From an uncultured Mediterraneibacter sp. (GTDB lineage: Bacteria > Bacillota > Clostridia > Lachnospirales > Lachnospiraceae), in the NCBI GenBank assembly GCA_944376695.1, contig CALWDM010000003.1, positions 20,278 through 84,277 on the forward strand: a stretch of 64,000 bases of DNA. Reading direction: 5' to 3'. The position numbers and the translations under genes are program-made. Position 1 is the first letter of the stretch. Every line of letters starts with the position of its first letter. The notes under the pieces are model-generated. The model was not told the origin of the DNA and did no database searches. It was given only the letters and a program-made list of their open reading frames with translations. Below are positions 1 through 64,000 of this stretch, piece after piece.

Positions 1-1748
1 CGCATGCGCTTCTTTCCTTCCTTCTGCTTTTCCAGCAGCTTCTTCTTACGGGAGATGTCGCCGCCGTAGCACTTCGCCAGCACGTCCTTGCGCATTGCCT
101 TTACAGTCTCCCTGGCAATGATCTTGCTGCCGACGGCCGCCTGGATCGGGATCTCGAAGAGCTGTCTCGGGATCTCTGCCTTAAGCTTCTCGCACATCTT
201 CCTTCCCCTCTCGTACGCGCTTCCCGCAAATACGATAAAGGACAGGGCGTCCACTTCTTCTTTATTAATAAGGATGTCCAGCTTCACAAGCTCGGAGCGC
301 TGGTATCCCATCATCTCATAATCAAAGGACGCATAACCTCTGGACCTTGATTTCAGCGCGTCAAAGAAATCATAGATGATCTCATTGAGGGGGAGATGGT
401 AGTTGAGGACCGCGCGCTTCTCTTCGATATACTCCATGCCCTGGTAGATCCCGCGCCGCTCCTGGCACAGATCCATGATCGCGCCGATGTACTCAGAGGT
501 CACCATGATCTCTGCCTTGACCATGGGTTCTTCCATATAGTCGATCTCCGCCGGGTCCGGCATATTTGTCGGATTCGTCAGGTCGATTACTTCCCCATTC
601 GTCTTGTGGATCTTATAGATCACGCTTGGCGCGGTCGTTACGAGGTCCAGATTGTACTCTCTCTCCAGCCTCTCCTGGATGATCTCCAGATGGAGGAGCC
701 CCAGGAACCCACAGCGGAAACCGAATCCCAGCGCCACAGACGTCTCTGCCTCGAACTGGAGCGCAGCGTCATTGAGCTGGAGCTTTTCAAGGGCATCCCT
801 CAGGTCCGGATACTTGGCCCCGTCCGCGGGGTAAAGCCCGCAGTACACCATGGGGTTGACCTTCTTATATCCGGGGAGAGGCTCCGCGCACGGATCCTGG
901 GCGTTGGTGATCGTATCGCCCACCCGGGTTTCTTTTACATTCTTCAGGCTCGCCGTGATGTAGCCGACCATCCCGGCATCCAGTTCCTCGCAGGGGAGGA
1001 ACTGCCCTGCCCCGAATGTCCCGACTTCCACGACCTCCGCCTTTGCCCCGGTGGCCATCATCAGGATCGGCGTTCCCTTGCGCACGGTCCCCTGTTTGAT
1101 CCGGCAGAATACGATCACCCCTTTATAGGAGTCGTACTTGGAATCAAAGATCAGCGCCTGGAGCGGGGCGGCCGGATCTCCCTCCGGTGCGGGGATCTTC
1201 TTCACGATCTGCTCCAGCACTTCATGGACATTCTGTCCGGTCTTCGCGGAAATAAGCGGAGCGTCGTCCGCCTCAATGCCAATGACATCCTCGATCTCTT
1301 CCCTGACCCGTTCCGGATCCGCGCTCGGCAGGTCGATCTTATTGATCACAGGCATCACGTCCAGGTCATGGTCCAGCGCCAGATACACATTCGCCAGCGT
1401 CTGCGCCTCCACCCCCTGCGCCGCGTCCACCACGAGGATCGCGCCGTCGCAGGCGGCAAGGCTTCTGGAGACTTCATAGTTAAAATCCACATGCCCCGGG
1501 GTATCGATGAGATTGAAGATATACTCCTCCCCGTCGTCTGCCTTGTACACTGTACGGACTGCCTGGGCTTTGATCGTGATGCCTCTCTCCCGCTCCAGGT
1601 CCATGTTGTCCAGCACCTGGGACTGCATCTCGCGGCTGGTCAGAAGCCCGGTCATCTCGATGATCCGGTCCGCCAGGGTGGATTTCCCGTGATCGATATG
1701 CGCAATAATACAAAAGTTCCTTATCTTACTCTGATCTATAACTGACAC
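1..1748 (-). CDS. lepA: Elongation factor 4 (LepA), 3' end cut by window edge
   Basis: Ribosome-associated translational GTPase that back-translocates stalled ribosomes. Read on the minus strand from a GTG at 1748, the N-terminus is [20 protein letters not shown] followed by GKSTLADR, the LepA P-loop region with its [10 protein letters not shown]1 motif. A GGAGG-containing ribosome site lies just upstream (about 1756-1760). The frame is open to base 1, where it still reads [19 protein letters not shown], the conserved LepA C-terminal region, so about 582 of the usual 600 or so codons are present and only the last ~20 are missing. The long plus-strand frames across this region are shadows. holA lies 21 bases upstream on the same strand, so the two may be cotranscribed. 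Confidence 0.97.
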
Positions 1749-1769
1749 TTTCTTTCCTCCAATCCCGGT

Positions 1770-2753
1770 TCAGTGCGCGGAGTGCTTTACAAGAAAAAGC
1801 TCCACTGCCAGATGGTCTGTCAGGAGCCCCGTTTTGACCCGCTGCTCCATATCCGCCCCTTCTTCCATTGTCTCCCTCAGTTCCTTTGAATGGAACCGCT
1901 TTGCCTGCTCCATATACCTTCCGGCGGCAAACGGATGGAGCCCTGCCTTTGAGGCAATCTCTTTTTTCCCATACCCCTGGTTTAAGAGCGCCTTTACATG
2001 GAAGAGGAGCCGGTACTCCCTTGTCAGAAGGAAAAGGATCCGCATCGGCGGCTCTTTCAGTGCAAGCAGCTCATAGTACAGATCCAGCGCCTTCCTCTGG
2101 TTCTTATCCGCGGCTGCGTTGACCATCTCAAAAATATGGTTCGTAATCTGTGTGACGCACACAGCGTCCACATCTGCCCTTGTAAGAGTATCCCTGTCCA
2201 GGGCATAGCAGACCAGCTTTTCCATCTCCCTGAGGATGTTCTCCATATCTGTCCCTACTTTATTCAGAAAGTAAGCGATATCCGACGGTTCCATCGTCTT
2301 ATGCTCTTTTTTCACAAGACTCTGGACCCACCGCCTGAGCGTATTTTCGTCCTGCACTCCCAGCTCCGCGATATGTCCCTTTGCCTTTACTGCCTTGTAC
2401 AGCTTACTGCGCTTGTCCACTTCGCTCTCTATAAAAATGAAATACGTCGTATCCGGTATCCCGCCGCTGATGTAATCCGCCATATCTGCGCCGGAATTCT
2501 TGAAAAAACCGGTATTTTCAAACACGATCAGCCTGCGCTCCGAGAAAAACGGCAGCGTCTCCGCCAGGTCGATGACCTCTTTGATATCCGTATTCTTTCC
2601 CTCGCAGTACGCATAATTCATAGTATCCCCTTCGGGTAGCATGGCTTTGATAAAGCGTTCCTTATACTGCTTTTTCAGATAAGCTTCCTCCCCGTACAGC
2701 AGATAGATCTGTTTGAAATTCCCTGTTTTTAAATCTTCATTCAGACTCTTCAT
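1770..2753 (-). CDS. holA: DNA polymerase III delta subunit
   Basis: Clamp-loader delta subunit, which opens the beta sliding clamp during replication. The 327-residue length is normal. The N-terminal part contains the HolA-type sequence IYLLYGEEAYLKKQYKERF and later FFSERRLIVFENTGFFKN, typical of the delta AAA-like domain I. A C-terminal alpha-helical clamp-loader collar domain follows from about residue 210 (EMVNAAADKNQRKALDLYYE). No Walker A motif is expected in delta and none is seen. It lies directly upstream of lepA, a common arrangement in Firmicutes where holA is followed by rpsT or lepA. Confidence 0.93.
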   Translation of the reverse strand: MKSLNEDLKTGNFKQIYLLYGEEAYLKKQYKERFIKAMLPEGDTMNYAYCEGKNTDIKEVIDLAETLPFFSERRLIVFENTGFFKNSGADMADYISGGIPDTTYFIFIESEVDKRSKLYKAVKAKGHIAELGVQDENTLRRWVQSLVKKEHKTMEPSDIAYFLNKVGTDMENILREMEKLVCYALDRDTLTRADVDAVCVTQITNHIFEMVNAAADKNQRKALDLYYELLALKEPPMRILFLLTREYRLLFHVKALLNQGYGKKEIASKAGLHPFAAGRYMEQAKRFHSKELRETMEEGADMEQRVKTGLLTDHLAVELFLVKHSAH

Positions 2754-2783
2754 TGTCCTCTCCTACACAGCGCCCGGACCGCT

Positions 2784-4418
2784 TTAGTCTTCCTCCTCCG
2801 TCTGTACGGAATAGGTCTGTCTCTTTCTCGCCATCTCATCGCTTGCCAGGTATTCGTCATACGTCGTGATCTTGTCGATGAGCTGCCCGCCCGGCATGAT
2901 CTCCATGATACGGTTCGCTGTGGTCTGCACGATCTGATGGTCTCTCGATGTAAAGAGCAGCACGCCCGGGAATTTGATCAGGCCGTTGTTGAGCGCGGTG
3001 ATCGCCTCCATATCCAGATGGTTGGTAGGCTCGTCAAGGAGAAGGACATTCGCCCCGGAGATCATCATCTTGGAGAGCAGGCAGCGCACCTTTTCCCCTC
3101 CGGATAACACTTTGACCTTCTTCACTCCGTCTTCTCCTGAGAACAGCATACGCCCGAGGAATCCGCGGACATAGGTCACATCCTTTTCCTCAGAATACTG
3201 GGTCAGCCACTCAGTGATCGTATAGTCGCTGTCAAACTCGCCGCCGAAATCCTTCGGGAAATAAGCCTGCGATGTGGTCACTCCCCATTTATAAGTGCCT
3301 TCGTCCGGCTCCATCTCCCCGATCAGGATCTTGAAAAGGACTGTCTTCGCCAGTTCATTGCTCCCCACAAACGCCACCTTATCGTCACGGCCCAGGGTAA
3401 AGCTGATATTGTCAAGGATCTTCTCTCCGTCAATGGTTTTGGACAGACCTTCCACCGTGAGCACCTCGTTGCCGATCTCGCGGTTCGGGCGGAAATCGAT
3501 ATACGGGTACTTCCTGCTGGACGGCTTGATCTCATCGAGCTGGATCTTCTCCAGGGCGCGCTTTCTGGACGTCGCCTGCTTGGACTTGGAAGCATTGGCG
3601 GAAAACCGCGCGATAAATTCCTGCAGTTCTTTGATCTTCTCCTCCTTCTTCCTGTTCGCTTCCTTCATCTGGCGGATCAGGAGCTGGCTGGACTCATACC
3701 AGAAATCATAGTTTCCGGCATAGAGCTGGATCTTGCCGTAATCAATATCCGCGATCTGCGTACATACCTTATTCAGGAAGTAACGGTCATGGGATACGAC
3801 GATGACCGTATTGTCAAAGTTGATGAGGAACTCTTCCAGCCATGCGATGGCATCCAGGTCCAGGTGGTTGGTCGGCTCGTCAAGGAGCAGGATGTCCGGG
3901 TTGCCGAACAATGCCTGGGCGAGGAGTACCTTCACCTTCTCCGGGCCGGTCAGTTCCTTCAGATATTTATAATGAAGGTCTGTCTCAATGCCAAGTCCGT
4001 TCAGGAGAGACGCGGCGTCAGACTCCGCCTCCCAGCCGTTCATTACTGCGAACTCCGCCTCCAGCTCGCTGGCGCGGATACCGTCCTCATCCGTGAAATC
4101 TTCTTTTGCATAGATCACTTCTTTTTCCTTCATGATCTCATACAGTCTCGCATTTCCCATGATGACTGTATCGAGCACCGTATATTCGTCATATTTAAAG
4201 TGGTCCTGCTGCAGGAAGGAAAGTCTCTCCCCGGGAGTGATAACGACTTCCCCCTTGGTCGGTTCGAGCTGGCCGGAAAGGATCTTAAGGAAAGTAGACT
4301 TTCCCGCGCCGTTGGCGCCGATCAGGCCATAGCAGTTGCCTTCTGTAAATTTGATATTCACATCCTCAAAAAGCGCCTTTTTCCCTACCCGAAGCGTCAC
4401 ATTATTTGCACTGATCAT
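2784..4418 (-). CDS. ABC-F family ATPase (YkpA/YbiT-like)
   Basis: Cytosolic tandem-ATPase protein of the ABC-F family, which acts on ribosomes and has no membrane segments. 544 residues. NBD1 has Walker A GANGAGKST (about residue 35) and Walker B ILLLDEPTNHLD, but its signature reads LTGPEK where LSGGxK is usual. NBD2 has a normal signature LSGGEKVR and LLLDEPTNHLD, but its Walker A is degenerate (GSNELAKT). The charged linker around residues 230-300 (KEANRKKEEKIKELQEFIARF) matches the ABC-F P-site tRNA-interaction motif. The C-terminus is acidic (TEEED). Degeneracy in NBD2 Walker A is, as far as I know, shared by YkpA-like members. Whether it is a translation factor or a resistance protein cannot be told from sequence. 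Confidence 0.9.
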   Translation of the reverse strand: MISANNVTLRVGKKALFEDVNIKFTEGNCYGLIGANGAGKSTFLKILSGQLEPTKGEVVITPGERLSFLQQDHFKYDEYTVLDTVIMGNARLYEIMKEKEVIYAKEDFTDEDGIRASELEAEFAVMNGWEAESDAASLLNGLGIETDLHYKYLKELTGPEKVKVLLAQALFGNPDILLLDEPTNHLDLDAIAWLEEFLINFDNTVIVVSHDRYFLNKVCTQIADIDYGKIQLYAGNYDFWYESSQLLIRQMKEANRKKEEKIKELQEFIARFSANASKSKQATSRKRALEKIQLDEIKPSSRKYPYIDFRPNREIGNEVLTVEGLSKTIDGEKILDNISFTLGRDDKVAFVGSNELAKTVLFKILIGEMEPDEGTYKWGVTTSQAYFPKDFGGEFDSDYTITEWLTQYSEEKDVTYVRGFLGRMLFSGEDGVKKVKVLSGGEKVRCLLSKMMISGANVLLLDEPTNHLDMEAITALNNGLIKFPGVLLFTSRDHQIVQTTANRIMEIMPGGQLIDKITTYDEYLASDEMARKRQTYSVQTEEED

Positions 4419-4626
4419 TCTTATATCTCCTTACTGTCATAAATATTGTTTCCAGGATATCCGGCAGGCTGCCCTGCCATGAGCGCGCACTTATGCACTA
4501 TCGCATATCTTAACATGGGCGGAGCGTAAAATCAATCACCATGCACATAATCTGCATGTGTTTCCCCGGCGGGCGGCGGTCAGATGTGAATGCCCCGGCG
4601 GGCAGCATCCGATTACCGTCCCGGAT

Positions 4627-4655
4627 TTCGACTTTTAAGGTCGAAAATAGTCGAA
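4627..4655 (+). promoter_or_regulatory. Cluster of three 0A-box-like sites
   Basis: The 327-base gap 4419-4745 holds no gene, but it has one inverted and two direct GTCGAA elements: TTCGAC at 4627-4632, GTCGAA at 4640-4645 and GTCGAA at 4650-4655. The two direct copies are exactly 10 bases apart, the spacing of tandem Spo0A half-sites (consensus TGTCGAA). A GATAAT -10-like hexamer lies at 4691-4696, with TTGTAT 20 bases upstream of it. The site precedes a gene encoding a Spo0A-type DNA-binding domain, so regulation by Spo0A or self-regulation is inferred. Confidence 0.6.
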
Positions 4656-4745
4656 TATTTTATATTGTATGTCATTTTTCTACATTTTACGATAATATAG
4701 GTGTGCAAACTGAACGGGCATCTCAGATCAGAGAGGGGTATGCAT

Positions 4746-5192
4746 ATGATTTATGAACAAATTATAATCAACACTCTTGACTCTCTTGGAGTCAGTCGTT
4801 CTTACACAGGTTATGATTATATAGTCCACGGACTTCTTCTCATCATTGAGGATCAGGAACGCCTGGACTGCATTACAAAATCCCTTTATCTGGACATTGC
4901 CAGTCGTTTTCATACAAGCTGGACCTGTGTGGAAAAAAATATGAGAACGGTGGTCACTTCCGTCTGGGAATCTCACAACAAAGAACTTCTTGATCTTATC
5001 TTCAACAAATCCAATCGGGACAGAAAACCAACGAATAAACAATTTATGAAATATTTGTATGATTATGTCATTCATGCAGGCAGCCATATTCAAAACAACG
5101 GCATGAATATGTCCATCCTTTGTCCGATCTCCAACAGCTACTGTGAATCACTGAGACTATTCTACCTCCGGCTCTCACAGATACTGGAATGA
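4746..5192 (+). CDS. Stand-alone Spo0A C-terminal-domain DNA-binding protein
   Basis: About 148 residues covering only a Spo0A-C-type effector domain, with no receiver domain. Recognisable blocks are INTLDSLGVSRSYTGYDYI, then CITKSLYLDIASRFHTSW (Spo0A has ITKxLYPxIAxxFxTT), VEKNMRTVVTSVWE (the recognition helix in Spo0A is RVERAIRHAIEVAW) and KPTNKQFMKYLYDYV (KPTNSEFIAMIADKL). The C-terminus carries about 35 extra residues. The ATG at 4746 is preferred because GAGAGGGG at 4731-4738 then sits 7 bases upstream; ATG 4740 would be too close. Without a phosphorylatable receiver it could bind 0A boxes constitutively or compete with Spo0A. 0A-box-like repeats lie about 90 bases upstream. Confidence 0.82.
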   Translation: MIYEQIIINTLDSLGVSRSYTGYDYIVHGLLLIIEDQERLDCITKSLYLDIASRFHTSWTCVEKNMRTVVTSVWESHNKELLDLIFNKSNRDRKPTNKQFMKYLYDYVIHAGSHIQNNGMNMSILCPISNSYCESLRLFYLRLSQILE

Positions 5193-5194
5193 CA

Positions 5195-5221
5195 GACAGG
5201 AGGCGGGATCTGCCTCCTGTC
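5195..5221. terminator. Hairpin between convergent genes (weak terminator)
   Basis: Perfect 10-base stem GACAGGAGGC / GCCTCCTGTC with a 7-base loop, immediately after the Spo0A-C-like gene and before the end of udp. There is no T-run on either side, so termination is inferred only from its position between convergent genes. Confidence 0.4.
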
Positions 5222-5238
5222 CGCGATCCGCTCACACG

Positions 5239-6018
5239 CTACGATGCTTTTTCCTCACGAATCAATTCCCGCACCGCCTCCACTGCTGTCCTGACAGCTC
5301 CGTCCGTATCATGCACCTGCCGGTTCTCAAGTCCGAGCTTTTCCCGCTCCTGATTGGCAATAACAAGGAAAACGGAACCTACACGTACTCTCCGGTATGC
5401 CCCCGCGATAAAAAGCGCCGCGGATTCCATCTCTGACGCCATGCACCCCATGCGCAGCCATGCCTCCCATTTGTCCAGAAGTTCATGGCTGACCGGATGC
5501 TTCTCCGGCTGATGCTGTCCGTAGAAAGAATCCTTGCACTGTACAACGCCGGTATGGTAAGGCACGCCCAGCTTTTTCGCCGCGTTTACCAGGGCATTCG
5601 TCACTTCCAGGTCCGGCACCGCCGGGTATTCAATAGGCGCGTACTCCCTGCTCGTCCCTTCCATGCGGATGGCTCCCGTGGCGATGACCAGATCGCCGCC
5701 GCACACTTCCGTCTGCATACCGCCGCATGTCCCTGCCCGGATAAATGTGTCCGCACCGCAGTTGCACAGTTCCTCCAGGGCTATGGATGCCGAAGGGCCT
5801 CCGATGCCCGTGCTGGTCGCGCTCACTTTCTCTCCGTCCACAATACCGGTATAAGTCACAAACTCCCGGCTGTCCGCCGCCAGATAAGGCTTTTCAAAAT
5901 ATTCCGAAATCTTCACGCACCGCTTCGGATCTCCGGTGAGTATGACATATTTCCCCACATCCTGAGGCTTAAGCCCCACATGGTACTGAAGTCCTGCTCC
6001 TTCTGTGTAATCTACCAT
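5239..6018 (-). CDS. udp: Uridine phosphorylase
   Basis: Cytosolic pyrimidine salvage enzyme: uridine plus phosphate gives uracil and ribose-1-phosphate. 259 residues, normal for PNP/UDP family 1. Key motifs are GDPKRCVKI (phosphate-binding GDPxR) near residue 29, [16 protein letters not shown] (GIGxPS...) near 70, FIRAGTCGG near 92 and the nucleoside-binding [10 protein letters not shown] near 195. The REF and CNCGADTF segments align with Escherichia coli Udp rather than DeoD, so uridine is the likely substrate. Cytidine deaminase follows upstream on the same strand after a 15-bp tandem repeat; together they convert cytidine to uracil. Confidence 0.9.
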
Positions 6019-6109
6019 CCCTGTCAGCTCCTTTCTCCTTCTTTCTACTGCTTTGCCAGTTTTACCATACGGCTCGTCCCGGAACGGCCTGCCCCGATCA
6101 CGAACCCCC

Positions 6110-6154
6110 TTACACTCTCCTCCCTTACACTCTCCTCCCTTACACTCTTATCCC
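6110..6154 (-). repeat. 15-bp tandem repeat carrying Shine-Dalgarno-like units
   Basis: Three tandem 15-base units (minus-strand GGGAGGAGAGTGTAA, the last with two changes) between the cdd stop and the udp start. Each unit carries a GGAGG ribosome-binding-like core. Variation in copy number would leave both proteins unchanged but could alter spacing or ribosome loading between cdd and udp. Confidence 0.8.
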
Positions 6155-6565
6155 TCAAAGTCTGAACCCCATCGGAGCAAGCCCGTCCAATGTATATATC
6201 TGATACTCTTCCCTGCTTATTGCAAGTACGATCTGGAAATCCGGGCTGCAGAATTCCAGCATTACCTGCCTGCACACCCCGCAGGGCGGGCAGAGAGTCT
6301 CCGGCTCCTTCTCCCCTGGTCCTCCCGCGATACTGATTGCCCTGAAACTGCGCGCGCCTTCACTCACCGCTTTAAAGAAAGCGGTCCGCTCAGCGCAGTT
6401 CGTCGGGGTATAGGCGCTGTTCTCAATGTTACATCCCGTATAGATCTCTCCGCTGTCTGAGAGCAGCGCCGCCCCTACCTGAAAATTCGAATAGGGCGCA
6501 TATGCGTTTTCTCTTGCTTCCAGCGCTCTGCCGATAAGCTCCTGTATTTCTTTTTCCGCCAGCAT
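6155..6565 (-). CDS. cdd: Cytidine deaminase
   Basis: Zinc enzyme that deaminates cytidine and deoxycytidine in pyrimidine salvage. The start is taken at 6565 (MLAEKEIQELIGRALEAREN) because AAAGGAGA lies 7 bases upstream; the upstream in-frame ATG at 6640 would add a non-conserved extension. 136 residues, typical of the homotetrameric type. Catalytic zinc motifs are visible: CNIENSAYTPTNCAERTAFF (Cys-Ala-Glu) near residue 54 and PPCGVCRQVM near 88. The substrate motif AYAPYSNFQVGAALL is present near 20. It precedes udp, forming a salvage pair. Confidence 0.94.
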   Translation of the reverse strand: MLAEKEIQELIGRALEARENAYAPYSNFQVGAALLSDSGEIYTGCNIENSAYTPTNCAERTAFFKAVSEGARSFRAISIAGGPGEKEPETLCPPCGVCRQVMLEFCSPDFQIVLAISREEYQIYTLDGLAPMGFRL

Positions 6566-6643
6566 GTCTCTGTCTCCTTTTCCGTTTTCCGCAGAGGAGC
6601 AGGCTGCCGCGCCTGCCGGCAGGCCTGATCCCCTCTTCAATAT

Positions 6644-7123
6644 TTAATATTCACACAGGACAATGACCTTCTGGGGCGTTGTCTGTGCCGGGATGCTGAA
6701 CGTAGTCGTCGTATAGTAGACGAGCAGTTCTGAATTCTCCGGACTGCACGTATATTGCTGTCCGTTCAGCGTCTCCACATTCGTAGCCGGACCGATATTC
6801 AGCCGCAGTGTGCTGTCAGAAGAGGTCAGGCTGTCGTCAAAATAGTCAAGCTTAACCTGCTGATTTCTCCGAAGCGATGTGACCAGCTCTGCCTGATATT
6901 GGGGCGGATATACCGCCGGGGTCGGCAGATTGGCGTCATAAAAGACTGCGATCCTCATCCCGGGACGGAGACGTACATTGTCCACGATCATTGTCTCCCC
7001 TGTCACCACTACATTTACAATGTTGGAATTACTGACAAGCGACACCATCATCGTACAGCAGGAATCCCCCCTGTTAATACTCTGTATCACGCCCTCCACA
7101 CTTTCAAAAGTCTCGTATGCCAT
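6644..7123 (-). CDS. Conserved hypothetical protein
   Basis: 159 residues, not recognised. Starts MAYETFESVEGVIQSINRGD, with no signal peptide or membrane segment. The composition is beta-rich (VNVVVTGETMIVDNVRLRPG, MRIAVFYDANLPTPAVYPPQ) and could fit an OB-fold-like barrel, but this is only an impression. It ends VIVLCEY. It lies 78 bases upstream of the cdd start on the same strand, so it may share a transcript with cdd and udp. Function unknown. Confidence 0.65.
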   Translation of the reverse strand: MAYETFESVEGVIQSINRGDSCCTMMVSLVSNSNIVNVVVTGETMIVDNVRLRPGMRIAVFYDANLPTPAVYPPQYQAELVTSLRRNQQVKLDYFDDSLTSSDSTLRLNIGPATNVETLNGQQYTCSPENSELLVYYTTTTFSIPAQTTPQKVIVLCEY

Positions 7124-7199
7124 GACAGTAAAGCTCCTTTTTATCTACATGATGATCTCCCTATCATTGTATGCGCATCATCCCTCTCATGACTATATC

Positions 7200-8204
7200 T
7201 TATTTCAGATCCAGTTCTCCCGCCAGCCATCTTTCCGCCAGCTCTGTCCAGATTCCCACTTGGTCCAGCAGCCCGCGCAGCCACTCCCTGACCTCCGGTG
7301 TACAGCGCTCTCTCCTCCTGCCGTCCAGGGCGAACTCCCGGATCATCTCTTCCCCCTTCTCCGGAGAACAGGGAGTCTTCCCAGCCGTCACTGCTTCTGC
7401 AAGCAGACGGATCTGCTCCAGAGTATAAAGTTCATCCGTCTCCTCGTCCAGCCATTCCTCTGTTGCCACAGACAGCCCGTGTATCCCGTCAGTGAAAACG
7501 TGATGCGCGTAAGGTACGCCCGCCCTCCTGCATGCCTCCGCAAATAAATAACTGTTCTCCACCGGCACGCTGGCATCCGTGGCTGTCTGCCAGAGAAAGC
7601 AGGGCGGCGTGTCCTCTGTCACATGTTTCTCCAGAGACATATACTCCAGTTCCTTTTCATCGGGTTCCACACCCAGAAGAGCGCGGAACGACTCCCGGTT
7701 CGAATATTGACCGGAAGTGATGACCGGGTAGCACAGCACTGCCGCATCCGGCCTGTTTGATACTTCCCCGTACACCGAAGCCGGGTCTTTGATATCCTTA
7801 TAGTGGACGCACAGAGATGCGCAGAGATGGCCGCCTGCTGAAAAACCGCACACCGCGGTTTTCAGCGGATCAATATGAAACTTCGCGGCATGCGCGCGGA
7901 TGACCCTGACTGCCCGTGAAATATCCCGCATAGGCTGCATCCCCAGCGGCGCTTTCAGCTCATCCAGATGGTTGACCGTATAGGCAAGGACAAACACATT
8001 GTAGCCTGCCCGGTAAAATTCCAGAGCCGGAAGATGCCCCTCAGACGGGGATGCATACCTGTATGCGCCTCCCGGCACTACGACCATAGCCGGCCGGGGG
8101 TTCTCATCTTCGTGTATATAGCTCACGATAAAAGGAATAAATCCGTAAGCAGCAGGGTACGCATATTCCTCTTTCTCCCATATTTCGATCCTCTCTCCGA
8201 TCAT
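7200..8204 (-). CDS. Alpha/beta hydrolase, acetyl-esterase-like
   Basis: 334-residue cytosolic serine hydrolase of the BD-FAE/acetyl-xylan-esterase-like group. It has the oxyanion-hole motif VVPGGAYRYASPSEG (HGG-type, here PGG) near residue 44, the nucleophile elbow GFSAGGHLCASL near 120, and a late DGIHGLSVATEE segment with the probable catalytic His near 245. The aspartate is probably in the TATDASVPVENSYLFAE region near 210. The last ~60 residues form an extra helical tail. No signal peptide is present. The true substrate, a small acyl ester or deacetylation product, is unknown. Confidence 0.8.
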   Translation of the reverse strand: MIGERIEIWEKEEYAYPAAYGFIPFIVSYIHEDENPRPAMVVVPGGAYRYASPSEGHLPALEFYRAGYNVFVLAYTVNHLDELKAPLGMQPMRDISRAVRVIRAHAAKFHIDPLKTAVCGFSAGGHLCASLCVHYKDIKDPASVYGEVSNRPDAAVLCYPVITSGQYSNRESFRALLGVEPDEKELEYMSLEKHVTEDTPPCFLWQTATDASVPVENSYLFAEACRRAGVPYAHHVFTDGIHGLSVATEEWLDEETDELYTLEQIRLLAEAVTAGKTPCSPEKGEEMIREFALDGRRRERCTPEVREWLRGLLDQVGIWTELAERWLAGELDLK

Positions 8205-8294
8205 ATTGTATTCCTCCTCTTCTCAGCGAAACGGACAGAGCGCTTCCGCCAATGCCGGCAGAAACTCTCTGTCCGCCAGAAAGCCTGTCTTTTC

Positions 8295-9125
8295 TTATAA
8301 TTCTGCGTCTTTTAAATACGGATTTTCCGCCTCGTAAAATTTCTCTTCCTCAACGATCCGCGCCAGATCCATATCGATCGGCATTTTTCCGAGTACCGGT
8401 ACGCCCATTTCCCCGGCAATCTGATCGATGTGGCTCTCACCGAACACCCGGATCTCTTTTCCGCAGTCCGGACATTTCACATAGCTGTAATTCTCAACGA
8501 TGCCGAGCACAGGAATGTTCATCTGCCCTGCCATATTGGCCGCCTTCTTCACGATCATCCGCACAAGATCCTGCGGGGATGTGACGATCACCACTCCGTC
8601 CACAGGCAAAGACTGGAACACAGTCAGCGGCACGTCGCCCGTTCCGGGCGGCATGTCCACAAACAGATAATCAATGTCTCCCCACATTACGTCGGTCCAG
8701 AACTGTTTCACAACGCCCGCGATAATCGGGCCTCTCCAGATCACCGGCTCAGATTCATCCTCCAGCAGCAGGTTCACAGACATAATCCTTGTGCCGTCCT
8801 TTGCCGTACATGGCAGGATACCGTCCTCCGTCCCTCTCGCCTTCTCATGGATCCCGTACATTTTCGGTATGGAAGGTCCTGTAATATCCGCGTCCATGAT
8901 TCCGACTGTATAGCCTTTTTCTCTCATCATCCTAGCAAGGGACGCGGTGACAAGAGACTTTCCGACTCCGCCCTTTCCGCTGACTACTCCGATCACCTTT
9001 TTGATCGATGAATACATGTTCACCGGCTCACGAAAATCTGTTTTTTTGCCTGTACATGAATCCGCATGCGCGCATCCCGCGCAGGATTCCTCTGTACATC
9101 CGTTTGTATTCTGTTCTTCTGACAT
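8295..9125 (-). CDS. Mrp/NBP35-family Fe-S cluster carrier ATPase
   Basis: P-loop ATPase of the Mrp/ApbC/NBP35 class, which carries and transfers Fe-S clusters in the cytosol. 276 residues. The N-terminus is cysteine-rich (CTEESCAGCAHADSCTGKK), resembling the NBP35-type N-terminal ferredoxin-like motif. A deviant Walker A SGKGGVGKS follows near residue 50, then DADITGPSIP near 80, FVDMPPGTGD (Walker B/switch II) near 155 and the bridging CPDC pair near 220. It would serve the many Fe-S proteins of this organism, such as the hydrogenase nearby, but no direct link is shown. Confidence 0.92.
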   Translation of the reverse strand: MSEEQNTNGCTEESCAGCAHADSCTGKKTDFREPVNMYSSIKKVIGVVSGKGGVGKSLVTASLARMMREKGYTVGIMDADITGPSIPKMYGIHEKARGTEDGILPCTAKDGTRIMSVNLLLEDESEPVIWRGPIIAGVVKQFWTDVMWGDIDYLFVDMPPGTGDVPLTVFQSLPVDGVVIVTSPQDLVRMIVKKAANMAGQMNIPVLGIVENYSYVKCPDCGKEIRVFGESHIDQIAGEMGVPVLGKMPIDMDLARIVEEEKFYEAENPYLKDAEL

Positions 9126-9313
9126 ATTTCATTTCCCTTCTCTCTGATAATTTAGTCCTCTGGCGGGTGTCCTCCCGCTGCAGGCCCCTGTATCCGTATT
9201 TCTGTCTTTTCTTCTGCCTGCTTCTGTCAGTATAACATATTTTCTCCCGGTCTTGCACATTATTTTATATCCGATGGACTCTGTCTCACAAAATGACCGG
9301 CTGCCATGCCTTC

Positions 9314-10714
9314 TCATGCCTCCGCCGGAGCGGCGCAGTTGTCTCTTGTCACATCTCTCAGCCACTTACAGCTTCTGTAGCGCCAGAAAGTGATCGGGAT
9401 CTTAATGATCTCATCACTCATCAGAATCATATATACGACCGGTACGCTCAGCTTAAATACAAAAGCAGCCAGAAATCCCAGCAGAATGGAACAGCACCAC
9501 ATGGTACTCACATCCAGGATCAGGCCGAACCTTGTATCCCCGCCTGAACGGAAAATTCCAACCACCATCGTCGTATTAAACGCCTGGCCCACTACAAAAT
9601 AAGACATCACGAAAAACATGATCCTCAGGTAAGCTTTCGCTTGCATCGAAAGAGACAGAAAGGCTGTCGCGATCGGTGAGGCAATAAGGATCACCGCGCC
9701 TCCCAGCACGCCCATGATCAGGCTGAGCCCGATGAATCTCTTCGCATAAGCGCGTGCATGCTCCATCTTTTTCTCTCCGATCGTCTTCCCGAGATAGATC
9801 GCCGCCGCGCTGGAAAGTCCGAATGAAACGACCGTCGCGAGCTGCCTTGCCACCTGCGCCACAGAATTTGCCGCTACCACAGGGCTTCCCATATGTCCCA
9901 GGATCGCAGTGTTCGCAGCAGTGCCAAGTCCCCACATCACCTCATTGATGACGACCGGCAGGGCATACTTCATAAAATCACCAAACAGCACCTTATCGGT
10001 ATGCAGCACATGCCGCAGCCTCAGCTTGATATCCCTGTTAAACAGCCTTGCATAGCCTGCTACCAGGATAACCTCCAGAATCCGGGCGCAGAGCGTTCCC
10101 AGAGCCGCTCCGCTCACTCCCATCGCCGGGAGCCCGAAAAGTCCGAAAATAAAGATTGAATTCATAATAATATTGCAGATCAGTGACAGCAGGTACACAA
10201 CCGTCGCCACGATGACCCGCTCCACACTTCTCATGATATACAGGTATGCCTGCGTGATTCCGATCATTATATAAGTAAACGCCACGATCCGCAGATATCG
10301 GATCCCCTCGGCTATGACCACGGGATCACTGGTAAAGATCTTAAGGAGCATTCCCGGCGCCACAAGGGCTGCAGCAGTAAAAAGGGCAGTCACAAAAACT
10401 GCCGTCTTTACTGCTATCCCAAGTATTTTTTCGATGGCGTCCTTATCTCCCTTTCCCCAGTACTGGGCGGTCAGCACTGTCGCCCCGGAGGTCAGCCCAA
10501 ACAGGAACAGCGTCATAATATACTGTACCTGCCCTGCAAGAGACGCGCCGGACAGCGCGTCCTCTCCTACGGCTCCAAGCATGATCACATCTGCCGCGGT
10601 CACTCCCACATTGATCAGATTCTGAAGCGCCATAGGCACAACGAGAGCAATGACTGTGCGGTAAAAACTGCCCCATTCAATGCCCAGGCGATCCTGTTCT
10701 CTTTTCCTCAGCAT
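9314..10714 (-). CDS. MATE family efflux transporter
   Basis: 466-residue integral membrane protein, Na+- or H+-coupled exporter of drugs or metabolites. About 12 hydrophobic segments occur. MATE hallmarks include VVPMALQNLINVGVTAADVI in helix 1, GLTSGATVLTAQYWGKGDKD in helix 2 and AANSVAQVARQLATVVSFGL in the second half. The C-terminus (RSCKWLRDVTRDNCAAPAEA) is cytosolic. It starts only 28 bases after the stop of the PurF-like gene and is probably cotranscribed with it. The exported substrate is not predictable. Confidence 0.92.
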   Translation of the reverse strand: MLRKREQDRLGIEWGSFYRTVIALVVPMALQNLINVGVTAADVIMLGAVGEDALSGASLAGQVQYIMTLFLFGLTSGATVLTAQYWGKGDKDAIEKILGIAVKTAVFVTALFTAAALVAPGMLLKIFTSDPVVIAEGIRYLRIVAFTYIMIGITQAYLYIMRSVERVIVATVVYLLSLICNIIMNSIFIFGLFGLPAMGVSGAALGTLCARILEVILVAGYARLFNRDIKLRLRHVLHTDKVLFGDFMKYALPVVINEVMWGLGTAANTAILGHMGSPVVAANSVAQVARQLATVVSFGLSSAAAIYLGKTIGEKKMEHARAYAKRFIGLSLIMGVLGGAVILIASPIATAFLSLSMQAKAYLRIMFFVMSYFVVGQAFNTTMVVGIFRSGGDTRFGLILDVSTMWCCSILLGFLAAFVFKLSVPVVYMILMSDEIIKIPITFWRYRSCKWLRDVTRDNCAAPAEA

Positions 10715-10742
10715 AGCTCATTCCCTTTTCCGAATATTGTTC

Positions 10743-12155
10743 TTACTCTTTTCCATTAAAACAGTAGGTGCAAATTTTACACGGCTCCAACCCGATGGAT
10801 TCCAGAAGATCATCCAGTCTGTGAAACCTCAGGCTCGTAAAGTTCTGGATCCTGCGAATCTCCTCCACCATCTCCGCATAGCGGCAGGAATCTGGATCCG
10901 CATACTCTTCCAGCACCTCCGCCGGACAGTTCTCCCCTTCTCTTTTCTGGATGATGCGCCTGGTGATCAGATCAAGATCTGACTTTGACCTTGAGAAGTT
11001 CAGAAACTTGCATCCGTAAACAAGGGGCGGGCACGCGGGACGCACGTGGACTTCCCTGGCGCCGCTCTTATAGAGGAATTCTGTCGTTTCCCGCAGCTGG
11101 GTTCCTCTTACAATAGAGTCATCGATGAGAAGAAGTTTCTTATTCTCGATCAGCGCCCTGACCGGAATCAGTTTCATACGGGCGATCAGATCCCTCTGGC
11201 TCTGATTTACAGGCATAAAGGATCTGGGCCATGTAGGAGTATATTTGATAAACGGGCGGGTATATGGAATACCGGATTCATTGGCATATCCGATAGCATG
11301 TGCCACACCGGAATCCGGAACGCCTGCCACGATATCCGGATGTACGCTGTCTCCGTCCCTCTTTGCCAGCATACTTCCGCATTTGTACCGCATCTCCTCA
11401 ACATTGACTCCTTCGTAAGATGAGGTCGGATATCCATAATAGACCCACAGGAAGGAACAGATCTTCATTCTGTCTCCCGGCTCCACCAGCGTTTCGACCC
11501 CCTCCGGAGTGATGAACGCCACTTCTCCCGGACCGAGCTCTCTGTAATCCGTGTATCCGAGATTAATGTACGCAAAGTTCTCAAAAGAAACACAGTAAGC
11601 ATCTTCTTTTCTTCCAATTACAAGAGGCGTCCTTCCATAGCGGTCACGCGCCGCGTAAAGCCCGTCCTTTGTCATAAGCAGAAGGGTAAGGGAGCCGTCC
11701 ACGATTTTCTGCGCGTACCGGATTCCCTCCACAAGACTTGCCTTCTTGCAGATCAGGGAAGCCACCAGCTCTGTGGCATTGATCTTCCCTCCGCTCATCT
11801 CCTGGAAATGGGAATGGCCTTCATTGAAAGCGCGCCTAAGCAGCTCCTCCTCGTTATTGATCTTCCCCACTGTAACAATGGCAAAACTTCCGTGATGAGA
11901 CTGGATCAGAAGGGGCTGCGGCTCATAGTCCGAGATACAGCCGATCCCCAGGTTTCCTTTCATCTCCTCCACATCCCGCTCAAATTTGGTACGAAACGGA
12001 GAATTTTCTATATTATGGATCGCACGGCAGAACTCTCCGCCACCGTACGCAGCCATTCCTCCTCTTCTCGTGCCAAGATGGGAATGGTAATCCACCCCAT
12101 AAAAAAGTTCCAGTATACAGTCTTTTTTTGATGCAACTCCAAAAAATCCGCCCAT
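10743..12155 (-). CDS. Amidophosphoribosyltransferase-like protein lacking N-terminal catalytic Cys
   Basis: 470 residues aligning along their whole length with PurF, the first enzyme of de novo purine synthesis. The PRTase half is intact: PRPP-binding loop LLLIDDSIVRGTQLRETTEF near residue 330 and GVPDSGVAHAIGYANESGIP near 265. The C-terminal Cys cluster CKICTYC resembles the Fe-S ligands of Bacillus-type PurF. The N-terminus is MGGFFGVASKKDC, so the glutaminase nucleophile (Cys directly after Met or a propeptide) is replaced by Gly. Glutamine hydrolysis should therefore fail, and the protein may use ammonia or have another role. A promoter is visible upstream and MATE follows. It could be a divergent paralogue beside a canonical purF elsewhere. 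Confidence 0.82.
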   Translation of the reverse strand: MGGFFGVASKKDCILELFYGVDYHSHLGTRRGGMAAYGGGEFCRAIHNIENSPFRTKFERDVEEMKGNLGIGCISDYEPQPLLIQSHHGSFAIVTVGKINNEEELLRRAFNEGHSHFQEMSGGKINATELVASLICKKASLVEGIRYAQKIVDGSLTLLLMTKDGLYAARDRYGRTPLVIGRKEDAYCVSFENFAYINLGYTDYRELGPGEVAFITPEGVETLVEPGDRMKICSFLWVYYGYPTSSYEGVNVEEMRYKCGSMLAKRDGDSVHPDIVAGVPDSGVAHAIGYANESGIPYTRPFIKYTPTWPRSFMPVNQSQRDLIARMKLIPVRALIENKKLLLIDDSIVRGTQLRETTEFLYKSGAREVHVRPACPPLVYGCKFLNFSRSKSDLDLITRRIIQKREGENCPAEVLEEYADPDSCRYAEMVEEIRRIQNFTSLRFHRLDDLLESIGLEPCKICTYCFNGKE

Positions 12156-12243
12156 TGAAATATGCCTCCTTTATAGTCAGAGCCTGTGGCCCGGGCAGCC
12201 TCGATGCTTCTGAGCCTGATGTCCTTTTTAATTGTCCTAATAC

Positions 12244-12273
12244 AGAATAAGGGAAACAGTATAAAAAAGTCAA
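12244..12273 (-). promoter_or_regulatory. Probable sigma-A promoter of the PurF-like gene
   Basis: On the minus strand TTGACT (12268-12273) and TATTCT (12244-12249) are spaced by 18 bases. The leader of about 85 bases contains GCCCGGGC and repeated AGGCTC elements, but I could not match it to a known riboswitch. Confidence 0.55.
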
Positions 12274-12338
12274 GACCAGGTTGCATGTTCCTCTCCGCCC
12301 CATCAGACAGCCGCCTGCCGCAGTTCTTTGAGTTTTCT

Positions 12339-12367
12339 TTGCCCTTCTTTCTGTTTTCGTCTATAAT
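12339..12367 (+). promoter_or_regulatory. Probable promoter of the glgX-like gene
   Basis: Perfect -10 TATAAT at 12362-12367 with a weak -35 TTGCCC at 12339-12344 (17-base spacer), 44 bases before the ATG. A strong ACAGGAGG ribosome site lies at about 12399-12406. Confidence 0.55.
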
Positions 12368-12411
12368 ATAAATAAAAACAGAACGATAGAAAACCAGACA
12401 GGAGGCCTACT

Positions 12412-14532
12412 ATGACAATGCATGCAGCAGACATGGTGATCGTCCCGGCGCAGCAGCTCCAGCCGCTCGATACCATAGACGGATTTCCGGTCCGCCCCGG
12501 ATTTTTCCGGGATTTCGGAGCCACAGTCATCCCGGGCGGAGTGAACTTTACCGTCCAGTCCCACGGGGCATATTCCATTGAACTGCTCCTGTTCCACCGC
12601 GGGGCAGAAGAACCCTTTGCAGAGCTTAAATTCCCTGACAATTACAGGATAGGCTTCGTATATTCTATGATCGTATTTGGACTGGACATAGAAGAATTTG
12701 AATACGCCTACCGCGTAGACGGCCCATATGATGAGAAAAAGGGCCTGCGCTTCGACCGGACAAAAATCCTGCTCGACCCCTATGCCCGTGCGGTCACAGG
12801 ACAGAGCAGGTGGGGACATAAAAATAATGCCCTGCACGGATACCGCGCCAGAGTCGTTCGTTCGAATTTTGACTGGGGAAAAGAGCGCACCAGTCAGATC
12901 CCTATGGAAGATCTCATCATTTACGAAACTCATGTAAGAGGATTTACAAAAGATCCCTCTTCCGGCGCCTCCTGTCCCGGAACTTTCCACGCGCTCAGGG
13001 AAAAAATCCCTTACCTGAAAGAACTGGGCGTAAACGCTGTAGAACTGATGCCGATCTTTGAATTTGACGAAATGAGAGACGCCCGCCTCGTCAACGGCAA
13101 TCATCTGCTGGACTACTGGGGGTATAACCCGGTCAGCTTCTTTGCGCCGAATACAAGTTACTGTTCTGCTCCTGAATATAACCGGGAGGGTCTGGAACTG
13201 AAAAAGATGATAAAGGAACTGCACGACAATGGGATCGAAGTGATTCTGGACGTCGTGTTCAACCATACCGCCGAGGGGAACGAACCCGGTCCATGCTTCT
13301 CCTTCAAAGGGTTTGACAATAATATCTATTACATGCTTACTCCGGAAGGAAAATACTATAATTTCAGCGGCTGCGGAAATACATTAAACTGTAATCATCC
13401 CGTGGTTCAGGAGATGATCCTGGACTGCCTGAAATACTGGGTCATCGAATACAGGGTGGACGGATTCCGTTTTGATCTTGCTTCCATCCTCGGAAGGAAC
13501 GAGGACGGCGTACCCATGAACCAGCCTCCTCTTCTGCGCAACCTCGCCTTTGACTCTATTCTTGGAAATGTCAAACTGATCGCAGAGGCGTGGGACGCGG
13601 GCGGTCTTTATCAGGTCGGTTCTTTCCCCTCCTGGAAGCGGTGGGCAGAGTGGAACGGGCGATACCGCGACGACATGCGCTGTTTTCTGAAAGGGGACGC
13701 CGGCATGGCGCGCATCGCCGCCCAGCGCATGATCGGCTCCCCTGACTTGTATGACCCGGTGTGCCGCGGGGGCAATGCCTCTGTAAATTTCCTCACCTGC
13801 CATGACGGCTTCACCCTGTACGACCTGTACAGCTACAACCAGAAGCACAACGAGGCTAACGGCTGGGACAATACAGACGGCTGCAATGACAACAACAGCT
13901 GGAACTGCGGGATCGAGGGCAGCACAGATGATCCTGCCATCCTTGCTCTCCGGCTGAAGATGATGAAAAACGCCTGCGCCGTGCTCATGTGCAGCCGCGG
14001 GACTCCCATGTTCCTCTCCGGGGATGAATTCGGAGATACCCGCTGCGGGAATAACAACCCCTACTGCCAGGACAATAAAATCTCCTGGCTGGACTGGTCT
14101 CTGCTCGCGAAAGAGCCAAACCGGGAATTATTTGACTTCTTCCGCTATATGATCGCCTTCCGCAAGAAACATCCCGCCATCCGGCGGGATCTGGAGCCCA
14201 GCTATATCGGTTTCCCGTCCATGAGTCTCCACGGGCTCACGCCATGGGGGCCGGAAGCCCCGGAGAGCGCCTACGCCGCATGCGTCCTCTTCTCCGGGTA
14301 TGATGAGGACTCCGGGAAGGAAGACCTTGTCTATATCGCGGTCAACGCCCACTGGCACCCCGCACAGATAACTCTCCCGGACCTGCCGGAAGAATATGTC
14401 TGGAAGATCGCGGTCAACACAGGAGATCCCCTGCGGCAGATTTTCGGGGATGAAGAAATGCCGATAGCCGGGAAACAACTGTTGCTGGGAGAGCGGTCGG
14501 TCATTGTATTTGTGGGGGAAGCTTCCCTGTAA
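12412..14532 (+). CDS. glgX: Glycogen debranching enzyme / isoamylase (GH13)
   Basis: 706 residues, normal for GlgX/isoamylase. It hydrolyses alpha-1,6 branches of glycogen or limit dextrins. An N-terminal CBM48-like domain (about residues 20-120, GFFRDFGATVIPGGVNFTV) is followed by the GH13 barrel. Conserved regions are VILDVVFNHTAEG (region I) near 281, YRVDGFRFDLAS (region II, nucleophile Asp) near 348, LIAEAWDAGG (region III, acid/base Glu) near 388 and FLTCHDGFTLYDL (region IV) near 465. A beta-sandwich C-terminal domain ends the protein. No secretion signal is present, so it acts on intracellular glycogen. It is monocistronic, with a hairpin directly after the stop. Confidence 0.93.
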   Translation: MTMHAADMVIVPAQQLQPLDTIDGFPVRPGFFRDFGATVIPGGVNFTVQSHGAYSIELLLFHRGAEEPFAELKFPDNYRIGFVYSMIVFGLDIEEFEYAYRVDGPYDEKKGLRFDRTKILLDPYARAVTGQSRWGHKNNALHGYRARVVRSNFDWGKERTSQIPMEDLIIYETHVRGFTKDPSSGASCPGTFHALREKIPYLKELGVNAVELMPIFEFDEMRDARLVNGNHLLDYWGYNPVSFFAPNTSYCSAPEYNREGLELKKMIKELHDNGIEVILDVVFNHTAEGNEPGPCFSFKGFDNNIYYMLTPEGKYYNFSGCGNTLNCNHPVVQEMILDCLKYWVIEYRVDGFRFDLASILGRNEDGVPMNQPPLLRNLAFDSILGNVKLIAEAWDAGGLYQVGSFPSWKRWAEWNGRYRDDMRCFLKGDAGMARIAAQRMIGSPDLYDPVCRGGNASVNFLTCHDGFTLYDLYSYNQKHNEANGWDNTDGCNDNNSWNCGIEGSTDDPAILALRLKMMKNACAVLMCSRGTPMFLSGDEFGDTRCGNNNPYCQDNKISWLDWSLLAKEPNRELFDFFRYMIAFRKKHPAIRRDLEPSYIGFPSMSLHGLTPWGPEAPESAYAACVLFSGYDEDSGKEDLVYIAVNAHWHPAQITLPDLPEEYVWKIAVNTGDPLRQIFGDEEMPIAGKQLLLGERSVIVFVGEASL

Positions 14533-14536
14533 ATAT

Positions 14537-14571
14537 AACGTCCGAAAACCGTTGATTTGATTGAGGACGTT
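14537..14571 (+). terminator. Hairpin after glgX
   Basis: AACGTCC (14537-14543) pairs with GGACGTT (14565-14571) around a 21-base loop, followed by TTCG rather than a long T-run. It is a plausible glgX terminator, but it is also the outer edge of the inverted-repeat region that follows. Confidence 0.4.
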
Positions 14572-15102
14572 TTCGCGGCGGGCGGGGATATGGCTCAGGT
14601 TCCGGTTCCGCAATCTGGGAAAGACGTAAAAAGAATGGGATACGGCTAAGGACAATTTCAAAGCGGAAGATTCGCCTGCGGCTCAGGCATCCGCTTTGAA
14701 ATTAACGCCCCATCCCATTCTTTTAAGTCTTTCCATCAGATTACTCCAAGTCACCGCCGCCATATCCCCGCCCGCCGCGAAAGATGTATTTGTCGGGGGG
14801 ACCTTCCGTCTTGAGCTAAACCAGAAAACAGCGGAGCGCCTTTTCGAAAACCTTTCAGCGCGGGGAGGTGGGTGGTTGAGGCGACTTCGGAATGAGGCTT
14901 GGAAAAAGTAGAGATCAGGGGACACGCGTTGGGGTCAGAAGAGAGGTTGTCTGAGGCAAAGCCGAGTTCCTCTCTTCTGATCCCTGCTTTTAGCGTGTTC
15001 CATGATCTCGTAGTTTTTCCTGCCTCATGGAGCGGAGCCGATGCCAGCCATATCCCCGCGCTGAATACGTCTTCGACATCTGCGCTTCACTGTTTTCGGA
15101 CG
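14539..15102. repeat. Gene-free stretch of nested long inverted repeats
   Basis: This ~600-base gap holds no credible gene. The outer inverted repeat is CGTCCGAAAAC (14539-14549) against GTTTTCGGACG (15092-15102). A second imperfect inverted repeat of about 100 bases per arm (about 14570-14667 versus 14690-14783) includes the GCGGCGGGCGGGGATATGGC block at 14576-14595 with its complement at 14757-14776. It also includes GGAAAGAC...GAATGGGAT against its complement, and a perfect 13-bp central stem (14655-14667 / 14690-14702). A third hairpin pairs about 14934-14947 with 14970-14983 (GGTCAGAAGAGAGG). A further ATATCCCCGCGC copy lies at 15048-15059. It could be a structured RNA, a decayed mobile repeat or a termination region. 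Confidence 0.75.
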
Positions 15103-15139
15103 CATGGCCAATAGCAAGGCTCCCCCCACAATTACAGAT

Positions 15140-16888
15140 TTAATTCACTGTTCGTTTTACATATGTTGTATGCAGGATATGATGCGCCTTCTCGCTTCCC
15201 GGCGCTCCGAGATACTCGCTGTACACTTTTTTGATAGACGGATTTTCATGGGATTTCCTGAGCTTCTTCGCCGCATCGTTGTCATACAGCGCTTTCGCGC
15301 GGATCGCTTTCACATCCTCGAAGTTGCGCACATCTGCGTGTACCTGGGGCTGTCCGCCGCCGTTGACGCAGCCGCCCGGACAGCACATGATCTCGATAAA
15401 GTGGTAATCCGCCTCTCCGGCGCGCACTTTATCCATGATAACCCTGGCATTGGCAAGTCCGGAAGCCACTGCCACCTTCACATCCATTCCGGCAACATTG
15501 TAGGTGGCTTCTTTGATGCCTTCTGTGCCGCGCACTTCTGTGAAATCCAGTTTCCCGAGCGTCTCGCCGCTCAGCTCCTCCACCGCGGTACGAAGCGCCG
15601 CTTCCATGACTCCGCCGGTGGCCCCGAAGATCACTCCTGCTCCTGTGGACTCGCCTAACGGGTCGTCGAATCCCTCGTCCGGCAGACTTCGGAAGTTGAC
15701 GCCTACTTTGCGGATGAGCCTTGCCAGTTCTCTCGTTGTGATGGAGATATCTACATCCGGCACTCCGGCCGCATACTGGTCATCCCTCTGAAGCTCAAAC
15801 TTCTTCGCCGTACACGGCATCACGCTGACGCATACGATATCTTCCGGAGCGATCCCCATCTTCTCCGCATAGTATGTCTTTGTAATCGCCCCGAACATCT
15901 GCTGCGGGGATTTGCAGCTCGACAGGTGCTCAAGCTGATCCGGATAATAGTGCTCGCAGTATTTGATCCAGCCCGGTGAGCAGGAGGTCATCATCGGAAG
16001 CACACCGCCGTTTTTCACACGGTCAAGGAACTCGTGAGCCTCCTCCATGATCGTCAGGTCTGCGCTGAAGTTAGTGTCAAACACTTTATCAAATCCGATC
16101 CGGCGAAGCGCTGCCGCCATCTTGCCCTCCACATCTGTCCCCATGGGATATCCGAACTCCTCGCCCAGAGCCGCCCTTACAGCCGGCGCGGTCTGTACGA
16201 CCACATGCTTTGATTCATCAGCGATCGCCGCGAGCACATCGCCGATATTGCTCTTCTCATAGAGCGCGCCCGTGGGACATGCTGAGATACACTGACCGCA
16301 GCCCACGCAGCTTGTGTCGCCCAGGCCCATCTCAAAGGCGGAACCGATGAATGTGGCGAACCCTCTGTTGTTCGGTCCGATCACTCCCACGCTCTGCACC
16401 TTCTCACACACTGCGGAGCAGCGGCGGCAGAGGATGCATTTATTGTTGTCGCGCACCATATGCACTGCGCTTTCGTCCAGCTCATAGTGGTTCCTCTCAC
16501 CCTCAAAATAATTCTCATCCGTCACGCCCAGTTCCTGGCAGAGCTCCTGAAGCTCGCATTGCCCGCTGCGCACACAGGAGAGACATTTCTTATCATGGAC
16601 AGACAGGAGCAGTTCCAGCGTCCTTCTCCTGGAATCAAGCAGCTTCTGCGTGTTGGTCAGCACTTCCATGCCCTCTGAAACAGGGTGCACACAGGCTGCC
16701 GCCAGGTTCCTCGCGCCTTTTACTTCCACCACACACATACGGCATGCGCCGATCTCGTTGATCTCTTTTAAATAGCACAGTGTGGGGATGCGGATCCCTG
16801 CCGCCTGTGCCGCCTCGAGGATCGTAGAACCTGCGGGTGCAGTCACATTCAGGCCATTGATCTTTAAATTCACAGTTTCCATCTTCAC
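15140..16888 (-). CDS. hydA: [FeFe] hydrogenase catalytic subunit (HndD/HydA type)
   Basis: 582-residue cytosolic [FeFe] hydrogenase, catalytic subunit of an NAD(P)-linked trimeric enzyme. Domains in order: N-terminal [2Fe-2S] plant-ferredoxin fold (CRMCVVEVKGARNLAAACVH near residue 48), His-ligated [4Fe-4S] (HDKKCLSCVRSGQCELQELC near 97), two [4Fe-4S] clusters (CILCRRCSAVCEK near 150 and CVGCGQCISACPTGALYE near 194), then the H-cluster domain. The three H-cluster motifs are all intact: TSCSPGWIKYCE near 303, MPCTAKKFE near 358 and EIMCCPGGCVNGGGQP near 500. It is the last gene of a five-gene minus-strand operon, 9 bases after the NuoF-like gene. Confidence 0.96.
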   Translation of the reverse strand: MKMETVNLKINGLNVTAPAGSTILEAAQAAGIRIPTLCYLKEINEIGACRMCVVEVKGARNLAAACVHPVSEGMEVLTNTQKLLDSRRRTLELLLSVHDKKCLSCVRSGQCELQELCQELGVTDENYFEGERNHYELDESAVHMVRDNNKCILCRRCSAVCEKVQSVGVIGPNNRGFATFIGSAFEMGLGDTSCVGCGQCISACPTGALYEKSNIGDVLAAIADESKHVVVQTAPAVRAALGEEFGYPMGTDVEGKMAAALRRIGFDKVFDTNFSADLTIMEEAHEFLDRVKNGGVLPMMTSCSPGWIKYCEHYYPDQLEHLSSCKSPQQMFGAITKTYYAEKMGIAPEDIVCVSVMPCTAKKFELQRDDQYAAGVPDVDISITTRELARLIRKVGVNFRSLPDEGFDDPLGESTGAGVIFGATGGVMEAALRTAVEELSGETLGKLDFTEVRGTEGIKEATYNVAGMDVKVAVASGLANARVIMDKVRAGEADYHFIEIMCCPGGCVNGGGQPQVHADVRNFEDVKAIRAKALYDNDAAKKLRKSHENPSIKKVYSEYLGAPGSEKAHHILHTTYVKRTVN

Positions 16889-16897
16889 TGCCCTCCC

Positions 16898-18694
16898 TTA
16901 TTCTTTGTAGATCGCGCCGAACCGGCATTTTTCCATGCAGGCGCCGCACTTTAAGCACTTCTCGGGGTTGATCATATGTACTTCCTTTACCTTGCCGATG
17001 ATGGCGTCCGCCGGGCAGGTCCTTGCACAGAGCGTACATCCCTTACATTTATCCGGGTCGATCTTATACTGGAGCAGGTCTTTGCAGACGCCTGCCGGAC
17101 ATTTCTTGTCCACGATGTGTGCGATATACTCGTCACGGAAATACCGCAGCGTGGAGATGACCGGGTTGGGCGCTGTCTGTCCCAGTGCGCACAGGGAATT
17201 GGACTGCAGATGGCTGCACAGCTCTTCCAGCTTATCCAGGTCTTCCATCGTCGCCTGTCCCTTTGTGATCTTCTCCAGGATCTCCAGCATCCGCCGTGTA
17301 CCGATACGGCACGGCGTACATTTTCCGCAGGACTCATCCACAGTGAACTCCAGGAAGAACTTCGCGATATCCACCATACAGGTGTCCTCATCCATGACGA
17401 TCAGGCCGCCGGACCCCATCATAGATCCGATTGCCTTCAGGTTATCATAATCGATCGGCACGTCCAGGTGCTCCGCCGGGATACATCCGCCGGACGGGCC
17501 TCCTGTCTGCGCTGCCTTGAACTTCTTACCGTTCGGCACGCCCCCGCCGATCTCCTCTACGATCTCGCGGAGCGTTGTCCCCATGGGCACCTCCACAAGT
17601 CCTGTATTGTGGATCTTGCCGCCCAGGGCGAACACTTTTGTCCCCTTGGAATTCTCGGTTCCCATGGACGCGAACCATTCCGGGCCGTTGACGATGATCT
17701 GCGGGATGTTCGCATAGGTTTCCACGTTATTCAGGATGGTCGGCTTCTGGAAGAGGCCTTTGAGCGCCGGGAACGGCGGTCTCGGGCGGGGTTCGCCCCT
17801 GTTCCCTTCGATGGACGTCATGAGGGCCGTCTCCTCGCCGCAGACGAACGCCCCTGCGCCGAGCCTTAACTCGATGTCAAAATCAAAGCCGCTGTCAAAG
17901 ATATTTTTGCCCAGCAGTCCGTATTCCCTCGCCTGGTTGATGGCGATTTCCAGACGTTTTACCGCGATGGGATATTCCGCACGGACGTAGATATATCCCT
18001 GGGAAGCGCCGATGGCATAGCCTGCGATGGCCATGGCCTCCAGCACCGCGTGGGGGTCTCCCTCGAGGATGGAACGGTCCATGAATGCCCCCGGGTCTCC
18101 CTCGTCCGCGTTGCAGCAGACATATTTCTGATCCGCGTCATTGGCTGCCGCGAACTTCCACTTCAGGCCGGTCGGGAATCCGGCGCCGCCGCGTCCCCTC
18201 AGCCCGCTGTCCAGAAGGATCTGGATCACGTCCTGGGGTGTCTTCTCCGTGAGCACGATGCCCAGCGCCTCGTATCCGCCGGTCCCTATGTACTCATCGA
18301 TATTCTCTGGGTTGATGACACCGCAGTTGCGCAGGGCCACCCTGTGCTGTTTTTTATAGAAATTCGTCTCGTTTAACGGGATGATCTTATCCGTCTTTGT
18401 CGTCTCATCATAGAGGAGGCGGGTCACTACCCTTCCCTTCAGCAGATGCTCGGATACGATCTCCGGGATATCTTCCTCCTGCACCATCGAATAAAATGTC
18501 CCTTCCGGGTATACGATCATGATCGGTCCCAGAGCGCAGAGCCCGAAACACCCGGTCTTGACAACGCCGACTTCCTCAGAAAGCCCGTTTGCCGCGATCT
18601 CTTTTTCCAGTCTTTCCCTGATCCGCTGGCTGCCGGAGGAGGTACATCCGGTTCCGCCGCAGACAAGTACGTGTGAACGATACATAGCTTTCAA
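16898..18694 (-). CDS. hndC: Hydrogenase NuoF-like flavoprotein subunit (HndC/HydB)
   Basis: 598 residues; binds FMN and NAD(P)(H) and passes electrons to the hydrogenase. The N-terminal thioredoxin-like [2Fe-2S] domain has CGGTGCTSSGSQ near residue 13 and GCFGLCALGP near 48. The NuoF core has the GRGGAGFPTGLKW nucleotide-binding loop near 170, YVCCNADEGDPGAFMDR near 192 and GAGAYICGEETAL-type GAGAFVCGEETALMTSIEG near 280. An [4Fe-4S] motif ESCGKCTPCRIGTRR lies near 455. A C-terminal two-cluster ferredoxin adds CKGCTLCARTCPADAI and CLKCGACMEKCRFGAI. This architecture is typical of electron-bifurcating hydrogenases; bifurcation with ferredoxin is inferred from family. Confidence 0.95.
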   Translation of the reverse strand: MKAMYRSHVLVCGGTGCTSSGSQRIRERLEKEIAANGLSEEVGVVKTGCFGLCALGPIMIVYPEGTFYSMVQEEDIPEIVSEHLLKGRVVTRLLYDETTKTDKIIPLNETNFYKKQHRVALRNCGVINPENIDEYIGTGGYEALGIVLTEKTPQDVIQILLDSGLRGRGGAGFPTGLKWKFAAANDADQKYVCCNADEGDPGAFMDRSILEGDPHAVLEAMAIAGYAIGASQGYIYVRAEYPIAVKRLEIAINQAREYGLLGKNIFDSGFDFDIELRLGAGAFVCGEETALMTSIEGNRGEPRPRPPFPALKGLFQKPTILNNVETYANIPQIIVNGPEWFASMGTENSKGTKVFALGGKIHNTGLVEVPMGTTLREIVEEIGGGVPNGKKFKAAQTGGPSGGCIPAEHLDVPIDYDNLKAIGSMMGSGGLIVMDEDTCMVDIAKFFLEFTVDESCGKCTPCRIGTRRMLEILEKITKGQATMEDLDKLEELCSHLQSNSLCALGQTAPNPVISTLRYFRDEYIAHIVDKKCPAGVCKDLLQYKIDPDKCKGCTLCARTCPADAIIGKVKEVHMINPEKCLKCGACMEKCRFGAIYKE

Positions 18695-18706
18695 GCCTCC
18701 TTTTCT

Positions 18707-19090
18707 TTATGCGTTTTGTTCCTGTGCCGCGCTCAGCGTATACTTTGACACGACCTGTCCGCCCAGCAGGTGGAGGCGCAGCACTTCCAGCGCCTTCTCC
18801 GGCGTCATCTTTACATAGGTCACCTTCTCCTTGCCCGGCACCATGACTTCCACGATGGGCTCGTACTGGCACAGCCCGATGCACCCGGTCTGGGTGACGC
18901 TGATCTTCTCGCTTAAGTTCTGCTCCTGGACCGCGTCAGAGAGAGCGGTAAGGACAGGCCTTGCCCCGCTTGCGATGCCGCAGGTCGCCATGCCGACGAC
19001 AACGCGGATCTGATCCTCGCTCTCCGCGCGGACTCCGACCTTGCCCTGCATCTTCTCTCTGATGGCACGTAATTCTTCAAGAGATTTCAT
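18707..19090 (-). CDS. hndB: Thioredoxin-like [2Fe-2S] ferredoxin (HndB-like subunit)
   Basis: 127 residues. It starts MKSLEELRAIREKMQGKVGV and carries a thioredoxin-like [2Fe-2S] fold: VVGMATCGIASGARPVLTAL near residue 31 and VTQTGCIGLCQYEPIVEVMV near 65. This matches HndB of NADP-reducing [FeFe] hydrogenases, an accessory electron-transfer subunit. It lies between the GHKL ATPase gene and the NuoF-like gene, 12 bases before the latter. Confidence 0.9.
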   Translation of the reverse strand: MKSLEELRAIREKMQGKVGVRAESEDQIRVVVGMATCGIASGARPVLTALSDAVQEQNLSEKISVTQTGCIGLCQYEPIVEVMVPGKEKVTYVKMTPEKALEVLRLHLLGGQVVSKYTLSAAQEQNA

Positions 19091-19148
19091 ATAGTTCCTC
19101 CATTTCTGTTTCTGATATTGATTTCTGGTTCATACACAGACATAACGC

Positions 19149-19709
19149 TCAGATCTCTGCCCCGCCGTCTGTCTCCGCCTTGTTCGTCTCCAGATATTCC
19201 TTTATGAATGCGGTTATCTCCGGCTCTGAAAAGGAGATCCCTTCCCCGAGCATCTCCCTCATCTCCCTGGTATCCAGGATGAAGGATTTCCCGCCGTACT
19301 CATATGTATATCGGAAGTCAATGTGTTCGTTAAATACGATCAGCGTCTGGACAGTGGAGCTGATATCTCCCAGCGGCATCCTGTCTATATGGGACAGGCC
19401 GAATACCGCCTTTACTGTTGTCCCTTTTCCTTTTTCTGAATCGATCCGGAAGCTGCCGCCCGTGCTCTCAGCCGCCTGCTTGAAAAACGGGACTCCCAGC
19501 CCCACCTTCCGCGTCGTGCGGGTGGTAAAAAAAGGATCCTGCACGCTTGCCGCCTGCTCCGGGGTCATCCCGCAGCCGTCGTCCTTTATGATAACGGTGA
19601 GCGTGTCCTCTTCCGGCTGCACGGAGACTGTGATCTCGATCAGAGACGCCTCCGCCCTCACGGAATTTTCCGCAACATCCAGGATATTCAGAGAGATCTC
19701 CGGCATCAT
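19149..19709 (-). CDS. GHKL/HATPase-domain protein within the hydrogenase operon
   Basis: 186 residues consisting of a histidine-kinase-type ATPase domain with no dimerisation/phosphoacceptor His domain, sensor or membrane segment. The N-box is SLNILDVAENSVRAEAS near residue 7, G1 is IKDDGCGMTPEQ near 42 and G2 is GLGVPFFKQAAESTGG near 72. A C-terminal ~90-residue extension has no known domain that I recognise. The position between the NuoE-like and HndB-like genes is conserved in several anaerobes with trimeric hydrogenases (established, but its role is unclear). It may be an anti-sigma-type kinase or a maturation/regulatory ATPase. It starts 3 bases after the hndA-like stop, implying translational coupling. 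Confidence 0.85.
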   Translation of the reverse strand: MMPEISLNILDVAENSVRAEASLIEITVSVQPEEDTLTVIIKDDGCGMTPEQAASVQDPFFTTRTTRKVGLGVPFFKQAAESTGGSFRIDSEKGKGTTVKAVFGLSHIDRMPLGDISSTVQTLIVFNEHIDFRYTYEYGGKSFILDTREMREMLGEGISFSEPEITAFIKEYLETNKAETDGGAEI

Positions 19710-19712
19710 GGC

Positions 19713-20207
19713 TTACTCATATTTCGCCAGGATGTCGTCCAGATCGTCCACTGTCAGCCTGCCGTAGACTTCGTCATTGATCATCATGACCGGAGCCAGC
19801 CCGCAGGCGCCGACACAGCGGCACGCATCCAGCGAAAACCTTCCGTCCGGCGTACACTCTCCGCCCACGATGCCCAGCTTTTCCATAAGGGCATTGTAGA
19901 TATCCCCGGAGCCTTTTACATAACACGCCGTGCCGAGACAGACGGAGATGCGGTATTTCCCTTTGGGGCTTAAGGTGAACTGCGAATAAAACGTCGCCAC
20001 ACCGTAAATCTTCTCCATAGGGATCCCTGTTTCATCCGAGATCATCTTCTGGACCTCGATCGGAAGATAACCGTATATATCCTGTGCCTTCTGCAGGATC
20101 GGCATAAGGGCACCTTTTTCATCCTTGAGCTCACGGATCACTTGCATAAGTGCCTCTTCCTGTTCTTTTGTCCCGGAAAATGGAACTGTACCTTTCTTAG
20201 CTGCCAT
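19713..20207 (-). CDS. hndA: Hydrogenase NuoE-like [2Fe-2S] subunit (HndA/HydC)
   Basis: 164 residues, NuoE family. The first ~70 residues are helical (EEALMQVIRELKDEKGALMP, ILQKAQDIYGYLPIEVQKMI). The thioredoxin-like fold follows, with YGVATFYSQFTLSPKGKY near 90 and [2Fe-2S] ligands in CLGTACYVKGSG near 108 and CRCVGACGLAPVMMINDEVY near 144. It is the first gene of the hydrogenase operon and transfers electrons between NuoF-like flavoprotein and partners. About 120 bases upstream lies a pair of ATACCAC direct repeats, 20 bases apart, that could belong to its control region. Confidence 0.94.
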   Translation of the reverse strand: MAAKKGTVPFSGTKEQEEALMQVIRELKDEKGALMPILQKAQDIYGYLPIEVQKMISDETGIPMEKIYGVATFYSQFTLSPKGKYRISVCLGTACYVKGSGDIYNALMEKLGIVGGECTPDGRFSLDACRCVGACGLAPVMMINDEVYGRLTVDDLDDILAKYE

Positions 20208-20402
20208 TCTTCAACCTCCATTTCTCTTTTCCTCCAGACTGTGCAGTTGCATCAGATTCCCGCCAGTCTTTAAGATATATTTTGTGCTCATTAGATTAAT
20301 GATACCACAAGATATAACACAATACCACTTATTTATTATGAATTTTTTGTATACTTTCACTATACCGTTTCCAGATTTCGGTCTCCTGACCTGATTGAAA
20401 TA

Positions 20403-20443
20403 TATAAAAAGACTGAAACCTCAGTCATTCAGGCTTCAGTCTT
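20403..20443 (-). terminator. Rho-independent terminator of ald
   Basis: A 12-base stem (20410-20421 with 20431-20442, sequence AGGCTTCAGTCT on the plus strand) with a 9-base loop, followed on the minus strand by TTTTATATAT. It lies 40 bases past the ald stop. Confidence 0.85.
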
Positions 20444-20484
20444 CTACATTTATGACAAATCCTCGCATACAGCTCCAAGGCCAT

Positions 20485-21597
20485 TCAGGCCAGTGTCCTG
20501 ATATCCGTATATTCTCTGCCGAAGCTGTCCGCAACATTCCTGCATGTCAGCTTTCCTCCGTAAGTGTTGACCGCTGAGTAGATCACATCATTTTCCCGGC
20601 AGGCATCCTCCAGCCCCTTGTCCGCGATCTGAAGCCCGTACTTCAGCGTCGCGTTCGTCAGGGCGATCGTCGATGTCCTCGGCACAGCTCCCGGCATATT
20701 GCCCACGCAGTAGTGCACGACCCCGTCCACCGTATATACCGGATCGTCATGGTATGTCGCTTTTGTCGTCTCACAGCATCCGCCCTGGTCCACGGCGACG
20801 TCTACGATCACGCTTCCCGGCTTCATATTTTTGAGATATTCTTTTTTCATAAGCTTTGGCGCTGATTTCCCGGGGATGAGCACTGCCCCGACCACCAGGT
20901 CCGCGTCAGATACTTCTTTTTCGATGGCAGCGTCCGTACTGTACAGAGTCTGGATCCTTGCCCCGAAGATGTCGTCCAGATAAGCAAGCCGCTCCAGGTT
21001 CACGTCCAGTATTGTCACATCCGCTCCCATGCCGACTGCTGTCCTGCACGCATTTATCCCTACGCTCCCCGCGCCCAGGATCACGACCTTTGCCTTCGGA
21101 GTGCCCGGCACTCCGGAGAGCAGGACTCCCCTTCCGCCGAACGGTTTCTCCAGGTATTTTGCCCCTTCCTGGATACTGAGCCGCCCTGCGATCTGGCTCA
21201 TCGGCGCGAGCAGCGGGATCGACCCGTTCCTCTCGATCAGAGTCTCGTAGGCCACGCTCTTCACTCCCGCGTCAAGGAGCGCGTCCGTGAGCTTCTCGTC
21301 TGCCGCAAGATGGAAATATGTGTATAAAACAAGCCCTTCCCTGAAATATCCATATTCTTCCGGGAGAGGTTCTTTGACTTTTATGACCATATCAGACTTT
21401 TCCCACACTTCCTCCGGACCTGCGCACAGCAGCGCGCCCGCTGCGCTGTACTCGCTGTCCTCAAAACCGGATCCCTCTCCGGCCCCGGCCTCAATATATA
21501 CCGTATGTCCGGCATTCACATAACTTTTCACATTGTCCGGAGTCATCCCGACACGGTACTCCTGCTTTTTGATCTCTTTTACACATCCTACTTTCAT
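20485..21597 (-). CDS. ald: Alanine dehydrogenase
   Basis: NAD-dependent L-alanine to pyruvate plus ammonia. The start is set at 21597 (MKVGCVKEIKKQEYRVGMTP), where AGGAGGG sits 8 bases upstream; an ATG 27 bases earlier would extend beyond the family N-terminus. 370 residues, normal length. The substrate Lys/Arg region EYRVGMTPDNV near 13, catalytic YTYFHLAADE (His near 96) and NAD-binding GAGSVGINACRTAVGMGADV near 170 are present. It sits between the hydrogenase operon and the divergent DRTGG/PHP module. It links amino-acid nitrogen metabolism to NADH, which the hydrogenase could then reoxidise (inference). Confidence 0.95.
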   Translation of the reverse strand: MKVGCVKEIKKQEYRVGMTPDNVKSYVNAGHTVYIEAGAGEGSGFEDSEYSAAGALLCAGPEEVWEKSDMVIKVKEPLPEEYGYFREGLVLYTYFHLAADEKLTDALLDAGVKSVAYETLIERNGSIPLLAPMSQIAGRLSIQEGAKYLEKPFGGRGVLLSGVPGTPKAKVVILGAGSVGINACRTAVGMGADVTILDVNLERLAYLDDIFGARIQTLYSTDAAIEKEVSDADLVVGAVLIPGKSAPKLMKKEYLKNMKPGSVIVDVAVDQGGCCETTKATYHDDPVYTVDGVVHYCVGNMPGAVPRTSTIALTNATLKYGLQIADKGLEDACRENDVIYSAVNTYGGKLTCRNVADSFGREYTDIRTLA

Positions 21598-21688
21598 GCT
21601 GCGTTCCCTCCTGCTGCGCCCCATGCCATGCCGCAGCTGCCATGTTGCGCTGTTTTCTGATAGTTTATCCCCATTCTAATCGAATTTC

Positions 21689-21734
21689 TTCAAAAAAGCA
21701 ATTCATTGCTTTTTGAATATGCAAATGTTATACT
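21689..21734 (+). promoter_or_regulatory. Promoter of the DRTGG/PHP module overlapped by a palindrome
   Basis: -35 TTGCTT (21706-21711) and -10 TATACT (21729-21734) have a 17-base spacer. A near-perfect inverted repeat, TTCAAAAA..GCAA / TTGC..TTTTTGAA (21689-21717), covers the -35 box in the ald/module intergenic region. This suggests an operator controlling the module, and perhaps ald on the other strand. Alternatively it is part of a hairpin. Confidence 0.55.
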
Positions 21735-21805
21735 GGCAGTACATATCGCAGCGTTTCTGCTGCATGGACCAGTATATCATCTACTATCTTTTTCAGGAGG
21801 TTTTT

Positions 21806-22150
21806 ATGACGATCAGAGAAATGAAGGAAGCCCTTGACGCAAAATTCCTGTACGGGGAAGAACTGGCGGATCTTGACGCCCAGTTCGTCTTTTCCGCTGA
21901 CATGATGAGCGATGTGCTCGCATACTGCGGCAAATGTTCCGTGCTCATCACCGGGCTGTGCAATCCCCAGGTCGTGCGCACTGCCGAGATGCTGGACATT
22001 GTGTGCATCATCTTTGTCCGGGGGAAACTGCCGGACGAAAACATGCTCGCCCTCGCCCGGGGGAAAAGCATCGCTGTGCTCGCCACTGACCACTATATGT
22101 TTACCACGTGCGGCATATTATACGAGCATGGGCTCCGGGGAGGTGCTTAA
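21806..22150 (+). CDS. DRTGG-domain protein (first copy)
   Basis: 114 residues from ATG 21806, chosen because TCAGGAGG sits 5 bases upstream. The frame extends 31 codons further 5' but without family similarity. It is a single DRTGG-type domain: FVFSADMMSDVLAYCGKCSV, then LITGLCNPQVVRTAEMLDIV and CIIFVRGKLPDENMLALARG, ending with LATDHYMFTTCGILYEHGL. DRTGG domains occur with CBS domains and in phosphotransacetylase N-termini and probably bind small ligands. It begins a five-gene operon and is followed with no gap by the RsbW-like gene. Confidence 0.85.
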   Translation: MTIREMKEALDAKFLYGEELADLDAQFVFSADMMSDVLAYCGKCSVLITGLCNPQVVRTAEMLDIVCIIFVRGKLPDENMLALARGKSIAVLATDHYMFTTCGILYEHGLRGGA

Positions 22151-22573
22151 ATGAGCGAACAGCTTACATTTACCTACACCATCGACGGCGACGATTTCAC
22201 TCGGGCCGGGGAAGCCAGCAGTTCCGTAAAAAATAAGCTCAAAATGCTGGGAGTCAGCAGCGACGCCATCCGCAAAGTCGCCATCGCAATGTATGAAGGG
22301 GAGATCAATATGGTGATCCACGCGGAAGGCGGGACGATCAGCGTATCCGTCTCCGACGATGCGGTGACCATGGTGCTGGCGGACCGGGGACCGGGGATCC
22401 CTGACATTGACAAAGCCATGCAGGAGGGGTATTCCACCGCGCGCGAAGACGTCCGTTCCCTGGGGTTCGGAGCCGGCATGGGCCTGCCGAATATGAAGCG
22501 GTTTACGGACGAAATGCAGATCGACACTGTGATCGGGGAAGGCACAACGATCACCATGAAGGTATACCTCTGA
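22151..22573 (+). CDS. RsbW/SpoIIAB-like anti-sigma-type ATPase
   Basis: 140 residues, a lone GHKL ATPase domain of the serine-protein-kinase/anti-sigma type. The N-box is AIRKVAIAMYEGEINMVIHA near residue 42, the G1-like motif is VLADRGPGIPDIDKAMQEGY near 77 and the G2 region is LGFGAGMGLPNMKRFTDEMQ near 105. It overlaps or abuts the DRTGG gene upstream and precedes a hydrogenase-like Fe-S protein. No anti-anti-sigma (STAS) protein or sigma factor is adjacent, so its partner is unknown. In such clusters it likely reads the state of the neighbouring Fe-S or DRTGG proteins (inference). Confidence 0.86.
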   Translation: MSEQLTFTYTIDGDDFTRAGEASSSVKNKLKMLGVSSDAIRKVAIAMYEGEINMVIHAEGGTISVSVSDDAVTMVLADRGPGIPDIDKAMQEGYSTAREDVRSLGFGAGMGLPNMKRFTDEMQIDTVIGEGTTITMKVYL

Positions 22574-22603
22574 GCCTGACAGATAAGAAGGGAGGCCTGT
22601 CCT

Positions 22604-24016
22604 TTGGATAAGAATAAATTCATGCGCTCGGTCCGGCTGAAGGAATCCGCCTGCCAGGGCTGCATCAACTGCATCAAGCACTGCCCGACCCAGGCGATCC
22701 GCGTACATAACGGGAAGGCGCATATCATCGACAAATTCTGTATCGACTGCGGCAGATGCATCCAGTCCTGCCCGCACCACGCGAAGATCGCGGTCTATGA
22801 CCCGCTGTCCGTGATCAATAATTTTAAATACACGGTTGCGCTGCCCGCTCCGTCCCTGTACGCGCAGTACAATAACCTGACCAATGTGGATATCGTGCTC
22901 AACGCTCTCCTCAGGCTTGGCTTTGATGACGTGTACGAGGTCAGCGCCGCGGCGGAACTGGTTTCCGAGGCATCGCGGGAATATATCAAAGAGCACAGGG
23001 ATGAAGCTCCGTTCATCAGTTCAGCCTGTCCCTCTGTGATCCGGCTGATCCGTGTGAAATTCCCGTCCCTGATCTCCCGGCTCCTGCCGATCAAAGCGCC
23101 TGTGGAAGTCGCTGCCGAGATCGCAAGGGCCAGGGCAATGGAAAAGACCGGGCTGAAACCGGAGGAGATTGGGATCATCTTTATCTCCCCCTGCCCGTCC
23201 AAAGTCTCTTATGCGAAATCTCCCTTAGGGATCGAGAAGAGCAGCATTGACAATGTGGTGGCGATCAAAGATATCTATCCTCTGCTCCTGCCCCACATGC
23301 GGCATGACGAAAGCCAGCTCTCCCATCTGTCCCACTCCGGCAGGATCGGCATCGGCTGGAGCAGCGCAGGCGGAGAATCCGCCGGGCTCTTCTCGGACAA
23401 CTACCTGGCAGCGGACGGCATCGTCAACATCCTCCGCGTCCTGGAAGAACTGGAGGACGAGAAACTGCACGGGCTCATCTTTGTGGAGCTGAACGCCTGC
23501 GACGGCGGCTGCGTGGGAGGCACGCTCACTGTGGAAAACGCCTACATCGCCGCCACCAAGACGAAACGGCTCGTCAAGTATCAGCCGGTATCCAAAAACC
23601 ACCTGGCAGACAACCCGGAACTGAAGAATGTCTACTGGGCGGACGATGTGGAGTACGAACCCGTATTCCGCCTTGGCAGCACATTTAAGGAGAGCCTGAA
23701 GATGATGAACGATGTGGAAAGCCTGACCGCCAGGTTCCCGGGGCTTGACTGCGGATCCTGCGGGGCGCCCACCTGCCAGACGCTGGCAGAGGATATCGTG
23801 CGCGGCGACGCTACTCCGAATGACTGCATCTATGTACTCAGGGCAAATATCGCTGACCTGTCCCGCAAGATCGAAGATCTGACCGTAAACAGAAAAGGGA
23901 AGGACAGCCTGACAGAAGAGGAGTCGCAGCTTCTCGACTCCTATATACGGACACTGACCGCGGAACTCGCCTCCTTCGGCGTGCCGTCCCGGTCCGGAAA
24001 GGGGGATACAGAGTAA
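22604..24016 (+). CDS. [FeFe]-hydrogenase-like Fe-S protein, probably sensory
   Basis: 470 residues from a TTG at 22604 (GGGAGG about 10 bases upstream). Two N-terminal [4Fe-4S] clusters are present (CQGCINCIKHCPTQAIRV near residue 18, CIDCGRCIQSCPHHAKI near 46). A hydrogenase large-subunit C-terminal domain follows, with divergent H-cluster motifs: SACPSVIRLIRVKFP near 143 (TSCCPxW in true enzymes), ISPCPSKVSYAKSP near 193 (MPCxxK) and ELNACDGGCVGGTLTVEN near 296 (ExMxCPGGCxxGGG). The C-terminus adds a CODH/ACS-type Fe-S motif DCGSCGAPTCQTLAEDIV near 390 and a coiled tail. The substitutions argue against efficient catalysis and for redox or H2 sensing. It matches the group C/D hydrogenase-like proteins near other hyd operons. 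Confidence 0.85.
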   Translation: MDKNKFMRSVRLKESACQGCINCIKHCPTQAIRVHNGKAHIIDKFCIDCGRCIQSCPHHAKIAVYDPLSVINNFKYTVALPAPSLYAQYNNLTNVDIVLNALLRLGFDDVYEVSAAAELVSEASREYIKEHRDEAPFISSACPSVIRLIRVKFPSLISRLLPIKAPVEVAAEIARARAMEKTGLKPEEIGIIFISPCPSKVSYAKSPLGIEKSSIDNVVAIKDIYPLLLPHMRHDESQLSHLSHSGRIGIGWSSAGGESAGLFSDNYLAADGIVNILRVLEELEDEKLHGLIFVELNACDGGCVGGTLTVENAYIAATKTKRLVKYQPVSKNHLADNPELKNVYWADDVEYEPVFRLGSTFKESLKMMNDVESLTARFPGLDCGSCGAPTCQTLAEDIVRGDATPNDCIYVLRANIADLSRKIEDLTVNRKGKDSLTEEESQLLDSYIRTLTAELASFGVPSRSGKGDTE

Positions 24017-24017
24017 T

Positions 24018-24350
24018 ATGAAACTGAAAGACATTTTCGCGGTCCCGGAATGCCGGGTCCTGGCAGAAGGGGACCCGCAGCGGGAGATCTCCCGCATCTT
24101 CTGCTGTGACCTTTTGAGCATTGCCATGGGGAAGGCGCCCGCGGACGGGGTATGGGTAACTGTAATGGGGAACAGGAATACCCTCGCCGTGGCATCTCTT
24201 ACGGATACTGCCTGTATCGTACTCGCTGAGGGGGTCTCTCTCGATGAAGGGACGCTTGCCAAGGCAGGAGAAGAAGGGATCGCTGTGCTCGCCACAGAGC
24301 TGCCTGCCTTTGACATCGCGCTTGAGATCTATCAGGCGGGGCTGGAATGA
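24018..24350 (+). CDS. DRTGG-domain protein (second copy)
   Basis: 110 residues, MKLKDIFAVPECRVLAEGDP onward, one DRTGG-like domain: REISRIFCCDLLSIAMGKAP, then VWVTVMGNRNTLAVASLTDT and ACIVLAEGVSLDEGTLAKAG, ending VLATELPAFDIALEIYQAGL. It starts 1 base after the previous stop and overlaps the PHP gene by 4 bases (ATGA), so the set is translationally coupled. With the first DRTGG protein it may form a heteromeric ligand-binding pair. Confidence 0.83.
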   Translation: MKLKDIFAVPECRVLAEGDPQREISRIFCCDLLSIAMGKAPADGVWVTVMGNRNTLAVASLTDTACIVLAEGVSLDEGTLAKAGEEGIAVLATELPAFDIALEIYQAGLE

Positions 24351-25072
24351 TCCCTCTGTATTATGATCTCCACATCCATTCCTGCCTTTCCCCATGCGGG
24401 GATGATGATATGACTCCGGCAAACCTTGTAGGCATGGCTGCCGTAAAGGGGCTGGATGTGATCGCGCTGACAGACCACAATTCCTGCGCCAACTGCCCTG
24501 CCGCCATGTATCACGGCGACAACTACGGGGTCACTGTGATCCCGGGCATGGAACTGACCACAGAGGAAGAGGTCCATGTGATCTGCCTGTTTGCCCGCCT
24601 TGAGGACGCGCTTGCTTTTGACCGGCTTGTCTATGAGCGTCTCATGCCCGTGCCCAACCGGGAGGATATCTTCGGAAAACAGCAGGTCATGAACGAAAAG
24701 GACGAGGTCACCGGCACAAAAGAGTATCTCCTCATCAATGCGGCTTCCATCTCCTTTGACGAAGTCTTCCCGCTGGTCCGTTCCTACGGCGGTATCGCTT
24801 ATCCGGCGCATGTGGACAAGAGCTCCACGAGCCTGCTCTCCAACTTAGGCTCCGTCCCGCCGGAGAGCACGTTTGCCTGCGCGGAATTCCATGATTTTAA
24901 GAACCTGCACCGGATCCGCAGGGAACATCCGTACTTTGAAGGATGCAATGTGATCTGCTGTTCGGATGCGCATTATCTGGAGGATATCCACGAGCCGGAA
25001 TATCAGATCTGCGCCAGGTCGAAGGGAGCTGCGGATGTGCTGGATGCGCTGATTGAGAAGAATATATGTTAA
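24347..25072 (+). CDS. PHP-domain metal-dependent phosphoesterase
   Basis: 241 residues of the PHP superfamily (TrpH/YciV-like). The metal-site motifs are YDLHIHSCLSPCGDDD (HxH) near residue 5, IALTDHNSCAN (DH) near 38, IPGMELTTEEEVHVICLF (E and H) near 62, AYPAHVDKSS near 147 and CSDAHYLEDI near 205. It probably hydrolyses a phosphodiester, such as a short oligonucleotide or a nucleotide 3',5'-bisphosphate, but the substrate is not determined. It is the last gene of the DRTGG/HATPase/Fe-S module, which suggests it makes or removes a nucleotide signal there (inference). A terminator follows. Confidence 0.88.
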   Translation: MIPLYYDLHIHSCLSPCGDDDMTPANLVGMAAVKGLDVIALTDHNSCANCPAAMYHGDNYGVTVIPGMELTTEEEVHVICLFARLEDALAFDRLVYERLMPVPNREDIFGKQQVMNEKDEVTGTKEYLLINAASISFDEVFPLVRSYGGIAYPAHVDKSSTSLLSNLGSVPPESTFACAEFHDFKNLHRIRREHPYFEGCNVICCSDAHYLEDIHEPEYQICARSKGAADVLDALIEKNIC

Positions 25073-25111
25073 AAACAATAAATACAGCAATAATATTTGA
25101 ACATAATATAT

Positions 25112-25145
25112 AAAAAGAGCAGAACTTAAATAATCTGCTCTTTTC
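25112..25145. terminator. Bidirectional terminator after the PHP gene
   Basis: AAAAGAGCAGA (25113-25123) pairs with TCTGCTCTTTT (25134-25144) around a 10-base AT loop, giving T-rich tails on both strands. It separates the PHP operon from the convergent lipoprotein gene. Confidence 0.85.
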
Positions 25146-25218
25146 TATGCTTTTATACAGTTCTCCTGTAAGTATTCCTTGATTTGCTTTTTAATTTTGG
25201 AATCATGAACAGAAAAAA

Positions 25219-26256
25219 TTATAATACTTTCCAAAACCATCCGTCAAACATCTGTATATGTAAATCCGCTTCACTAACAGCCCCCTTTTCCGTCTGATAC
25301 TCCCATTCTCCACTGGCAGCTGACGAAGTACAAATAGTCAGTTTATTTGATTCCGTTTCCCCTTCCAAATCAGTAATTTGATAGACCGCTTCGATTGCAG
25401 AACCATCCTGTTTATACTCAACTAATTCCGCGTGATAATCTTGATTTTGATACATGATTATCCGATTTTCTCCATCCTCTTTTATCGTAACATCTCCTGC
25501 CGCCTCCAAATTGCCTAAATTAAATTCTTTCTTATATCCGCTTATCGTCAAACTTTTTCCGTCTTGAGAAATATCCGTAATATTGAAATTATAATATCCT
25601 AAACAGCGGGGATTGATATTCCATCCACCTGCATGACAGGTAGCCTCGTAATTTCCTACCAAATTTTCTGTTATCGGCAAAAAATCTTTGCTGTCTATGA
25701 TATCATTTACAACACTCCAGCCACTGTCAGGACCATAATAACAACATGTTAATGTACCATAGGTAACACTATTGTAATAAACTGATTCCTGCTGCTCCAT
25801 TTTATATGTAATATATTCCACACCACTATCTGGATCAAATGTGTTATCAACATATTTTATTTGATCCCCTGCCCAAACATATAATAAATCCTGTATGGCA
25901 TCATCCGTCATTTCTGAATTAGTCTTCTCCACAGTAAACGAGGGATACATCGTTTCTTCTGTATTAAGTATCCACCCTTGATTATCGTAATAATCATAAA
26001 CAACCGTTATCTCCGATAACATCTGTGCATATTCATCTGAAGCCGATATGGCAACATCCGTAGACCATTTCTTTTCATCCTCGAATAACTGACTTCGAAC
26101 TATTTCCAGCTTGTCTGCGCACTCGATTGCTTGGCTTGGATACAGTTCCGACAGGTCAGATAAAATATCATTCTCTGAAGGGGTTTGTTTAATTCCACCG
26201 CATCCTAATAAGATTATTCCTAAAAAAGCAGATATCAATATTTTAATCTTTATCAT
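25219..26256 (-). CDS. Putative lipoprotein of unknown function
   Basis: 345 residues. The N-terminus has Lys residues, a hydrophobic stretch and a lipobox (MIKIKILISAFLGIILLGCG, Cys19), so it should be lipid-anchored outside the membrane. The remainder is rich in Tyr, Ser and Asp, with beta-type repeats such as YYNSVTYGTLTCCYYGPDSG and YYNFNITDISQDGKSLTISG. I recognise no domain. The gene is markedly AT-rich compared with the B12 and hydrogenase genes on either side, as are the next three genes, which suggests a horizontally acquired patch. Confidence 0.7.
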   Translation of the reverse strand: MIKIKILISAFLGIILLGCGGIKQTPSENDILSDLSELYPSQAIECADKLEIVRSQLFEDEKKWSTDVAISASDEYAQMLSEITVVYDYYDNQGWILNTEETMYPSFTVEKTNSEMTDDAIQDLLYVWAGDQIKYVDNTFDPDSGVEYITYKMEQQESVYYNSVTYGTLTCCYYGPDSGWSVVNDIIDSKDFLPITENLVGNYEATCHAGGWNINPRCLGYYNFNITDISQDGKSLTISGYKKEFNLGNLEAAGDVTIKEDGENRIIMYQNQDYHAELVEYKQDGSAIEAVYQITDLEGETESNKLTICTSSAASGEWEYQTEKGAVSEADLHIQMFDGWFWKVL

Positions 26257-26293
26257 ATCTTTTGCTCTCCAAATAACTTTTTTCCATATAAGG

Positions 26294-26782
26294 CTAAATA
26301 TTTTTGATATTTGCTGAAATTAAATCTGCCTGATACATCATCAATAAATATCTGTTTCCAGCTTCATTAAAATGTTTTTCATCAAGCATCTTGATCACTT
26401 CAAGAATTTCTTCATAAATCCAGTCGCAGATTTTTCCTTTTTTATCAGACTTTTTTATCTGTTCTACAATTCGTGGAGCCTGCTCGTAATAAAAGTCTAT
26501 TAGTTTTCGTCCATCTTCTGTTTTTTTCAATACTTTATCACGATATTTGCGCATCATAGTCAACTCATAACAATCATCAGGAAGCCCCTTTTCCTCACAG
26601 CATACGGTTGTTAAAAAACATCCGCCGTTTCCGCTTCCTCGCTCTTTGTAATACCTACATTCTTTTATTTCATCGGGATCCTCATATGTTCTGCGATATG
26701 TGCAATACCATTTATATCCATATTTTTCTGTAGGATCGATATATTCACATTTTCTACATTTGCAATAATAATCAACAGCCAT
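26294..26782 (-). CDS. Cys-rich protein with CFI-box-like motif
   Basis: 162 residues. The N-terminus has a Cys-rich zinc-ribbon-like part (MAVDYYCKCRKCEYIDPTEK, WYCTYRR, CRYY). It is followed by GGCFLTTVCCEEKGLPDDCY and ELTMMRKYRDKVLKKTEDGR, which resembles the CFI-box C-terminal module (CFIATAxYG...LRxFRDxxL) found in many bacterial proteins of unknown role. The C-terminal third is helical. No signal peptide is present. It is in an AT-rich block and is probably cotranscribed with its neighbours. Confidence 0.65.
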   Translation of the reverse strand: MAVDYYCKCRKCEYIDPTEKYGYKWYCTYRRTYEDPDEIKECRYYKERGSGNGGCFLTTVCCEEKGLPDDCYELTMMRKYRDKVLKKTEDGRKLIDFYYEQAPRIVEQIKKSDKKGKICDWIYEEILEVIKMLDEKHFNEAGNRYLLMMYQADLISANIKNI

Positions 26783-26815
26783 TTTTCTCTCCTCAACAAA
26801 GCATGATGACAGCTT

Positions 26816-27355
26816 TTAATTGAAAACTTCGTTCAAAATCTGTGCCACCGCTCCATAATAATAATTTTCTTCTTCCTGTTTTGCTTTACTTCCCCCTACA
26901 GAGCGAAGCAATCCTACTGCTCCTCCGATGCTTCCTCCAACAATACCGCCTATAGCCCGCGATACGCCTGGAGCGCCTTGGGTCAGTCCGCCTATGCTTT
27001 TCAATCCAGCTTTCGCTGCCGCACCTGCTCCGGCACGGGCGCCTAATTTTTTCATATTTTTGCTTTCTCCAAATTCATGTATCGAAATGAAGGCCATTGT
27101 TCCTTGTCTCTTAATACTTATTACCATTTTTAAATAATCATTTCTGTGCTCGGGATGATATAAAACAATACAATCAACCAAAGATGAATTCAACATGCCG
27201 CCATACTTGATTTGATCATCGTAAAAAGAAACTGGTATTTCATACGCTTTCGCTTTATCATCGATTGCATTTTGAATTGTCTGTAAAGTAATTTCACTTC
27301 CGTTCACACATTGATATGCCGGTCCTGATTCTCTTAATTCTTTCTCTTTTATCAT
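26816..27355 (-). CDS. Hypothetical protein with Gly/Ala-rich segment
   Basis: 179 residues, not recognised. The N-terminal ~105 residues look like a mixed alpha/beta domain (VSFYDDQIKYGGMLNSSLVD, CIVLYHPEHRNDYLKMVISI). A Gly/Ala-rich stretch follows (ARAGAGAAAKAGLKSIGGLT, VSRAIGGIVGGSIGGAVGLL) that could be membrane-active or simply flexible, then a charged end. Gly-rich hydrophobic segments like this occur in membrane-associated and toxin-delivery proteins, but nothing here proves that role. It lies between the CFI-box gene and the Sel1-repeat gene on the same strand. Confidence 0.55.
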   Translation of the reverse strand: MIKEKELRESGPAYQCVNGSEITLQTIQNAIDDKAKAYEIPVSFYDDQIKYGGMLNSSLVDCIVLYHPEHRNDYLKMVISIKRQGTMAFISIHEFGESKNMKKLGARAGAGAAAKAGLKSIGGLTQGAPGVSRAIGGIVGGSIGGAVGLLRSVGGSKAKQEEENYYYGAVAQILNEVFN

Positions 27356-27395
27356 TGTCCTTTTCCTCCGTTAATCTTTTTATTCTGTTTATATA

Positions 27396-28238
27396 TCAGA
27401 CATAATAATGTCCAAATATATCTCTTTTATATCTGCCCAGATTTTCTATAGCCAGTTCGCAGCCATTATCAGCGCCCAGCTTCATATATTTCTGAGCCAT
27501 GTCATAGTCTCTGGGTACAATATTTCCCTCTTCATAAAACCATGCCAGAATAAAATAGGCTTCTGTATTTCCCAAATCTATCGCTTTACAGGTCAATTCA
27601 TACGCTTCTTCTATATCCTTTAGAGAAGGCGCATATGATGTATAATTGAAAATATTGGTCAGGCAACATGCAAGCCGCCACATGCAGAAATCATTATCCG
27701 GCTCGTATTCCAATGTTCGCCTGTACCAGTAAATTGCAGTTTTAATATCCTGTTTTGTGCCCTCTCCAAATTCATACAAAACAGCCAGATTCTCCATACA
27801 CCCAGGATTCCCCATATCAGCGCCTTTTGCATAAAGTTCAAAAGCCTTTTCAGGAGAAGTATCTACAAACTTTCCCTCGCCATATCTTGTAGCCAACATA
27901 TAGACAGCGTCTCTGTCTCCTTTTTTTGCGGCTGTTTCATAATAGTATTGAGCTTTAATCTGATCTTCAGCAAAAAGTTCATTTCCATAATCATAAAATC
28001 TTCCCAACATATAGGTCCCCCGGGCATTACCTGACTGAAATAATTGTTCAAATATCTCTTTAGCCTTTAAAATATCCTTTTCATACCCTAACGCCCCCTC
28101 ATAAATTATCTCTCCAAAAATAGCTAAAGCATCTGGATTTCCTTTTTCCCGTTCTTCAAAAAGTAACTTCTGTGCCAAATCCCAGTCTCCATTATTTAAT
28201 AACTGGAGCATTTCCTTTTCTAATTCTTCATATATCAT
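27396..28238 (-). CDS. Sel1-like tetratricopeptide repeat protein
   Basis: 280 residues made almost wholly of Sel1-like repeats (about 36 residues each with A-x-x-x-G-xx-Y pattern): AKEIFEQLFQSGNARGTYML, AQYYYETAAKKGDRDAVYML, AFELYAKGADMGNPGCMENL, AIYWYRRTLEYEPDNDFCMW, AYELTCKAIDLGNTEAYFIL and AQKYMKLGADNGCELAIENL. It is a protein-protein interaction scaffold without signal peptide. Sel1 proteins in small AT-rich clusters are sometimes immunity or adaptor proteins; here that is only a suggestion. It is the first gene of the AT-rich minus-strand set, divergent from the XRE regulator. Confidence 0.8.
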   Translation of the reverse strand: MIYEELEKEMLQLLNNGDWDLAQKLLFEEREKGNPDALAIFGEIIYEGALGYEKDILKAKEIFEQLFQSGNARGTYMLGRFYDYGNELFAEDQIKAQYYYETAAKKGDRDAVYMLATRYGEGKFVDTSPEKAFELYAKGADMGNPGCMENLAVLYEFGEGTKQDIKTAIYWYRRTLEYEPDNDFCMWRLACCLTNIFNYTSYAPSLKDIEEAYELTCKAIDLGNTEAYFILAWFYEEGNIVPRDYDMAQKYMKLGADNGCELAIENLGRYKRDIFGHYYV

Positions 28239-28340
28239 GCTTCCTTCTCCTCAACTGCATTTTTTCTTCTGTTGTCCGAACCACTTTTACCAATTCTATT
28301 TTTCAATTTCTCTATGTAAAAGTATAATATCCGTTCTTTT

Positions 28341-28393
28341 ATGCAACTATATGGTAGCATTTTCTAAGAGATAATGCAACTATATGATAGCAT
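28341..28393 (+). promoter_or_regulatory. Duplicated palindromic operator upstream of XRE gene
   Basis: Two 20-base near-identical copies (28341-28360 and 28374-28393, one mismatch), each an imperfect palindrome beginning ATGCAACTATAT and ending TAGCAT, spaced 33 bases start to start, about three helical turns. They lie 18 bases before the XRE start and in the divergent region with the Sel1 gene, which suggests autoregulation and control of both directions. Confidence 0.65.
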
Positions 28394-28410
28394 TTTCCCG
28401 AGGTGGTATC

Positions 28411-28632
28411 ATGCAGTTTAAAAGACTCGAAGATTTACGCATTGACAGCGACCAGACTCAAGCTGATATAGCCGAATATCTAGGATGCCAGCGAGAGGTT
28501 TACCGCAGATATGAAAAAGGAACCAGACAAATTCCAGTAGACATGCTTATACAGCTTTCAAAACTATATAATGTCAGTATTGATTATCTGGTTGGATTAA
28601 CAAATGTAAAAAAAACATACCCGAGGAACTAA
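28411..28632 (+). CDS. XRE-family helix-turn-helix regulator
   Basis: 73 residues from ATG 28411 (GAGGTGG just upstream), a single Cro/CI-type HTH: FKRLEDLRIDSDQTQADIAE, YLGCQREVYRRYEKGTRQIP, VDMLIQLSKLYNVSIDYLVG. It is preceded by a duplicated palindrome that is a good operator candidate. It is divergent from the AT-rich four-gene block, which it probably controls. A strong bidirectional terminator follows. Confidence 0.85.
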   Translation: MQFKRLEDLRIDSDQTQADIAEYLGCQREVYRRYEKGTRQIPVDMLIQLSKLYNVSIDYLVGLTNVKKTYPRN

Positions 28633-28712
28633 TAAAAACTATCTAGCCGTATCTCAGGTATAACTCTCTTTTTTAATTCTAAATCACGGGACTGTCGGAA
28701 AATAGATAGTCT

Positions 28713-28760
28713 AAAACAGGAGCAGATGTGATTCATATGAGTCGCATCTGCTCCTGTTTT
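28713..28760. terminator. Strong bidirectional terminator
   Basis: Perfect 16-bp stem (28713-28728 with 28745-28760, ending CTCCTGTTTT) and 16-base loop. It gives T-tails on both strands and ends both the XRE gene and the 27-kb cobalamin operon. Confidence 0.92.
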
Positions 28761-28779
28761 CTTATCAAGATTCGTTTTC

Positions 28780-29250
28780 TTATTCATACCACCCACGCTC
28801 TCCCAGCGTCTCCTCGATCTTACGCCTCAGCTCTTTTGTCCTCCCCGGATCTTCTCCCCCGGAGCTGATCCCGATGACCGCTTCATCCGTCATCACCACA
28901 GACGGAAAATAAAAGTCGCAGAGTTCCCGGTCATCCGACACATTGACCGGGATCCCTTTTTCCCGGCAGCCTTCCCAGATCTGCCGGTTCACCTCCCGGC
29001 TGTCCGTGGCAGCCAGCACGAACGATACCCCCTCAAGATCTCCCGTCTCATATGCTCTGTGCACGGCGCAGATCTGCCCGCTCCTCTCCATCTCTGCAAG
29101 TTCAGGGCAGAGTTCAGGCGCAGCCACGCGGACCTGCGCCCCGAACCGGAGCATAGTCCTCACCCTGCGAAGCGCGATCCTGCCGCCCCCTGCCACCAGG
29201 ACGGACTTGTCTGTCATATCGATAAACATGGGAAAATACGGTCTCTCCAC
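28780..29250 (-). CDS. Precorrin-2 dehydrogenase (siroheme synthase N-domain)
   Basis: About 156 residues; oxidises precorrin-2 to sirohydrochlorin, the substrate of the cobalt chelatase CbiK. The NAD-binding Rossmann motif VLVAGGGRIALRRVRTML follows YFPMFIDMTDKS near the N-terminus, and SFVLAATDSREVNRQIWEGC and IPVNVSDDRELCDFYFPSVV are CysG/Met8 family blocks. The GTG at 29250 is preferred: AGGAGGAGG sits 5 bases before it and the protein then starts VERPYFPMF. The ATG at 29289 is an alternative with a poor ribosome site. It is the last gene of the B12 operon. Confidence 0.87.
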   Translation of the reverse strand: MERPYFPMFIDMTDKSVLVAGGGRIALRRVRTMLRFGAQVRVAAPELCPELAEMERSGQICAVHRAYETGDLEGVSFVLAATDSREVNRQIWEGCREKGIPVNVSDDRELCDFYFPSVVMTDEAVIGISSGGEDPGRTKELRRKIEETLGERGWYE

Positions 29251-29292
29251 CTCTGCCTCCTCCTCTCTTCTCCTGCCCCTTTGCTTCATCTG

Positions 29293-29994
29293 TTACATCA
29301 TATACAAGAGGGCATTGCAGATGCACGCCGCGATATTGCTCCCGCCTTTTCTTCCTCTTGCCACGATATAAGGCGTATCCTTAAGATCCAGGATCATCTC
29401 CTTGGACTGCACGACATTGACAAACCCCACGGGCACGCCGATGATCAGCTCCGGGGCGAGCCTTCCTTCCCTGACCAACTCATAAAGGCGGATGAGGGCC
29501 GTCGGCGCATTGCCGATGGCGAAGATCAGGCCCGGAGCTTCATCTCCCAGGACTTCCTGACAGTTGAGCGGTCTATCCGCAGTATCTGCCTGTCCGTGAT
29601 TCCTCTGGAACATCCTCGCAGCCTTCTCCATGCTGGCTGCTGCCCGCGTGGTCCCGTTCTCCCGCGCTGCCTCCGCCACATCCTCATCCGACATAAAGCA
29701 GTACACCTGACCGCCGTACTGCGCCAGTTTCTTTTTATTGATGCCAGCCTTTGCCATCTGGGTGTCCGTGACAATGGACGCGCCTCTTCTGAGCGCTCCC
29801 AAAGCCTTTTCTACTACCTTCTCGGAAAAGACCAGGTTCTCGGCATAGTCGAAATCCGCGCTTGTGTGGATACAGCGCTTTACGATAGGCTCTGTGCCCG
29901 GGACGAATACCCTTTCCCCGAGTTCTTCTGTTATGATCTCAAAGCTCCTCTTCTCGATCTGGGCGGGGAGCACCTGTTCAAGTTCTGTGTTCAT
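29293..29994 (-). CDS. cbiC: Cobalt-precorrin-8 methylmutase
   Basis: Moves the C11 methyl group to C12, making cobyrinate. About 233 residues from ATG 29994, with AAGGAGG 5 bases upstream and overlapping the preceding stop (ATGA). Family blocks: PAQIEKRSFEIITEELG near residue 8, RCIHTSADFDYAENLVFSE near 34 with the catalytic His, VTDTQMAKAGINKKKL near 70, IFAIGNAPTALIRLYELV near 155 and GVPVGFVNVVQSKEMI near 182. Start and overlap indicate translational coupling with the double CobU gene. Confidence 0.93.
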   Translation of the reverse strand: MNTELEQVLPAQIEKRSFEIITEELGERVFVPGTEPIVKRCIHTSADFDYAENLVFSEKVVEKALGALRRGASIVTDTQMAKAGINKKKLAQYGGQVYCFMSDEDVAEAARENGTTRAAASMEKAARMFQRNHGQADTADRPLNCQEVLGDEAPGLIFAIGNAPTALIRLYELVREGRLAPELIIGVPVGFVNVVQSKEMILDLKDTPYIVARGRKGGSNIAACICNALLYMM

Positions 29995-30986
29995 TTTATC
30001 CTCCTTCCGATGCCGCACACGACCCGGTCCACCCGCTCCGCCTGCTCTGCAAGTGCGTTCATGACCCTGCCCGTGCTCTCCCGGTATTCCCTCTCAAAAG
30101 CGTCCACCGGCACAAGCCCGCATCCGATCTCATCACAGATCAGGATCAGGTCTCTATTTTCCTCCAGTATAAGGGATGCCAGTTCTTCCCAGCTTTTCCC
30201 CTGCTCAAGCCACCGTTTTACAAACTCGTGGAAACCGTATACCGCCCGGCATGTGCGGATCTCATCCAGGGCGCATCTGCCACCGTCCGTCCATTCCACA
30301 CCGGGATACAGCTTCTCTGCGAAAGCGCGCTTCCCCTGGAATGTCCCTCCTGTTATGATCCTCATGCCGCCATCACCTTCCTTTTCCTCTTCTGTCTCCC
30401 TGCCGGTTTCCGGCTTTACCGTACAGGGGATGCCGCAGACCACCTCAGTCACCCGGTCCGCCTCTTCCGCCAGGGCACAGTTGATCCTGCCCAGTGTTTC
30501 CTTATACCTCCTCATCTCAGAGGAATCTTCCGCCGACTCGCTGAACACATCGTTGGTCACCACGACCAGATTCCTGCACCTGTCCCTCAGACAGAGGATC
30601 CCGCGGAGGACTGCGTCAGCCGCGTTTTCCCCGGCGCATTCTTCCATATACATCTCATTGGCAGTCAGGTTGGAAAGACATTCTACGAGAATATCTGCTT
30701 TTTCCAGATAAGGACACCCTTCACGCTCCAGCTTTCCCTCAAGATCTGTATACCATTCCAGTGTGTGGAATCCTCTGCCTGAGCGCATGGCACGGTGCCG
30801 TTCTACCTTTTTCTCTGTTTCTTTATCCCAGGGCGGCATTGTTGCGATATAATACCTCTGTACATCTTGCTGTGTACCGGTTTCCTTCCCCTGCCCGCTG
30901 TCCGGGAAAGAGTCCAGGCCGCACAGCGTCTCTTCCGCGTAAGCGGACTTTCCGCTTCCGCTCCCCCCTGTGACAAGCTCCATCAT
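29991..30986 (-). CDS. cobU: Tandem fusion of two CobU-like domains
   Basis: Adenosylcobinamide kinase / guanylyltransferase activity for nucleotide-loop assembly. The N-terminal domain (about 1-205) has the full CobU set: GGSGSGKSAYAEE P-loop, YYIATMPPWDKETEKKVERH, LVECLSNLTANEMY, VVTNDVFSES and GRINCALAEEADRVTEVVCG. An acidic linker (ETEEEKEGDGG) joins a second CobU-like domain (about 215-330): IITGGTFQGKRAFAEKLY, LILICDEIGCGLVPVDAFER and GRVMNALAEQAERVDRVVCG. The second domain lacks the YIAT and RHR-type kinase segment, so it may be non-catalytic or do only one step. The start at 30986 (MMELV) is chosen by spacing from AGGAAGG. Confidence 0.88.
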   Translation of the reverse strand: MMELVTGGSGSGKSAYAEETLCGLDSFPDSGQGKETGTQQDVQRYYIATMPPWDKETEKKVERHRAMRSGRGFHTLEWYTDLEGKLEREGCPYLEKADILVECLSNLTANEMYMEECAGENAADAVLRGILCLRDRCRNLVVVTNDVFSESAEDSSEMRRYKETLGRINCALAEEADRVTEVVCGIPCTVKPETGRETEEEKEGDGGMRIITGGTFQGKRAFAEKLYPGVEWTDGGRCALDEIRTCRAVYGFHEFVKRWLEQGKSWEELASLILEENRDLILICDEIGCGLVPVDAFEREYRESTGRVMNALAEQAERVDRVVCGIGRRIK

Positions 30987-31053
30987 AGCTGTCCACATCC
31001 TTCCTGTAATGTCAAACCTTCTTTATGCTCTTTCTGTGCTTCTCTTTCTATTC

Positions 31054-32712
31054 TCATCCGATGTCCGCGTACCGGTATTCCAAAGCCCCGCTCGCCGGGA
31101 TCTGCCGAAGCCCTGTGATCTCCGGGTTGACCAGGTTGACGCTCTTCATGGCATACAGGGGGATAATGTAAAACTGCTCACCCACTGCCCTCTGCTCCGC
31201 CTGGTGCAGCAGGGCAGACCGCGCCGCCGGATCCTGCTCGCTGCCGGATGCCTCCACGATCGCGTCATACTCCTCATCATGGATCCCGCTGCAATTGTAG
31301 GTGCTGTTGGACAGCAGCATGGACAGGTAGGTATACGGGTCGGCAAAGTCAGCGGTCCAGTTCATCCTGCACAGATCGAAATCCCCCGCATGACGGCTGC
31401 TGTAATTTGCCTGCAGCTCCTGCGCTTTCAGCTCAATATCTATATTCAGATTCTTTTTGAGCTGCTCCCTGATGACCTGGGCTGTGTCCGAGTCCATCTC
31501 CAGTGTGGGGTAACTGTATGTGATCTCCGGGAACCCTTCCCCGTCCGGGTATCCCGCCTCGGCAAGGAGCTCCCGCGCCCGCTCTGCATTTTCCTCAAAA
31601 GGCTGCTCCGCCTCATCCACGAAGCGCATGCCTGTGTTTTTATCGAGCATGTATTTTGCCACCAGGTTATAGGTAGGTTCTGTATCCTCTCCCAGGATCT
31701 GACACAGTTCTTCCCGGTCGATCGCAAGGTTGAACGCCTCCCTTACCCTGACATCGTCAAAAGGCTCCACATCCAGGTTAAAATATATATACCGCGTGGC
31801 GATCTGTTCTGTCACCAGGAGCTCGTCCCTGCCCTCATAGAGCTCCATCACCGATGAGGGGAGCGATACCGCCACATCCACCTCGCCAGTCTCATAGGCG
31901 GCTGCCATTGCCTGGGTGTCGTCGAAGAACCGGTAAATGATCCGGTCCAGATGGACTGCGTCCTGATTCCAGTAGGACTCATTTTTCTCCAGCACAAAAT
32001 ACTGATCCGGCACATATTCCGCAAGCATGAACGGGCCGTTCGCCAGGCTTGTCTCCGGATCCTTGTCCCACCCGCTGTCCACAGAATCCGCATACTTCGC
32101 GCAGGACGGCGTGTATACGGGCAGCCGCAGCAGGTCCAGGAAATAGACGCATGGCTCTTCCAGCCGGAAGATAAGGGTGTGGTCATCCGGCGTATCCACG
32201 CCCAGGGTATCCACGGACGCTTCCTGATCATAGATCTCTTCCGCATTTTTAATGGGGAAGAGATAGACCGCATACCCGCTCCCCGACGCCGGGTCCAGGG
32301 CGCGGCGGATCGTGTTCAGGAAATCCTCCGCTGTCACCGGAGTCCCGTCGGACCAGAGAGCCTCCTCCCTGAGATGGAAGGTCCAGACCGTGGAGTCTTC
32401 ATTCACCTCATAAGATTCCGCCGCCCGGTACTCGATCTCTCCGTTTTCGTCATATGTGAGCAGCTCGTCCAGGGCGGTCACAGAGTAAGACAGATACGTC
32501 AGGGCAATGGAACCTGCCGGATCCAGGGTCCCGGTCTCGCTGTTCACTGCCACTGTGATCTCTTTTTCTCCTGACGCTCCATTCCCGGTATCCGCGCCTT
32601 TTTCCTCTCCCGCGCACCCAGACAGGTATGCCGCCGAAAATACGGCTGCTGCCAGAGCTGCTGCCAGCCATCTTCCTGTCAGCCGTTTTCCCGCCAGATG
32701 TCCTCTTTCCAT
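31054..32712 (-). CDS. Peptide/nickel-type ABC transporter substrate-binding lipoprotein
   Basis: 552 residues of the SBP family 5 (OppA/DppA/NikA). The N-terminus is a lipoprotein signal (AAVFSAAYLSGCAGEEKG, lipid-anchored Cys near residue 33). Family blocks follow: TLDPAGSIALTYLSYSVTAL, WTFHLREEALWSDGTPVTAE (the FxLR...WSDGxPxTAxD signature) and ALDPASGSGYAVYLFPIKNA. Near the C-terminus are NWTADFADPYTYLSMLLSN and YDAIVEASGSEQDPAARSAL. It lies with two permeases and a fused ATPase inside the cobalamin operon, so the ligand may be linked to B12 synthesis (cobalt or nickel chelate, or a precursor), but the sequence looks peptide-type. Confidence 0.9.
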   Translation of the reverse strand: MERGHLAGKRLTGRWLAAALAAAVFSAAYLSGCAGEEKGADTGNGASGEKEITVAVNSETGTLDPAGSIALTYLSYSVTALDELLTYDENGEIEYRAAESYEVNEDSTVWTFHLREEALWSDGTPVTAEDFLNTIRRALDPASGSGYAVYLFPIKNAEEIYDQEASVDTLGVDTPDDHTLIFRLEEPCVYFLDLLRLPVYTPSCAKYADSVDSGWDKDPETSLANGPFMLAEYVPDQYFVLEKNESYWNQDAVHLDRIIYRFFDDTQAMAAAYETGEVDVAVSLPSSVMELYEGRDELLVTEQIATRYIYFNLDVEPFDDVRVREAFNLAIDREELCQILGEDTEPTYNLVAKYMLDKNTGMRFVDEAEQPFEENAERARELLAEAGYPDGEGFPEITYSYPTLEMDSDTAQVIREQLKKNLNIDIELKAQELQANYSSRHAGDFDLCRMNWTADFADPYTYLSMLLSNSTYNCSGIHDEEYDAIVEASGSEQDPAARSALLHQAEQRAVGEQFYIIPLYAMKSVNLVNPEITGLRQIPASGALEYRYADIG

Positions 32713-32743
32713 GTGCTTCTCTCCTTTGTCCGTCTTCTGTAAC

Positions 32744-34594
32744 TCAGATCTGCGATGTCATTGTATATCCTTCCGCCCGTTTCCCTGTATGCTTCTCTGA
32801 ATACAGGAAACATGCGGTCTCCCTGCTGCCGAAGCGGTATGGTCCCGGCGTTTCTTCAAAACAGCATTTCATGGCATACCCGCAGGACGCTGCGAAAGGG
32901 CAGCCCTTCCCGCTGTCTGTCCCCTGCGTCCCCTCTTCCGCAAAGACAGGGCGGACTTTGCCCGCTTTCAGAGGGTCCGGCGGAAGGACGGAGTTTAAGA
33001 GCATCTTTGTATAAGGATGCCAGGGATCCGAACAGACATCCTTTGTCTCCCCGCTCTCTGCCAGCCGACCCTGGCAGAGGACGCTGATCCTGCTGCTGAC
33101 CTGACGGATCAGGGCCAGGTCATGGGAGATGAACAGGCATGCGATCTTCTTTTCCTTCTGGATGGTCAGGAGCAGGTCAAGGACCTGTTTCCTTGTGGAA
33201 GCATCCAGTGCGGAGAACGCCTCATCACAGATCAGAAGCTCCGGCTCCGGGATCAGCGCCCTGGCGATCCCGATCCGCTGCCGCTCTCCCCCGGAAAACT
33301 CGTCCGGGTACCGGTCTGCATCCTCCGGGGAAAGCCCTGCCATACAGAGCATTTCCTCCACTCTTCTTCGCCGCTCTGCGGGCGTCAACCTGTCTTTCCC
33401 ACCCTGCGCCCTCAGCGCCTCACCAAGAGCCTGTCCCACTGTCAGGCAGGGATTGAGGGAACCATATGCATCCTGGAACACCATCTGGATCTTTCCATTC
33501 CATGCCCTCTTTCCGTTCCATGCACTCTTTCCGTTCCATGCCCGCTTCCCTTTCCCTGCATCCAGACATTCTCCTCTGTACAGGATCTTCCCGTCATCCG
33601 GCGCCAAGAGCCCGGTCAGGAGCCTTGCCAGAGTCGTCTTCCCGCTGCCGCTCTCCCCGGCAAGGGCATAGACCTCCCCGGCCCGGATCTCCATAGAGAC
33701 GTCCCGGATCCCCTCGTCTGTGCCGAACACCTTTGTCACATGCTCCAGGCGGAGAAGAGGCGGCTGCGGTTTCTCCCGCAAATGTTCTTCCTGCAAATGT
33801 TCTTCCTGCAAATGAACCTCCTGCGGATGGGTTGGAAAAGGCTTGTGCCCTTTCGTGTCCCTTAAGAGCTTTTTCGTATATTCATGGACCGGGGCATAGA
33901 AAATCTCTTCTGCGGTTCCCGCCTCAATGATCCGTCCCGTCTTCATCACATACACCCTGCTGCAAAGCGCCGCGATGACTCCCATGTCATGGCTGACCAC
34001 AAGAAGGGAGGTGCCCGTATCCTCCACGATCCGCTTCAGGAGATGGAGGATCTGGACCTGGACCGCCGCGTCCAGGGCGGTAGTCGGCTCATCTGCGATG
34101 ATCACCCTGGGCTCGCAGGCAAGGGCAATGGCGATGGCCACTCTCTGGCGCATCCCTCCGGATAGTTCAAACGGATACTGCCCCATCCGAAGCTTCGGTG
34201 AGCGGATCCCTGCCATATCCAGCAGCTCTTCCGCCCGCTCCTTTGCCTCCCGCTTTGTGCATTTTCTGTGGATCCGGACCGTCTCTGTGATCTGCCGCCC
34301 GATCTTTACCGCAGGGTTCAGGCAGTTCAGGGAATCCTGGAGGATCATGGCGATATCACGGCCGGGCTGCACCGGTCTTGCGCAAACCGTGATCCCGTCT
34401 GAGGAAACCGCCGCACTGTCCCCGAGGAGTCCCATCACTGCAAGCATCGCCGTACTCTTCCCCGAGCCGGACTCCCCCACAATGCCGACAGTCTCACCCT
34501 CGCCCACAGAAAAGCTGATCCCGTCCAGCGCCTGTCTGCTCTCCTGACACGTATGATATTGTACGCTTAAGTTCCTGACTTCTAAAATGCTCAT
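32744..34594 (-). CDS. Fused double ATPase of peptide/nickel-type ABC transporter (DppD-DppF)
   Basis: 616 residues from ATG 34594, which overlaps the permease stop by 4 bases; the frame stays open far upstream but that part lies over the permease gene. Two ABC domains are fused. The first has GESGSGKST, LSGGMRQRVAIAIALA and RVIIADEPTTALDAA. The second has GESGSGKTT, FSGGERQRIGIARAL and LLICDEAFSALDAS, followed by the oligopeptide/dipeptide C-terminal domain. Two low-complexity inserts are seen: a linker with repeated LQEEH and a repeated AWNGK stretch just before the second Q-loop (KIQMVFQDAYGSL). DppD and DppF are usually separate genes. Confidence 0.9.
   Translation of the reverse strand: MSILEVRNLSVQYHTCQESRQALDGISFSVGEGETVGIVGESGSGKSTAMLAVMGLLGDSAAVSSDGITVCARPVQPGRDIAMILQDSLNCLNPAVKIGRQITETVRIHRKCTKREAKERAEELLDMAGIRSPKLRMGQYPFELSGGMRQRVAIAIALACEPRVIIADEPTTALDAAVQVQILHLLKRIVEDTGTSLLVVSHDMGVIAALCSRVYVMKTGRIIEAGTAEEIFYAPVHEYTKKLLRDTKGHKPFPTHPQEVHLQEEHLQEEHLREKPQPPLLRLEHVTKVFGTDEGIRDVSMEIRAGEVYALAGESGSGKTTLARLLTGLLAPDDGKILYRGECLDAGKGKRAWNGKSAWNGKRAWNGKIQMVFQDAYGSLNPCLTVGQALGEALRAQGGKDRLTPAERRRRVEEMLCMAGLSPEDADRYPDEFSGGERQRIGIARALIPEPELLICDEAFSALDASTRKQVLDLLLTIQKEKKIACLFISHDLALIRQVSSRISVLCQGRLAESGETKDVCSDPWHPYTKMLLNSVLPPDPLKAGKVRPVFAEEGTQGTDSGKGCPFAASCGYAMKCCFEETPGPYRFGSRETACFLYSEKHTGKRAEGYTMTSQI
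33491..33544 (-). repeat. In-frame 18-bp tandem repeat in ABC ATPase gene
   Basis: Three 18-base units (CTTTCCGTTCCATGCACT-like, plus-strand sense) encoding a repeated six-residue RAWNGK/SAWNGK insert just before the Q-loop of the second ATPase domain. The unit length is a multiple of three, so copy changes keep the frame. Confidence 0.9.
33781..33825 (-). repeat. In-frame 15-bp tandem repeat in the interdomain linker
   Basis: Two exact 15-base units (AATGTTCTTCCTGCA) and a third diverged one encode LQEEH-type repeats in the linker between the two ABC domains. Confidence 0.88.
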
Positions 34595-35430
34595 CTGCCT
34601 TTTCCTCTCCTGAGCTGTCCCTCGGCCGCCGTGCCCACCGCATGGAATGCAAGCAGCATCACGCACAGTACAATAAGAGGGCATACCATCTGATACGGAT
34701 ACACGAGCATCTGGCTGCGCGCCTCCTGGATGATCGTTCCCAGGCTGGCGGCCGGCGGCTCCAGTCCCAGCCCCAGGAAACTTAGAAATGCTTCCGTAAA
34801 GATGGCATGGGGGATCATAAATACCAGGTTTACCAAGATCGGTCCCGCCGCGTTCGGCAGCAGATGCCGCCGCAGGATCCGGATCCGGGAGATACCCTCC
34901 ATGCGCGCCGCCGCCGCGAAATCCGTCTCTTTCAGTCTCTGGATCTCGCCCCGGACGATCCGCGCCATATCGATCCAGCCTGCCACACACAGCCCGAGGA
35001 TAATGCTCCCCGCCCCGGCTCCCGCCACGAGCGTGATCAGGATCACATACAGCATAGAAGGAATGGAAGCAATGATATCCGCGGCGCGCATCATGACCAT
35101 ATCTGTACGTCTGCCCGCGTATCCAGCCGCCGCCCCGAAAGCCACGCCCACACAGCCGTTGATCAGCGCGCTGGCAGTCCCGATCAGCAGGCTGATGCCT
35201 GCCCCGTACCAGACTCTGGAGAAAATATCCCTCCCGAACTTATCCGTCCCGAACAGATGGGGCAGGGACACTGCCTGGTTCCGGATCTCCGCATTCTGCT
35301 CCGAATAAGACCAGGGCCAGAAAAGGGGCACAAGGACGGCGAGCAGGATCCAGATACCGAGGATCACACAGCCTGCAAGCACCTGCCGGTTCCCTCTGAC
35401 CAGACGCGCTGTCTCTTTTCTTATATTCAC
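34591..35430 (-). CDS. ABC transporter permease (DppC/NikC-like)
   Basis: About 279 residues from GTG 35430 (AGGAGG 8 bases upstream, VNIRKETARLVRGNRQVLAG). Inner-membrane permease with about six helices. The DppC family N-terminal block PHLFGTDKFGRDIFSRVWYG is present near residue 60, and the EAA-type loop is GISRIRILRRHLLPNAAGPI near 185. The C-terminal end overlaps the ATPase start by 4 bases (ATGA). It works with the DppB-like permease upstream and the fused ATPase downstream. Confidence 0.92.
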   Translation of the reverse strand: MNIRKETARLVRGNRQVLAGCVILGIWILLAVLVPLFWPWSYSEQNAEIRNQAVSLPHLFGTDKFGRDIFSRVWYGAGISLLIGTASALINGCVGVAFGAAAGYAGRRTDMVMMRAADIIASIPSMLYVILITLVAGAGAGSIILGLCVAGWIDMARIVRGEIQRLKETDFAAAARMEGISRIRILRRHLLPNAAGPILVNLVFMIPHAIFTEAFLSFLGLGLEPPAASLGTIIQEARSQMLVYPYQMVCPLIVLCVMLLAFHAVGTAAEGQLRRGKGR

Positions 35431-35534
35431 GGATCCCGCCTCCTTTCCGCAGTCCATCCCTCTGTATATCCAATTCCGTTTTCCCGCTGTTTTCTTACAT
35501 TTTTCTTATACTTCTTATGTTTCTCATGTTTTCT

Positions 35535-36461
35535 TCATTTCCCGCTGTATGACCGCCGCAGCTTCGGATCCAGCCATGCGCACACAAGGTCTGTCGCAAG
35601 ATTCACAAGGATCACCACTGTCCCCATAAAAACCGTCAGTCCCAGGATCAGCGTGTAATCCCGGTTTGTGACCGAGCTTACGAACTCCCGTCCCAGCCCC
35701 GGGATGGTAAAGATACTCTCCGCCACAAAGCTCCCGGTAAGGAGAAATGCCGATGCCGGGCCCACATAATTCAGCACCGGGACCCATGCGTTTTTCAGGG
35801 CATGAGTAAACAGGATCCTGCCTCTTCCCAGCCCTTTCGCCCGGGCGAACAGCACATACTGCCTGTCCATCTCCGCGGCAAGGGCATTTCCGGTCAGGCG
35901 GGAAATGACCGCCATGGGATAGAGCATCAGCGCGGCCACCGGGAGCACATAGTGCGCAGGGCTAAGGAGCCCCGCCGAGGGGAACCACTTAAGCTTTACG
36001 CTGAATACAAGGAGAAGGAGAATGGCGGCGGCGAAATTGGGGATCCCCGCAAGGAGCATCCCGCCTGCCGCAATGCCTTCCCGGACTGCTTTTCTCTTTG
36101 ACACTGCCCGGAGGATCCCAAGCCCCGTACCCAGGATCACTGCTGTCAGCAGGGCCGCGGTCCCCAGCGATGCGGTGACCGGCCAGGTCCTGCCGATGAT
36201 CTCAGCCACTGTTGTGTCCGGCTCCTGATAAGAAATACCCAGGTCTCCCCGTGCCAGATTCCCCATATACGCTGCATACTGGTCGAACAGAGGCGCATTG
36301 AGGCCGTACTCTTCTTCCACTGCCTCTACCACCTGGGAGGACACGCTCCCGCTCTGGAACGGGCTTCCCGGTATCAGGCGGACCAGGAAAAAGGTCACAG
36401 TGGCAAGGACGAACAGGGAGATTAGCCCTGCCGCCAGACGTTTGAAAGTATACGCGAGCAT
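35535..36461 (-). CDS. ABC transporter permease (DppB/NikB-like)
   Basis: 308 residues from ATG 36461 (AAAGGAGG 8 bases upstream, MLAYTFKRLAAGLISLFVLA). A typical DppB N-terminus with LATVTFFLVRLIPGSPF, then YGLNAPLFDQYAAYMGNLARGDLG-type periplasmic part and an EAA loop RAKGLGRGRILFTHALKNAW near 205. The C-terminus has FVAESIFTIPGLGREFV and VLVNLATDLVCAWLDPKLR blocks. First gene of the embedded transporter set, 36 bases after the cobA-hemD stop. Confidence 0.93.
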   Translation of the reverse strand: MLAYTFKRLAAGLISLFVLATVTFFLVRLIPGSPFQSGSVSSQVVEAVEEEYGLNAPLFDQYAAYMGNLARGDLGISYQEPDTTVAEIIGRTWPVTASLGTAALLTAVILGTGLGILRAVSKRKAVREGIAAGGMLLAGIPNFAAAILLLLVFSVKLKWFPSAGLLSPAHYVLPVAALMLYPMAVISRLTGNALAAEMDRQYVLFARAKGLGRGRILFTHALKNAWVPVLNYVGPASAFLLTGSFVAESIFTIPGLGREFVSSVTNRDYTLILGLTVFMGTVVILVNLATDLVCAWLDPKLRRSYSGK

Positions 36462-36497
36462 CTCCCCATCCTCCTTTCCTGTCACATAACTGCTCTT

Positions 36498-38057
36498 TTA
36501 CTGTCCGCAGTCCTTTCCGAACAGCTCCACGATCTTTCTGACCACCGCGTCTATAGACGCCTGGTCCGACACCTGGATCTGCATTCCGTATTTCGCCGCC
36601 TCCGCCGCGGTCTGCTCCCCGATACAGACTGCCCGGATCCCGGTATAGTCCGCGCATTCCACGGCTCCGGTGAACCCTCTGACCGTGGACGCGCTCGTAA
36701 ATGTCACGGCGTCGATCCGGCCCTGTTCCAACAGTTCCCGGATCCGGTCTTTCAGGAGGGGATGCGTCTCATACAGGGAACGGTACAGCGGGAGGTCTTC
36801 CACGCCAAGCCCTGCCCTGAGCAGAGGCGGCAGGAGTTCCTCCGAGCCCTTCTCGGCCCGCGCCACAGTAATGCGGCTTCCCTCTGCCGCTGCCTCCGCC
36901 AGAGCTTCTCCCAGAGCCGCCGCGCTGTACACCCGGGGAACAAGATCCGGGATCAGCCCCCGTTTCCCCAGTGCAGCGGCAGTTCCGGAACCGATGGCAG
37001 CGATACGCACTTCTGCCCCGCGGGCAAGGAGGCTCCGCAGATCCCTCCCCAGCTCCATAAGCTGTTCAAAAAAGAGGTCCGCCCCTGCGGGGCTTGTAAA
37101 GACCAGCCACTCCTGATCCGCATGGGTCCCGAATGTTTCCAGCGCCTCTCTGAGCCTGCGGTTCGGACAGATGGGTTCTGTGCGGATGGCAGGCATCTCG
37201 ATGACCTGCGCCCCCAGATCCCGCAGACGCTCTGCAAGAGAAGAACTGCTCTGTCTGGGCCTTGTGACAAGGAACTGCCTTCCGCCCAGCACACGATCCT
37301 CCGCCCAGTGCATCTGAGAGGACAGGGCGCACACCTTCCCCACTACGATGATGGCAGGCGTTTTGATGCCGGCGCGGTCAGAAGCTTCCTTCAGTGTGCC
37401 CACGGTCGCGGTAACCCTTCTCTGCCCGGCGCAGGTTCCGTTTTCCAGCACAGCGGCAGGCGTATCCGGATCCATCCCCGCCTCTGTCAGCCCGTTTAGG
37501 AGAAATCCCATAGCGGAAAGCCCCATCAGGAAGACCAGCGTACCCTTCAGCCGGACCAGGGCAGGGAAGTCGAGATCCACTCTGCCACCTTTCCGCGCGT
37601 GCCCGGTGATCACATGGAAGGAAGAGGCATAATCCCGGTGGGTCACCGGGATACCCGCATAGGCCGGGACCGCAGCCGCGCTCGTCACGCCGGGCACGAT
37701 TTCAAAGGGAATCCCCGCCCGGATGAGCAGCTCCAGCTCTTCCCCGCCTCTTCCGAACACAAAGGGATCTCCCCCTTTCAGCCGGAGGACCTGTTTTCCT
37801 TTTTCTGCTTCCCGGACAAGGATCCGGTTGATCTCCTCCTGGGGGACCGGGTGATTCCCCGCGTGCTTGCCCACATAGATCACTTCTTTGTTCTCCGGGA
37901 TGCGGCTTAGCGTCTCCGCACTGATCAGGGCATCATACACGATCACATCCGCCTTCTCGATCAGACGCGCGGCTTTCAGCGTCAGAAGGGACGCATCCCC
38001 GGGGCCCGCTCCGGCGAGCCACACCTTTCCTTTTCTTTCTTTCTCCGTATTTTCCAT
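36498..38057 (-). CDS. cobA-hemD: Uroporphyrinogen-III C-methyltransferase / uroporphyrinogen-III synthase fusion
   Basis: About 519 residues from ATG 38057 (GAGAGG 9 bases upstream). The N-terminal SUMT domain has VWLAGAGPGDASLLTLKAAR, VIVYDALIS, LRLKGGDPFVFGRGGEE and GIPVTHRDYASSFHVITGHA; it makes precorrin-2. The C-terminal HemD domain starts near residue 250 (FLVTRPRQSSSSLAERLRDL) and has WLVFTSPAGADLFFEQL and DAVTFTSASTVRGFTGAVE; it closes the uroporphyrinogen-III ring. Such fusions are common in Firmicutes. With HemC next door this supplies the route from porphobilinogen to precorrin-2. Confidence 0.95.
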   Translation of the reverse strand: MENTEKERKGKVWLAGAGPGDASLLTLKAARLIEKADVIVYDALISAETLSRIPENKEVIYVGKHAGNHPVPQEEINRILVREAEKGKQVLRLKGGDPFVFGRGGEELELLIRAGIPFEIVPGVTSAAAVPAYAGIPVTHRDYASSFHVITGHARKGGRVDLDFPALVRLKGTLVFLMGLSAMGFLLNGLTEAGMDPDTPAAVLENGTCAGQRRVTATVGTLKEASDRAGIKTPAIIVVGKVCALSSQMHWAEDRVLGGRQFLVTRPRQSSSSLAERLRDLGAQVIEMPAIRTEPICPNRRLREALETFGTHADQEWLVFTSPAGADLFFEQLMELGRDLRSLLARGAEVRIAAIGSGTAAALGKRGLIPDLVPRVYSAAALGEALAEAAAEGSRITVARAEKGSEELLPPLLRAGLGVEDLPLYRSLYETHPLLKDRIRELLEQGRIDAVTFTSASTVRGFTGAVECADYTGIRAVCIGEQTAAEAAKYGMQIQVSDQASIDAVVRKIVELFGKDCGQ

Positions 38058-38080
38058 CTCCAACATCCTCTCCCCGCTGT

Positions 38081-38962
38081 CTAAATGAGGCGCATTAGTT
38101 CCTTTGCCAGCTTTTCGCCAATATGCGCCGCATGACCAGTGTCCGCACACAGCGATCCTTTTGTATACTGCCCGGTCTTCTCATCATAATACAGCCCGGA
38201 CAGTTTCAGTTCATTTCCTTCCACCCTGGCATGGGCCGCGCACGGGGACGTGCATCCCCCGTCCACTGCCCGGATAAACTGCCGCTCCGCCAGAGCTGCC
38301 GCACGGCTCTCGGGACAGTCCAGGCGCTCCATCCACTTATACGCCTCTCCCCGCCTTCCCTGTACGGCAAGGATGCCCTGCCCTGCGGCGGGGATCATCT
38401 CCTCCACGGAGAAATACCTGCGGATCTCCTTCTCCATTCCCAGCCGCCTCAATCCCGCCGCAGCCAGAAGCATTCCATCGTACCCTTCGCTCTCCAGTTT
38501 TTTCATCCGGGTCTGGACATTTCCCCGGATCCCGCAGAAAGTGCATCCCGGATACAGCGCTTCCATCTGGAGACTGCGCCTGCGGCTGGAGGTGCCGATG
38601 ACCGGGGTCTCCGGAAGATCGTCCAGTCCTTTCCGCAGAAGGAGCGAATCCCTCGGATCCTCTCTCCTGCTGTATGCCAGGATGGGAAGTTCCTCTCTCT
38701 CCTCCATCGGCATATCCTTCAGGCTGTGCACGGCAAGATCAATCTTCCCTTCCAGAAGCGCCCGGTCAAGCTCTTTGACAAACAGGCCTTTGCCGCCGAT
38801 CTTCTCCAGACTTTTGTCCAGAATCCTATCCCCCGTTGTCTTCATGGTAATGATCTCCACCCTGACCGCCGGGTCTTCCCTCTCGATCCGTTCTTTTATG
38901 ATCTCTGCCTGCTTTACTGCGAGAGCGCTCTCTCTGCTCCCGATGCGGATTACAGAATACAT
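38081..38962 (-). CDS. hemC: Porphobilinogen deaminase (hydroxymethylbilane synthase)
   Basis: 293 residues. Condenses four porphobilinogens to hydroxymethylbilane. It begins MYSVIRIGSRESALAVKQAE, with the KTTGDRILDKSLEKIGGKGL substrate loop near 45, LAVHSLKDMPMEEREEL near 76, IGTSSRRRSLQMEALYPGC near 120 and the dipyrromethane-cofactor cysteine in RAVDGGCTSPCAAHARVEGN near 232. Its start overlaps the end of cobQ by 13 bases. Confidence 0.96.
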   Translation of the reverse strand: MYSVIRIGSRESALAVKQAEIIKERIEREDPAVRVEIITMKTTGDRILDKSLEKIGGKGLFVKELDRALLEGKIDLAVHSLKDMPMEEREELPILAYSRREDPRDSLLLRKGLDDLPETPVIGTSSRRRSLQMEALYPGCTFCGIRGNVQTRMKKLESEGYDGMLLAAAGLRRLGMEKEIRRYFSVEEMIPAAGQGILAVQGRRGEAYKWMERLDCPESRAAALAERQFIRAVDGGCTSPCAAHARVEGNELKLSGLYYDEKTGQYTKGSLCADTGHAAHIGEKLAKELMRLI

Positions 38963-40566
38963 GGCGCATCAGTTCCTTTCTCTATGATCTGATAGACTGC
39001 ATCCATGTCCACGCTCCGGCGGAGGATGTCCGCAAGCCTGTCATACTGTTCCTCCTTGTATGCCTTCCAGTCCCTTGCCCGAATCTCTGACGGGCCGCAG
39101 CCTTTCTTTTTGAGCAGCGCCGACAGGAAGCCTCCTGCCGCCTCAGGAGCGTCAAAGATCCCGTGTACATAGCATCCGTACACATTTCCGCGGCAGGCGC
39201 CGTCCGGGTGTGCCCTGCCTGTGCTGCCCTCCACGGGAACGGCGTCTACGGGAACGCCATCTCCGGGGATGCAGTCTCCGGGGATGCAGTCTCCGGGGAT
39301 GCTGCTTTGCGCGGCCTCCTCTGAGATCGATGAAAGCTCTCTGCCGCCCTCTGTAAGAGTGCTTTTCCCCATATGGATCTCATACCCGGCAAAAGGCGCC
39401 CCGGACAGTTCTTTGAGTGCTCCTTCCAGAGCAAGGAAATTTCCTTCCACCCTTGTCCTTCTCTTCTCCTGTTGGAAGACGGTGCGCACAGGGAGAAGCC
39501 CCATACCTGCCACCGTGCCTTTCTGCTCTGTGCCGTCAGGGTCTGAGATCTCCTGTCCCAGCATCTGGTAGCCCCCGCAGATGCCGAACACCACCCCGCC
39601 CCTGTCCGCGAACTGGAGGACCTTCGCCTCCATGCCGTTCTGCCGCATCCAGAGCAGGTCCCGGATCGTATTCTTGCTGCCCGGGATAAATACAGCGTCC
39701 GGGCTTCCGAACTGGTCCGGGGATGTGATATACCGGACAGATACCTCTTCCAGCGACTCCAGCGGCGCGAAATCCGTAAAATTGGAGATCCTCGGCAGAC
39801 GGACCACTGCGATGTCCACGAGTCCGGCATTTTTCTTCCTCTGGAACCGTTCGGTCAGGCTGTCCTCCTCATCAATATCCAGATAGAAATACGGCACCAC
39901 GCCCAGCACCGGGATCCCGGTCCTCTCTTCCAGCATGGACAGTCCAGGCTTTAAGATGGAGACATCTCCCCGGAACTTATTGATGATGGTTCCCTTAATA
40001 CGCCGCCGCTCCTCCTCTTCCAGGAGCATGACTGTCCCCGCGATCTGGGCGAACACCCCGCCCCGGTCGATATCTCCTGCGAGGAGCACCGGCGCGTCCG
40101 CCATCTCTGCCATGCCCATGTTCACGATATCGTCCTGTTTCAGATTGATCTCCGCCGGGCTGCCTGCCCCCTCGATGACGATCACATCATACCGGGAGGC
40201 GAGTCTTGCGTAGGCTTCCATGACTGCCGGGACAAACTCCTTTTTCCGGCGGTAATATTCCACAGCGGACATCACGCCCTCCGGCCGTCCGTTTACGATC
40301 ACCTGGGAGCCGGTGTCATTGGTGGGCTTGAGCAGGATAGGATTCATGCATACATCCGGCTCGATCCCCGCTGCTTCCGCCTGCATGACCTGCGCCCGTC
40401 CCATCTCCAGCCCGTCCCGGGTGATATAAGAATTCAGGGCCATATTCTGAGACTTAAAAGGAGCCGCCTTCACGCCGTCCTGCCGGAGCACGCGGCAAAG
40501 TCCGCCCGCGAGGATGCTTTTTCCCACATTGGACATGGTCCCCTGTATCATGATCGGTCTTGCCAT
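38950..40566 (-). CDS. cobQ: Cobyric acid synthase
   Basis: Also called CbiP: amidates four side chains of adenosylcobyrinate a,c-diamide using glutamine and ATP. About 538 residues from ATG 40566 (CGGAGG 7 bases upstream). The ATP-binding N-domain starts ARPIMIQGTMSNVGKSILAG, with NPILLKPTNDTGSQVIVNGR near 74 and APVLLAGDIDRGGVFAQIAG near 158. The class I glutaminase-like triad includes VVFGICGGYQMLGQEI (Cys) and CYVHGIFD (His). An in-frame 15-bp repeat inserts IPGDC-type copies shortly before the His motif, a region usually variable in CobQ. Confidence 0.95.
   Translation of the reverse strand: MARPIMIQGTMSNVGKSILAGGLCRVLRQDGVKAAPFKSQNMALNSYITRDGLEMGRAQVMQAEAAGIEPDVCMNPILLKPTNDTGSQVIVNGRPEGVMSAVEYYRRKKEFVPAVMEAYARLASRYDVIVIEGAGSPAEINLKQDDIVNMGMAEMADAPVLLAGDIDRGGVFAQIAGTVMLLEEEERRRIKGTIINKFRGDVSILKPGLSMLEERTGIPVLGVVPYFYLDIDEEDSLTERFQRKKNAGLVDIAVVRLPRISNFTDFAPLESLEEVSVRYITSPDQFGSPDAVFIPGSKNTIRDLLWMRQNGMEAKVLQFADRGGVVFGICGGYQMLGQEISDPDGTEQKGTVAGMGLLPVRTVFQQEKRRTRVEGNFLALEGALKELSGAPFAGYEIHMGKSTLTEGGRELSSISEEAAQSSIPGDCIPGDCIPGDGVPVDAVPVEGSTGRAHPDGACRGNVYGCYVHGIFDAPEAAGGFLSALLKKKGCGPSEIRARDWKAYKEEQYDRLADILRRSVDMDAVYQIIEKGTDAPCIL
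39256..39300 (-). repeat. In-frame 15-bp tandem repeat in cobQ
   Basis: Three 15-base units ending CTCCGGGGAT encode a repeated IPGDC-type pentapeptide insert in the CobQ glutaminase domain. Further diverged ACGGGAACG units lie just 5' on the plus strand (about 39233-39256). Confidence 0.88.
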
Positions 40567-40615
40567 TCTATAACCTCCGTTCACTGCTCTCTTCTTTCAT
40601 TGATCTCTTCTTTCG

Positions 40616-41668
40616 CTAATCTCTTCTTCCGCTGATCTTCCTGAGCGCTTCCGCCAGCAGACGGTTCTCCTCATGCAGCCTTACTGCAGTGCGATACCAT
40701 CCTTTTCCAAGTCCGCGGTAATTCCCGCAGTCACGGATCAGGATCCCCTGCTCTTTCAGTCCTTCCGCCAGATCTATACTGCTGTACATCAGGATAAAGT
40801 TCGCCTCTGAAGGGATCACCCGGAATCCCGTCTCTCTCAGCTCTTGTTCCAGCCATTCCCGCTCTGCCCGGATCAGGATCCTCGTCTTCTCCACTTTAAG
40901 GTCTTCTGCTTCTGACAGGGCGGCGATCCCCGCCTCCTGGGCCGGGACAGAGACGCTCCAGGGCTGGCGCACCCTGTACATCCGTTCCAGCAGTTCTGTG
41001 TCCGATGTGATCCCGTATCCCAGGCGCAGTCCCGGGATGGCATGCATCTTTGTAAACGCCCGTACTACAAAGAGCCAGAGCCGGACTTCTGCCTCGCTCT
41101 CCGCGTAAAATGCCTTTTCCGGATCCGCGAATTCGATAAAACACTCATCCAGCACGAGCCGGATCTTCTTCTCCCCGCACCGCCGGATGATCCTGCGCAG
41201 AAGTTTCTCCGGGATCACCTGCCCCGCAGGGTTCGAAGGAGAGCAGAGAAACACCAGATCCAGATCCTCTGTCAGCTCCTCCAGGAACCGTTCTGTGAGC
41301 CGGAAATTTTCTTTCTCTTCCGTCTGATAGTAACGGATCTGACAGTCCGCTGTGCGCAGCGCCTGCTCATACTCCGAAAAGGCAGGGACCGGGATCAGAG
41401 CCTTTTTCGGTCTTTCCGCAGTCACAAGAGAGAAGAACAGATCCGCCGCCCCGTTTCCCGGCAGGATAAACTCCCCGGGGATCCCCAGCTTTTTCTCCAG
41501 CGCCTCCCTCAGGGCGCGGCACTGGCTGTCCGGGTAGGCGCAGCACTTATCGATCCCCCTCTTTGCCGCCTCGAGCACGGCTTCCGACGGCCCGTAAGGA
41601 TTGACATTGACTGAGAAATCCAGCATGCCCTTATATGTATAGACATCTCCTCCGTGCCCGTATTCCAT
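40616..41668 (-). CDS. cobD: L-threonine-O-3-phosphate decarboxylase
   Basis: 350 residues, PLP-dependent class I/II aminotransferase fold that makes (R)-1-amino-2-propanol phosphate for the B12 aminopropanol arm. It starts MEYGHGGDVYTYKGMLDFSV with NVNPYGPSEAVLEAA, has the LCSPSNPAGQVIPEKLL block near 153 and the PLP lysine in VVRAFTKMHAIPGLRLGYG near 208. The HGG start and NPYGP segment are typical of CobD in cobalamin operons. No PduX threonine kinase is in the window. Confidence 0.92.
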   Translation of the reverse strand: MEYGHGGDVYTYKGMLDFSVNVNPYGPSEAVLEAAKRGIDKCCAYPDSQCRALREALEKKLGIPGEFILPGNGAADLFFSLVTAERPKKALIPVPAFSEYEQALRTADCQIRYYQTEEKENFRLTERFLEELTEDLDLVFLCSPSNPAGQVIPEKLLRRIIRRCGEKKIRLVLDECFIEFADPEKAFYAESEAEVRLWLFVVRAFTKMHAIPGLRLGYGITSDTELLERMYRVRQPWSVSVPAQEAGIAALSEAEDLKVEKTRILIRAEREWLEQELRETGFRVIPSEANFILMYSSIDLAEGLKEQGILIRDCGNYRGLGKGWYRTAVRLHEENRLLAEALRKISGRRD

Positions 41669-41709
41669 GTCTGTCTCCTTTCGCGTGTCGTCTTTTACGG
41701 GAACACGGT

Positions 41710-42672
41710 TCAGGACAGGACCAGGTCAATCACAAGGCGGATCCCGCCGCACAGGAGAAAGGTCAGCAATTCCGTGGCGTACATCAGCCTCCCCGTCCTC
41801 AGGATATCTTCCGGCTCGATCCTGCGTGTAGCGTCCCCAATGAATTCTTTTTTATAAACTTTCCCGAAATATACTGCATCTCCTGCCAGCTGCACCCCCA
41901 GCGCGCCCGCGCACACGGACTCGGTCTGCGCCGCGTTGGGGCTGGCATGTTTCCGTCTGTCCCTGCGCCAGATCTTCCACGCGTTTTCCCCGTCCAGCCC
42001 GGTGAGGAATGCGGCTGCGGTCATAAGAAGCGCTGTGAGCCGGGCAGGGATATAGTTGAACACATCGTCCATCTTTGCCGGGATCCTCCCGAAATACAGA
42101 TACCTGTCATTTTTATAGCCCAGCATGGAATCCATAGTGTTCACAGCTTTGTACAGAAATCCCAGCGGGGCTCCGCCGATCAGCAGGTAGAAAAGCGGAG
42201 CGGTCACTCCGTCAGAAGTATTCTCAGCCACTGTCTCCACGGCGGCTTTCGTGACGCCCTCCTCTGTGAGATTTTCCGTATCCCTGCCTACGATCATGGA
42301 CACAGCTTTTCTCGCACCCGGAAGGTCACCCTCCTTCAGTTTCCCGTACACCTTACGGCTCTCGGCCGACAGGCTTTTTGCCGCCAGGATCTGGAAGCAC
42401 CAGAATGTCTCCAGCAGGAACTGAAGCGCCGGATGGATCCGCCCGGCAAGAAAGAGCAGGGCAAACGGGATCAGAAACGCCAACAGGATTGTCATCACCC
42501 AGAGCACGCCCCCCGCTGCCGCGAGATGGGAGCCGCACACTTTCCTCAAGCGCCGCTCCGTCCAGGAGATCCAGTTCCCGATGAGCCGCACCGGATGATA
42601 CAGACAGCTCGGATCCCCGAACAGAAGATCCAAAAGTAAGCCAGCCCCGCAGGCTGCAAGCGACATTAGCAT
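41710..42672 (-). CDS. cbiB: Adenosylcobinamide-phosphate synthase
   Basis: 320 residues from ATG 42672 (GGAGGAGAAGG upstream); the frame extends 61 codons earlier through a lysine/glutamine-rich stretch that is not family-like. Integral membrane protein that joins cobyric acid with aminopropanol phosphate. Family blocks: LLLDLLFGDPSCLYHPVRLI, GNWISWTERRLRKV, VSMIVGRDTENLTEEGVTKA, AAVETVAENTSDGVTAPLFY and AVNTMDSMLGYKNDRYLYFG. The pyrimidine-rich gap 42673-42751 separates it from cobC. Confidence 0.94.
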   Translation of the reverse strand: MLMSLAACGAGLLLDLLFGDPSCLYHPVRLIGNWISWTERRLRKVCGSHLAAAGGVLWVMTILLAFLIPFALLFLAGRIHPALQFLLETFWCFQILAAKSLSAESRKVYGKLKEGDLPGARKAVSMIVGRDTENLTEEGVTKAAVETVAENTSDGVTAPLFYLLIGGAPLGFLYKAVNTMDSMLGYKNDRYLYFGRIPAKMDDVFNYIPARLTALLMTAAAFLTGLDGENAWKIWRRDRRKHASPNAAQTESVCAGALGVQLAGDAVYFGKVYKKEFIGDATRRIEPEDILRTGRLMYATELLTFLLCGGIRLVIDLVLS

Positions 42673-42751
42673 CTTTCCTTCTCCTCCATCCTGTTCTTCC
42701 TGTCCTTTCTGTTTTTTCTGTTTTCCTGTTTTTTCTATCTTTTCTGCCCGT

Positions 42752-43363
42752 TCACCCGATCTGCCGGATCTGCCGCAGGATCTCTGTCCCGCTCTTCCAT
42801 TCCTCTTCCTCTGCCTCTGCAAGATATCCGCAGCCATTCCCTGCCTGCCAGTCATAAAAGGAATGCTCTCCCTCTGCCATCCGGGAGAGTGCCGACATGA
42901 TCGTCCCGCCGTGGACTACAAAGGCCGCCCGGTCCACTCCCTCTTTGATCCAGCGCCGGATCCATTTCCTCACACCCAGTTCACACCGGGCCCGGAAGGC
43001 CTCCTGGGACTCCCCTTCCGGGAATGCGGTCATGCCGCCGGATTCCATCCAGCGGATATAGGCTGGCTCGTCTTTCAGGTCTTCACAGGTCTTCCCCTCG
43101 AATCTCCCGAAATCACATTCCCGCAGCAGAGGCTCTGTCTGCACCGGCGTCTCCGGCCAGATCAGCTCCGCAGTCTGCTGACACCGCCTCATGGGGCTTG
43201 CCGCCAGACATTGGATCCTGGGATAGGGCGCCGCCGCCGGTCCGCCCTGCCGCTCCCGGAAGGCACTGACCGCACGGTCAGACAGAGGTTCGTCTGTTCT
43301 CCCAATGTACTGTCTCTTTTCATTCCCCGGCGTGGCCAGGTGCCGGATCAAGATTACTTCCAT
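42752..43363 (-). CDS. cobC: Alpha-ribazole phosphatase (histidine phosphatase family)
   Basis: 203 residues from ATG 43363, which overlaps the cobS stop by 10 bases; GGGGGAGG is 6 bases upstream. Histidine phosphatase core: MEVILIRHLATPGNEKRQYI (RH motif) and ECDFGRFEGKTCEDL, with the second catalytic His in FVVHGGTIMSALS. It dephosphorylates alpha-ribazole phosphate or adenosylcobalamin phosphate in the last loop-assembly steps. The substrate is inferred from family and context, since RHG-phosphatases are broad. Confidence 0.88.
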   Translation of the reverse strand: MEVILIRHLATPGNEKRQYIGRTDEPLSDRAVSAFRERQGGPAAAPYPRIQCLAASPMRRCQQTAELIWPETPVQTEPLLRECDFGRFEGKTCEDLKDEPAYIRWMESGGMTAFPEGESQEAFRARCELGVRKWIRRWIKEGVDRAAFVVHGGTIMSALSRMAEGEHSFYDWQAGNGCGYLAEAEEEEWKSGTEILRQIRQIG

Positions 43364-44124
43364 AAGCATCCTCCCCCAAGGATCAGGGCTGCCAGCATGG
43401 CGAGCTCGCATATCTGGAGAAAATATCCCGCCAGATCCCCCGTGATCCCTCCAAACTGCTTCCGGCTGAGGCAGAAATAATGCAGAAATACAAGAAGCGC
43501 CGCCGCAAGGGCAATGCTGCCCGGTATAGGAGCCAGCCAGATCATCCCCGCGCCGCATGCCGCTGCCCAGAGGACCATCACAATCCGCACCCGCCTCCTC
43601 TGCGCCCCGTCCTGAAAGGTGCGCAAAAGCCCACTGTTCTTCGCCGCCCGGAAGCTCACCACAGAGATCCCGCTTAAAGATCTGGAGAGCGGGAACATCA
43701 GAGCCGCCGCCGGAAGGACAGAGCGGTCCGCCTCGCTCCAGAGCGCCGCATTTATAAGGAAGTATGCGCACAGCCAGATCACGGCAAACGCCCCGGTGTG
43801 CGAATCCTTCAGGATCTCCAGCTTTTTCTCCCGGTCCCCGCAGGAGCCGAGCGCGTCCATAGTATCCGCGAATCCATCGAGATGAATCCCCCCTGTCACC
43901 AGTACCGGGATCAGCGTCATAACCGCAGCGAAAAAGAGGCTGCCGCAGTCAGTCCAGGTCAGGAGCGCATATCCCGCGGCGTACTCCAAAGCCCCTGTCA
44001 CCACGCCTGCGACCGGGAAAAAACACATCGCATACTTCATATTTTTTTCATTCCAGTCCACTGTGGGGACAGGGATCTTTGAATACATGGACAGCGCCAC
44101 TGCCAGGGAACCAAAAAACCGCAT
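43354..44124 (-). CDS. cobS: Adenosylcobinamide-GDP ribazoletransferase
   Basis: 256 residues, polytopic membrane protein that joins adenosylcobinamide-GDP and alpha-ribazole to make the finished cofactor. Family blocks: SLAVALSMYSKIPVPTVDWN, VTGGIHLDGFADTMDALGSC near 79 (metal-binding DGFxDTxDA), REKKLEILKDSHTGAFAVIW and FSGVTGD-type GGITGDLAGYFLQICELAML near 225. It is followed by cobC with overlap. Confidence 0.95.
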   Translation of the reverse strand: MRFFGSLAVALSMYSKIPVPTVDWNEKNMKYAMCFFPVAGVVTGALEYAAGYALLTWTDCGSLFFAAVMTLIPVLVTGGIHLDGFADTMDALGSCGDREKKLEILKDSHTGAFAVIWLCAYFLINAALWSEADRSVLPAAALMFPLSRSLSGISVVSFRAAKNSGLLRTFQDGAQRRRVRIVMVLWAAACGAGMIWLAPIPGSIALAAALLVFLHYFCLSRKQFGGITGDLAGYFLQICELAMLAALILGGGCLWK

Positions 44125-44163
44125 CTTCCTTCTACCGCCTTTTCTGTAAGCCTTCCTGCTCTG

Positions 44164-45222
44164 TCAGTTCAACTCTTCATACTGCTCTACCCGGATCTCT
44201 TCAAACGTACTCATCCGGTTATACACTTCCAGTCCCATCTCTAAGAGCGGAAGGACTGCCACCGCGCCGCTCCCTTCGCCCAGGGACATGCCGCAGTCGA
44301 TGAACGGGGAAAGCCCCAGCGCCTCCAGCACTATGCCGCCTGCCGGTTCATTGGAGCGGTGCGACGGCATCATGTAATCTGCGCAGGCAGGAGCCATGCG
44401 CGCCGCGCACAGCGCCGCCGCTGAAGAGATAAAGCCGTCGATGACGATGGGGATATGGCAGACAGCGCCCCCGAGAAATACCCCGGCAAGCCCCGCGATA
44501 TCCAGACCGCCAACTTTTGCCAGTACATCCACGGCATCTGACGCATGCGGCGCGTTGATCCGGACTGCCCTGCGGATGGCGTCCACCTTCCGGCGCAGCC
44601 CCTCTGTGCTAAGCCCTGCGCCTCTTCCGGTCACTTCCTCCGGATCGCGTCCCAGGAGCACGGATACCACCGCACTGCTCGTGGTCGTATTCCCGATCCC
44701 CATCTCGCCGGTGGCAATGATGTCATAGCCCTTCTCCGCCAGCTCCTGCACAAGCCGGACTCCCGTCAGGATCGCCCGCTCCGCTTCTTCCCGGGTCATC
44801 GCCGGCTCCCGGGTCATGTTCTTTGTGCCGTACGCCACCTTGTATTCCGGTCTGGTCACATGGTCCACATCCCGGGCCACGCCGATATCCACGGGAAAGA
44901 GATCCACGCCCGCCGCCTCTGACATGAAACAGACGCTTGCCGCCTTTTTCGTAAAATTCTCTGTCACAATGGCAGTCACTTCCTGCCCGGTCTGAGTCAC
45001 GCCCTCTTCCACGACTCCATTATCTGCGCAAAGGATCACCAGCGCCTTTTTCTCCAGCGTATACGAGGATGACCCTTTGATCCCCGCCATGCGGATGATT
45101 GCGTCCTCCAGTTTGCCCAGGCTGAACAGAGGTTTCCCTACGGTTCTCCATCTGGCCCTGGCCTCTTCCGTGCTTATCCGGTTCGCGGGACCGATCTTCT
45201 GCAATGTCTCTTCCAGCTTCAT
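44164..45222 (-). CDS. cobT: Nicotinate-nucleotide-dimethylbenzimidazole phosphoribosyltransferase
   Basis: 352 residues from ATG 45222 (AGGAGG 8 bases upstream); an upstream in-frame start would add a non-family extension. Makes alpha-ribazole phosphate from nicotinate mononucleotide and a lower-ligand base. Motifs: ILCADNGVVEEGVTQTGQEV near 70, GEMGIGNTTTSSAVVSVLLG near 160, DAVDVLAKVGGLDIAGLAG near 225 and the catalytic-Glu region GGIVLEALGLSPFIDCGMSL near 305. No base-synthesis genes (bza or bluB) are in the window, so the lower ligand is unknown. Confidence 0.95.
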   Translation of the reverse strand: MKLEETLQKIGPANRISTEEARARWRTVGKPLFSLGKLEDAIIRMAGIKGSSSYTLEKKALVILCADNGVVEEGVTQTGQEVTAIVTENFTKKAASVCFMSEAAGVDLFPVDIGVARDVDHVTRPEYKVAYGTKNMTREPAMTREEAERAILTGVRLVQELAEKGYDIIATGEMGIGNTTTSSAVVSVLLGRDPEEVTGRGAGLSTEGLRRKVDAIRRAVRINAPHASDAVDVLAKVGGLDIAGLAGVFLGGAVCHIPIVIDGFISSAAALCAARMAPACADYMMPSHRSNEPAGGIVLEALGLSPFIDCGMSLGEGSGAVAVLPLLEMGLEVYNRMSTFEEIRVEQYEELN

Positions 45223-45223
45223 C

Positions 45224-46660
45224 TTACGTTCCTCCTGTATCTCTCCACTCCGCGCATCTTTTGACGAACCGCTCTGCAAAAGCGGGCAGGGACGGCAGAT
45301 ACAGGTGAGGGTATCCGGCAAAGAGCTTCCCTCCCATGTGGATACAATCCCAGCTCCTGCGCCCGTCCGGCTTCACCGCCCGGCACGCATGTCCGCTGTC
45401 CGTACTGTCCCAGTAGTGGAACTCATGCCCACGGATCGTCTCTCCCGGCAGAAGATAGCTCCCGCTCTGAGCCTGCTGCCTGTCCGCGGCAGTCACATTG
45501 ATGTACCCGAAACGGACCAGCTTCCCGGCGGCAAACGCCCTGCCGGGAATAACGCCAGACATCGGGTATGGATTTCCTTCCCCATCCTCCATCTCATCAT
45601 GCAGGTACATAAATCCTCCGCACTCGGCAAGGCAGGGCATGCCGGACCGGACTGCCTCCCGGATCATTTCCCGCATCCTTCGGTTTTCGGATAGCTGCCT
45701 GGCATAAAGCTCCGGGTATCCTCCCCCTAAGATCAGCCCGTCCAGCCCTTCCGGGAGCGCCGGATCAGACAGCGGGCTGAAAGGGATGAGCCTGCACCCC
45801 ATGTTTTCAAGCAGCTCCATGTTCTCTTTATAGTAAAAGCAGAACGCCCTGTCCTTTGCCACGCCGATGCGGACCTCCCTGCCGGGGAAAATCTTTGCTC
45901 CTGCCTTCTCTTTCTCTTTTCCGCCGGAAGCCGCCCCGCCTGCCATGTCCGGACCGGCCCCTTTTTCCGCGATGCGGAGAACCAGCTCCAGATCCACGGT
46001 CCGGGAAAGAATCTCCCCTGCCCGGCTGAGCTGCCCCTTCATCCCTTCCATCTCCTGGGGCGTGACCAGCCCGAGATGCCTGCTCTCAAAGGTAAAGGCC
46101 TCATCTTCCGGCACATATCCCACCACCGGGATCTCATGCCCCATTGCCTTCAGCTCCCTTTCCAGCATCTCCTTCAGGCGCGGATAGAGCATCCCGGATA
46201 CCCGGTTCAGAAGGATCCCCCGGATCCTGCTGTCCGGGCGGTACTCCGCCATGCCCTTTATGACCGCCGCAAGGGAGAGGGACGCCCCCCGGCAGGGGAG
46301 CACCAGGAGCACCGGGAGGCCCAGCGTCCGGGACACATCATAGGAGCTTGCCGCATCCGAATCCATGGACATGCCGTCATAGTATCCCATGACCCCCTCT
46401 GTCACGGCAAGGTCTGCGCCGGATATATGCGCTTCATATCCTTCCCTAAGCTCATCCCTGGATGAAAAGAACAGGTCCAGGTTCCGGGAGTCCACTCCCA
46501 GCACTTCCCTGTGGAACATGGGATCAATATAGTCAGGACCGCACTTGCACGCCCTTACCGTAAGCCCTCTCTTCGTAAAAGCTGCCATGAGCGCGCATGC
46601 GGCTGCTGTCTTGCCGCTGCCGCTGGACGGCGCGGCGATGAGTATTCCCGGAACGTGCAT
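45224..46660 (-). CDS. cbiA: Cobyrinate a,c-diamide synthase
   Basis: 478 residues, cytosolic, ATP- and glutamine-dependent amidation of carboxyls a and c. N-domain: ILIAAPSSGSGKTAAACALM P-loop, CGPDYIDPMFHREVLGVDSR near 42 and VTEGVMGYYDGMSMDSDAAS near 85. The C-terminal glutaminase-like domain has GGGYPELYARQLSENRRMRE, LAECGGFMYLHDEMED (Cys near 343) and GHEFHYWDS (His). Its start shares one base with the cbiET stop (TGATG) and its end lies 1 base before the cobT start. Confidence 0.95.
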   Translation of the reverse strand: MHVPGILIAAPSSGSGKTAAACALMAAFTKRGLTVRACKCGPDYIDPMFHREVLGVDSRNLDLFFSSRDELREGYEAHISGADLAVTEGVMGYYDGMSMDSDAASSYDVSRTLGLPVLLVLPCRGASLSLAAVIKGMAEYRPDSRIRGILLNRVSGMLYPRLKEMLERELKAMGHEIPVVGYVPEDEAFTFESRHLGLVTPQEMEGMKGQLSRAGEILSRTVDLELVLRIAEKGAGPDMAGGAASGGKEKEKAGAKIFPGREVRIGVAKDRAFCFYYKENMELLENMGCRLIPFSPLSDPALPEGLDGLILGGGYPELYARQLSENRRMREMIREAVRSGMPCLAECGGFMYLHDEMEDGEGNPYPMSGVIPGRAFAAGKLVRFGYINVTAADRQQAQSGSYLLPGETIRGHEFHYWDSTDSGHACRAVKPDGRRSWDCIHMGGKLFAGYPHLYLPSLPAFAERFVKRCAEWRDTGGT

Positions 46661-47904
46661 CAGACGTCACTCCTTCCTCCTGCTGAGATGATATACACCG
46701 GGTTCTGCCCGGTCATCATATGATATCTTCCCAGTTTCCGCGAACGGGACGCCATGATCTGGGTGATCTGCGCGTCCTTCAGCAGTCCCTCATCTACTGC
46801 CTCCATTGCTTCTTTCACAGTCTCCAGCGAGATCGCATTGACGACGATCCTGGCTTCCGGCGATTTCTCAAGGACAGCCCGCAGGATGTCTTTGAGATTT
46901 CCTGAGCTGCCTCCGATGAACACATGAGTGGGGGCTTCCAGGCCACAGAGCGCCTCCGGCGCTTTTTCGCTCACGATGCGGATCCCGTCCGTTCGGAACT
47001 TCTTCCGGTTCTGGCAGATCAGGGAGACTGCCTCCGGGTTCTTTTCCACCGCATAGACCCGGAGATCTGCCCCTGACAGCGCTGCCTCCACGGACACAGA
47101 GCCCGTGCCTGCCCCGATGTCATAGACCACCGCATTCTTCGTCAGCCTCAGCGCGGCGATGCTGACTGCCCGCACCTCCTCCTTTGTCATAGGCACGTTG
47201 CCCCGGATAAACTCCTCGTCCGGCACATGACAGCAGGCGGACAGATCCGGGGATGGATTTTCTGCCAGAACCACGCTCAGCCCGTCCAGGTCTGCCTCTC
47301 CCATCTCCTGTACCGCGCCTGAAATGACCCGCTCATCCGGATAGGAAAGCCTGGCTCCTACATGGAGGAGGATCTCATCCATCCCGTACTCTCTCAGGCG
47401 CTCCAGCGCCCGTCTCCCTGCATCTTTCCCGCCCAGGAGGAGAAAGGTCTTCCGGTTCCGGCTGACCGTCTGTATGAAATCTTCTTCTTTTCCGTGAAGA
47501 CTGACAAGCGCCGCGTCCTCCCAGGACGTCTTAAGCCTCGCCGCCAGGTATACTGCGGAAGCGATCCCCGGCACCATCCGTACCTCACATCCCGGCGTCT
47601 CCTTCCCCAGCAGCTCCGCCAGCCCCTTTGCCCCGCTGTGGAAACCTGTGTCCCCGGAGAGGAGCACCGCGACGTCCTCATACTCCGGATGGGAACGGAT
47701 ATAAGAGAGAATCTGATTCCTCCGATACTCCGCAAACACGGGTTTCCCTTCTGCCGCCTTCAGCCCCCGGACCGCGTCCAGCATCCGTTCCGCGCCGATG
47801 AGGCAGTCCGCGTTTCGGACCGCTTCCTCAGCCTGAGCGGTCATTGTCATCTTTGTCCCCATACCGATCCCCACAAGAGAGACCTTCTGTCTTTTTTCAC
47901 ACAT
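46660..47904 (-). CDS. cbiET: Bifunctional CbiE/CbiT cobalt-precorrin-7 methyltransferase and decarboxylase
   Basis: 414 residues (CobL-type fusion). The N-terminal CbiE part (about 1-205) starts KVSLVGIGMGTKMTMTAQAE and includes LLSGDTGFHSGAKGLAELLG; it methylates C5. The C-terminal CbiT part (about 220-414) has GNVPMTKEEVRAVSIAALRL, the SAM motif VVYDIGAGTGSVSVEAALSG and HVFIGGSSGNLKDILRAVLE; it methylates C15 and decarboxylates. The start overlaps the cbiH stop by 8 bases. Confidence 0.95.
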   Translation of the reverse strand: MCEKRQKVSLVGIGMGTKMTMTAQAEEAVRNADCLIGAERMLDAVRGLKAAEGKPVFAEYRRNQILSYIRSHPEYEDVAVLLSGDTGFHSGAKGLAELLGKETPGCEVRMVPGIASAVYLAARLKTSWEDAALVSLHGKEEDFIQTVSRNRKTFLLLGGKDAGRRALERLREYGMDEILLHVGARLSYPDERVISGAVQEMGEADLDGLSVVLAENPSPDLSACCHVPDEEFIRGNVPMTKEEVRAVSIAALRLTKNAVVYDIGAGTGSVSVEAALSGADLRVYAVEKNPEAVSLICQNRKKFRTDGIRIVSEKAPEALCGLEAPTHVFIGGSSGNLKDILRAVLEKSPEARIVVNAISLETVKEAMEAVDEGLLKDAQITQIMASRSRKLGRYHMMTGQNPVYIISAGGRSDV

Positions 47905-48628
47905 CTTTATACCCTCTCGGCGTGACCATGCGCCCGTTTAGCTCCATTGTCTTTGAATTCCCGATAAACACTGTGGAAAACATGTCCACCTTCGTATCTT
48001 TTAGCTGCTCCAGCGTCAGGATCCGGCAGGACTCTCCGTCCCGCCCGATATTGCGGGCAATGCCGCACACAGTCTTCGGGTCTCTTGACTCCAGGATCAT
48101 GCCGCAGGCTTTCTCCAGATAGTCCGATCGCTTCCTGCTGGACGGATTGTACAGACAGATGACAAAATCCGCCTCCGCCGCCGCGCGCAGCCGCTTCTCG
48201 ATAGTCTCCCATGACGTCAGCAGGTCGCTTAAGCTGATCACCGCGAAATCATGCATGAGAGGCGCTCCCAGGATCGCCGCCCCGCCGGACGCCGCCGTGA
48301 TCCCGGGCACGATCTCGATCTCCACCTGGGGATAGTCCTTCCCGATCTCGCAGATCAGCCCTGCCATACCGTAGACACCCGCGTCCCCGCTGCACACCAT
48401 TGCCACGTCCTGTCCTTTTTCCGCCTCTTCAAAGGCCATGCGGCACCGGTCGGCCTCCCTGCGCATGGGAGTGCTTAAGTACTGCTTGTCCGGGAACTGG
48501 TCCCGGATCAGGTCAATGTACACTGTATATCCGATGATTACCGGGCAGTGTTCCAGCACTCTGCTGGCGTATATGGTCATCTGGTCTTTTGCCCCCGGCC
48601 CCAGCCCGGTCACATAGATCTTGCTCAT
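47897..48628 (-). CDS. cbiH: Cobalt-factor III / precorrin-3B C17-methyltransferase
   Basis: 243 residues, SAM-dependent ring-contraction methyltransferase. Tetrapyrrole methylase blocks: KIYVTGLGPGAKDQMTIYAS, VIIGYTVYIDLIRDQFP, VAMVCSGDAGVYGMAGLICE and EIVPGITAASGGAAILGAPL, with FVICLYNPSSRKRSDYLEKA near 158. In many Clostridia this domain is fused to CbiG; here it is a single domain. It overlaps the adjacent cbiF by 4 bases. Confidence 0.94.
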   Translation of the reverse strand: MSKIYVTGLGPGAKDQMTIYASRVLEHCPVIIGYTVYIDLIRDQFPDKQYLSTPMRREADRCRMAFEEAEKGQDVAMVCSGDAGVYGMAGLICEIGKDYPQVEIEIVPGITAASGGAAILGAPLMHDFAVISLSDLLTSWETIEKRLRAAAEADFVICLYNPSSRKRSDYLEKACGMILESRDPKTVCGIARNIGRDGESCRILTLEQLKDTKVDMFSTVFIGNSKTMELNGRMVTPRGYKDV

Positions 48629-49449
48629 TGCTTGTCCTCCTTGTCTGATTTCTTACTTTCTCCCGTATTTTCCGCGTCTCTGCTCCGTATTTCCGGGTGA
48701 GACGCCTTGCGGAATACCGTCGTATAAGAGGGATCATAAAGCTTTGATCTCTCATATTCTTCCCCCAGTATCCGTCCCACTATGATCAGAGCAGTCCTGG
48801 TAACGCCCTCTCTTCGCGCTGTCTCCTCCAGCGCATCCACTGTGCAGCGCAGCACCTTTTCTTCCGGCCAGGTCGCCTTATACACGATGGCCGCCGGCGT
48901 GTCTGCCGGATATCCCCCGCGGATCAGTTCTTCCGAAAGTTTCTTTAACATCCCTGTGCTCAGAAAAATCACCATGGTCGCCTGGTGGGCTGCAAAAGCA
49001 GCGATGGACTCCTTCTCCGGCACCGGGGTACGCCCTGCCATCCTGGTGATTACCACAGACTGGGAAATCCCGGGGAGAGTATACTCCGCGCCCAGCGCTG
49101 CCGCAGCGCCGCTGAAGGAGCTCACCCCCGGGCAGACTTCATACGGGATGCCCTGGTCTTCCAGCGCGTCCATCTGCTCCCGGATAGCGCCGTAGAGACA
49201 GGGATCCCCGGTATGGAGCCGGACAATCCGTTTCCCTTCCCGGTATCCCGCGGTCATCACGTCCAGAACTTCCTCCAGCGTCATGACCGCACTGTTATAG
49301 ATCTCGCAGTCCTTCCTGCACATGGAGAGAAGCCCAGGGTTTACCAGAGAACCCGCGTACACGACCAGATCCGCGTCCTGCAAAAACCGCTGTCCCCGTA
49401 CTGTGATCAGATCCTCCGCTCCGGGACCCGCTCCGACAAATGTAATCAT
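48625..49449 (-). CDS. cbiF: Cobalt-precorrin-4 C11-methyltransferase
   Basis: 274 residues. SAM-dependent methylase with MITFVGAGPGAEDLITVRGQ, VVYAGSLVNPGLLSMC, RLHTGDPCLYGAIREQMDAL, YEVCPGVSSFSGAAAALGAE, TLPGISQSVVITRMAGRTPV and GGYPADTPAAIVYKATWPEE blocks that mark CbiF/CobM. The C-terminal ~35 residues are a charged tail (ENTGESKKSDKEDKQ). It overlaps cbiL by 4 bases. Confidence 0.95.
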   Translation of the reverse strand: MITFVGAGPGAEDLITVRGQRFLQDADLVVYAGSLVNPGLLSMCRKDCEIYNSAVMTLEEVLDVMTAGYREGKRIVRLHTGDPCLYGAIREQMDALEDQGIPYEVCPGVSSFSGAAAALGAEYTLPGISQSVVITRMAGRTPVPEKESIAAFAAHQATMVIFLSTGMLKKLSEELIRGGYPADTPAAIVYKATWPEEKVLRCTVDALEETARREGVTRTALIIVGRILGEEYERSKLYDPSYTTVFRKASHPEIRSRDAENTGESKKSDKEDKQ

Positions 49450-50216
49450 CTCTTCTCTCCTCCTTTTCCCTCTTTTACAATAATCAGGGAGTAATACCCT
49501 GCCTGCTCCGGTATCTCTTCCGTGCTCCTGAATACCTGTTCGTCTTTCATGCCGCAGTTCTGAACCATTCTTGTTTCCAGATTTCTCTCCGCGAGGAGTT
49601 TCTTAACCTCCGGCATCCTCTTTCCTGCTTTCATGAGAATCTTCGTTCCCGGGAGACTCAGACTTTCCTCGATCCCATAGGAAGCGGGCAGAATATGGAT
49701 CTCCTCCCGGTTCTCTGCCAGCGGTATGTCAAGCCGGGCCGCCGCCGCGCAGAAAGACGTGATTCCCGGCACAAGGGCTGTCGAATAGCCGTCCCGCAGG
49801 AGCCTTTTGTACACATACATACAGGTGGAATACACGGTCGGATCCCCCAGGGTCAGGAACACCATATCCCGTCCCTCATCTAAGAGCTTTGCCGCTGCCA
49901 GGGCATCCCTGTCATGAATCTCTTTCAGAACCTCCTTATCCCTGATCATCGGCATGGGAAGGAAAAGCTTCGGCTTTGAGGCAAGTTCAGGGACAGCCCG
50001 GAGCGCGATCTGGTATGCGGCGCATTTTTCCAGATAAGCCGAACACGGACTGTCTGACAGCGGGATTTCATTCCCTTCATAGACAGGGGCTCTCAGCCCC
50101 GGATCTGATACCGGCACGGCAGCCACGCCGCAGTCCCGGATCAGCTTTACCGCCTTTAATGTCAGCAGTTCCGGGTCTCCCGGTCCCACTCCGATTCCTG
50201 TAAATGTTCCACGCAT
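49446..50216 (-). CDS. cbiL: Cobalt-factor II / precorrin-2 C20-methyltransferase
   Basis: About 256 residues from ATG 50216 (AAAGGA 9 bases upstream); ATG 50225 overlaps the cbiD stop and is possible. SAM methylase with GTFTGIGVGPGDPELLTLKA, VFLTLGDPTVYSTCMYVYKR, TALVPGITSFCAAAARLDIP and LMKAGKRMPEVKKLLAERN blocks of CbiL/CobI. It installs the C20 methyl group. Confidence 0.94.
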   Translation of the reverse strand: MRGTFTGIGVGPGDPELLTLKAVKLIRDCGVAAVPVSDPGLRAPVYEGNEIPLSDSPCSAYLEKCAAYQIALRAVPELASKPKLFLPMPMIRDKEVLKEIHDRDALAAAKLLDEGRDMVFLTLGDPTVYSTCMYVYKRLLRDGYSTALVPGITSFCAAAARLDIPLAENREEIHILPASYGIEESLSLPGTKILMKAGKRMPEVKKLLAERNLETRMVQNCGMKDEQVFRSTEEIPEQAGYYSLIIVKEGKGGEKR

Positions 50217-50221
50217 GATTT

Positions 50222-51502
50222 TCATTCCTTTCCTTTGTATATTCTGACATTTTCTTCACAGCGCCACACTTCTGAACGCTCACGGATAATCTGTTCCAGA
50301 AGGCGGTCGGCGTCTTTTGTCTTTCCCAGCACTCCGTCTTCCGTTGAAAACATGACCGCTCCCACAGTCAGTTCTTTCCCGGCCCGCACCGCGAGTGCAT
50401 CCTGGATCCTCTGCATCACTGTATCCATGACCCGGGGCAGGAGATTCTTCTCCTTTAAGATTCGTATTGCCTCCGTTGTATTTATGCAGTTCATGATCTG
50501 CGTCACAGCATCCCGGTCAGCCCCCGCCATCGCCGCATGCGCCGCCAGCACCTCCATCCGGCAGTCCGCCTGTCTGGAATGCGTATTCATCACCCCTGCC
50601 GCCAGCTTTACCAGTTTCCCCACATGTCCCACCAGCAGAATCCCCTTCATGCCCAGCAGGCGCGCGTCATCCACAGTCTCTCCGATATAGTTGCTGCATT
50701 TCACCGCCTGGGACAGATCCATGCCCATCTCCTCCTGAAGGAAATCACTCCCGTAATTGCCCGGCGTCACAAAACAGAAAGAGCGCCCGTTTTTTCTTAA
50801 TACTTTCATTTCCAGATAAATGGAATCTGTCAGCGCCTTCTCGCTCATTGGCTCCACGATCCCGGTAGTCCCCAGGATCGACAGACCTCCCAGGATCCCA
50901 AGTCTCGGATTAAATGTTTTTTCCGCGACCCGCTCGCCGCCGGGAATCGTAAGTGTCACATGAATGCCGCCTGTGTATCCAGACATCTCACAGATCTCGC
51001 GTACTGCATCCCGGATCATTCTCCTGGGAACCTTATTCACCGCCGCCTCTCCCACTGCCTGCTCCAGGCCGGGACGGGTCACGCGCCCCACGCCTCTGCC
51101 GCCGCTGATCCGGATTCTTTCTTCTTTTTCTCCGGTCAGAGAAGCCGTTTCCTGCGGCAAATGCCCTGTCTGCTCCTCCCGCTCCACCTCCGCGCACACG
51201 AGCAGCCCGTCTGTCACATCCGGGTCATCTCCGCTGTACTTCCTCACCCCGCATCGCACAGAGTCCGGTCCCCGGCGGATTTCCTCCACATCGAGATACA
51301 GCTCGATCCCCTTTGGAGTCATGAGGCGTATCTGCCGTACCTCTTCGCCGGTCAGCAGCATCCGGACTGCTGCCTTTGCCGCCGCCGCGGCGCAGCTTCC
51401 GGTCGTGAACCCCATCTTCAGACCGGAGCGCGTCCGCCCGATCTCATATTCTTTTCGCCCGCCGGGCGTCCTGTCCTCATCATCCACTGCTTCTTTCCCC
51501 AT
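50222..51502 (-). CDS. cbiD: Cobalt-precorrin-5B C1-methyltransferase
   Basis: 426 residues, defining enzyme of the anaerobic corrin route. Family blocks: SGLKMGFTTGSCAAAAAKAA near residue 26, GGRGVGRVTRPGLEQAVGEA near 134, VTLTIPGGERVAEKTFNPRL near 180, ILGTTGIVEPMSEKALTDSI near 205 and LVGHVGKLVKLAAGVMNTHS near 290. It lies 114 bases after cbiK; that gap holds only short TTTCAGTC and CTTTCTCACT repeats. Confidence 0.95.
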   Translation of the reverse strand: MGKEAVDDEDRTPGGRKEYEIGRTRSGLKMGFTTGSCAAAAAKAAVRMLLTGEEVRQIRLMTPKGIELYLDVEEIRRGPDSVRCGVRKYSGDDPDVTDGLLVCAEVEREEQTGHLPQETASLTGEKEERIRISGGRGVGRVTRPGLEQAVGEAAVNKVPRRMIRDAVREICEMSGYTGGIHVTLTIPGGERVAEKTFNPRLGILGGLSILGTTGIVEPMSEKALTDSIYLEMKVLRKNGRSFCFVTPGNYGSDFLQEEMGMDLSQAVKCSNYIGETVDDARLLGMKGILLVGHVGKLVKLAAGVMNTHSRQADCRMEVLAAHAAMAGADRDAVTQIMNCINTTEAIRILKEKNLLPRVMDTVMQRIQDALAVRAGKELTVGAVMFSTEDGVLGKTKDADRLLEQIIRERSEVWRCEENVRIYKGKE

Positions 51503-51616
51503 TATCTCACCCCGCTGTCTTCCGCCATTCTCCCGGTCTTGCGCCTTTCACGCCGTTTTCAGTCTTTCAGTCTTTCTCACTGTCCGCAGCCTTTCTCACT
51601 ATCCGGAAGTATCCTG

Positions 51617-52387
51617 TTATCCAAGCGCTTCCCGGATATGTTCCTCAAAGACTCTGCGGATCCCTTTCAGTTCTCCCAGTCCTTTTAAGATCACCCGCAC
51701 TTCATAACCTGCGCTCTCCATCTCACTTTTCCAGGAGTCTTTCTCTCCTGCCATGTCGTTTTTCGCATGATCTCCGGCGACCATCATAAAAGGCATGAGA
51801 GCCACTTTCCGCGCGCCGCAGATCCGGAGCTTTGTCATCACAGTATTCAAATCCGGGAAGTTTTCTGCTGTTCCTACCAGCACTTTGCCGTATCCCAGCG
51901 CGTGGAAGGTATATTCCAGCATGGGATATGCTGCGTTGGCGTGATGATCTGTTCCGTGCCCCATCAGGGCAAGGACTTCATCCGGCTCAGTCTCTGTCTC
52001 AGACATCACTGCATGGGCCGCCTTTTTATAGTCGTCAGCGCTGCTTAAGAGAGGTTTCCCCACGCGGATCCACTCGAAACATCCTTCCTTCTTTCTGATC
52101 TCATCCAGCATCCGGTCATTTTCGATCCCGTTAATGATATGGGTGGGCTGGACGGCCACGCACCGGATGCCGTCCGACGCCATTCTCTCCAGCGCCTCTT
52201 CTACCGTATCAATGGCGATCCCCTCTTCTCTCTTCAGTTTCCTCAGGATCATACGGCTTGTAAACGCCCGGTAGATCTTATATTCCGGAAATGTTTCCGC
52301 GATGTCTTCCTCCATTGCCTGTATGGTCTTTTCCATGGTATCCAGATGGCTCGTTCCAAAACTTACGACCAGAATCCCTTTTTTCAT
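51617..52387 (-). CDS. cbiK: Sirohydrochlorin cobaltochelatase
   Basis: 256 residues, inserts Co2+ into sirohydrochlorin, which commits the pathway to the anaerobic cobalt-early route. CbiK blocks: KGILVVSFGTSHLDTMEKTI, YKIYRAFTSRMILRKLK, VQPTHIINGIENDRMLDEIR near 125 (catalytic His) and LALMGHGTDHHANAAYPMLE near 178 (second His set), with KVALMPFMMVAGDHAKNDMA near 220. It overlaps cbiO by 4 bases, linking cobalt import and insertion. Confidence 0.95.
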   Translation of the reverse strand: MKKGILVVSFGTSHLDTMEKTIQAMEEDIAETFPEYKIYRAFTSRMILRKLKREEGIAIDTVEEALERMASDGIRCVAVQPTHIINGIENDRMLDEIRKKEGCFEWIRVGKPLLSSADDYKKAAHAVMSETETEPDEVLALMGHGTDHHANAAYPMLEYTFHALGYGKVLVGTAENFPDLNTVMTKLRICGARKVALMPFMMVAGDHAKNDMAGEKDSWKSEMESAGYEVRVILKGLGELKGIRRVFEEHIREALG

Positions 52388-53244
52388 CCTGAAATCCTCC
52401 TCTCCAGATCTTCTATTGTTTTCGGTTGCTCTTCCCCCGGTCCAATGACGCCCCTGCGCAGAAGCTGCCGGTACAGACGCATCACAGCAGGCGCCTCCAG
52501 GTTTGCCTGCTCCATGGCCTCCTCATCCCCGCAGACCTGGCGGGGCGTTCCATGCCGGAGTACTTTCCCTTCGTGCAGGAGCACGATCTCATCCGCCCAC
52601 GCATAAGCATAGTCCACATCATGGGTCGCCATGAGTATGGTCAGCCCGCTCTCTGAGAGCTGTCCGATGATGGACCTCACCAATTTCCGGTGTTTCGGGT
52701 CCAGGGACGCTGCCGGTTCATCCAGGATCAACACCTCCGGGTGCATGACAAGGATATCCGCAATGGACACCAGCTTCTTCTGTCCTCCGCTCAGGGCATG
52801 TGCCGGGCGGTCCCGGAAGGGAGTGATCCCCAGCTTTTCGATCACCCGCTCCACCTCTTTCCTGGCGCTCTCCTCATCCACCCCAAGATTCAGAATTCCA
52901 AAAGAGATCTCCTGGAACACGCTCGCCGAAAAGAGCTGGTCATCCGGCTCCTGAAAGACGATCCCCACTTTCCGTCTCACCTCCAGAAGACTTTTTCTCG
53001 TATATTCCATCGGGCTTCCATTGATCCGCACCTTTCCTTCCTGAGGTTTCAGGATCCCGTTCATACAGAGAAAGAGAGTGGATTTTCCCGATCCGTTGCC
53101 CCCCATGAAGGCTATCTTCCTGCCCTTTTTCAGCTTCAGGCTGACCCCGTCCAGCGCTTTTTTCTCATTTCCTTCATAGGTATAGGAAATCTGTTCCGTC
53201 TCCACAGCCCAGTGATTTTCTTCTTTTATTTTCTCCATCTTCAT
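52384..53244 (-). CDS. cbiO: Cobalt ECF transporter ATPase
   Basis: 286 residues, ATPase of the CbiMNQO energy-coupling-factor importer. Walker A FMGGNGSGKSTLFLCMNG, Q-loop IVFQEPDDQLFSASVFQEIS, signature ALSGGQKKLVSIADIL, Walker B EVLILDEPAASLDPKHRKLV and switch ATHDVDYAYAWADEIV are intact. ECF-type family features are strong. Confidence 0.96.
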   Translation of the reverse strand: MKMEKIKEENHWAVETEQISYTYEGNEKKALDGVSLKLKKGRKIAFMGGNGSGKSTLFLCMNGILKPQEGKVRINGSPMEYTRKSLLEVRRKVGIVFQEPDDQLFSASVFQEISFGILNLGVDEESARKEVERVIEKLGITPFRDRPAHALSGGQKKLVSIADILVMHPEVLILDEPAASLDPKHRKLVRSIIGQLSESGLTILMATHDVDYAYAWADEIVLLHEGKVLRHGTPRQVCGDEEAMEQANLEAPAVMRLYRQLLRRGVIGPGEEQPKTIEDLERRISG

Positions 53245-53262
53245 CTTATCTTTTACCCGTCT

Positions 53263-54036
53263 TCATCTTACCCAGCTCCATACTGCCATTCCCAGAAGGA
53301 CAGTCTCATATCCTGCAATAAAGAGGATTTCCCTTTTCTTCGCCGGGCGCTCTTCCGGGAGTACCTTAAGTTCCCCGTCATAGCACCTCGCCTCCATGGC
53401 GTCGTACAGAGCTCCCGATCTTTTTATCGAACGGACGAGGAGCGCGCTCCCCATCCCGCCGAAGGACCGCAGCTTTGTCCGGTAATCCCTGTTAGCCAGC
53501 CGTGAATTCTGTGAAGTGGTGATCGCGGACGCTGTCTCCATCAGAAGGAAGATAAACCGGTAGATCAACATCATCAACTCTATGACAAGCCCCGGGATAT
53601 GCAGCTTTCTCAACACGCCCAGGATATCCGTCATGACCGTGGTCAGCGACAGGAAATACAGGCAGGTCACCGCTGCAAGCGCTTTGTAGCAGAGCCGGAG
53701 CGCCTCCAGTACAGAGGAAGTGCTCCCCGTAAGATACCATCCTCCCATCGGAAATGCGAAGGCATCCAGAGGGACTCTGGACAGGTTCACCACCAGCGCA
53801 GTCGTGCTCACCAGCAGAAACGCGGCAGGGATCAGGAGAAGCTTTCCATACCGGGCAAAAGGGATCCCCCCTTTTGCCACGGTCAGATACACATTGACAA
53901 AAAACACCACAGCCGCTGTCAGTGCAGACCGGCTGGCCACACACATCGCCAGAGTAAGAACGGCATACACGAACTTCTCCGACGCGTTGACATATCTGAG
54001 TTTTGACTGATAACAAAGTTTATCGATAACGATCAT
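53263..54036 (-). CDS. cbiQ: Cobalt ECF transporter transmembrane protein
   Basis: 257 residues, integral membrane coupling subunit with about five to six helices. The coupling-helix motifs A-R-[GS] are visible as SRLANRDYRTKLRSFGGMG near 180 and LYDAMEARCYDGELKVLPEE near 215. The start ATG at 54036 overlaps the cbiN stop by 4 bases. Confidence 0.95.
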   Translation of the reverse strand: MIVIDKLCYQSKLRYVNASEKFVYAVLTLAMCVASRSALTAAVVFFVNVYLTVAKGGIPFARYGKLLLIPAAFLLVSTTALVVNLSRVPLDAFAFPMGGWYLTGSTSSVLEALRLCYKALAAVTCLYFLSLTTVMTDILGVLRKLHIPGLVIELMMLIYRFIFLLMETASAITTSQNSRLANRDYRTKLRSFGGMGSALLVRSIKRSGALYDAMEARCYDGELKVLPEERPAKKREILFIAGYETVLLGMAVWSWVR

Positions 54037-54395
54037 TGCTTTCCTTCCCTGTCATCCGCCTTCTCCGGTACAACCGCATCCTCCTGCCCGGTGGCTTTCT
54101 GCCACTTCCTGCGCTCGGTAAAGCGTCCCATGAAAAACGCGATGATCCCCACTCCGATGCCAGTCTGGATACAGAAGATCAGGCTCTCCACCTCTCCCGG
54201 GAGTTCCCTGCCGAGAGCTGTCTCGAGGACCGGGGTGAACCATGGCGTATACTCCATCTCGATCTCTTCGACCACCACGCTGCCCGCGTCGTCAGATCCT
54301 CCGAACTCCGCGTCTTTTAATACAAAAAGCGGGACAATGGCGATCAGCACTGCGATCACCAGAAGGATGATAACAGTCTTCGTATTTTTCGACAT
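54033..54395 (-). CDS. cbiN: Cobalt transport accessory protein CbiN
   Basis: 120 residues with two membrane helices (TVIILLVIAVLIAIVPLFVL near residue 7 and SLIFCIQTGIGVGIIAFFMG near 72) and a periplasmic loop containing FGGSDDAGSVVVEEIEMEYT and PWFTPVLETALGRELPGEVE, both typical of CbiN. The tail is charged. It lies 1 base after cbiM. Confidence 0.94.
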   Translation of the reverse strand: MSKNTKTVIILLVIAVLIAIVPLFVLKDAEFGGSDDAGSVVVEEIEMEYTPWFTPVLETALGRELPGEVESLIFCIQTGIGVGIIAFFMGRFTERRKWQKATGQEDAVVPEKADDREGKQ

Positions 54396-54396
54396 C

Positions 54397-55152
54397 TTAT
54401 TCCGCCTCCTTTCCCTTCAGGAAGCCGATGTTCCTCAGCTCCGGCACAGCATAAGTCTCAAGCCCGATCACGATCACCACCGTAAGGATCCCTTCGATCA
54501 CAGCAAGCGGCATCTGGGTCGGCGCGAACACGCCGAGGAACTTCACCGCAGACGCGGCTGTCCCTCCCACTTCCGATGGATATGCGAGCGCAAGCTGGAC
54601 CGATGTGACGCAGTATGTAAAAATATCACCCAGGAACGCCGCTAAAAATACGGAAACCCTGCGGTTCACATTCAGTTTGCCGCACAGCTTATAAATACCG
54701 AACGCCACAAGGGGTCCCGCCACTGCCATGGAGAACGTATTTGCCCCCAGTGTAGTCAGCCCGCCGTGAGCCAGCAGCACAGCTTGGAAGATCAGCACAA
54801 TGATCCCCAGCACACTGACAGATGCCGGTCCGAACAGGATCGCCCCAAGCCCTGTGCCAGTCATGTGGGAGCAGCTCCCGGTGACGGACGGGATCTTCAG
54901 CGATGAGATCACAAAGATAAATGCCCCTGACATTGCGATCAGGGTCAGGTTCCTCCGGTTAGTTTTTATTTTGTTCTTCAGGGAAATAAAGCCCGCGATC
55001 AGAAACGGCAGGCAGATGACTCCCCATGCCACGCAGTAACCTGCGGGCAGGTATCCCTCCATGATGTGCATCGCATTCACTGTCGGCGCGATGGCGAACA
55101 GTAAGGCAAACGCGACGGATGCCTTTAACAGAAGTTTCTCTCGTTTTGTCAT
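54397..55152 (-). CDS. cbiM: Cobalt ECF transporter substrate-binding subunit
   Basis: 251 residues from ATG 55152 (AAAAGGAGA upstream). A signal peptide ([21 protein letters not shown]) is followed directly by [20 protein letters not shown], the mature N-terminal Met-His metal site of CbiM. Further family blocks are [20 protein letters not shown] near 110 and [20 protein letters not shown] near 145. It is the first gene after the B12 riboswitch. Confidence 0.96.
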
Positions 55153-55265
55153 TTTCTTTTCTCTCCTTTTGCAGCTTTTTCTGAAATATTTCCAGGCGCC
55201 GCAAAACAGGAAAGCAGTCTGCAGCATACTCCCGGTCATATCCCCGTAACCTCCCAGACCCATTT

Positions 55266-55425
55266 AAAAGCGAATATTCTGGCTCAGGCATCAGCGCGCA
55301 CACTCCGCCTTCCCACGGATTGCTCCGCAGTGGCCTCTGTCCCCGGGACAGACTGGAATGCCGCTCCGCCAATACAGCAACGGGTATTGCGCAGGATTCT
55401 CACCTGACTTCCTCGTACCTTCTAA
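55266..55425 (-). ncRNA. Cobalamin (AdoCbl) riboswitch
   Basis: On the minus strand: GGTACGAGGAAGTCAGGTGA followed by GAATCCTGCGC, GCCACTG ... GGGAAGGC (the B12 box core at about 55305-55335) and GATGCCTGAGCCAGAATAT near the 3' end. These match the cobalamin riboswitch order: left stem, GTGAGAATC, GCCACTG/GGGAAGGC, TGAGCCAGAA. It sits between cobO and cbiM and presumably represses the transporter and synthesis genes downstream when B12 is plentiful. The translational or terminator-type output element was not resolved. Confidence 0.93.
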
Positions 55426-55448
55426 ATGTATGCCGGATCTGGTATTTT

Positions 55449-55976
55449 CTAATATTCAATTCCCCTTCTCGCCAGGATGCCCTGGTCAAAGGGATGTTTC
55501 ACTTTTCGTATCTCTGATACATAGTCGGCCAGAGCTGTCAGCTCCGGAGTGGGATCTCTTCCGGTCAGGACCACTTCCAGCGCTTCCGGCTTCCCTTCCA
55601 GGAATTCCAGAGCGTCTTGCCTGCCGATCAGGCCGTAGCGGTATGCTGCCATAAATTCATCGATGACGAGCATCCGGAACTCTCCGCCTGAGATCTTCTT
55701 CCTAATCTGGTCCCACAGTTCACCGTACATCTGCCGCACTTCCTCTTTTTCTTTCTCTGTCAGAGTGTTGAAAAAGCCGTATGACCGCTCCAGATGGAGA
55801 ACCTCGATCTCAGGCACGGAATCCAGGATCTTCAGCTCCCCGGAATGTTCATTCTTCAGGAATCGGGCAAACAGAACCTTCATCCCGCAGCCCGCCGCGC
55901 GAACGGCAAGCCCGATGGCTGCTGTGGTCTTCCCTTTTCCGTCTCCGCAGTAAATATGGATCATCCCCTGCTCCAT
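55449..55976 (-). CDS. cobO: Cob(I)yrinate a,c-diamide adenosyltransferase
   Basis: 175 residues, CobO/BtuR family ATP:corrinoid adenosyltransferase. P-loop GDGKGKTTAAIGLAVRAAG near residue 11, FLKNEHSGELKILDSVPEIE near 41, RMLVIDEFMAAYRYGLIGRQ near 100 and EVVLTGRDPTPELTALADYV near 135 are family blocks. Upstream of the riboswitch on the same strand, so the operon proper starts after cobO unless transcription reads through. Confidence 0.95.
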   Translation of the reverse strand: MEQGMIHIYCGDGKGKTTAAIGLAVRAAGCGMKVLFARFLKNEHSGELKILDSVPEIEVLHLERSYGFFNTLTEKEKEEVRQMYGELWDQIRKKISGGEFRMLVIDEFMAAYRYGLIGRQDALEFLEGKPEALEVVLTGRDPTPELTALADYVSEIRKVKHPFDQGILARRGIEY

Positions 55977-56090
55977 GCCTGTCCTCCCTTTCGCCTGTCC
56001 GTACCGCCGGACCAGGCAGCCGCCCTGATTTTCCGACGCTTCGTCTCCAACTGATTTTTTATTTTATCACAGGCTCTCTCCACGCACAAT

Positions 56091-57041
56091 CTATTCTGAG
56101 ATTTTTACCTGTACTTTTTTTGCCTGCCTCGGTCCTAAAAATTTATCCCCATTCAAATGGATCATATGTTCCGGCATTTCAGCGATCCATACTTCGCTCT
56201 CCCATGCCAGCTTCTCCGAAAATTTTTTATAAGTCTTAAAATCCAGAAAAGCTGTCACGAAAATTTTTCCTGCTGTCACATCTTTTGTCATTTCTGTGAT
56301 CTCGAGGATACGTTTCGGATCCATCGGGCCTACCGAAGTCACCGATTCCACAAAATACAGCCAGTTCTTATCTTCACGATACAACACCACATCCGGCATC
56401 TTATCGTGAAGTGTAATTTCAAATCCCAGTTTTGTCAGCTTCTCAACATTTTTTACAAGGTCTTTTTCTATGGTGTCTCCTACATACAGGCACTCTGAAT
56501 CTGGTGCAAATCTCGGTGCAAATTCTTCAATAATTGCTTTTTGCAACTCATTATGCTTTCCCGGTGAAAAACTGAAATCCTGTCCATTTATCTTTACAGG
56601 CATCATACTCATTTTCTTTTTAGAAGCATACGTTTCAATCAAACTCGGATGATAATGCTGAAATCTTCTCAAAGAAATCTCCCACTCCCTTGTGCCTCTA
56701 ACTCTTAACAATTGAAACGTTTCTTTAGTCAGCCTATACCCATAATTCGGACTATTTGTAGCCTTTCCATTATCTTCCACCAATGCTGCTGTCCGAAAAT
56801 GATGTAACGCCTGTTTTCTGAATGTTTCCCGGCTATTTTCAGCATATGTAGTTCCATAATAAGAATTTGCGAACTGGATAATATCATGTATACGGATCCA
56901 TTCGTTTGTAGCCTCTTTCCACTGCATATCCGGCTTCATTCCAGCCATAGCCAATATCACATAGCAGCAAATATCAGCCTGCTGTGCTTTGGGCATCCCT
57001 ATATGATCCAGAAAGTCTCTGGTTTCTTCAATTTTATTCAC
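56091..57041 (-). CDS. BsuBI/PstI-family restriction endonuclease
   Basis: 316 residues from GTG 57041, overlapping the methylase stop by 8 bases. The sequence resembles the type II enzymes BsuBI and PstI (CTGCAG): IHDIIQFANSYYGTTYAENS, FRKQALHHFRTAALVEDNGK, TNSPNYGYRLTKETFQLLRV, LHDKMPDVVLYREDKNWLYF and VESVTSVGPMDPKRILEITE. The PDxxL..E-type D...E/VES catalytic region is visible in the last two. Specificity is inferred from family. The frame is intact, but the promoter and methylase start lie beyond the inserted element, so expression is uncertain. Confidence 0.9.
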   Translation of the reverse strand: MNKIEETRDFLDHIGMPKAQQADICCYVILAMAGMKPDMQWKEATNEWIRIHDIIQFANSYYGTTYAENSRETFRKQALHHFRTAALVEDNGKATNSPNYGYRLTKETFQLLRVRGTREWEISLRRFQHYHPSLIETYASKKKMSMMPVKINGQDFSFSPGKHNELQKAIIEEFAPRFAPDSECLYVGDTIEKDLVKNVEKLTKLGFEITLHDKMPDVVLYREDKNWLYFVESVTSVGPMDPKRILEITEMTKDVTAGKIFVTAFLDFKTYKKFSEKLAWESEVWIAEMPEHMIHLNGDKFLGPRQAKKVQVKISE

Positions 57042-58190
57042 AGTATCCCTCCAAAATTAAATCACAATTATTTTCCGACAGATCTTTACTCTTCATCAGC
57101 TTTCTTCCCATCTCCTGTATGCATTCCAGATCAGGTACCGGCATAGCATTAATTTCTGTTGAATTTACCTGTGTGGAGCCATTTAATATACGATAATATT
57201 CGTCATACAGTGTGGAATTGAAGAGGACGTATAAGCCATATACCAGACACTCCGACATTTCATGCAGTAATCCATCAACAAAATTGATTTTGTTCTGGGT
57301 ACTGATTTTCGAATACTGCGGATAGTTTTTTGCCAAATACACACCGCACTGCAGTCTCCGGTGTTCCTCCTTTGCAGTAAACCGCTTTACAAACAGGTAA
57401 TTCCTGTTTTCCTGCATTAATCCCTTCTGGTCTGTCACTACATACTCATGCTCTTTTTGAATTGGGAACTGTACTTTTCCCTGCTTTATATGCTGTGCAT
57501 AAAACAAAGGAATAGCTCCTTCTTCTTCTGTGTCTCGCAGGATATCCCGATTACGGAAATCTACTGTCAAACCCGTTTTCATCTTTACACCAACGTCCGG
57601 CAAGGTTTTATCAAATTTATGAAGCTGCTCCAACACCTGAACTTCTTCCTCATTCGTCACCAGATACACATAATAATCTTTGCCTGAGACTACCAGATCA
57701 TATGGTACGATCAAAGATGTCAGATCACCAAAATCATTATTGGATTTCGAAGATGTGATCGTAACACTTTGCGGAACTTTTTCTGTTTTCCGCACTTTAA
57801 TAATCATTGTCTCCTGCAATACATCTTCTTTGTCAAATACCTTATTTCGACTCACGAATAAATGAATACGCTCAAGTTTCCCCTGCGTCAGAATATACTC
57901 TCTGAATCGTCTGAAATAAGCGCCCGAAGTCCACGAACGTGGAATAATATAAACCAGTTGCCCTTCATCACGCAGGTTGAAAAGTCCCATAGAGGCAAAT
58001 ATAAAATAAAGATTCGGCGCTCCATAGCAAACTTCCGGCATGGCTATAGCTTCTGGTGCGCTTTTGGGAATCTTCATATATGGAGGATTTCCAATAACAA
58101 AGTCATATTTCTCAGGATCTGGATTTCCTCCAATCGTATAGTTAAAATCTAAATACTGACTTAAAATATAATTTTCTTTTATAATAAAAA
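57034..58190 (-). pseudogene. 3' part of disrupted BsuBI/PstI-type adenine methylase
   Basis: About 385 codons, open from the insertion point to the stop. It begins (5' end) ...IIKENYILSQYLDFNYT, then DFVIGNPPYMKIPKS, the NPPY catalytic motif IV. The rest is the target-recognition part (RSWTSGAYFRRFREYILTQG, RNYLFVKRFTAKEEHRRLQC). The 5' part with the SAM motif lies at 63522-63851 beyond the mobile element. Joining both across a 6-A tract gives ...KKVSFFIIKENYILS in frame and a protein of about 495 residues, the size of M.PstI/M.BsuBI. The ATG at 58077 lies after the NPPY motif, so translation from there cannot give an active enzyme. Confidence 0.93.
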
Positions 58191-58195
58191 GGATA
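58186..58195. other. Left junction (att) of the integrated element
   Basis: AAAAAGGATA marks the left junction; the right junction is AAAAAAGGATA (63516-63526). One copy each lies at the methylase break, consistent with a Tn916-type insertion at an A-rich site. The exact crossover and coupling bases cannot be set within this shared sequence. Confidence 0.75.
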
Positions 58196-58389
58196 AAGAG
58201 TTGGAAAAATCCGCATAAATACAGTGTCTATCGATAAAACAGTAGAATAAAAACAAAGAAAATTACAACGAAATTACAACAAACGAAAGAGCCTGATATA
58301 ACGACTTATACAAAGAAATACAGAGTTATGGAAAAATGACGCTTGAAAAAGAGCGTCTTTTTCTATGACGTGAAACAGCAGATTATTTC

Positions 58390-58514
58390 ATTTCTGCTTG
58401 ATTACCTTAAAACTTATTAGCCTATGTTTTGTCAAGGGCTTGTTGCGTAAGCAATGCTGAATAGCACCCTTTACAAAACATAGGCTGATAAGTAATTTTT
58501 TAAAAGCAGAAAAG
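58390..58514. repeat. About 125-base long hairpin near the element's left end
   Basis: Arms 58409-58432 and 58473-58499 pair through AGCCTATGTTTTGT and its complement with few mismatches. Outer TTTCTGCTT (58391-58399) pairs with AAGCAGAAA (58505-58513), and inner AAGGG pairs with CCCTT, with a further TTGCGTAAGCAA mini-hairpin at the tip. No ORF is present. The gap 58196-58620 otherwise holds only this element and the cargo promoter. It could be an MITE-like remnant, an attenuator or an end structure. Confidence 0.8.
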
Positions 58515-58556
58515 AAAATGACAATTTTGGAATATTATGTTCTTTAAAATTTGACA

Positions 58557-58585
58557 TTGATTATGTTAAGGTTTAGTGATATTAT
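58557..58585 (+). promoter_or_regulatory. Probable promoter of the element's cargo genes
   Basis: TTGATT (58557-58562) and TATTAT (58580-58585) are 17 bases apart. A TAGGAGG ribosome site (about 58607-58613) precedes the ATG at 58621. An additional TTGACA at 58551-58556 directly upstream is a possible alternative -35. Confidence 0.6.
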
Positions 58586-58620
58586 TGAACGTATAGAAAC
58601 ATATTTAGGAGGATTAAGGA

Positions 58621-59076
58621 ATGAAAAAAAGATTAGTAGCCGCTTTAATGGCTGGAATTATGTGTTTTTCTACATTTGCAACAGGAGTAAGTACTGTTCA
58701 TGCGGCGGAAACTGAAGTCGCGATGAATATTGTTCAACAACTGCCTATGCCTAAAGAAAGTGATTATGCAAATGTTCCGACTGAAAGAAATCTTGCAACT
58801 AAAATCATAAAAGAAGCTATCGAGTTTATTATTAAGCATGGCGACGAAGCCGCAAAGGTAATTGAAAAGGTTGCTGGAAAAACAGTTGCAAAGAACTTTT
58901 TAAAGCATTTTGATAAAGTTTGTAGTGCGTTAAAACCACTTTTGGAATGGACAGAGATACCAACTCAAGCTGTTTACGATGCTGTTTATAGAGCATTAAA
59001 AAATGCAGGTGTTTCAAGTTCGGTAGCAGCTAATATTGCCTTAGCGATTAAAGAAGGATTGAGTTGGTTTATTTAA
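58621..59076 (+). CDS. Small secreted helical protein, candidate bacteriocin/toxin
   Basis: 151 residues with a clear Sec signal peptide (MKKRLVAALMAGIMCFSTFA, cleavage after VHA-A near residue 28) and no lipobox or anchor. The mature ~122 residues are predicted helical and slightly basic-amphipathic: TKIIKEAIEFIIKHGDEAAK, VIEKVAGKTVAKNFLKHFDK, TQAVYDAVYRALKNAGVSSS and VAANIALAIKEGLSWFI. Only one Cys is in the mature part. Cargo of an IME with a coupled small downstream gene resembles bacteriocin/immunity organisation, but I cannot place it in a known bacteriocin family. Alternative: an exported entry-exclusion or surface-signalling protein. Confidence 0.7.
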   Translation: MKKRLVAALMAGIMCFSTFATGVSTVHAAETEVAMNIVQQLPMPKESDYANVPTERNLATKIIKEAIEFIIKHGDEAAKVIEKVAGKTVAKNFLKHFDKVCSALKPLLEWTEIPTQAVYDAVYRALKNAGVSSSVAANIALAIKEGLSWFI

Positions 59077-59077
59077 A

Positions 59078-59404
59078 ATGACTGATAAAGAAAGATTATA
59101 TTTTGATAGTTTAACCGAACTTTCAGAGGCATTGGGACATAGTTATCAAAATCCATTATCTTTAAGTTTATTGTGTCTTATTCATGGAATTTCTTTCGAG
59201 CAAAAGGGAAAGATATTTATAGAATTTAATTCTTTGCTTAGACAATATGAATTTTATGATTTAGAGGTGGATTTGTTTAAAAAAGCAATGGTCAAAATTG
59301 TCCCAGAAGCAAATGATTTTTCGGAAATTGTTGTGATAGGCTTTATAAAAGCCTATGCAAAATTATTGATACCAGAGCTATATCCTTTTGCAATGACATT
59401 GTAA
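59078..59404 (+). CDS. Small cytosolic protein, candidate immunity partner
   Basis: 108 residues, starting 1 base after the previous stop, so translationally coupled. No signal peptide or clear membrane helix; mostly helical (YFDSLTELSEALGHSYQNPL, VDLFKKAMVKIVPEANDFSE, IVVIGFIKAYAKLLIPELYP). The size and gene order resemble cytosolic immunity proteins of Sec-exported or class II bacteriocins, but the family is not recognised. Function unknown. Confidence 0.65.
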   Translation: MTDKERLYFDSLTELSEALGHSYQNPLSLSLLCLIHGISFEQKGKIFIEFNSLLRQYEFYDLEVDLFKKAMVKIVPEANDFSEIVVIGFIKAYAKLLIPELYPFAMTL

Positions 59405-59429
59405 TATTTGAGTATCAGTAAATATTAAA

Positions 59430-59462
59430 AAGGATAGAAACAAAGGTTTCTGTCCTTTTCTT
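59430..59462 (+). terminator. Terminator after the cargo genes
   Basis: AAAGGATAGAAAC pairs with GTTTCTGTCCTTT (one G-T pair) around a 3-base loop, followed by TCTTA. It lies about 27 bases past the small partner gene and isolates the cargo from the mobilisation genes. Confidence 0.8.
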
Positions 59463-59490
59463 ATCCTTGCTTTAGAAATTTACTTCAAGG

Positions 59491-59645
59491 ATAAGATATT
59501 AGAACCGCCGAAGTGCTCCGCCCACGGTGGCGGTCGTAAGACATATCGCCACGCCAGCAAAGCTGGCGAGGGGGCGGTTCACTTCGGCGGTTGGGCGAGC
59601 GTAGCGAGCCTTATAAGCCCCCGTTATCTAACAGGGGGGTACTAT
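59491..59645 (+). other. Origin of transfer (oriT) with nic-region motif
   Basis: Between the cargo and the relaxase gene. The GTTATCTAACAGGGGGGTAC block (59623-59642) resembles the Tn916/ICEBs1 oriT nic region. It is preceded by large inverted repeats: AACCGCCGAAGTG / CACTTCGGCGGTT, a CGCCAGCAAAGCTGGCG hairpin and GGGCGAGCGTAGCGAGCC. The 427-base gap 59405-59831 holds this and the cargo terminator. Confidence 0.85.
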
Positions 59646-59831
59646 TACAAAAAACAAAAGACAAAACACATACAAAAGTCCCGTTATAAAACGATGTACG
59701 AAGTTATAAGGACTTATTGTACTTCACACCCTGTCATTTCTACCCGACAGGTCGAAAACAGCATATCGGAAGCAAAAATACAAGGTGTATGCTCCTATGG
59801 GCGTATGCCTTTTTTGATTGGAGGAATGAGC

Positions 59832-60962
59832 ATGAACGACATGGAATTTATCGAAGCATTGAAAACAAAACGGAACGCCTGCGGTTATTCTCAAAGCAGG
59901 CTGGCAAAGGAACTGCATATCAGCAGGCAAAATCTGAATGAGATTGAGAACGGGAAAACAAGCGCCAGCAAGGAAATGAAGCATATGCTCCTGCATTATC
60001 TGGACTACTGCAACTGCACACAGCCTTTTACGCTGAACGTTGATTACCTGCGTGTCCGCTTCCCTACAACGGACGCACTGGAGATTATCAAAGACGTGCT
60101 GGCTATGAAGATAGAATACTTTATCCATGAGGATTACGGGCTGTTCGGCTATGAGGAATTATACCGCTATGGCGAGATTGTCGTTACGGCTTCTAAAGAC
60201 ACTTCTATGGGTGTTTTACTGGAATTAAAGGGTATGGGCTGTCGGCACTTGGAACACGTGTTACAGGCAAGAGGGATAAACTGGTACAATTTTCTGAGCC
60301 GTTGCATGGACTATGAAGGTATCTTTAAGCGTCTGGACTTGGCAATCAATGACATGGGCGGACTGCTGGACATAGAAATCCTAAGAGAACGCTATTACGC
60401 TGATAAGGTGTGGAAACGTTCAAGGAAATATGAGGGCATAAACAGCGGGAAGCTATCGGGAGTAGACAGAGATACCGCAAAGACCTTTTATATCGGTTCA
60501 AAGAACAGCCCTGTCTACTTCTGCCTGTACGAGAAAGAAAAGGAGCAGAGGAACAAAGGCATACAGACCGACATCAAGAACCGCTTTGAAATCCGTCTGA
60601 AAAATGAAAAGGCAGGACAAGCGGCGGAGGAGCTTGTTTTTTCAAGAAATCCCGAACAGACCATTGCAAGCCTTATTCTCATGCAGGTGGACTTTCCCGA
60701 TTATATCCTGTGGGATATATTTATCGAGAACATGACCGCTTCCCTCCCGTTCCTCATGACGCCTGTTGCCGTCAACATGGATAAGACCATACGCTGGCTG
60801 GAAAGACAGGTCATGCCCTCCCTGCTGATGATAAAGGAGATTGAAAAGGAAACGGGAGTGAACTACTTGGAAGCAATCGACAGGCAGACGAGATTAACGG
60901 AAAAACAGGAATTGAAAATCAAGCAAATGACAACCGATATATCCGATGTGATAATAGGCTGA
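59832..60962 (+). CDS. MobT/Orf20-type relaxase (Rep_trans family with HTH)
   Basis: 376 residues from ATG 59832 (TTGGAGGA upstream; the frame extends 46 codons further 5' without family similarity). The N-terminal Cro/CI-type HTH has KTKRNACGYSQSRLAKELHI and SRQNLNEIENGKTSASKEMK. The Rep_trans nickase-type domain follows, with TLNVDYLRVRFPTTDALEII, RCMDYEGIFKRLDLAINDMG and TAKTFYIGSKNSPVYFCLYE, close to Tn916 Orf20. It should nick oriT lying just upstream and may also support rolling-circle replication of the excised circle. No coupling protein or type IV secretion genes are present in the element. Confidence 0.92.
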   Translation: MNDMEFIEALKTKRNACGYSQSRLAKELHISRQNLNEIENGKTSASKEMKHMLLHYLDYCNCTQPFTLNVDYLRVRFPTTDALEIIKDVLAMKIEYFIHEDYGLFGYEELYRYGEIVVTASKDTSMGVLLELKGMGCRHLEHVLQARGINWYNFLSRCMDYEGIFKRLDLAINDMGGLLDIEILRERYYADKVWKRSRKYEGINSGKLSGVDRDTAKTFYIGSKNSPVYFCLYEKEKEQRNKGIQTDIKNRFEIRLKNEKAGQAAEELVFSRNPEQTIASLILMQVDFPDYILWDIFIENMTASLPFLMTPVAVNMDKTIRWLERQVMPSLLMIKEIEKETGVNYLEAIDRQTRLTEKQELKIKQMTTDISDVIIG

Positions 60963-61060
60963 TACCGCTGTTCTTAAGGAAATGGCGGTATTTTTTGATT
61001 GGAAAATATTTTTCAAAAAATTTTCCCCGAAAAGTCATTATTTGGACATTCAGCGGACAG

Positions 61061-61540
61061 ATATGGAGCGAAAGAAGAAATTTCAAAAAGTTTTCGATTT
61101 TGGAAGCAAACGGGCATTTACTGTACAGATATGAGGTGGAAAGAAGAAATCTTGATTTTTTTACTATCCAGCTTAACAAACGGCACTTTGCTGTCCCTAT
61201 ATGGAGTGAAAGAAGAAAAAATGAATTTTTTTCGCTTCCAGCTTAACAAACAGCTATTTGCTGGACAGATATGGTGTGGAAGAAGAAAAAGAATAAAATT
61301 TCTGGATTTAGTCATGAAATCGCCTGTTGCTGTCCCTATATGGAGCAGAAAGGGAAATTTCTTTTCAACAATGGAAGCAAAACGCCATTTCCATTCCCTA
61401 TATGATGTGAAAAGAAGATTGTGCTTTTTGCAACAAGTCCGCCTTTCTTGTCCCTATATGGTATGGAAAGAAGAAAATGAAGCGATTTTTGCCAAAATAC
61501 ACCGTTCCATTTGTACTAATAGTGTAAAGGGAAATTTCTT
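61061..61540 (+). repeat. Array of about eight degenerate ~68-bp direct repeats
   Basis: In the 905-base gap between the relaxase and xis. Each unit has a core like ATATGGAGTGAAAGAAGAAA, seen at 61061, 61129, 61199, 61269, 61338, 61400 and 61456, with a weaker one near 61517. Spacing is 56-70 bases. The units share a flanking tail (GGAAGCAAA or CCAGCTTAACAAA) and a lead (GTCCCT or GACAG). The period is not a multiple of three. A 189-codon frame beginning with TTG runs across the array but frame-shifts through the repeats, so it is probably not a gene. The rest of the gap (61566-61867) is the usual xis-upstream sequence of this element family; no gene seen. Confidence 0.85.
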
Positions 61541-61867
61541 CTTTCAACTGTTCTTTGACAACTGAATAAAGCGGTCTGATACGTTAGACAGACAGCGAGC
61601 CATTGGAACAGGTACGCCATGACCTTACAGCCTGCCGTGTAAGCGAGCGAAAACTATCTGTGTCCATAGAAAAGGCTTGTCCCCTTTTCCAGCCATGACC
61701 TGTCCCGTCTGATAATGATACTCCCGTACAGCCACAGCTTGAGCGTTAGAAGCGTCGCACGCAATGGGTACGGCTACATGAGAACCATGCAGGAGTGCAA
61801 TTCCCGTGGGCTTTGACACAAGCCGTCTGACCGCTTCTAAACAGCGAGGAAAGGAGGTGTCATATCT

Positions 61868-62068
61868 ATGCACGATTTAAGTATGCCGTTATGGGAGAGA
61901 TACCTCATGACGATAGAGGAAGCGTCCAGCTATTTCCGTATCGGGGAGAACAAGCTCCGCCAGCTTGCCAACGAATACAAAGAGGAATGTGTCGTGATGA
62001 ACGGAAACCGTATGCTTATCAAGAAAAAGAAATTTGAAAAAGTCATTGACCGATTGGAACAAATCTAG
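61868..62068 (+). CDS. xis: Tn916-type excisionase
   Basis: 66 residues, small basic winged-helix DNA-binding protein required for excision together with Int. [40 protein letters not shown] and [18 protein letters not shown] match Tn916 Xis closely. An AAAGGAGG ribosome site lies 10 bases upstream. It is followed 82 bases later by int. Confidence 0.95.
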
Positions 62069-62150
62069 TGAAAAAGAGCCTTGTGTGTGGTAAGATATGT
62101 ATAAGTCGTTACAGCAAGGCTCTTTCTTACTTGGAAAGGAGTTAAGAAAG

Positions 62151-63344
62151 ATGTCATCAGCAAAAAGACGGGATAACAGAAACCGTATCTTAAACAGGGG
62201 AGAGAGCCAAAGACAGGACGGCAGGTACACCTATAAATATGTGGACGCACAGGGAGAAACAAAGTATGTCTACGCATGGAAGCTGTTGCCTACGGATAAG
62301 ACACCGGCAGGAAAGCGTGAGGACTTATCCCTACGGGAAAAGGAGCGTATCATACAGCGGGATTTATTTGACGGTATCGACACAAAGGGAAGCAAAATGA
62401 CCTTGTGCCAGCTATACGCCAAAAAGAACGCCCAAAGACCGAACGTGAAGAAAAGCACACAGCAGGGGCGGAAATACCTCATGGAAGCGTTGAAGCAGGA
62501 CAAGCTGGGGGCAAGGAGCATAGACAGCATAAAGCCGTCAGACGCTAAGGAATGGGCGGTCAGAATGAAAGAGAATGGTTTTTCCTACAAGACAATCAAA
62601 AACTACAAACGTTCCTTAAAAGCGTCATTCCACATGGCGATAGAGGACGACTGCGTAAGGAAGAACCCGTTTGATTTCCAGTTAAGCGAAGTTATCGAGG
62701 ACGACAGCAAGCCGAAAGTCGCCTTGAGCGAGGAACAGGAAGCAAGGCTGTTAGATTTCATGGAGCAGGACAGAACCTATCAGAAGTATCATGATGATGT
62801 GCTTATCCTGCTGAAAACAGGCTTGCGTATCTCAGAACTATGCGGACTGACAAGGAGCGATATTGATTTCAAGAATCATGCAATCCGTATCACTCACCAG
62901 CTACTCAAAGACAAGGACGGTTTCTACATAGCCGAGCCAAAGACAAAGAGCGGTGTCCGCAACGTGCCTATGAGCGAGGAAACAGAGAAAGCCTTTCATA
63001 GAGTGCTGAAAAGGAAGCAGAAGCCAAAAATCAAAGAGATAGACGGCTACCGCAATTTTCTGTTCCTTAGTCCTCATGGCTACCCTATGCAGGAGGGCTG
63101 TTATAAATCGGTGCTGAACGGCGTTGTAAAGAAGTACAACAAGAGCCATGAGAAAACACCGTTGCCGAGGATAACGCCCCACAGCCTAAGACATACATTC
63201 TGCACACAGCTTGCACAGAAGAACATGAACCCGAAGAATTTACAGTATATCATGGGACACGCAAGCATAACGATAACGCTGGACTTATACGCTCATGCGT
63301 CAGAGGCAGGAGCAAACAGGGAAATGCGAAGCCTGATAGCATGA
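62151..63344 (+). CDS. int: Tn916-type tyrosine integrase
   Basis: 397 residues from ATG 62151 (GGAAAGGAG upstream). N-terminal arm-binding domain (KRRDNRNRILNRGESQRQDG, RYTYKYVDAQGETKYVYAWK), then the core-binding and catalytic domains. Tyrosine recombinase catalytic residues are visible: Arg in LLKTGLRISELCGLTRSDID, HSLRHTFC (H-x-x-R), GHASITIT and nucleophile Tyr in LDLYAHAS. Very similar to Tn916 Int. It ends about 180 bases before the right junction; 63345-63521 holds the element's end sequences. Confidence 0.97.
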   Translation: MSSAKRRDNRNRILNRGESQRQDGRYTYKYVDAQGETKYVYAWKLLPTDKTPAGKREDLSLREKERIIQRDLFDGIDTKGSKMTLCQLYAKKNAQRPNVKKSTQQGRKYLMEALKQDKLGARSIDSIKPSDAKEWAVRMKENGFSYKTIKNYKRSLKASFHMAIEDDCVRKNPFDFQLSEVIEDDSKPKVALSEEQEARLLDFMEQDRTYQKYHDDVLILLKTGLRISELCGLTRSDIDFKNHAIRITHQLLKDKDGFYIAEPKTKSGVRNVPMSEETEKAFHRVLKRKQKPKIKEIDGYRNFLFLSPHGYPMQEGCYKSVLNGVVKKYNKSHEKTPLPRITPHSLRHTFCTQLAQKNMNPKNLQYIMGHASITITLDLYAHASEAGANREMRSLIA

Positions 63345-63515
63345 TTTACAACGATTTATACAACGTTTTAAGGCGGAAATATGCGTGGTTAAGTCCAGTT
63401 GCACGGTAGACCTGCAAGATAGAAAAGAACCGCCAAACCCTTATAAACAGGGATATATTGACGGTTCGTGATAGTTATAAAAAGATACTGAAAAATCTAT
63501 GCTGTTTTTAAATAT

Positions 63516-63526
63516 AAAAAAGGATA
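63516..63526. other. Right junction (att) of the integrated element
   Basis: AAAAAAGGATA, one A longer than the left copy. The restored methylase frame needs six A's, so the pre-insertion site had this 6-A form. Confidence 0.75.
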
Positions 63527-63851
63527 CTTTCTTCGCAGATTTCTCCTGACAATATCTAAGATTGTCTTCTAACAGCTGCAAAACATTTTCATCATTCTCA
63601 TAGCAGGTTACCTCTATTTCTTCTACAAAAGGCAGCCTTTCCACTCGTTCTAAAAAAGCGCATGCTAAAATGCCGGAGCCAGCTCCGGCATCCAGTACAC
63701 TGATCTTTGTCATATCAGGAGTAATATCATATAGACTTGCCATAAAACGGGCTGTTTCCATACTTGTAAAAAACTGCCCGTATTTTTTACGCTCTTTTTT
63801 CGGCATTGTGTCAATATAACCATTTGTCAATTCTATAACTTTATCCAGCAT
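63522..63851 (-). pseudogene. 5' part of disrupted adenine methylase
   Basis: About 110 codons from ATG 63851: MLDKVIELTNGYIDTMPKKE, KYGQFFTSMETARFMASLYD (motif X region) and the SAM-binding motif I VLDAGAGSGILACAFLE, ending ...KSAKKVSFF at the junction. In the present arrangement the frame continues into the element for about 26 residues (63441-63521) and stops. It joins in frame with the 3' part at 57034-58190. The insertion therefore separates SAM motif I from the NPPY motif. Confidence 0.93.
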
Positions 63852-63884
63852 GATCTCACCTGCTTTGTATATATCTGTGGCTTG

Positions 63885-63913
63885 ATTATACTATATGTTG
63901 TGTTCTTTTTCAA
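63885..63913 (-). promoter_or_regulatory. Promoter of the R-M operon
   Basis: On the minus strand TTGAAA (63908-63913) and TATAAT (63885-63890), exactly 17 bases apart, lie upstream of the methylase ATG. With the element inserted, this promoter cannot reach the restriction gene except by read-through. The remainder of the window to 64000 shows no gene. Confidence 0.8.
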
Positions 63914-64000
63914 TCATCACTTTACTTGAGTTTCCGCAGAATTATCCCCCTAAGACAAATCTGCTACGTTTTGTTATCCACAACTTTCAAAAAATGGCCA

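Follow-up and report, generated by a model that had tools for sequence, protein, structure and literature searches.

The window, a stretch of 64,000 nucleotides from an uncultured Mediterraneibacter sp., contains towards its right-hand end what, judged by its domains, is a restriction-modification (R-M) operon of the BsuBI/PstI family. The operon lies on the minus strand in the order promoter-M-R, with M running from 63851 and R from 57041 to 56091, and M is divided by an inserted element. The features of the locus are as follows; loci of other genomes are designated by L numbers.

56091-57041, minus strand: R, an intact BsuBI/PstI/SdaI-type restriction endonuclease of 316 aa, recognised by its Pfam domains and its match to SdaI
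57034-58179, minus strand: C-terminal part of M, with NPPY (Eco57I, PF07669, 64.9 bits)
58180-58185, no strand: target 6-mer TATAAT, the host's own, equal to the empty sites of L003, L024, L025 and L029
58186-63509, plus strand: inserted Tn916-type mobilizable element of 5,324 bp, with its ends set from empty sites and L174
63510-63515, no strand: foreign 6-mer AAATAT, the coupling sequence, absent from the empty sites
63516-63851, minus strand: N-terminal part of M, with DAGAGSG; the N-parts in L024, L025 and L027-L029 are 90-98% identical
63885-63913, minus strand: predicted operon promoter TTGAAA-17-TATAAT (11 of 12), its hexamers conserved in five relatives
63925-64000, no strand: end of an insertion sequence (IS) that runs off the contig, with a 100% copy in the same genome and a homologue in L216

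The endonuclease gene appears intact, as the first-pass annotation had stated. Both BsuBI_PstI_RE Pfam domains (PF06616, 204.6 bits; PF17728, 135.1 bits) are covered almost end to end, SdaI (2ixs), the sole solved relative found, matches R at E 5.6e-53, and T282S is the single departure of R among 117 near-invariant columns in the sequences of 97 aligned relatives. An adenine methylase is linked to this endonuclease, and the same M-R order is found in 94 loci of relatives. M is a predicted Eco57I-type adenine methylase split in two by the element, and the break falls where it had initially been placed, between DAGAGSG in the N-part, which we take to be SAM motif I, and NPPY in the C-part. The split methylase is presumably inactive, and the genome contains no second homologue of the interrupted M, although an unrelated methylase with the same specificity could be present. 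CTGCAG and CCTGCAGG are the candidate methylation motifs; SdaI is an 8-base cutter, and CTGCAG occurs 11 times in the window, compared with 17.4 +/- 4.1 in shuffled sequences.

We compared the locus with 21 family loci (from 20 other genomes of 397 searched) and with the best 80 of 322 named loci. Both halves of M are present in 94 loci (17 of the 21 family loci and 77 of the 80 named ones), and in every one of these they are contiguous, with gaps of -2 to 34 bases that are set by the ends of the local alignments; not all of the 94 are independent, L003 and L029, for example, being one and the same sequence. Seven loci were dropped. L019 and L020 have a distant R and yielded neither half of M, L022 and L023 contain fragments of R, and L026 and L050, whose contigs start inside M, lack the N half. 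L098, the seventh, has an R-like gene without the first 23 residues and no M half within the preceding 10 kb. Three of the 57 Mediterraneibacter genus-mates searched carry the same R-M operon, in stretches identical to the named records L024 (Candidatus Mediterraneibacter tabaqchaliae), L025 (Lachnoclostridium sp. An76) and L027 (Mediterraneibacter glycyrrhizinilyticus). In L024, a sister species, the sequence stays collinear with the window from 47815 as far as the operon, and M is uninterrupted. The first-pass annotation had seen in the insertion a possible reversible on/off switch and had named uninterrupted relatives as a comparison to make. An evolved switch would mean that the element is kept in M because restriction can be turned on by its excision and off by its re-entry. 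The absence of a second interrupted M (0 of the 94 other loci) argues against this reading, as does the generic nature of the target described below.

The element, estimated at about 5.3 kb in the first-pass annotation, measures 5,324 bp. Its left junction is identical to the empty site of L003/L029 through TTTTCTTTTATAAT and matches the empty sites of L024 and L025 over TATAATAAAAAAGG. The right end, ...GCTGTTTTT, is common to the window element and to the remnant L174, from another genus, and the two sequences diverge beyond it. Because the left junction follows the empty sites and the right end is common to L174, we place the element at 58186-63509. The target is laid out as TTTTCTTT-TATAAT-AAAAAAGG, in which the A-run is the A-rich arm. 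Excerpts of published work describe the Tn916 target as T-rich and A-rich arms around six bases, and Tn916 integration as using a 6-bp coupling sequence (PMC4701971, PMC12084037). The window site fits this published target, with a foreign 6-mer at one junction. In Tn916 the coupling sequence can stand at either end of the element. The foreign 6-mer of the window sits at the int end, whereas for Tn916 the excerpt of PMC12084037 mentions the left end, a point against the insertion as reconstructed below. A crossover within six A's, as previously suggested, gives way to TATAAT/AAATAT adjoining the A-tract once the right end is compared with L174; the joined sequence is unchanged and the mechanism differs. 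A crossover at TTTTTT/CTTTTT was likewise dropped after the same comparison.

Joining the flanks with either 6-mer yields a single open M frame of 495 aa, the two products differing by one residue (FFIIKE or FFIFKE), and the rejoined M overlaps the start of R by 8 bases. This bears out the earlier prediction that precise excision would give one open methylase of about 495 codons overlapping the start of R. The frame is kept because six bases are two codons, unless the 6-mer carries a stop. That both joins restore M would suit an evolved switch; however, any 6-bp exchange in coding sequence keeps the frame, so that an open M after joining does not point to design. The regularity of the junctions also bears on the quality of the assembly. 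The genome is a draft of 103 contigs, from which one could imagine an artefactual join, but both junctions display the expected signature and the integrase segment is single-copy in the assembly, making an artefact exceedingly improbable.

Within the element, the following features were recognised.

58621-59076, plus strand: cargo gene 1, 151 aa, its product apparently secreted (by eye)
59078-59404, plus strand: cargo gene 2, 108 aa, with no PDB relative found
59618-59639, plus strand: GC-rich, oriT-like hairpin whose loop contains CTAA, by eye from the sequence
59829-60962, plus strand: MobT-like relaxase (HTH, Rol_Rep_N, Rep_trans), 377 aa (PF02486, 141.9 bits)
61108-61460, plus strand: six copies of a 26-nt repeat with a spacing of 56-70, from sequence analysis
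61712-61809, plus strand: pemK-family RNA, 58 bases 5' of xis (RF02913, 52.9 bits, gathering 34.8)
61868-62068, plus strand: xis (PF09035 Tn916-Xis, 47.4 bits, cut-off 22.9)
62151-63344, plus strand: int, a Tn916-type tyrosine integrase (PF02920, 101.3 bits; PF00589, 129.3 bits)

The five recognised genes run opposite to M and R, away from R. As first annotated, int and xis look complete, PF02920, PF00589 and PF09035 all scoring above their cut-offs, a point that an evolved switch would also call for. The relaxase is well above the cut-off of PF02486 and matches NF041493 over its full length at 326.9 bits, below the cut-off of 600. A MOBT-type nic feature, CTAA in a GC-rich hairpin, is present at 59618-59639, by eye only, and resembles the MOBT nic site described in an excerpt of PMC9371924. 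No family was found for either cargo protein in Pfam or NCBIfam; a bacteriocin with its immunity protein would be a guess for the pair at 58621-59404. The 26-nt repeats (region 61055-61480) lie between the relaxase and xis and are partly kept in related elements.

RF02913 was detected in 12 of 20 Tn916-type integrase loci scanned and in eight of 10 further loci, those eight having been chosen for matching this stretch and the other two, L107 and L113, being without the RNA; the scans took in all but seven of 29 integrase loci. In five integrase loci examined closely, a 67-aa frame that looks by eye like Xis follows the RNA after 60-81 bases; in the eight further loci the RNA is followed by a short frame and then by a 537-aa protein (broken in L168) that resembles, again by eye, a serine recombinase. 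Its carriers are the window, L114-L119, L122-L126, L132, L164, L165, L168-L172 and L176. This arrangement suggests that the pemK-family RNA is a leader of excision modules. Before xis, such an RNA could be the control point of an evolved switch, but it is common in related elements elsewhere and hence nothing special to the window insertion.

The first-pass annotation had placed a single promoter beyond the element and had deduced that both R and M should be off. TTGAAA-17-TATAAT at 63913-63885 is indeed the best of 14 promoter-like sites between 55900 and 64000, a total not above chance (18.3 +/- 4.6 in shuffles), and its hexamers and spacing are kept in L024, L025, L027, L028 and L029 with few differences in the spacer. 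Three weaker minus-strand promoter-like sites (9-10 of 12, chance level) lie within the element and point towards R; between those three and R stands a weak terminator-like hairpin on the same strand (58357-58338). The same scan found no minus-strand promoter-like site between the R start and the element. Judging by this anatomy, R is very probably off together with the interrupted M, the three sites within the element being what speaks against it. If R is silent with M, the cell would tolerate the loss of M, having no unprotected endonuclease. Conversely, a promoter within M or the element might still drive production of R, with the chromosome protected by another methylase or with a weakened R, as the three sites and the T282S change at a near-invariant position would allow. 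We regard this as improbable: promoter-like sites do not exceed those in shuffles, the stretch from the R start to the element is free of them, the genome holds no second M homologue, and T to S is a mild change.

A feature that the first-pass annotation had missed lies on the other side of the promoter. The IS begins at 63925, eleven bases 5' of the -35, and the contig ends at 64000. A second 100% copy of these 76 bases is found at C35 of the same genome, apparently also at a contig end, and in L216 a 91% relative has both a DDE transposase and a terminal inverted repeat of 14 bp. The IS stands where relatives carry the palindrome GAACNNNNGTTC (GAACN4GTTC), which the window does not have.

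The IS could be a second sign that the operon has been irreversibly inactivated: the element would be locked in place, or would disappear only together with the locus, while the operon begins to decay. That it displaced a palindrome conserved in relatives fits this alternative, as do the M promoter pointing antisense into int and the element remnants L173 and L174 elsewhere. However, M N-part, M C-part and R contain no stop or frameshift, and int and xis look complete; we thus hold irreversible inactivation to be possible but doubtful. The dN/dS values relative to L024 are 0.25 for the N-part (short, with four changes of each kind), 0.07 for the C-part and 0.11 for R, and the window-specific changes, synonymous/nonsynonymous, number 2/0, 23/5 and 10/5, respectively. 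Purifying selection still detectable in M and R would be in keeping with an evolved switch. The undecayed state of M and R fits a recent insertion and selection for keeping the operon alike, and so does not decide between them.

Relatives of the element were found at other sites. Six related right ends, from elements with related integrases, lie in six different flanks, with 7-13 of 24 bases alike in pairwise comparison, which again argues against an evolved switch. Among the 397 family genomes, own included, a single close piece turned up in L105/L174, with 89% identity over 564 bases, the remaining matches being 64-75% identical; a second remnant, L173, is 86% identical in the relaxase and, over 101 bases of the right end, 91%. 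Elements with other recombinases gave relaxase matches of 78%. The searches covered 397 family, 58 genus and 392 order genomes (overlapping sets, own included; few candidates per genome scored; the order genomes searched at E <= 1e-100) and brought up the remnants L173 and L174 but no close copy that is intact. The best of 46 plasmid records has a coverage of 45% at 68%, and the best of four phage records one of 30% at 66%. In viral_contigs there was one pattern match and no Int relative, and no circle junction, the latter carrying little weight. The related MobT-type elements L164-L168 and L176 have a common left end, GTTTCCCAAACAAAA[AG]GATATT, which in all six follows the HTH part of different XRE-like genes (by eye) and which looks like site-specific insertion into a conserved run of HTH codons; a seventh element, L175, does not share this position.

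Together, these observations lead us to consider it highly likely that a Tn916-type element inserted in M by chance and recently, that the insertion is polar and could in principle be reversed, and that it is tolerated because R was silenced too. The anatomy, the two junctions, the empty sites, the frame and the lack of recurrence are read directly from the DNA compared; the course of events would be as follows. A Tn916-type mobilizable element would have integrated by chance, recently, at a standard Tn916 target inside M, splitting the methylase between its SAM-binding and catalytic motifs and probably inactivating it. The operon promoter would now read the N-part of M only and then run antisense into int. 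R lies downstream and shows no promoter of its own; it would be off too, and the loss of M would hence be tolerated. Tn916-type insertions are in general reversible by excision, and we infer that the element could be excised by Int and Xis, that either the original or the foreign 6-mer would stay behind with the frame kept in both cases, and that rare revertants would regain M and R together, their fate on an unmethylated chromosome being part of the same inference.

The switch originally suggested thus survives in part. M is cut, R is probably silenced, int and xis look complete and both joins are open, but the element does not appear to be a gene-control device: M is contiguous in 94/94 loci, the site in L024 is empty, the target is generic, the right ends are scattered and the genomes sampled yielded no intact close copy. 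Switching is a possibility inherent in every Tn916-type insertion and not special to this locus. We accordingly give little credence to an evolved reversible switch. No more persuasive is the idea that the operon forms a silent, repairable reserve in which a low-specificity Tn916-type IME interrupts M, the 6-bp exchange restores the frame irrespective of the strand that wins and the pemK-family RNA ties excision to the state of the cell, so that a small subpopulation regains restriction as a bet-hedge.

The element has in common with Tn916 the Int and Xis families, the T-rich/6 bp/A-rich target and the 6-bp coupling sequence, and differs in its size of 5.3 kb, its five recognised genes and its own cargo, no conjugation or resistance genes having been seen. 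With the MobT IMEs of Firmicutes, as an excerpt of PMC5704250 presents them, it shares a Rep_trans/MobT-like relaxase and an oriT-like hairpin beside the integrase; those elements use mostly fixed sites, whereas the window element has a low-specificity Tn916-type integrase and a relaxase that does not reach the NF041493 cut-off. ICEs with serine-integrase triplets insert in hsdM, according to an excerpt of PMC4701971, and thereby also disrupt the methylase gene of an R-M system, but by site-specific integration in a type I system, in contrast to the chance site in a type II system seen here. At the SpnIV tvr locus (excerpt of PMC6265443), recombinase-driven excision and reintegration likewise alter an R-M system; that is a dedicated locus shuffling specificity, whereas the window would present on/off control by a foreign element. 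A literature search of titles and abstract starts found no IME switching a type II R-M system. In active lysogeny, exemplified by the Listeria comK prophage, an element splits a gene and its regulated excision from a fixed site restores it. The window element also splits a gene whose frame its predicted excision could restore, but the fixed site of active lysogeny is not seen (0 of 94 other loci interrupted).

Should R and M come back through excision in real populations, the restriction barrier of a type II system would be under on/off control by a mobile element, and survival of re-established restriction on an unmethylated chromosome would become directly askable. Two more general points emerge, namely that a 6-bp exchange would make excision from coding sequence frame-neutral and that an insertion in M would be survivable when it is polar on R.

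The palindrome replaced by the IS deserves mention in its own right. Of 74 regions upstream of M, 23 contain GAACN4GTTC, whereas six other 150-base stretches of the same loci gave 0 of 72-76 each, and none of 95 other palindromes compared was found more than twice. All but one of the 23 loci have it at -80 to -85 relative to M; because the loci are related, they are not 23 independent cases. Carriers include L024, L025, L027-L029, L033-L038 and L040. Near matches to it are found upstream of the genome's own lexA, and the palindrome may be a LexA operator, a name that is tentative because exact copies are not enriched in the same genome (21 sites versus 23 for the reversed control). Fifteen of these genomic GAACN4GTTC sites were inspected, and each overlaps an open frame, genuine or spurious, of 80 codons or more. 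If the LexA operator holds true, these type II R-M operons would be SOS-linked, and the window copy would have been lost to the IS.
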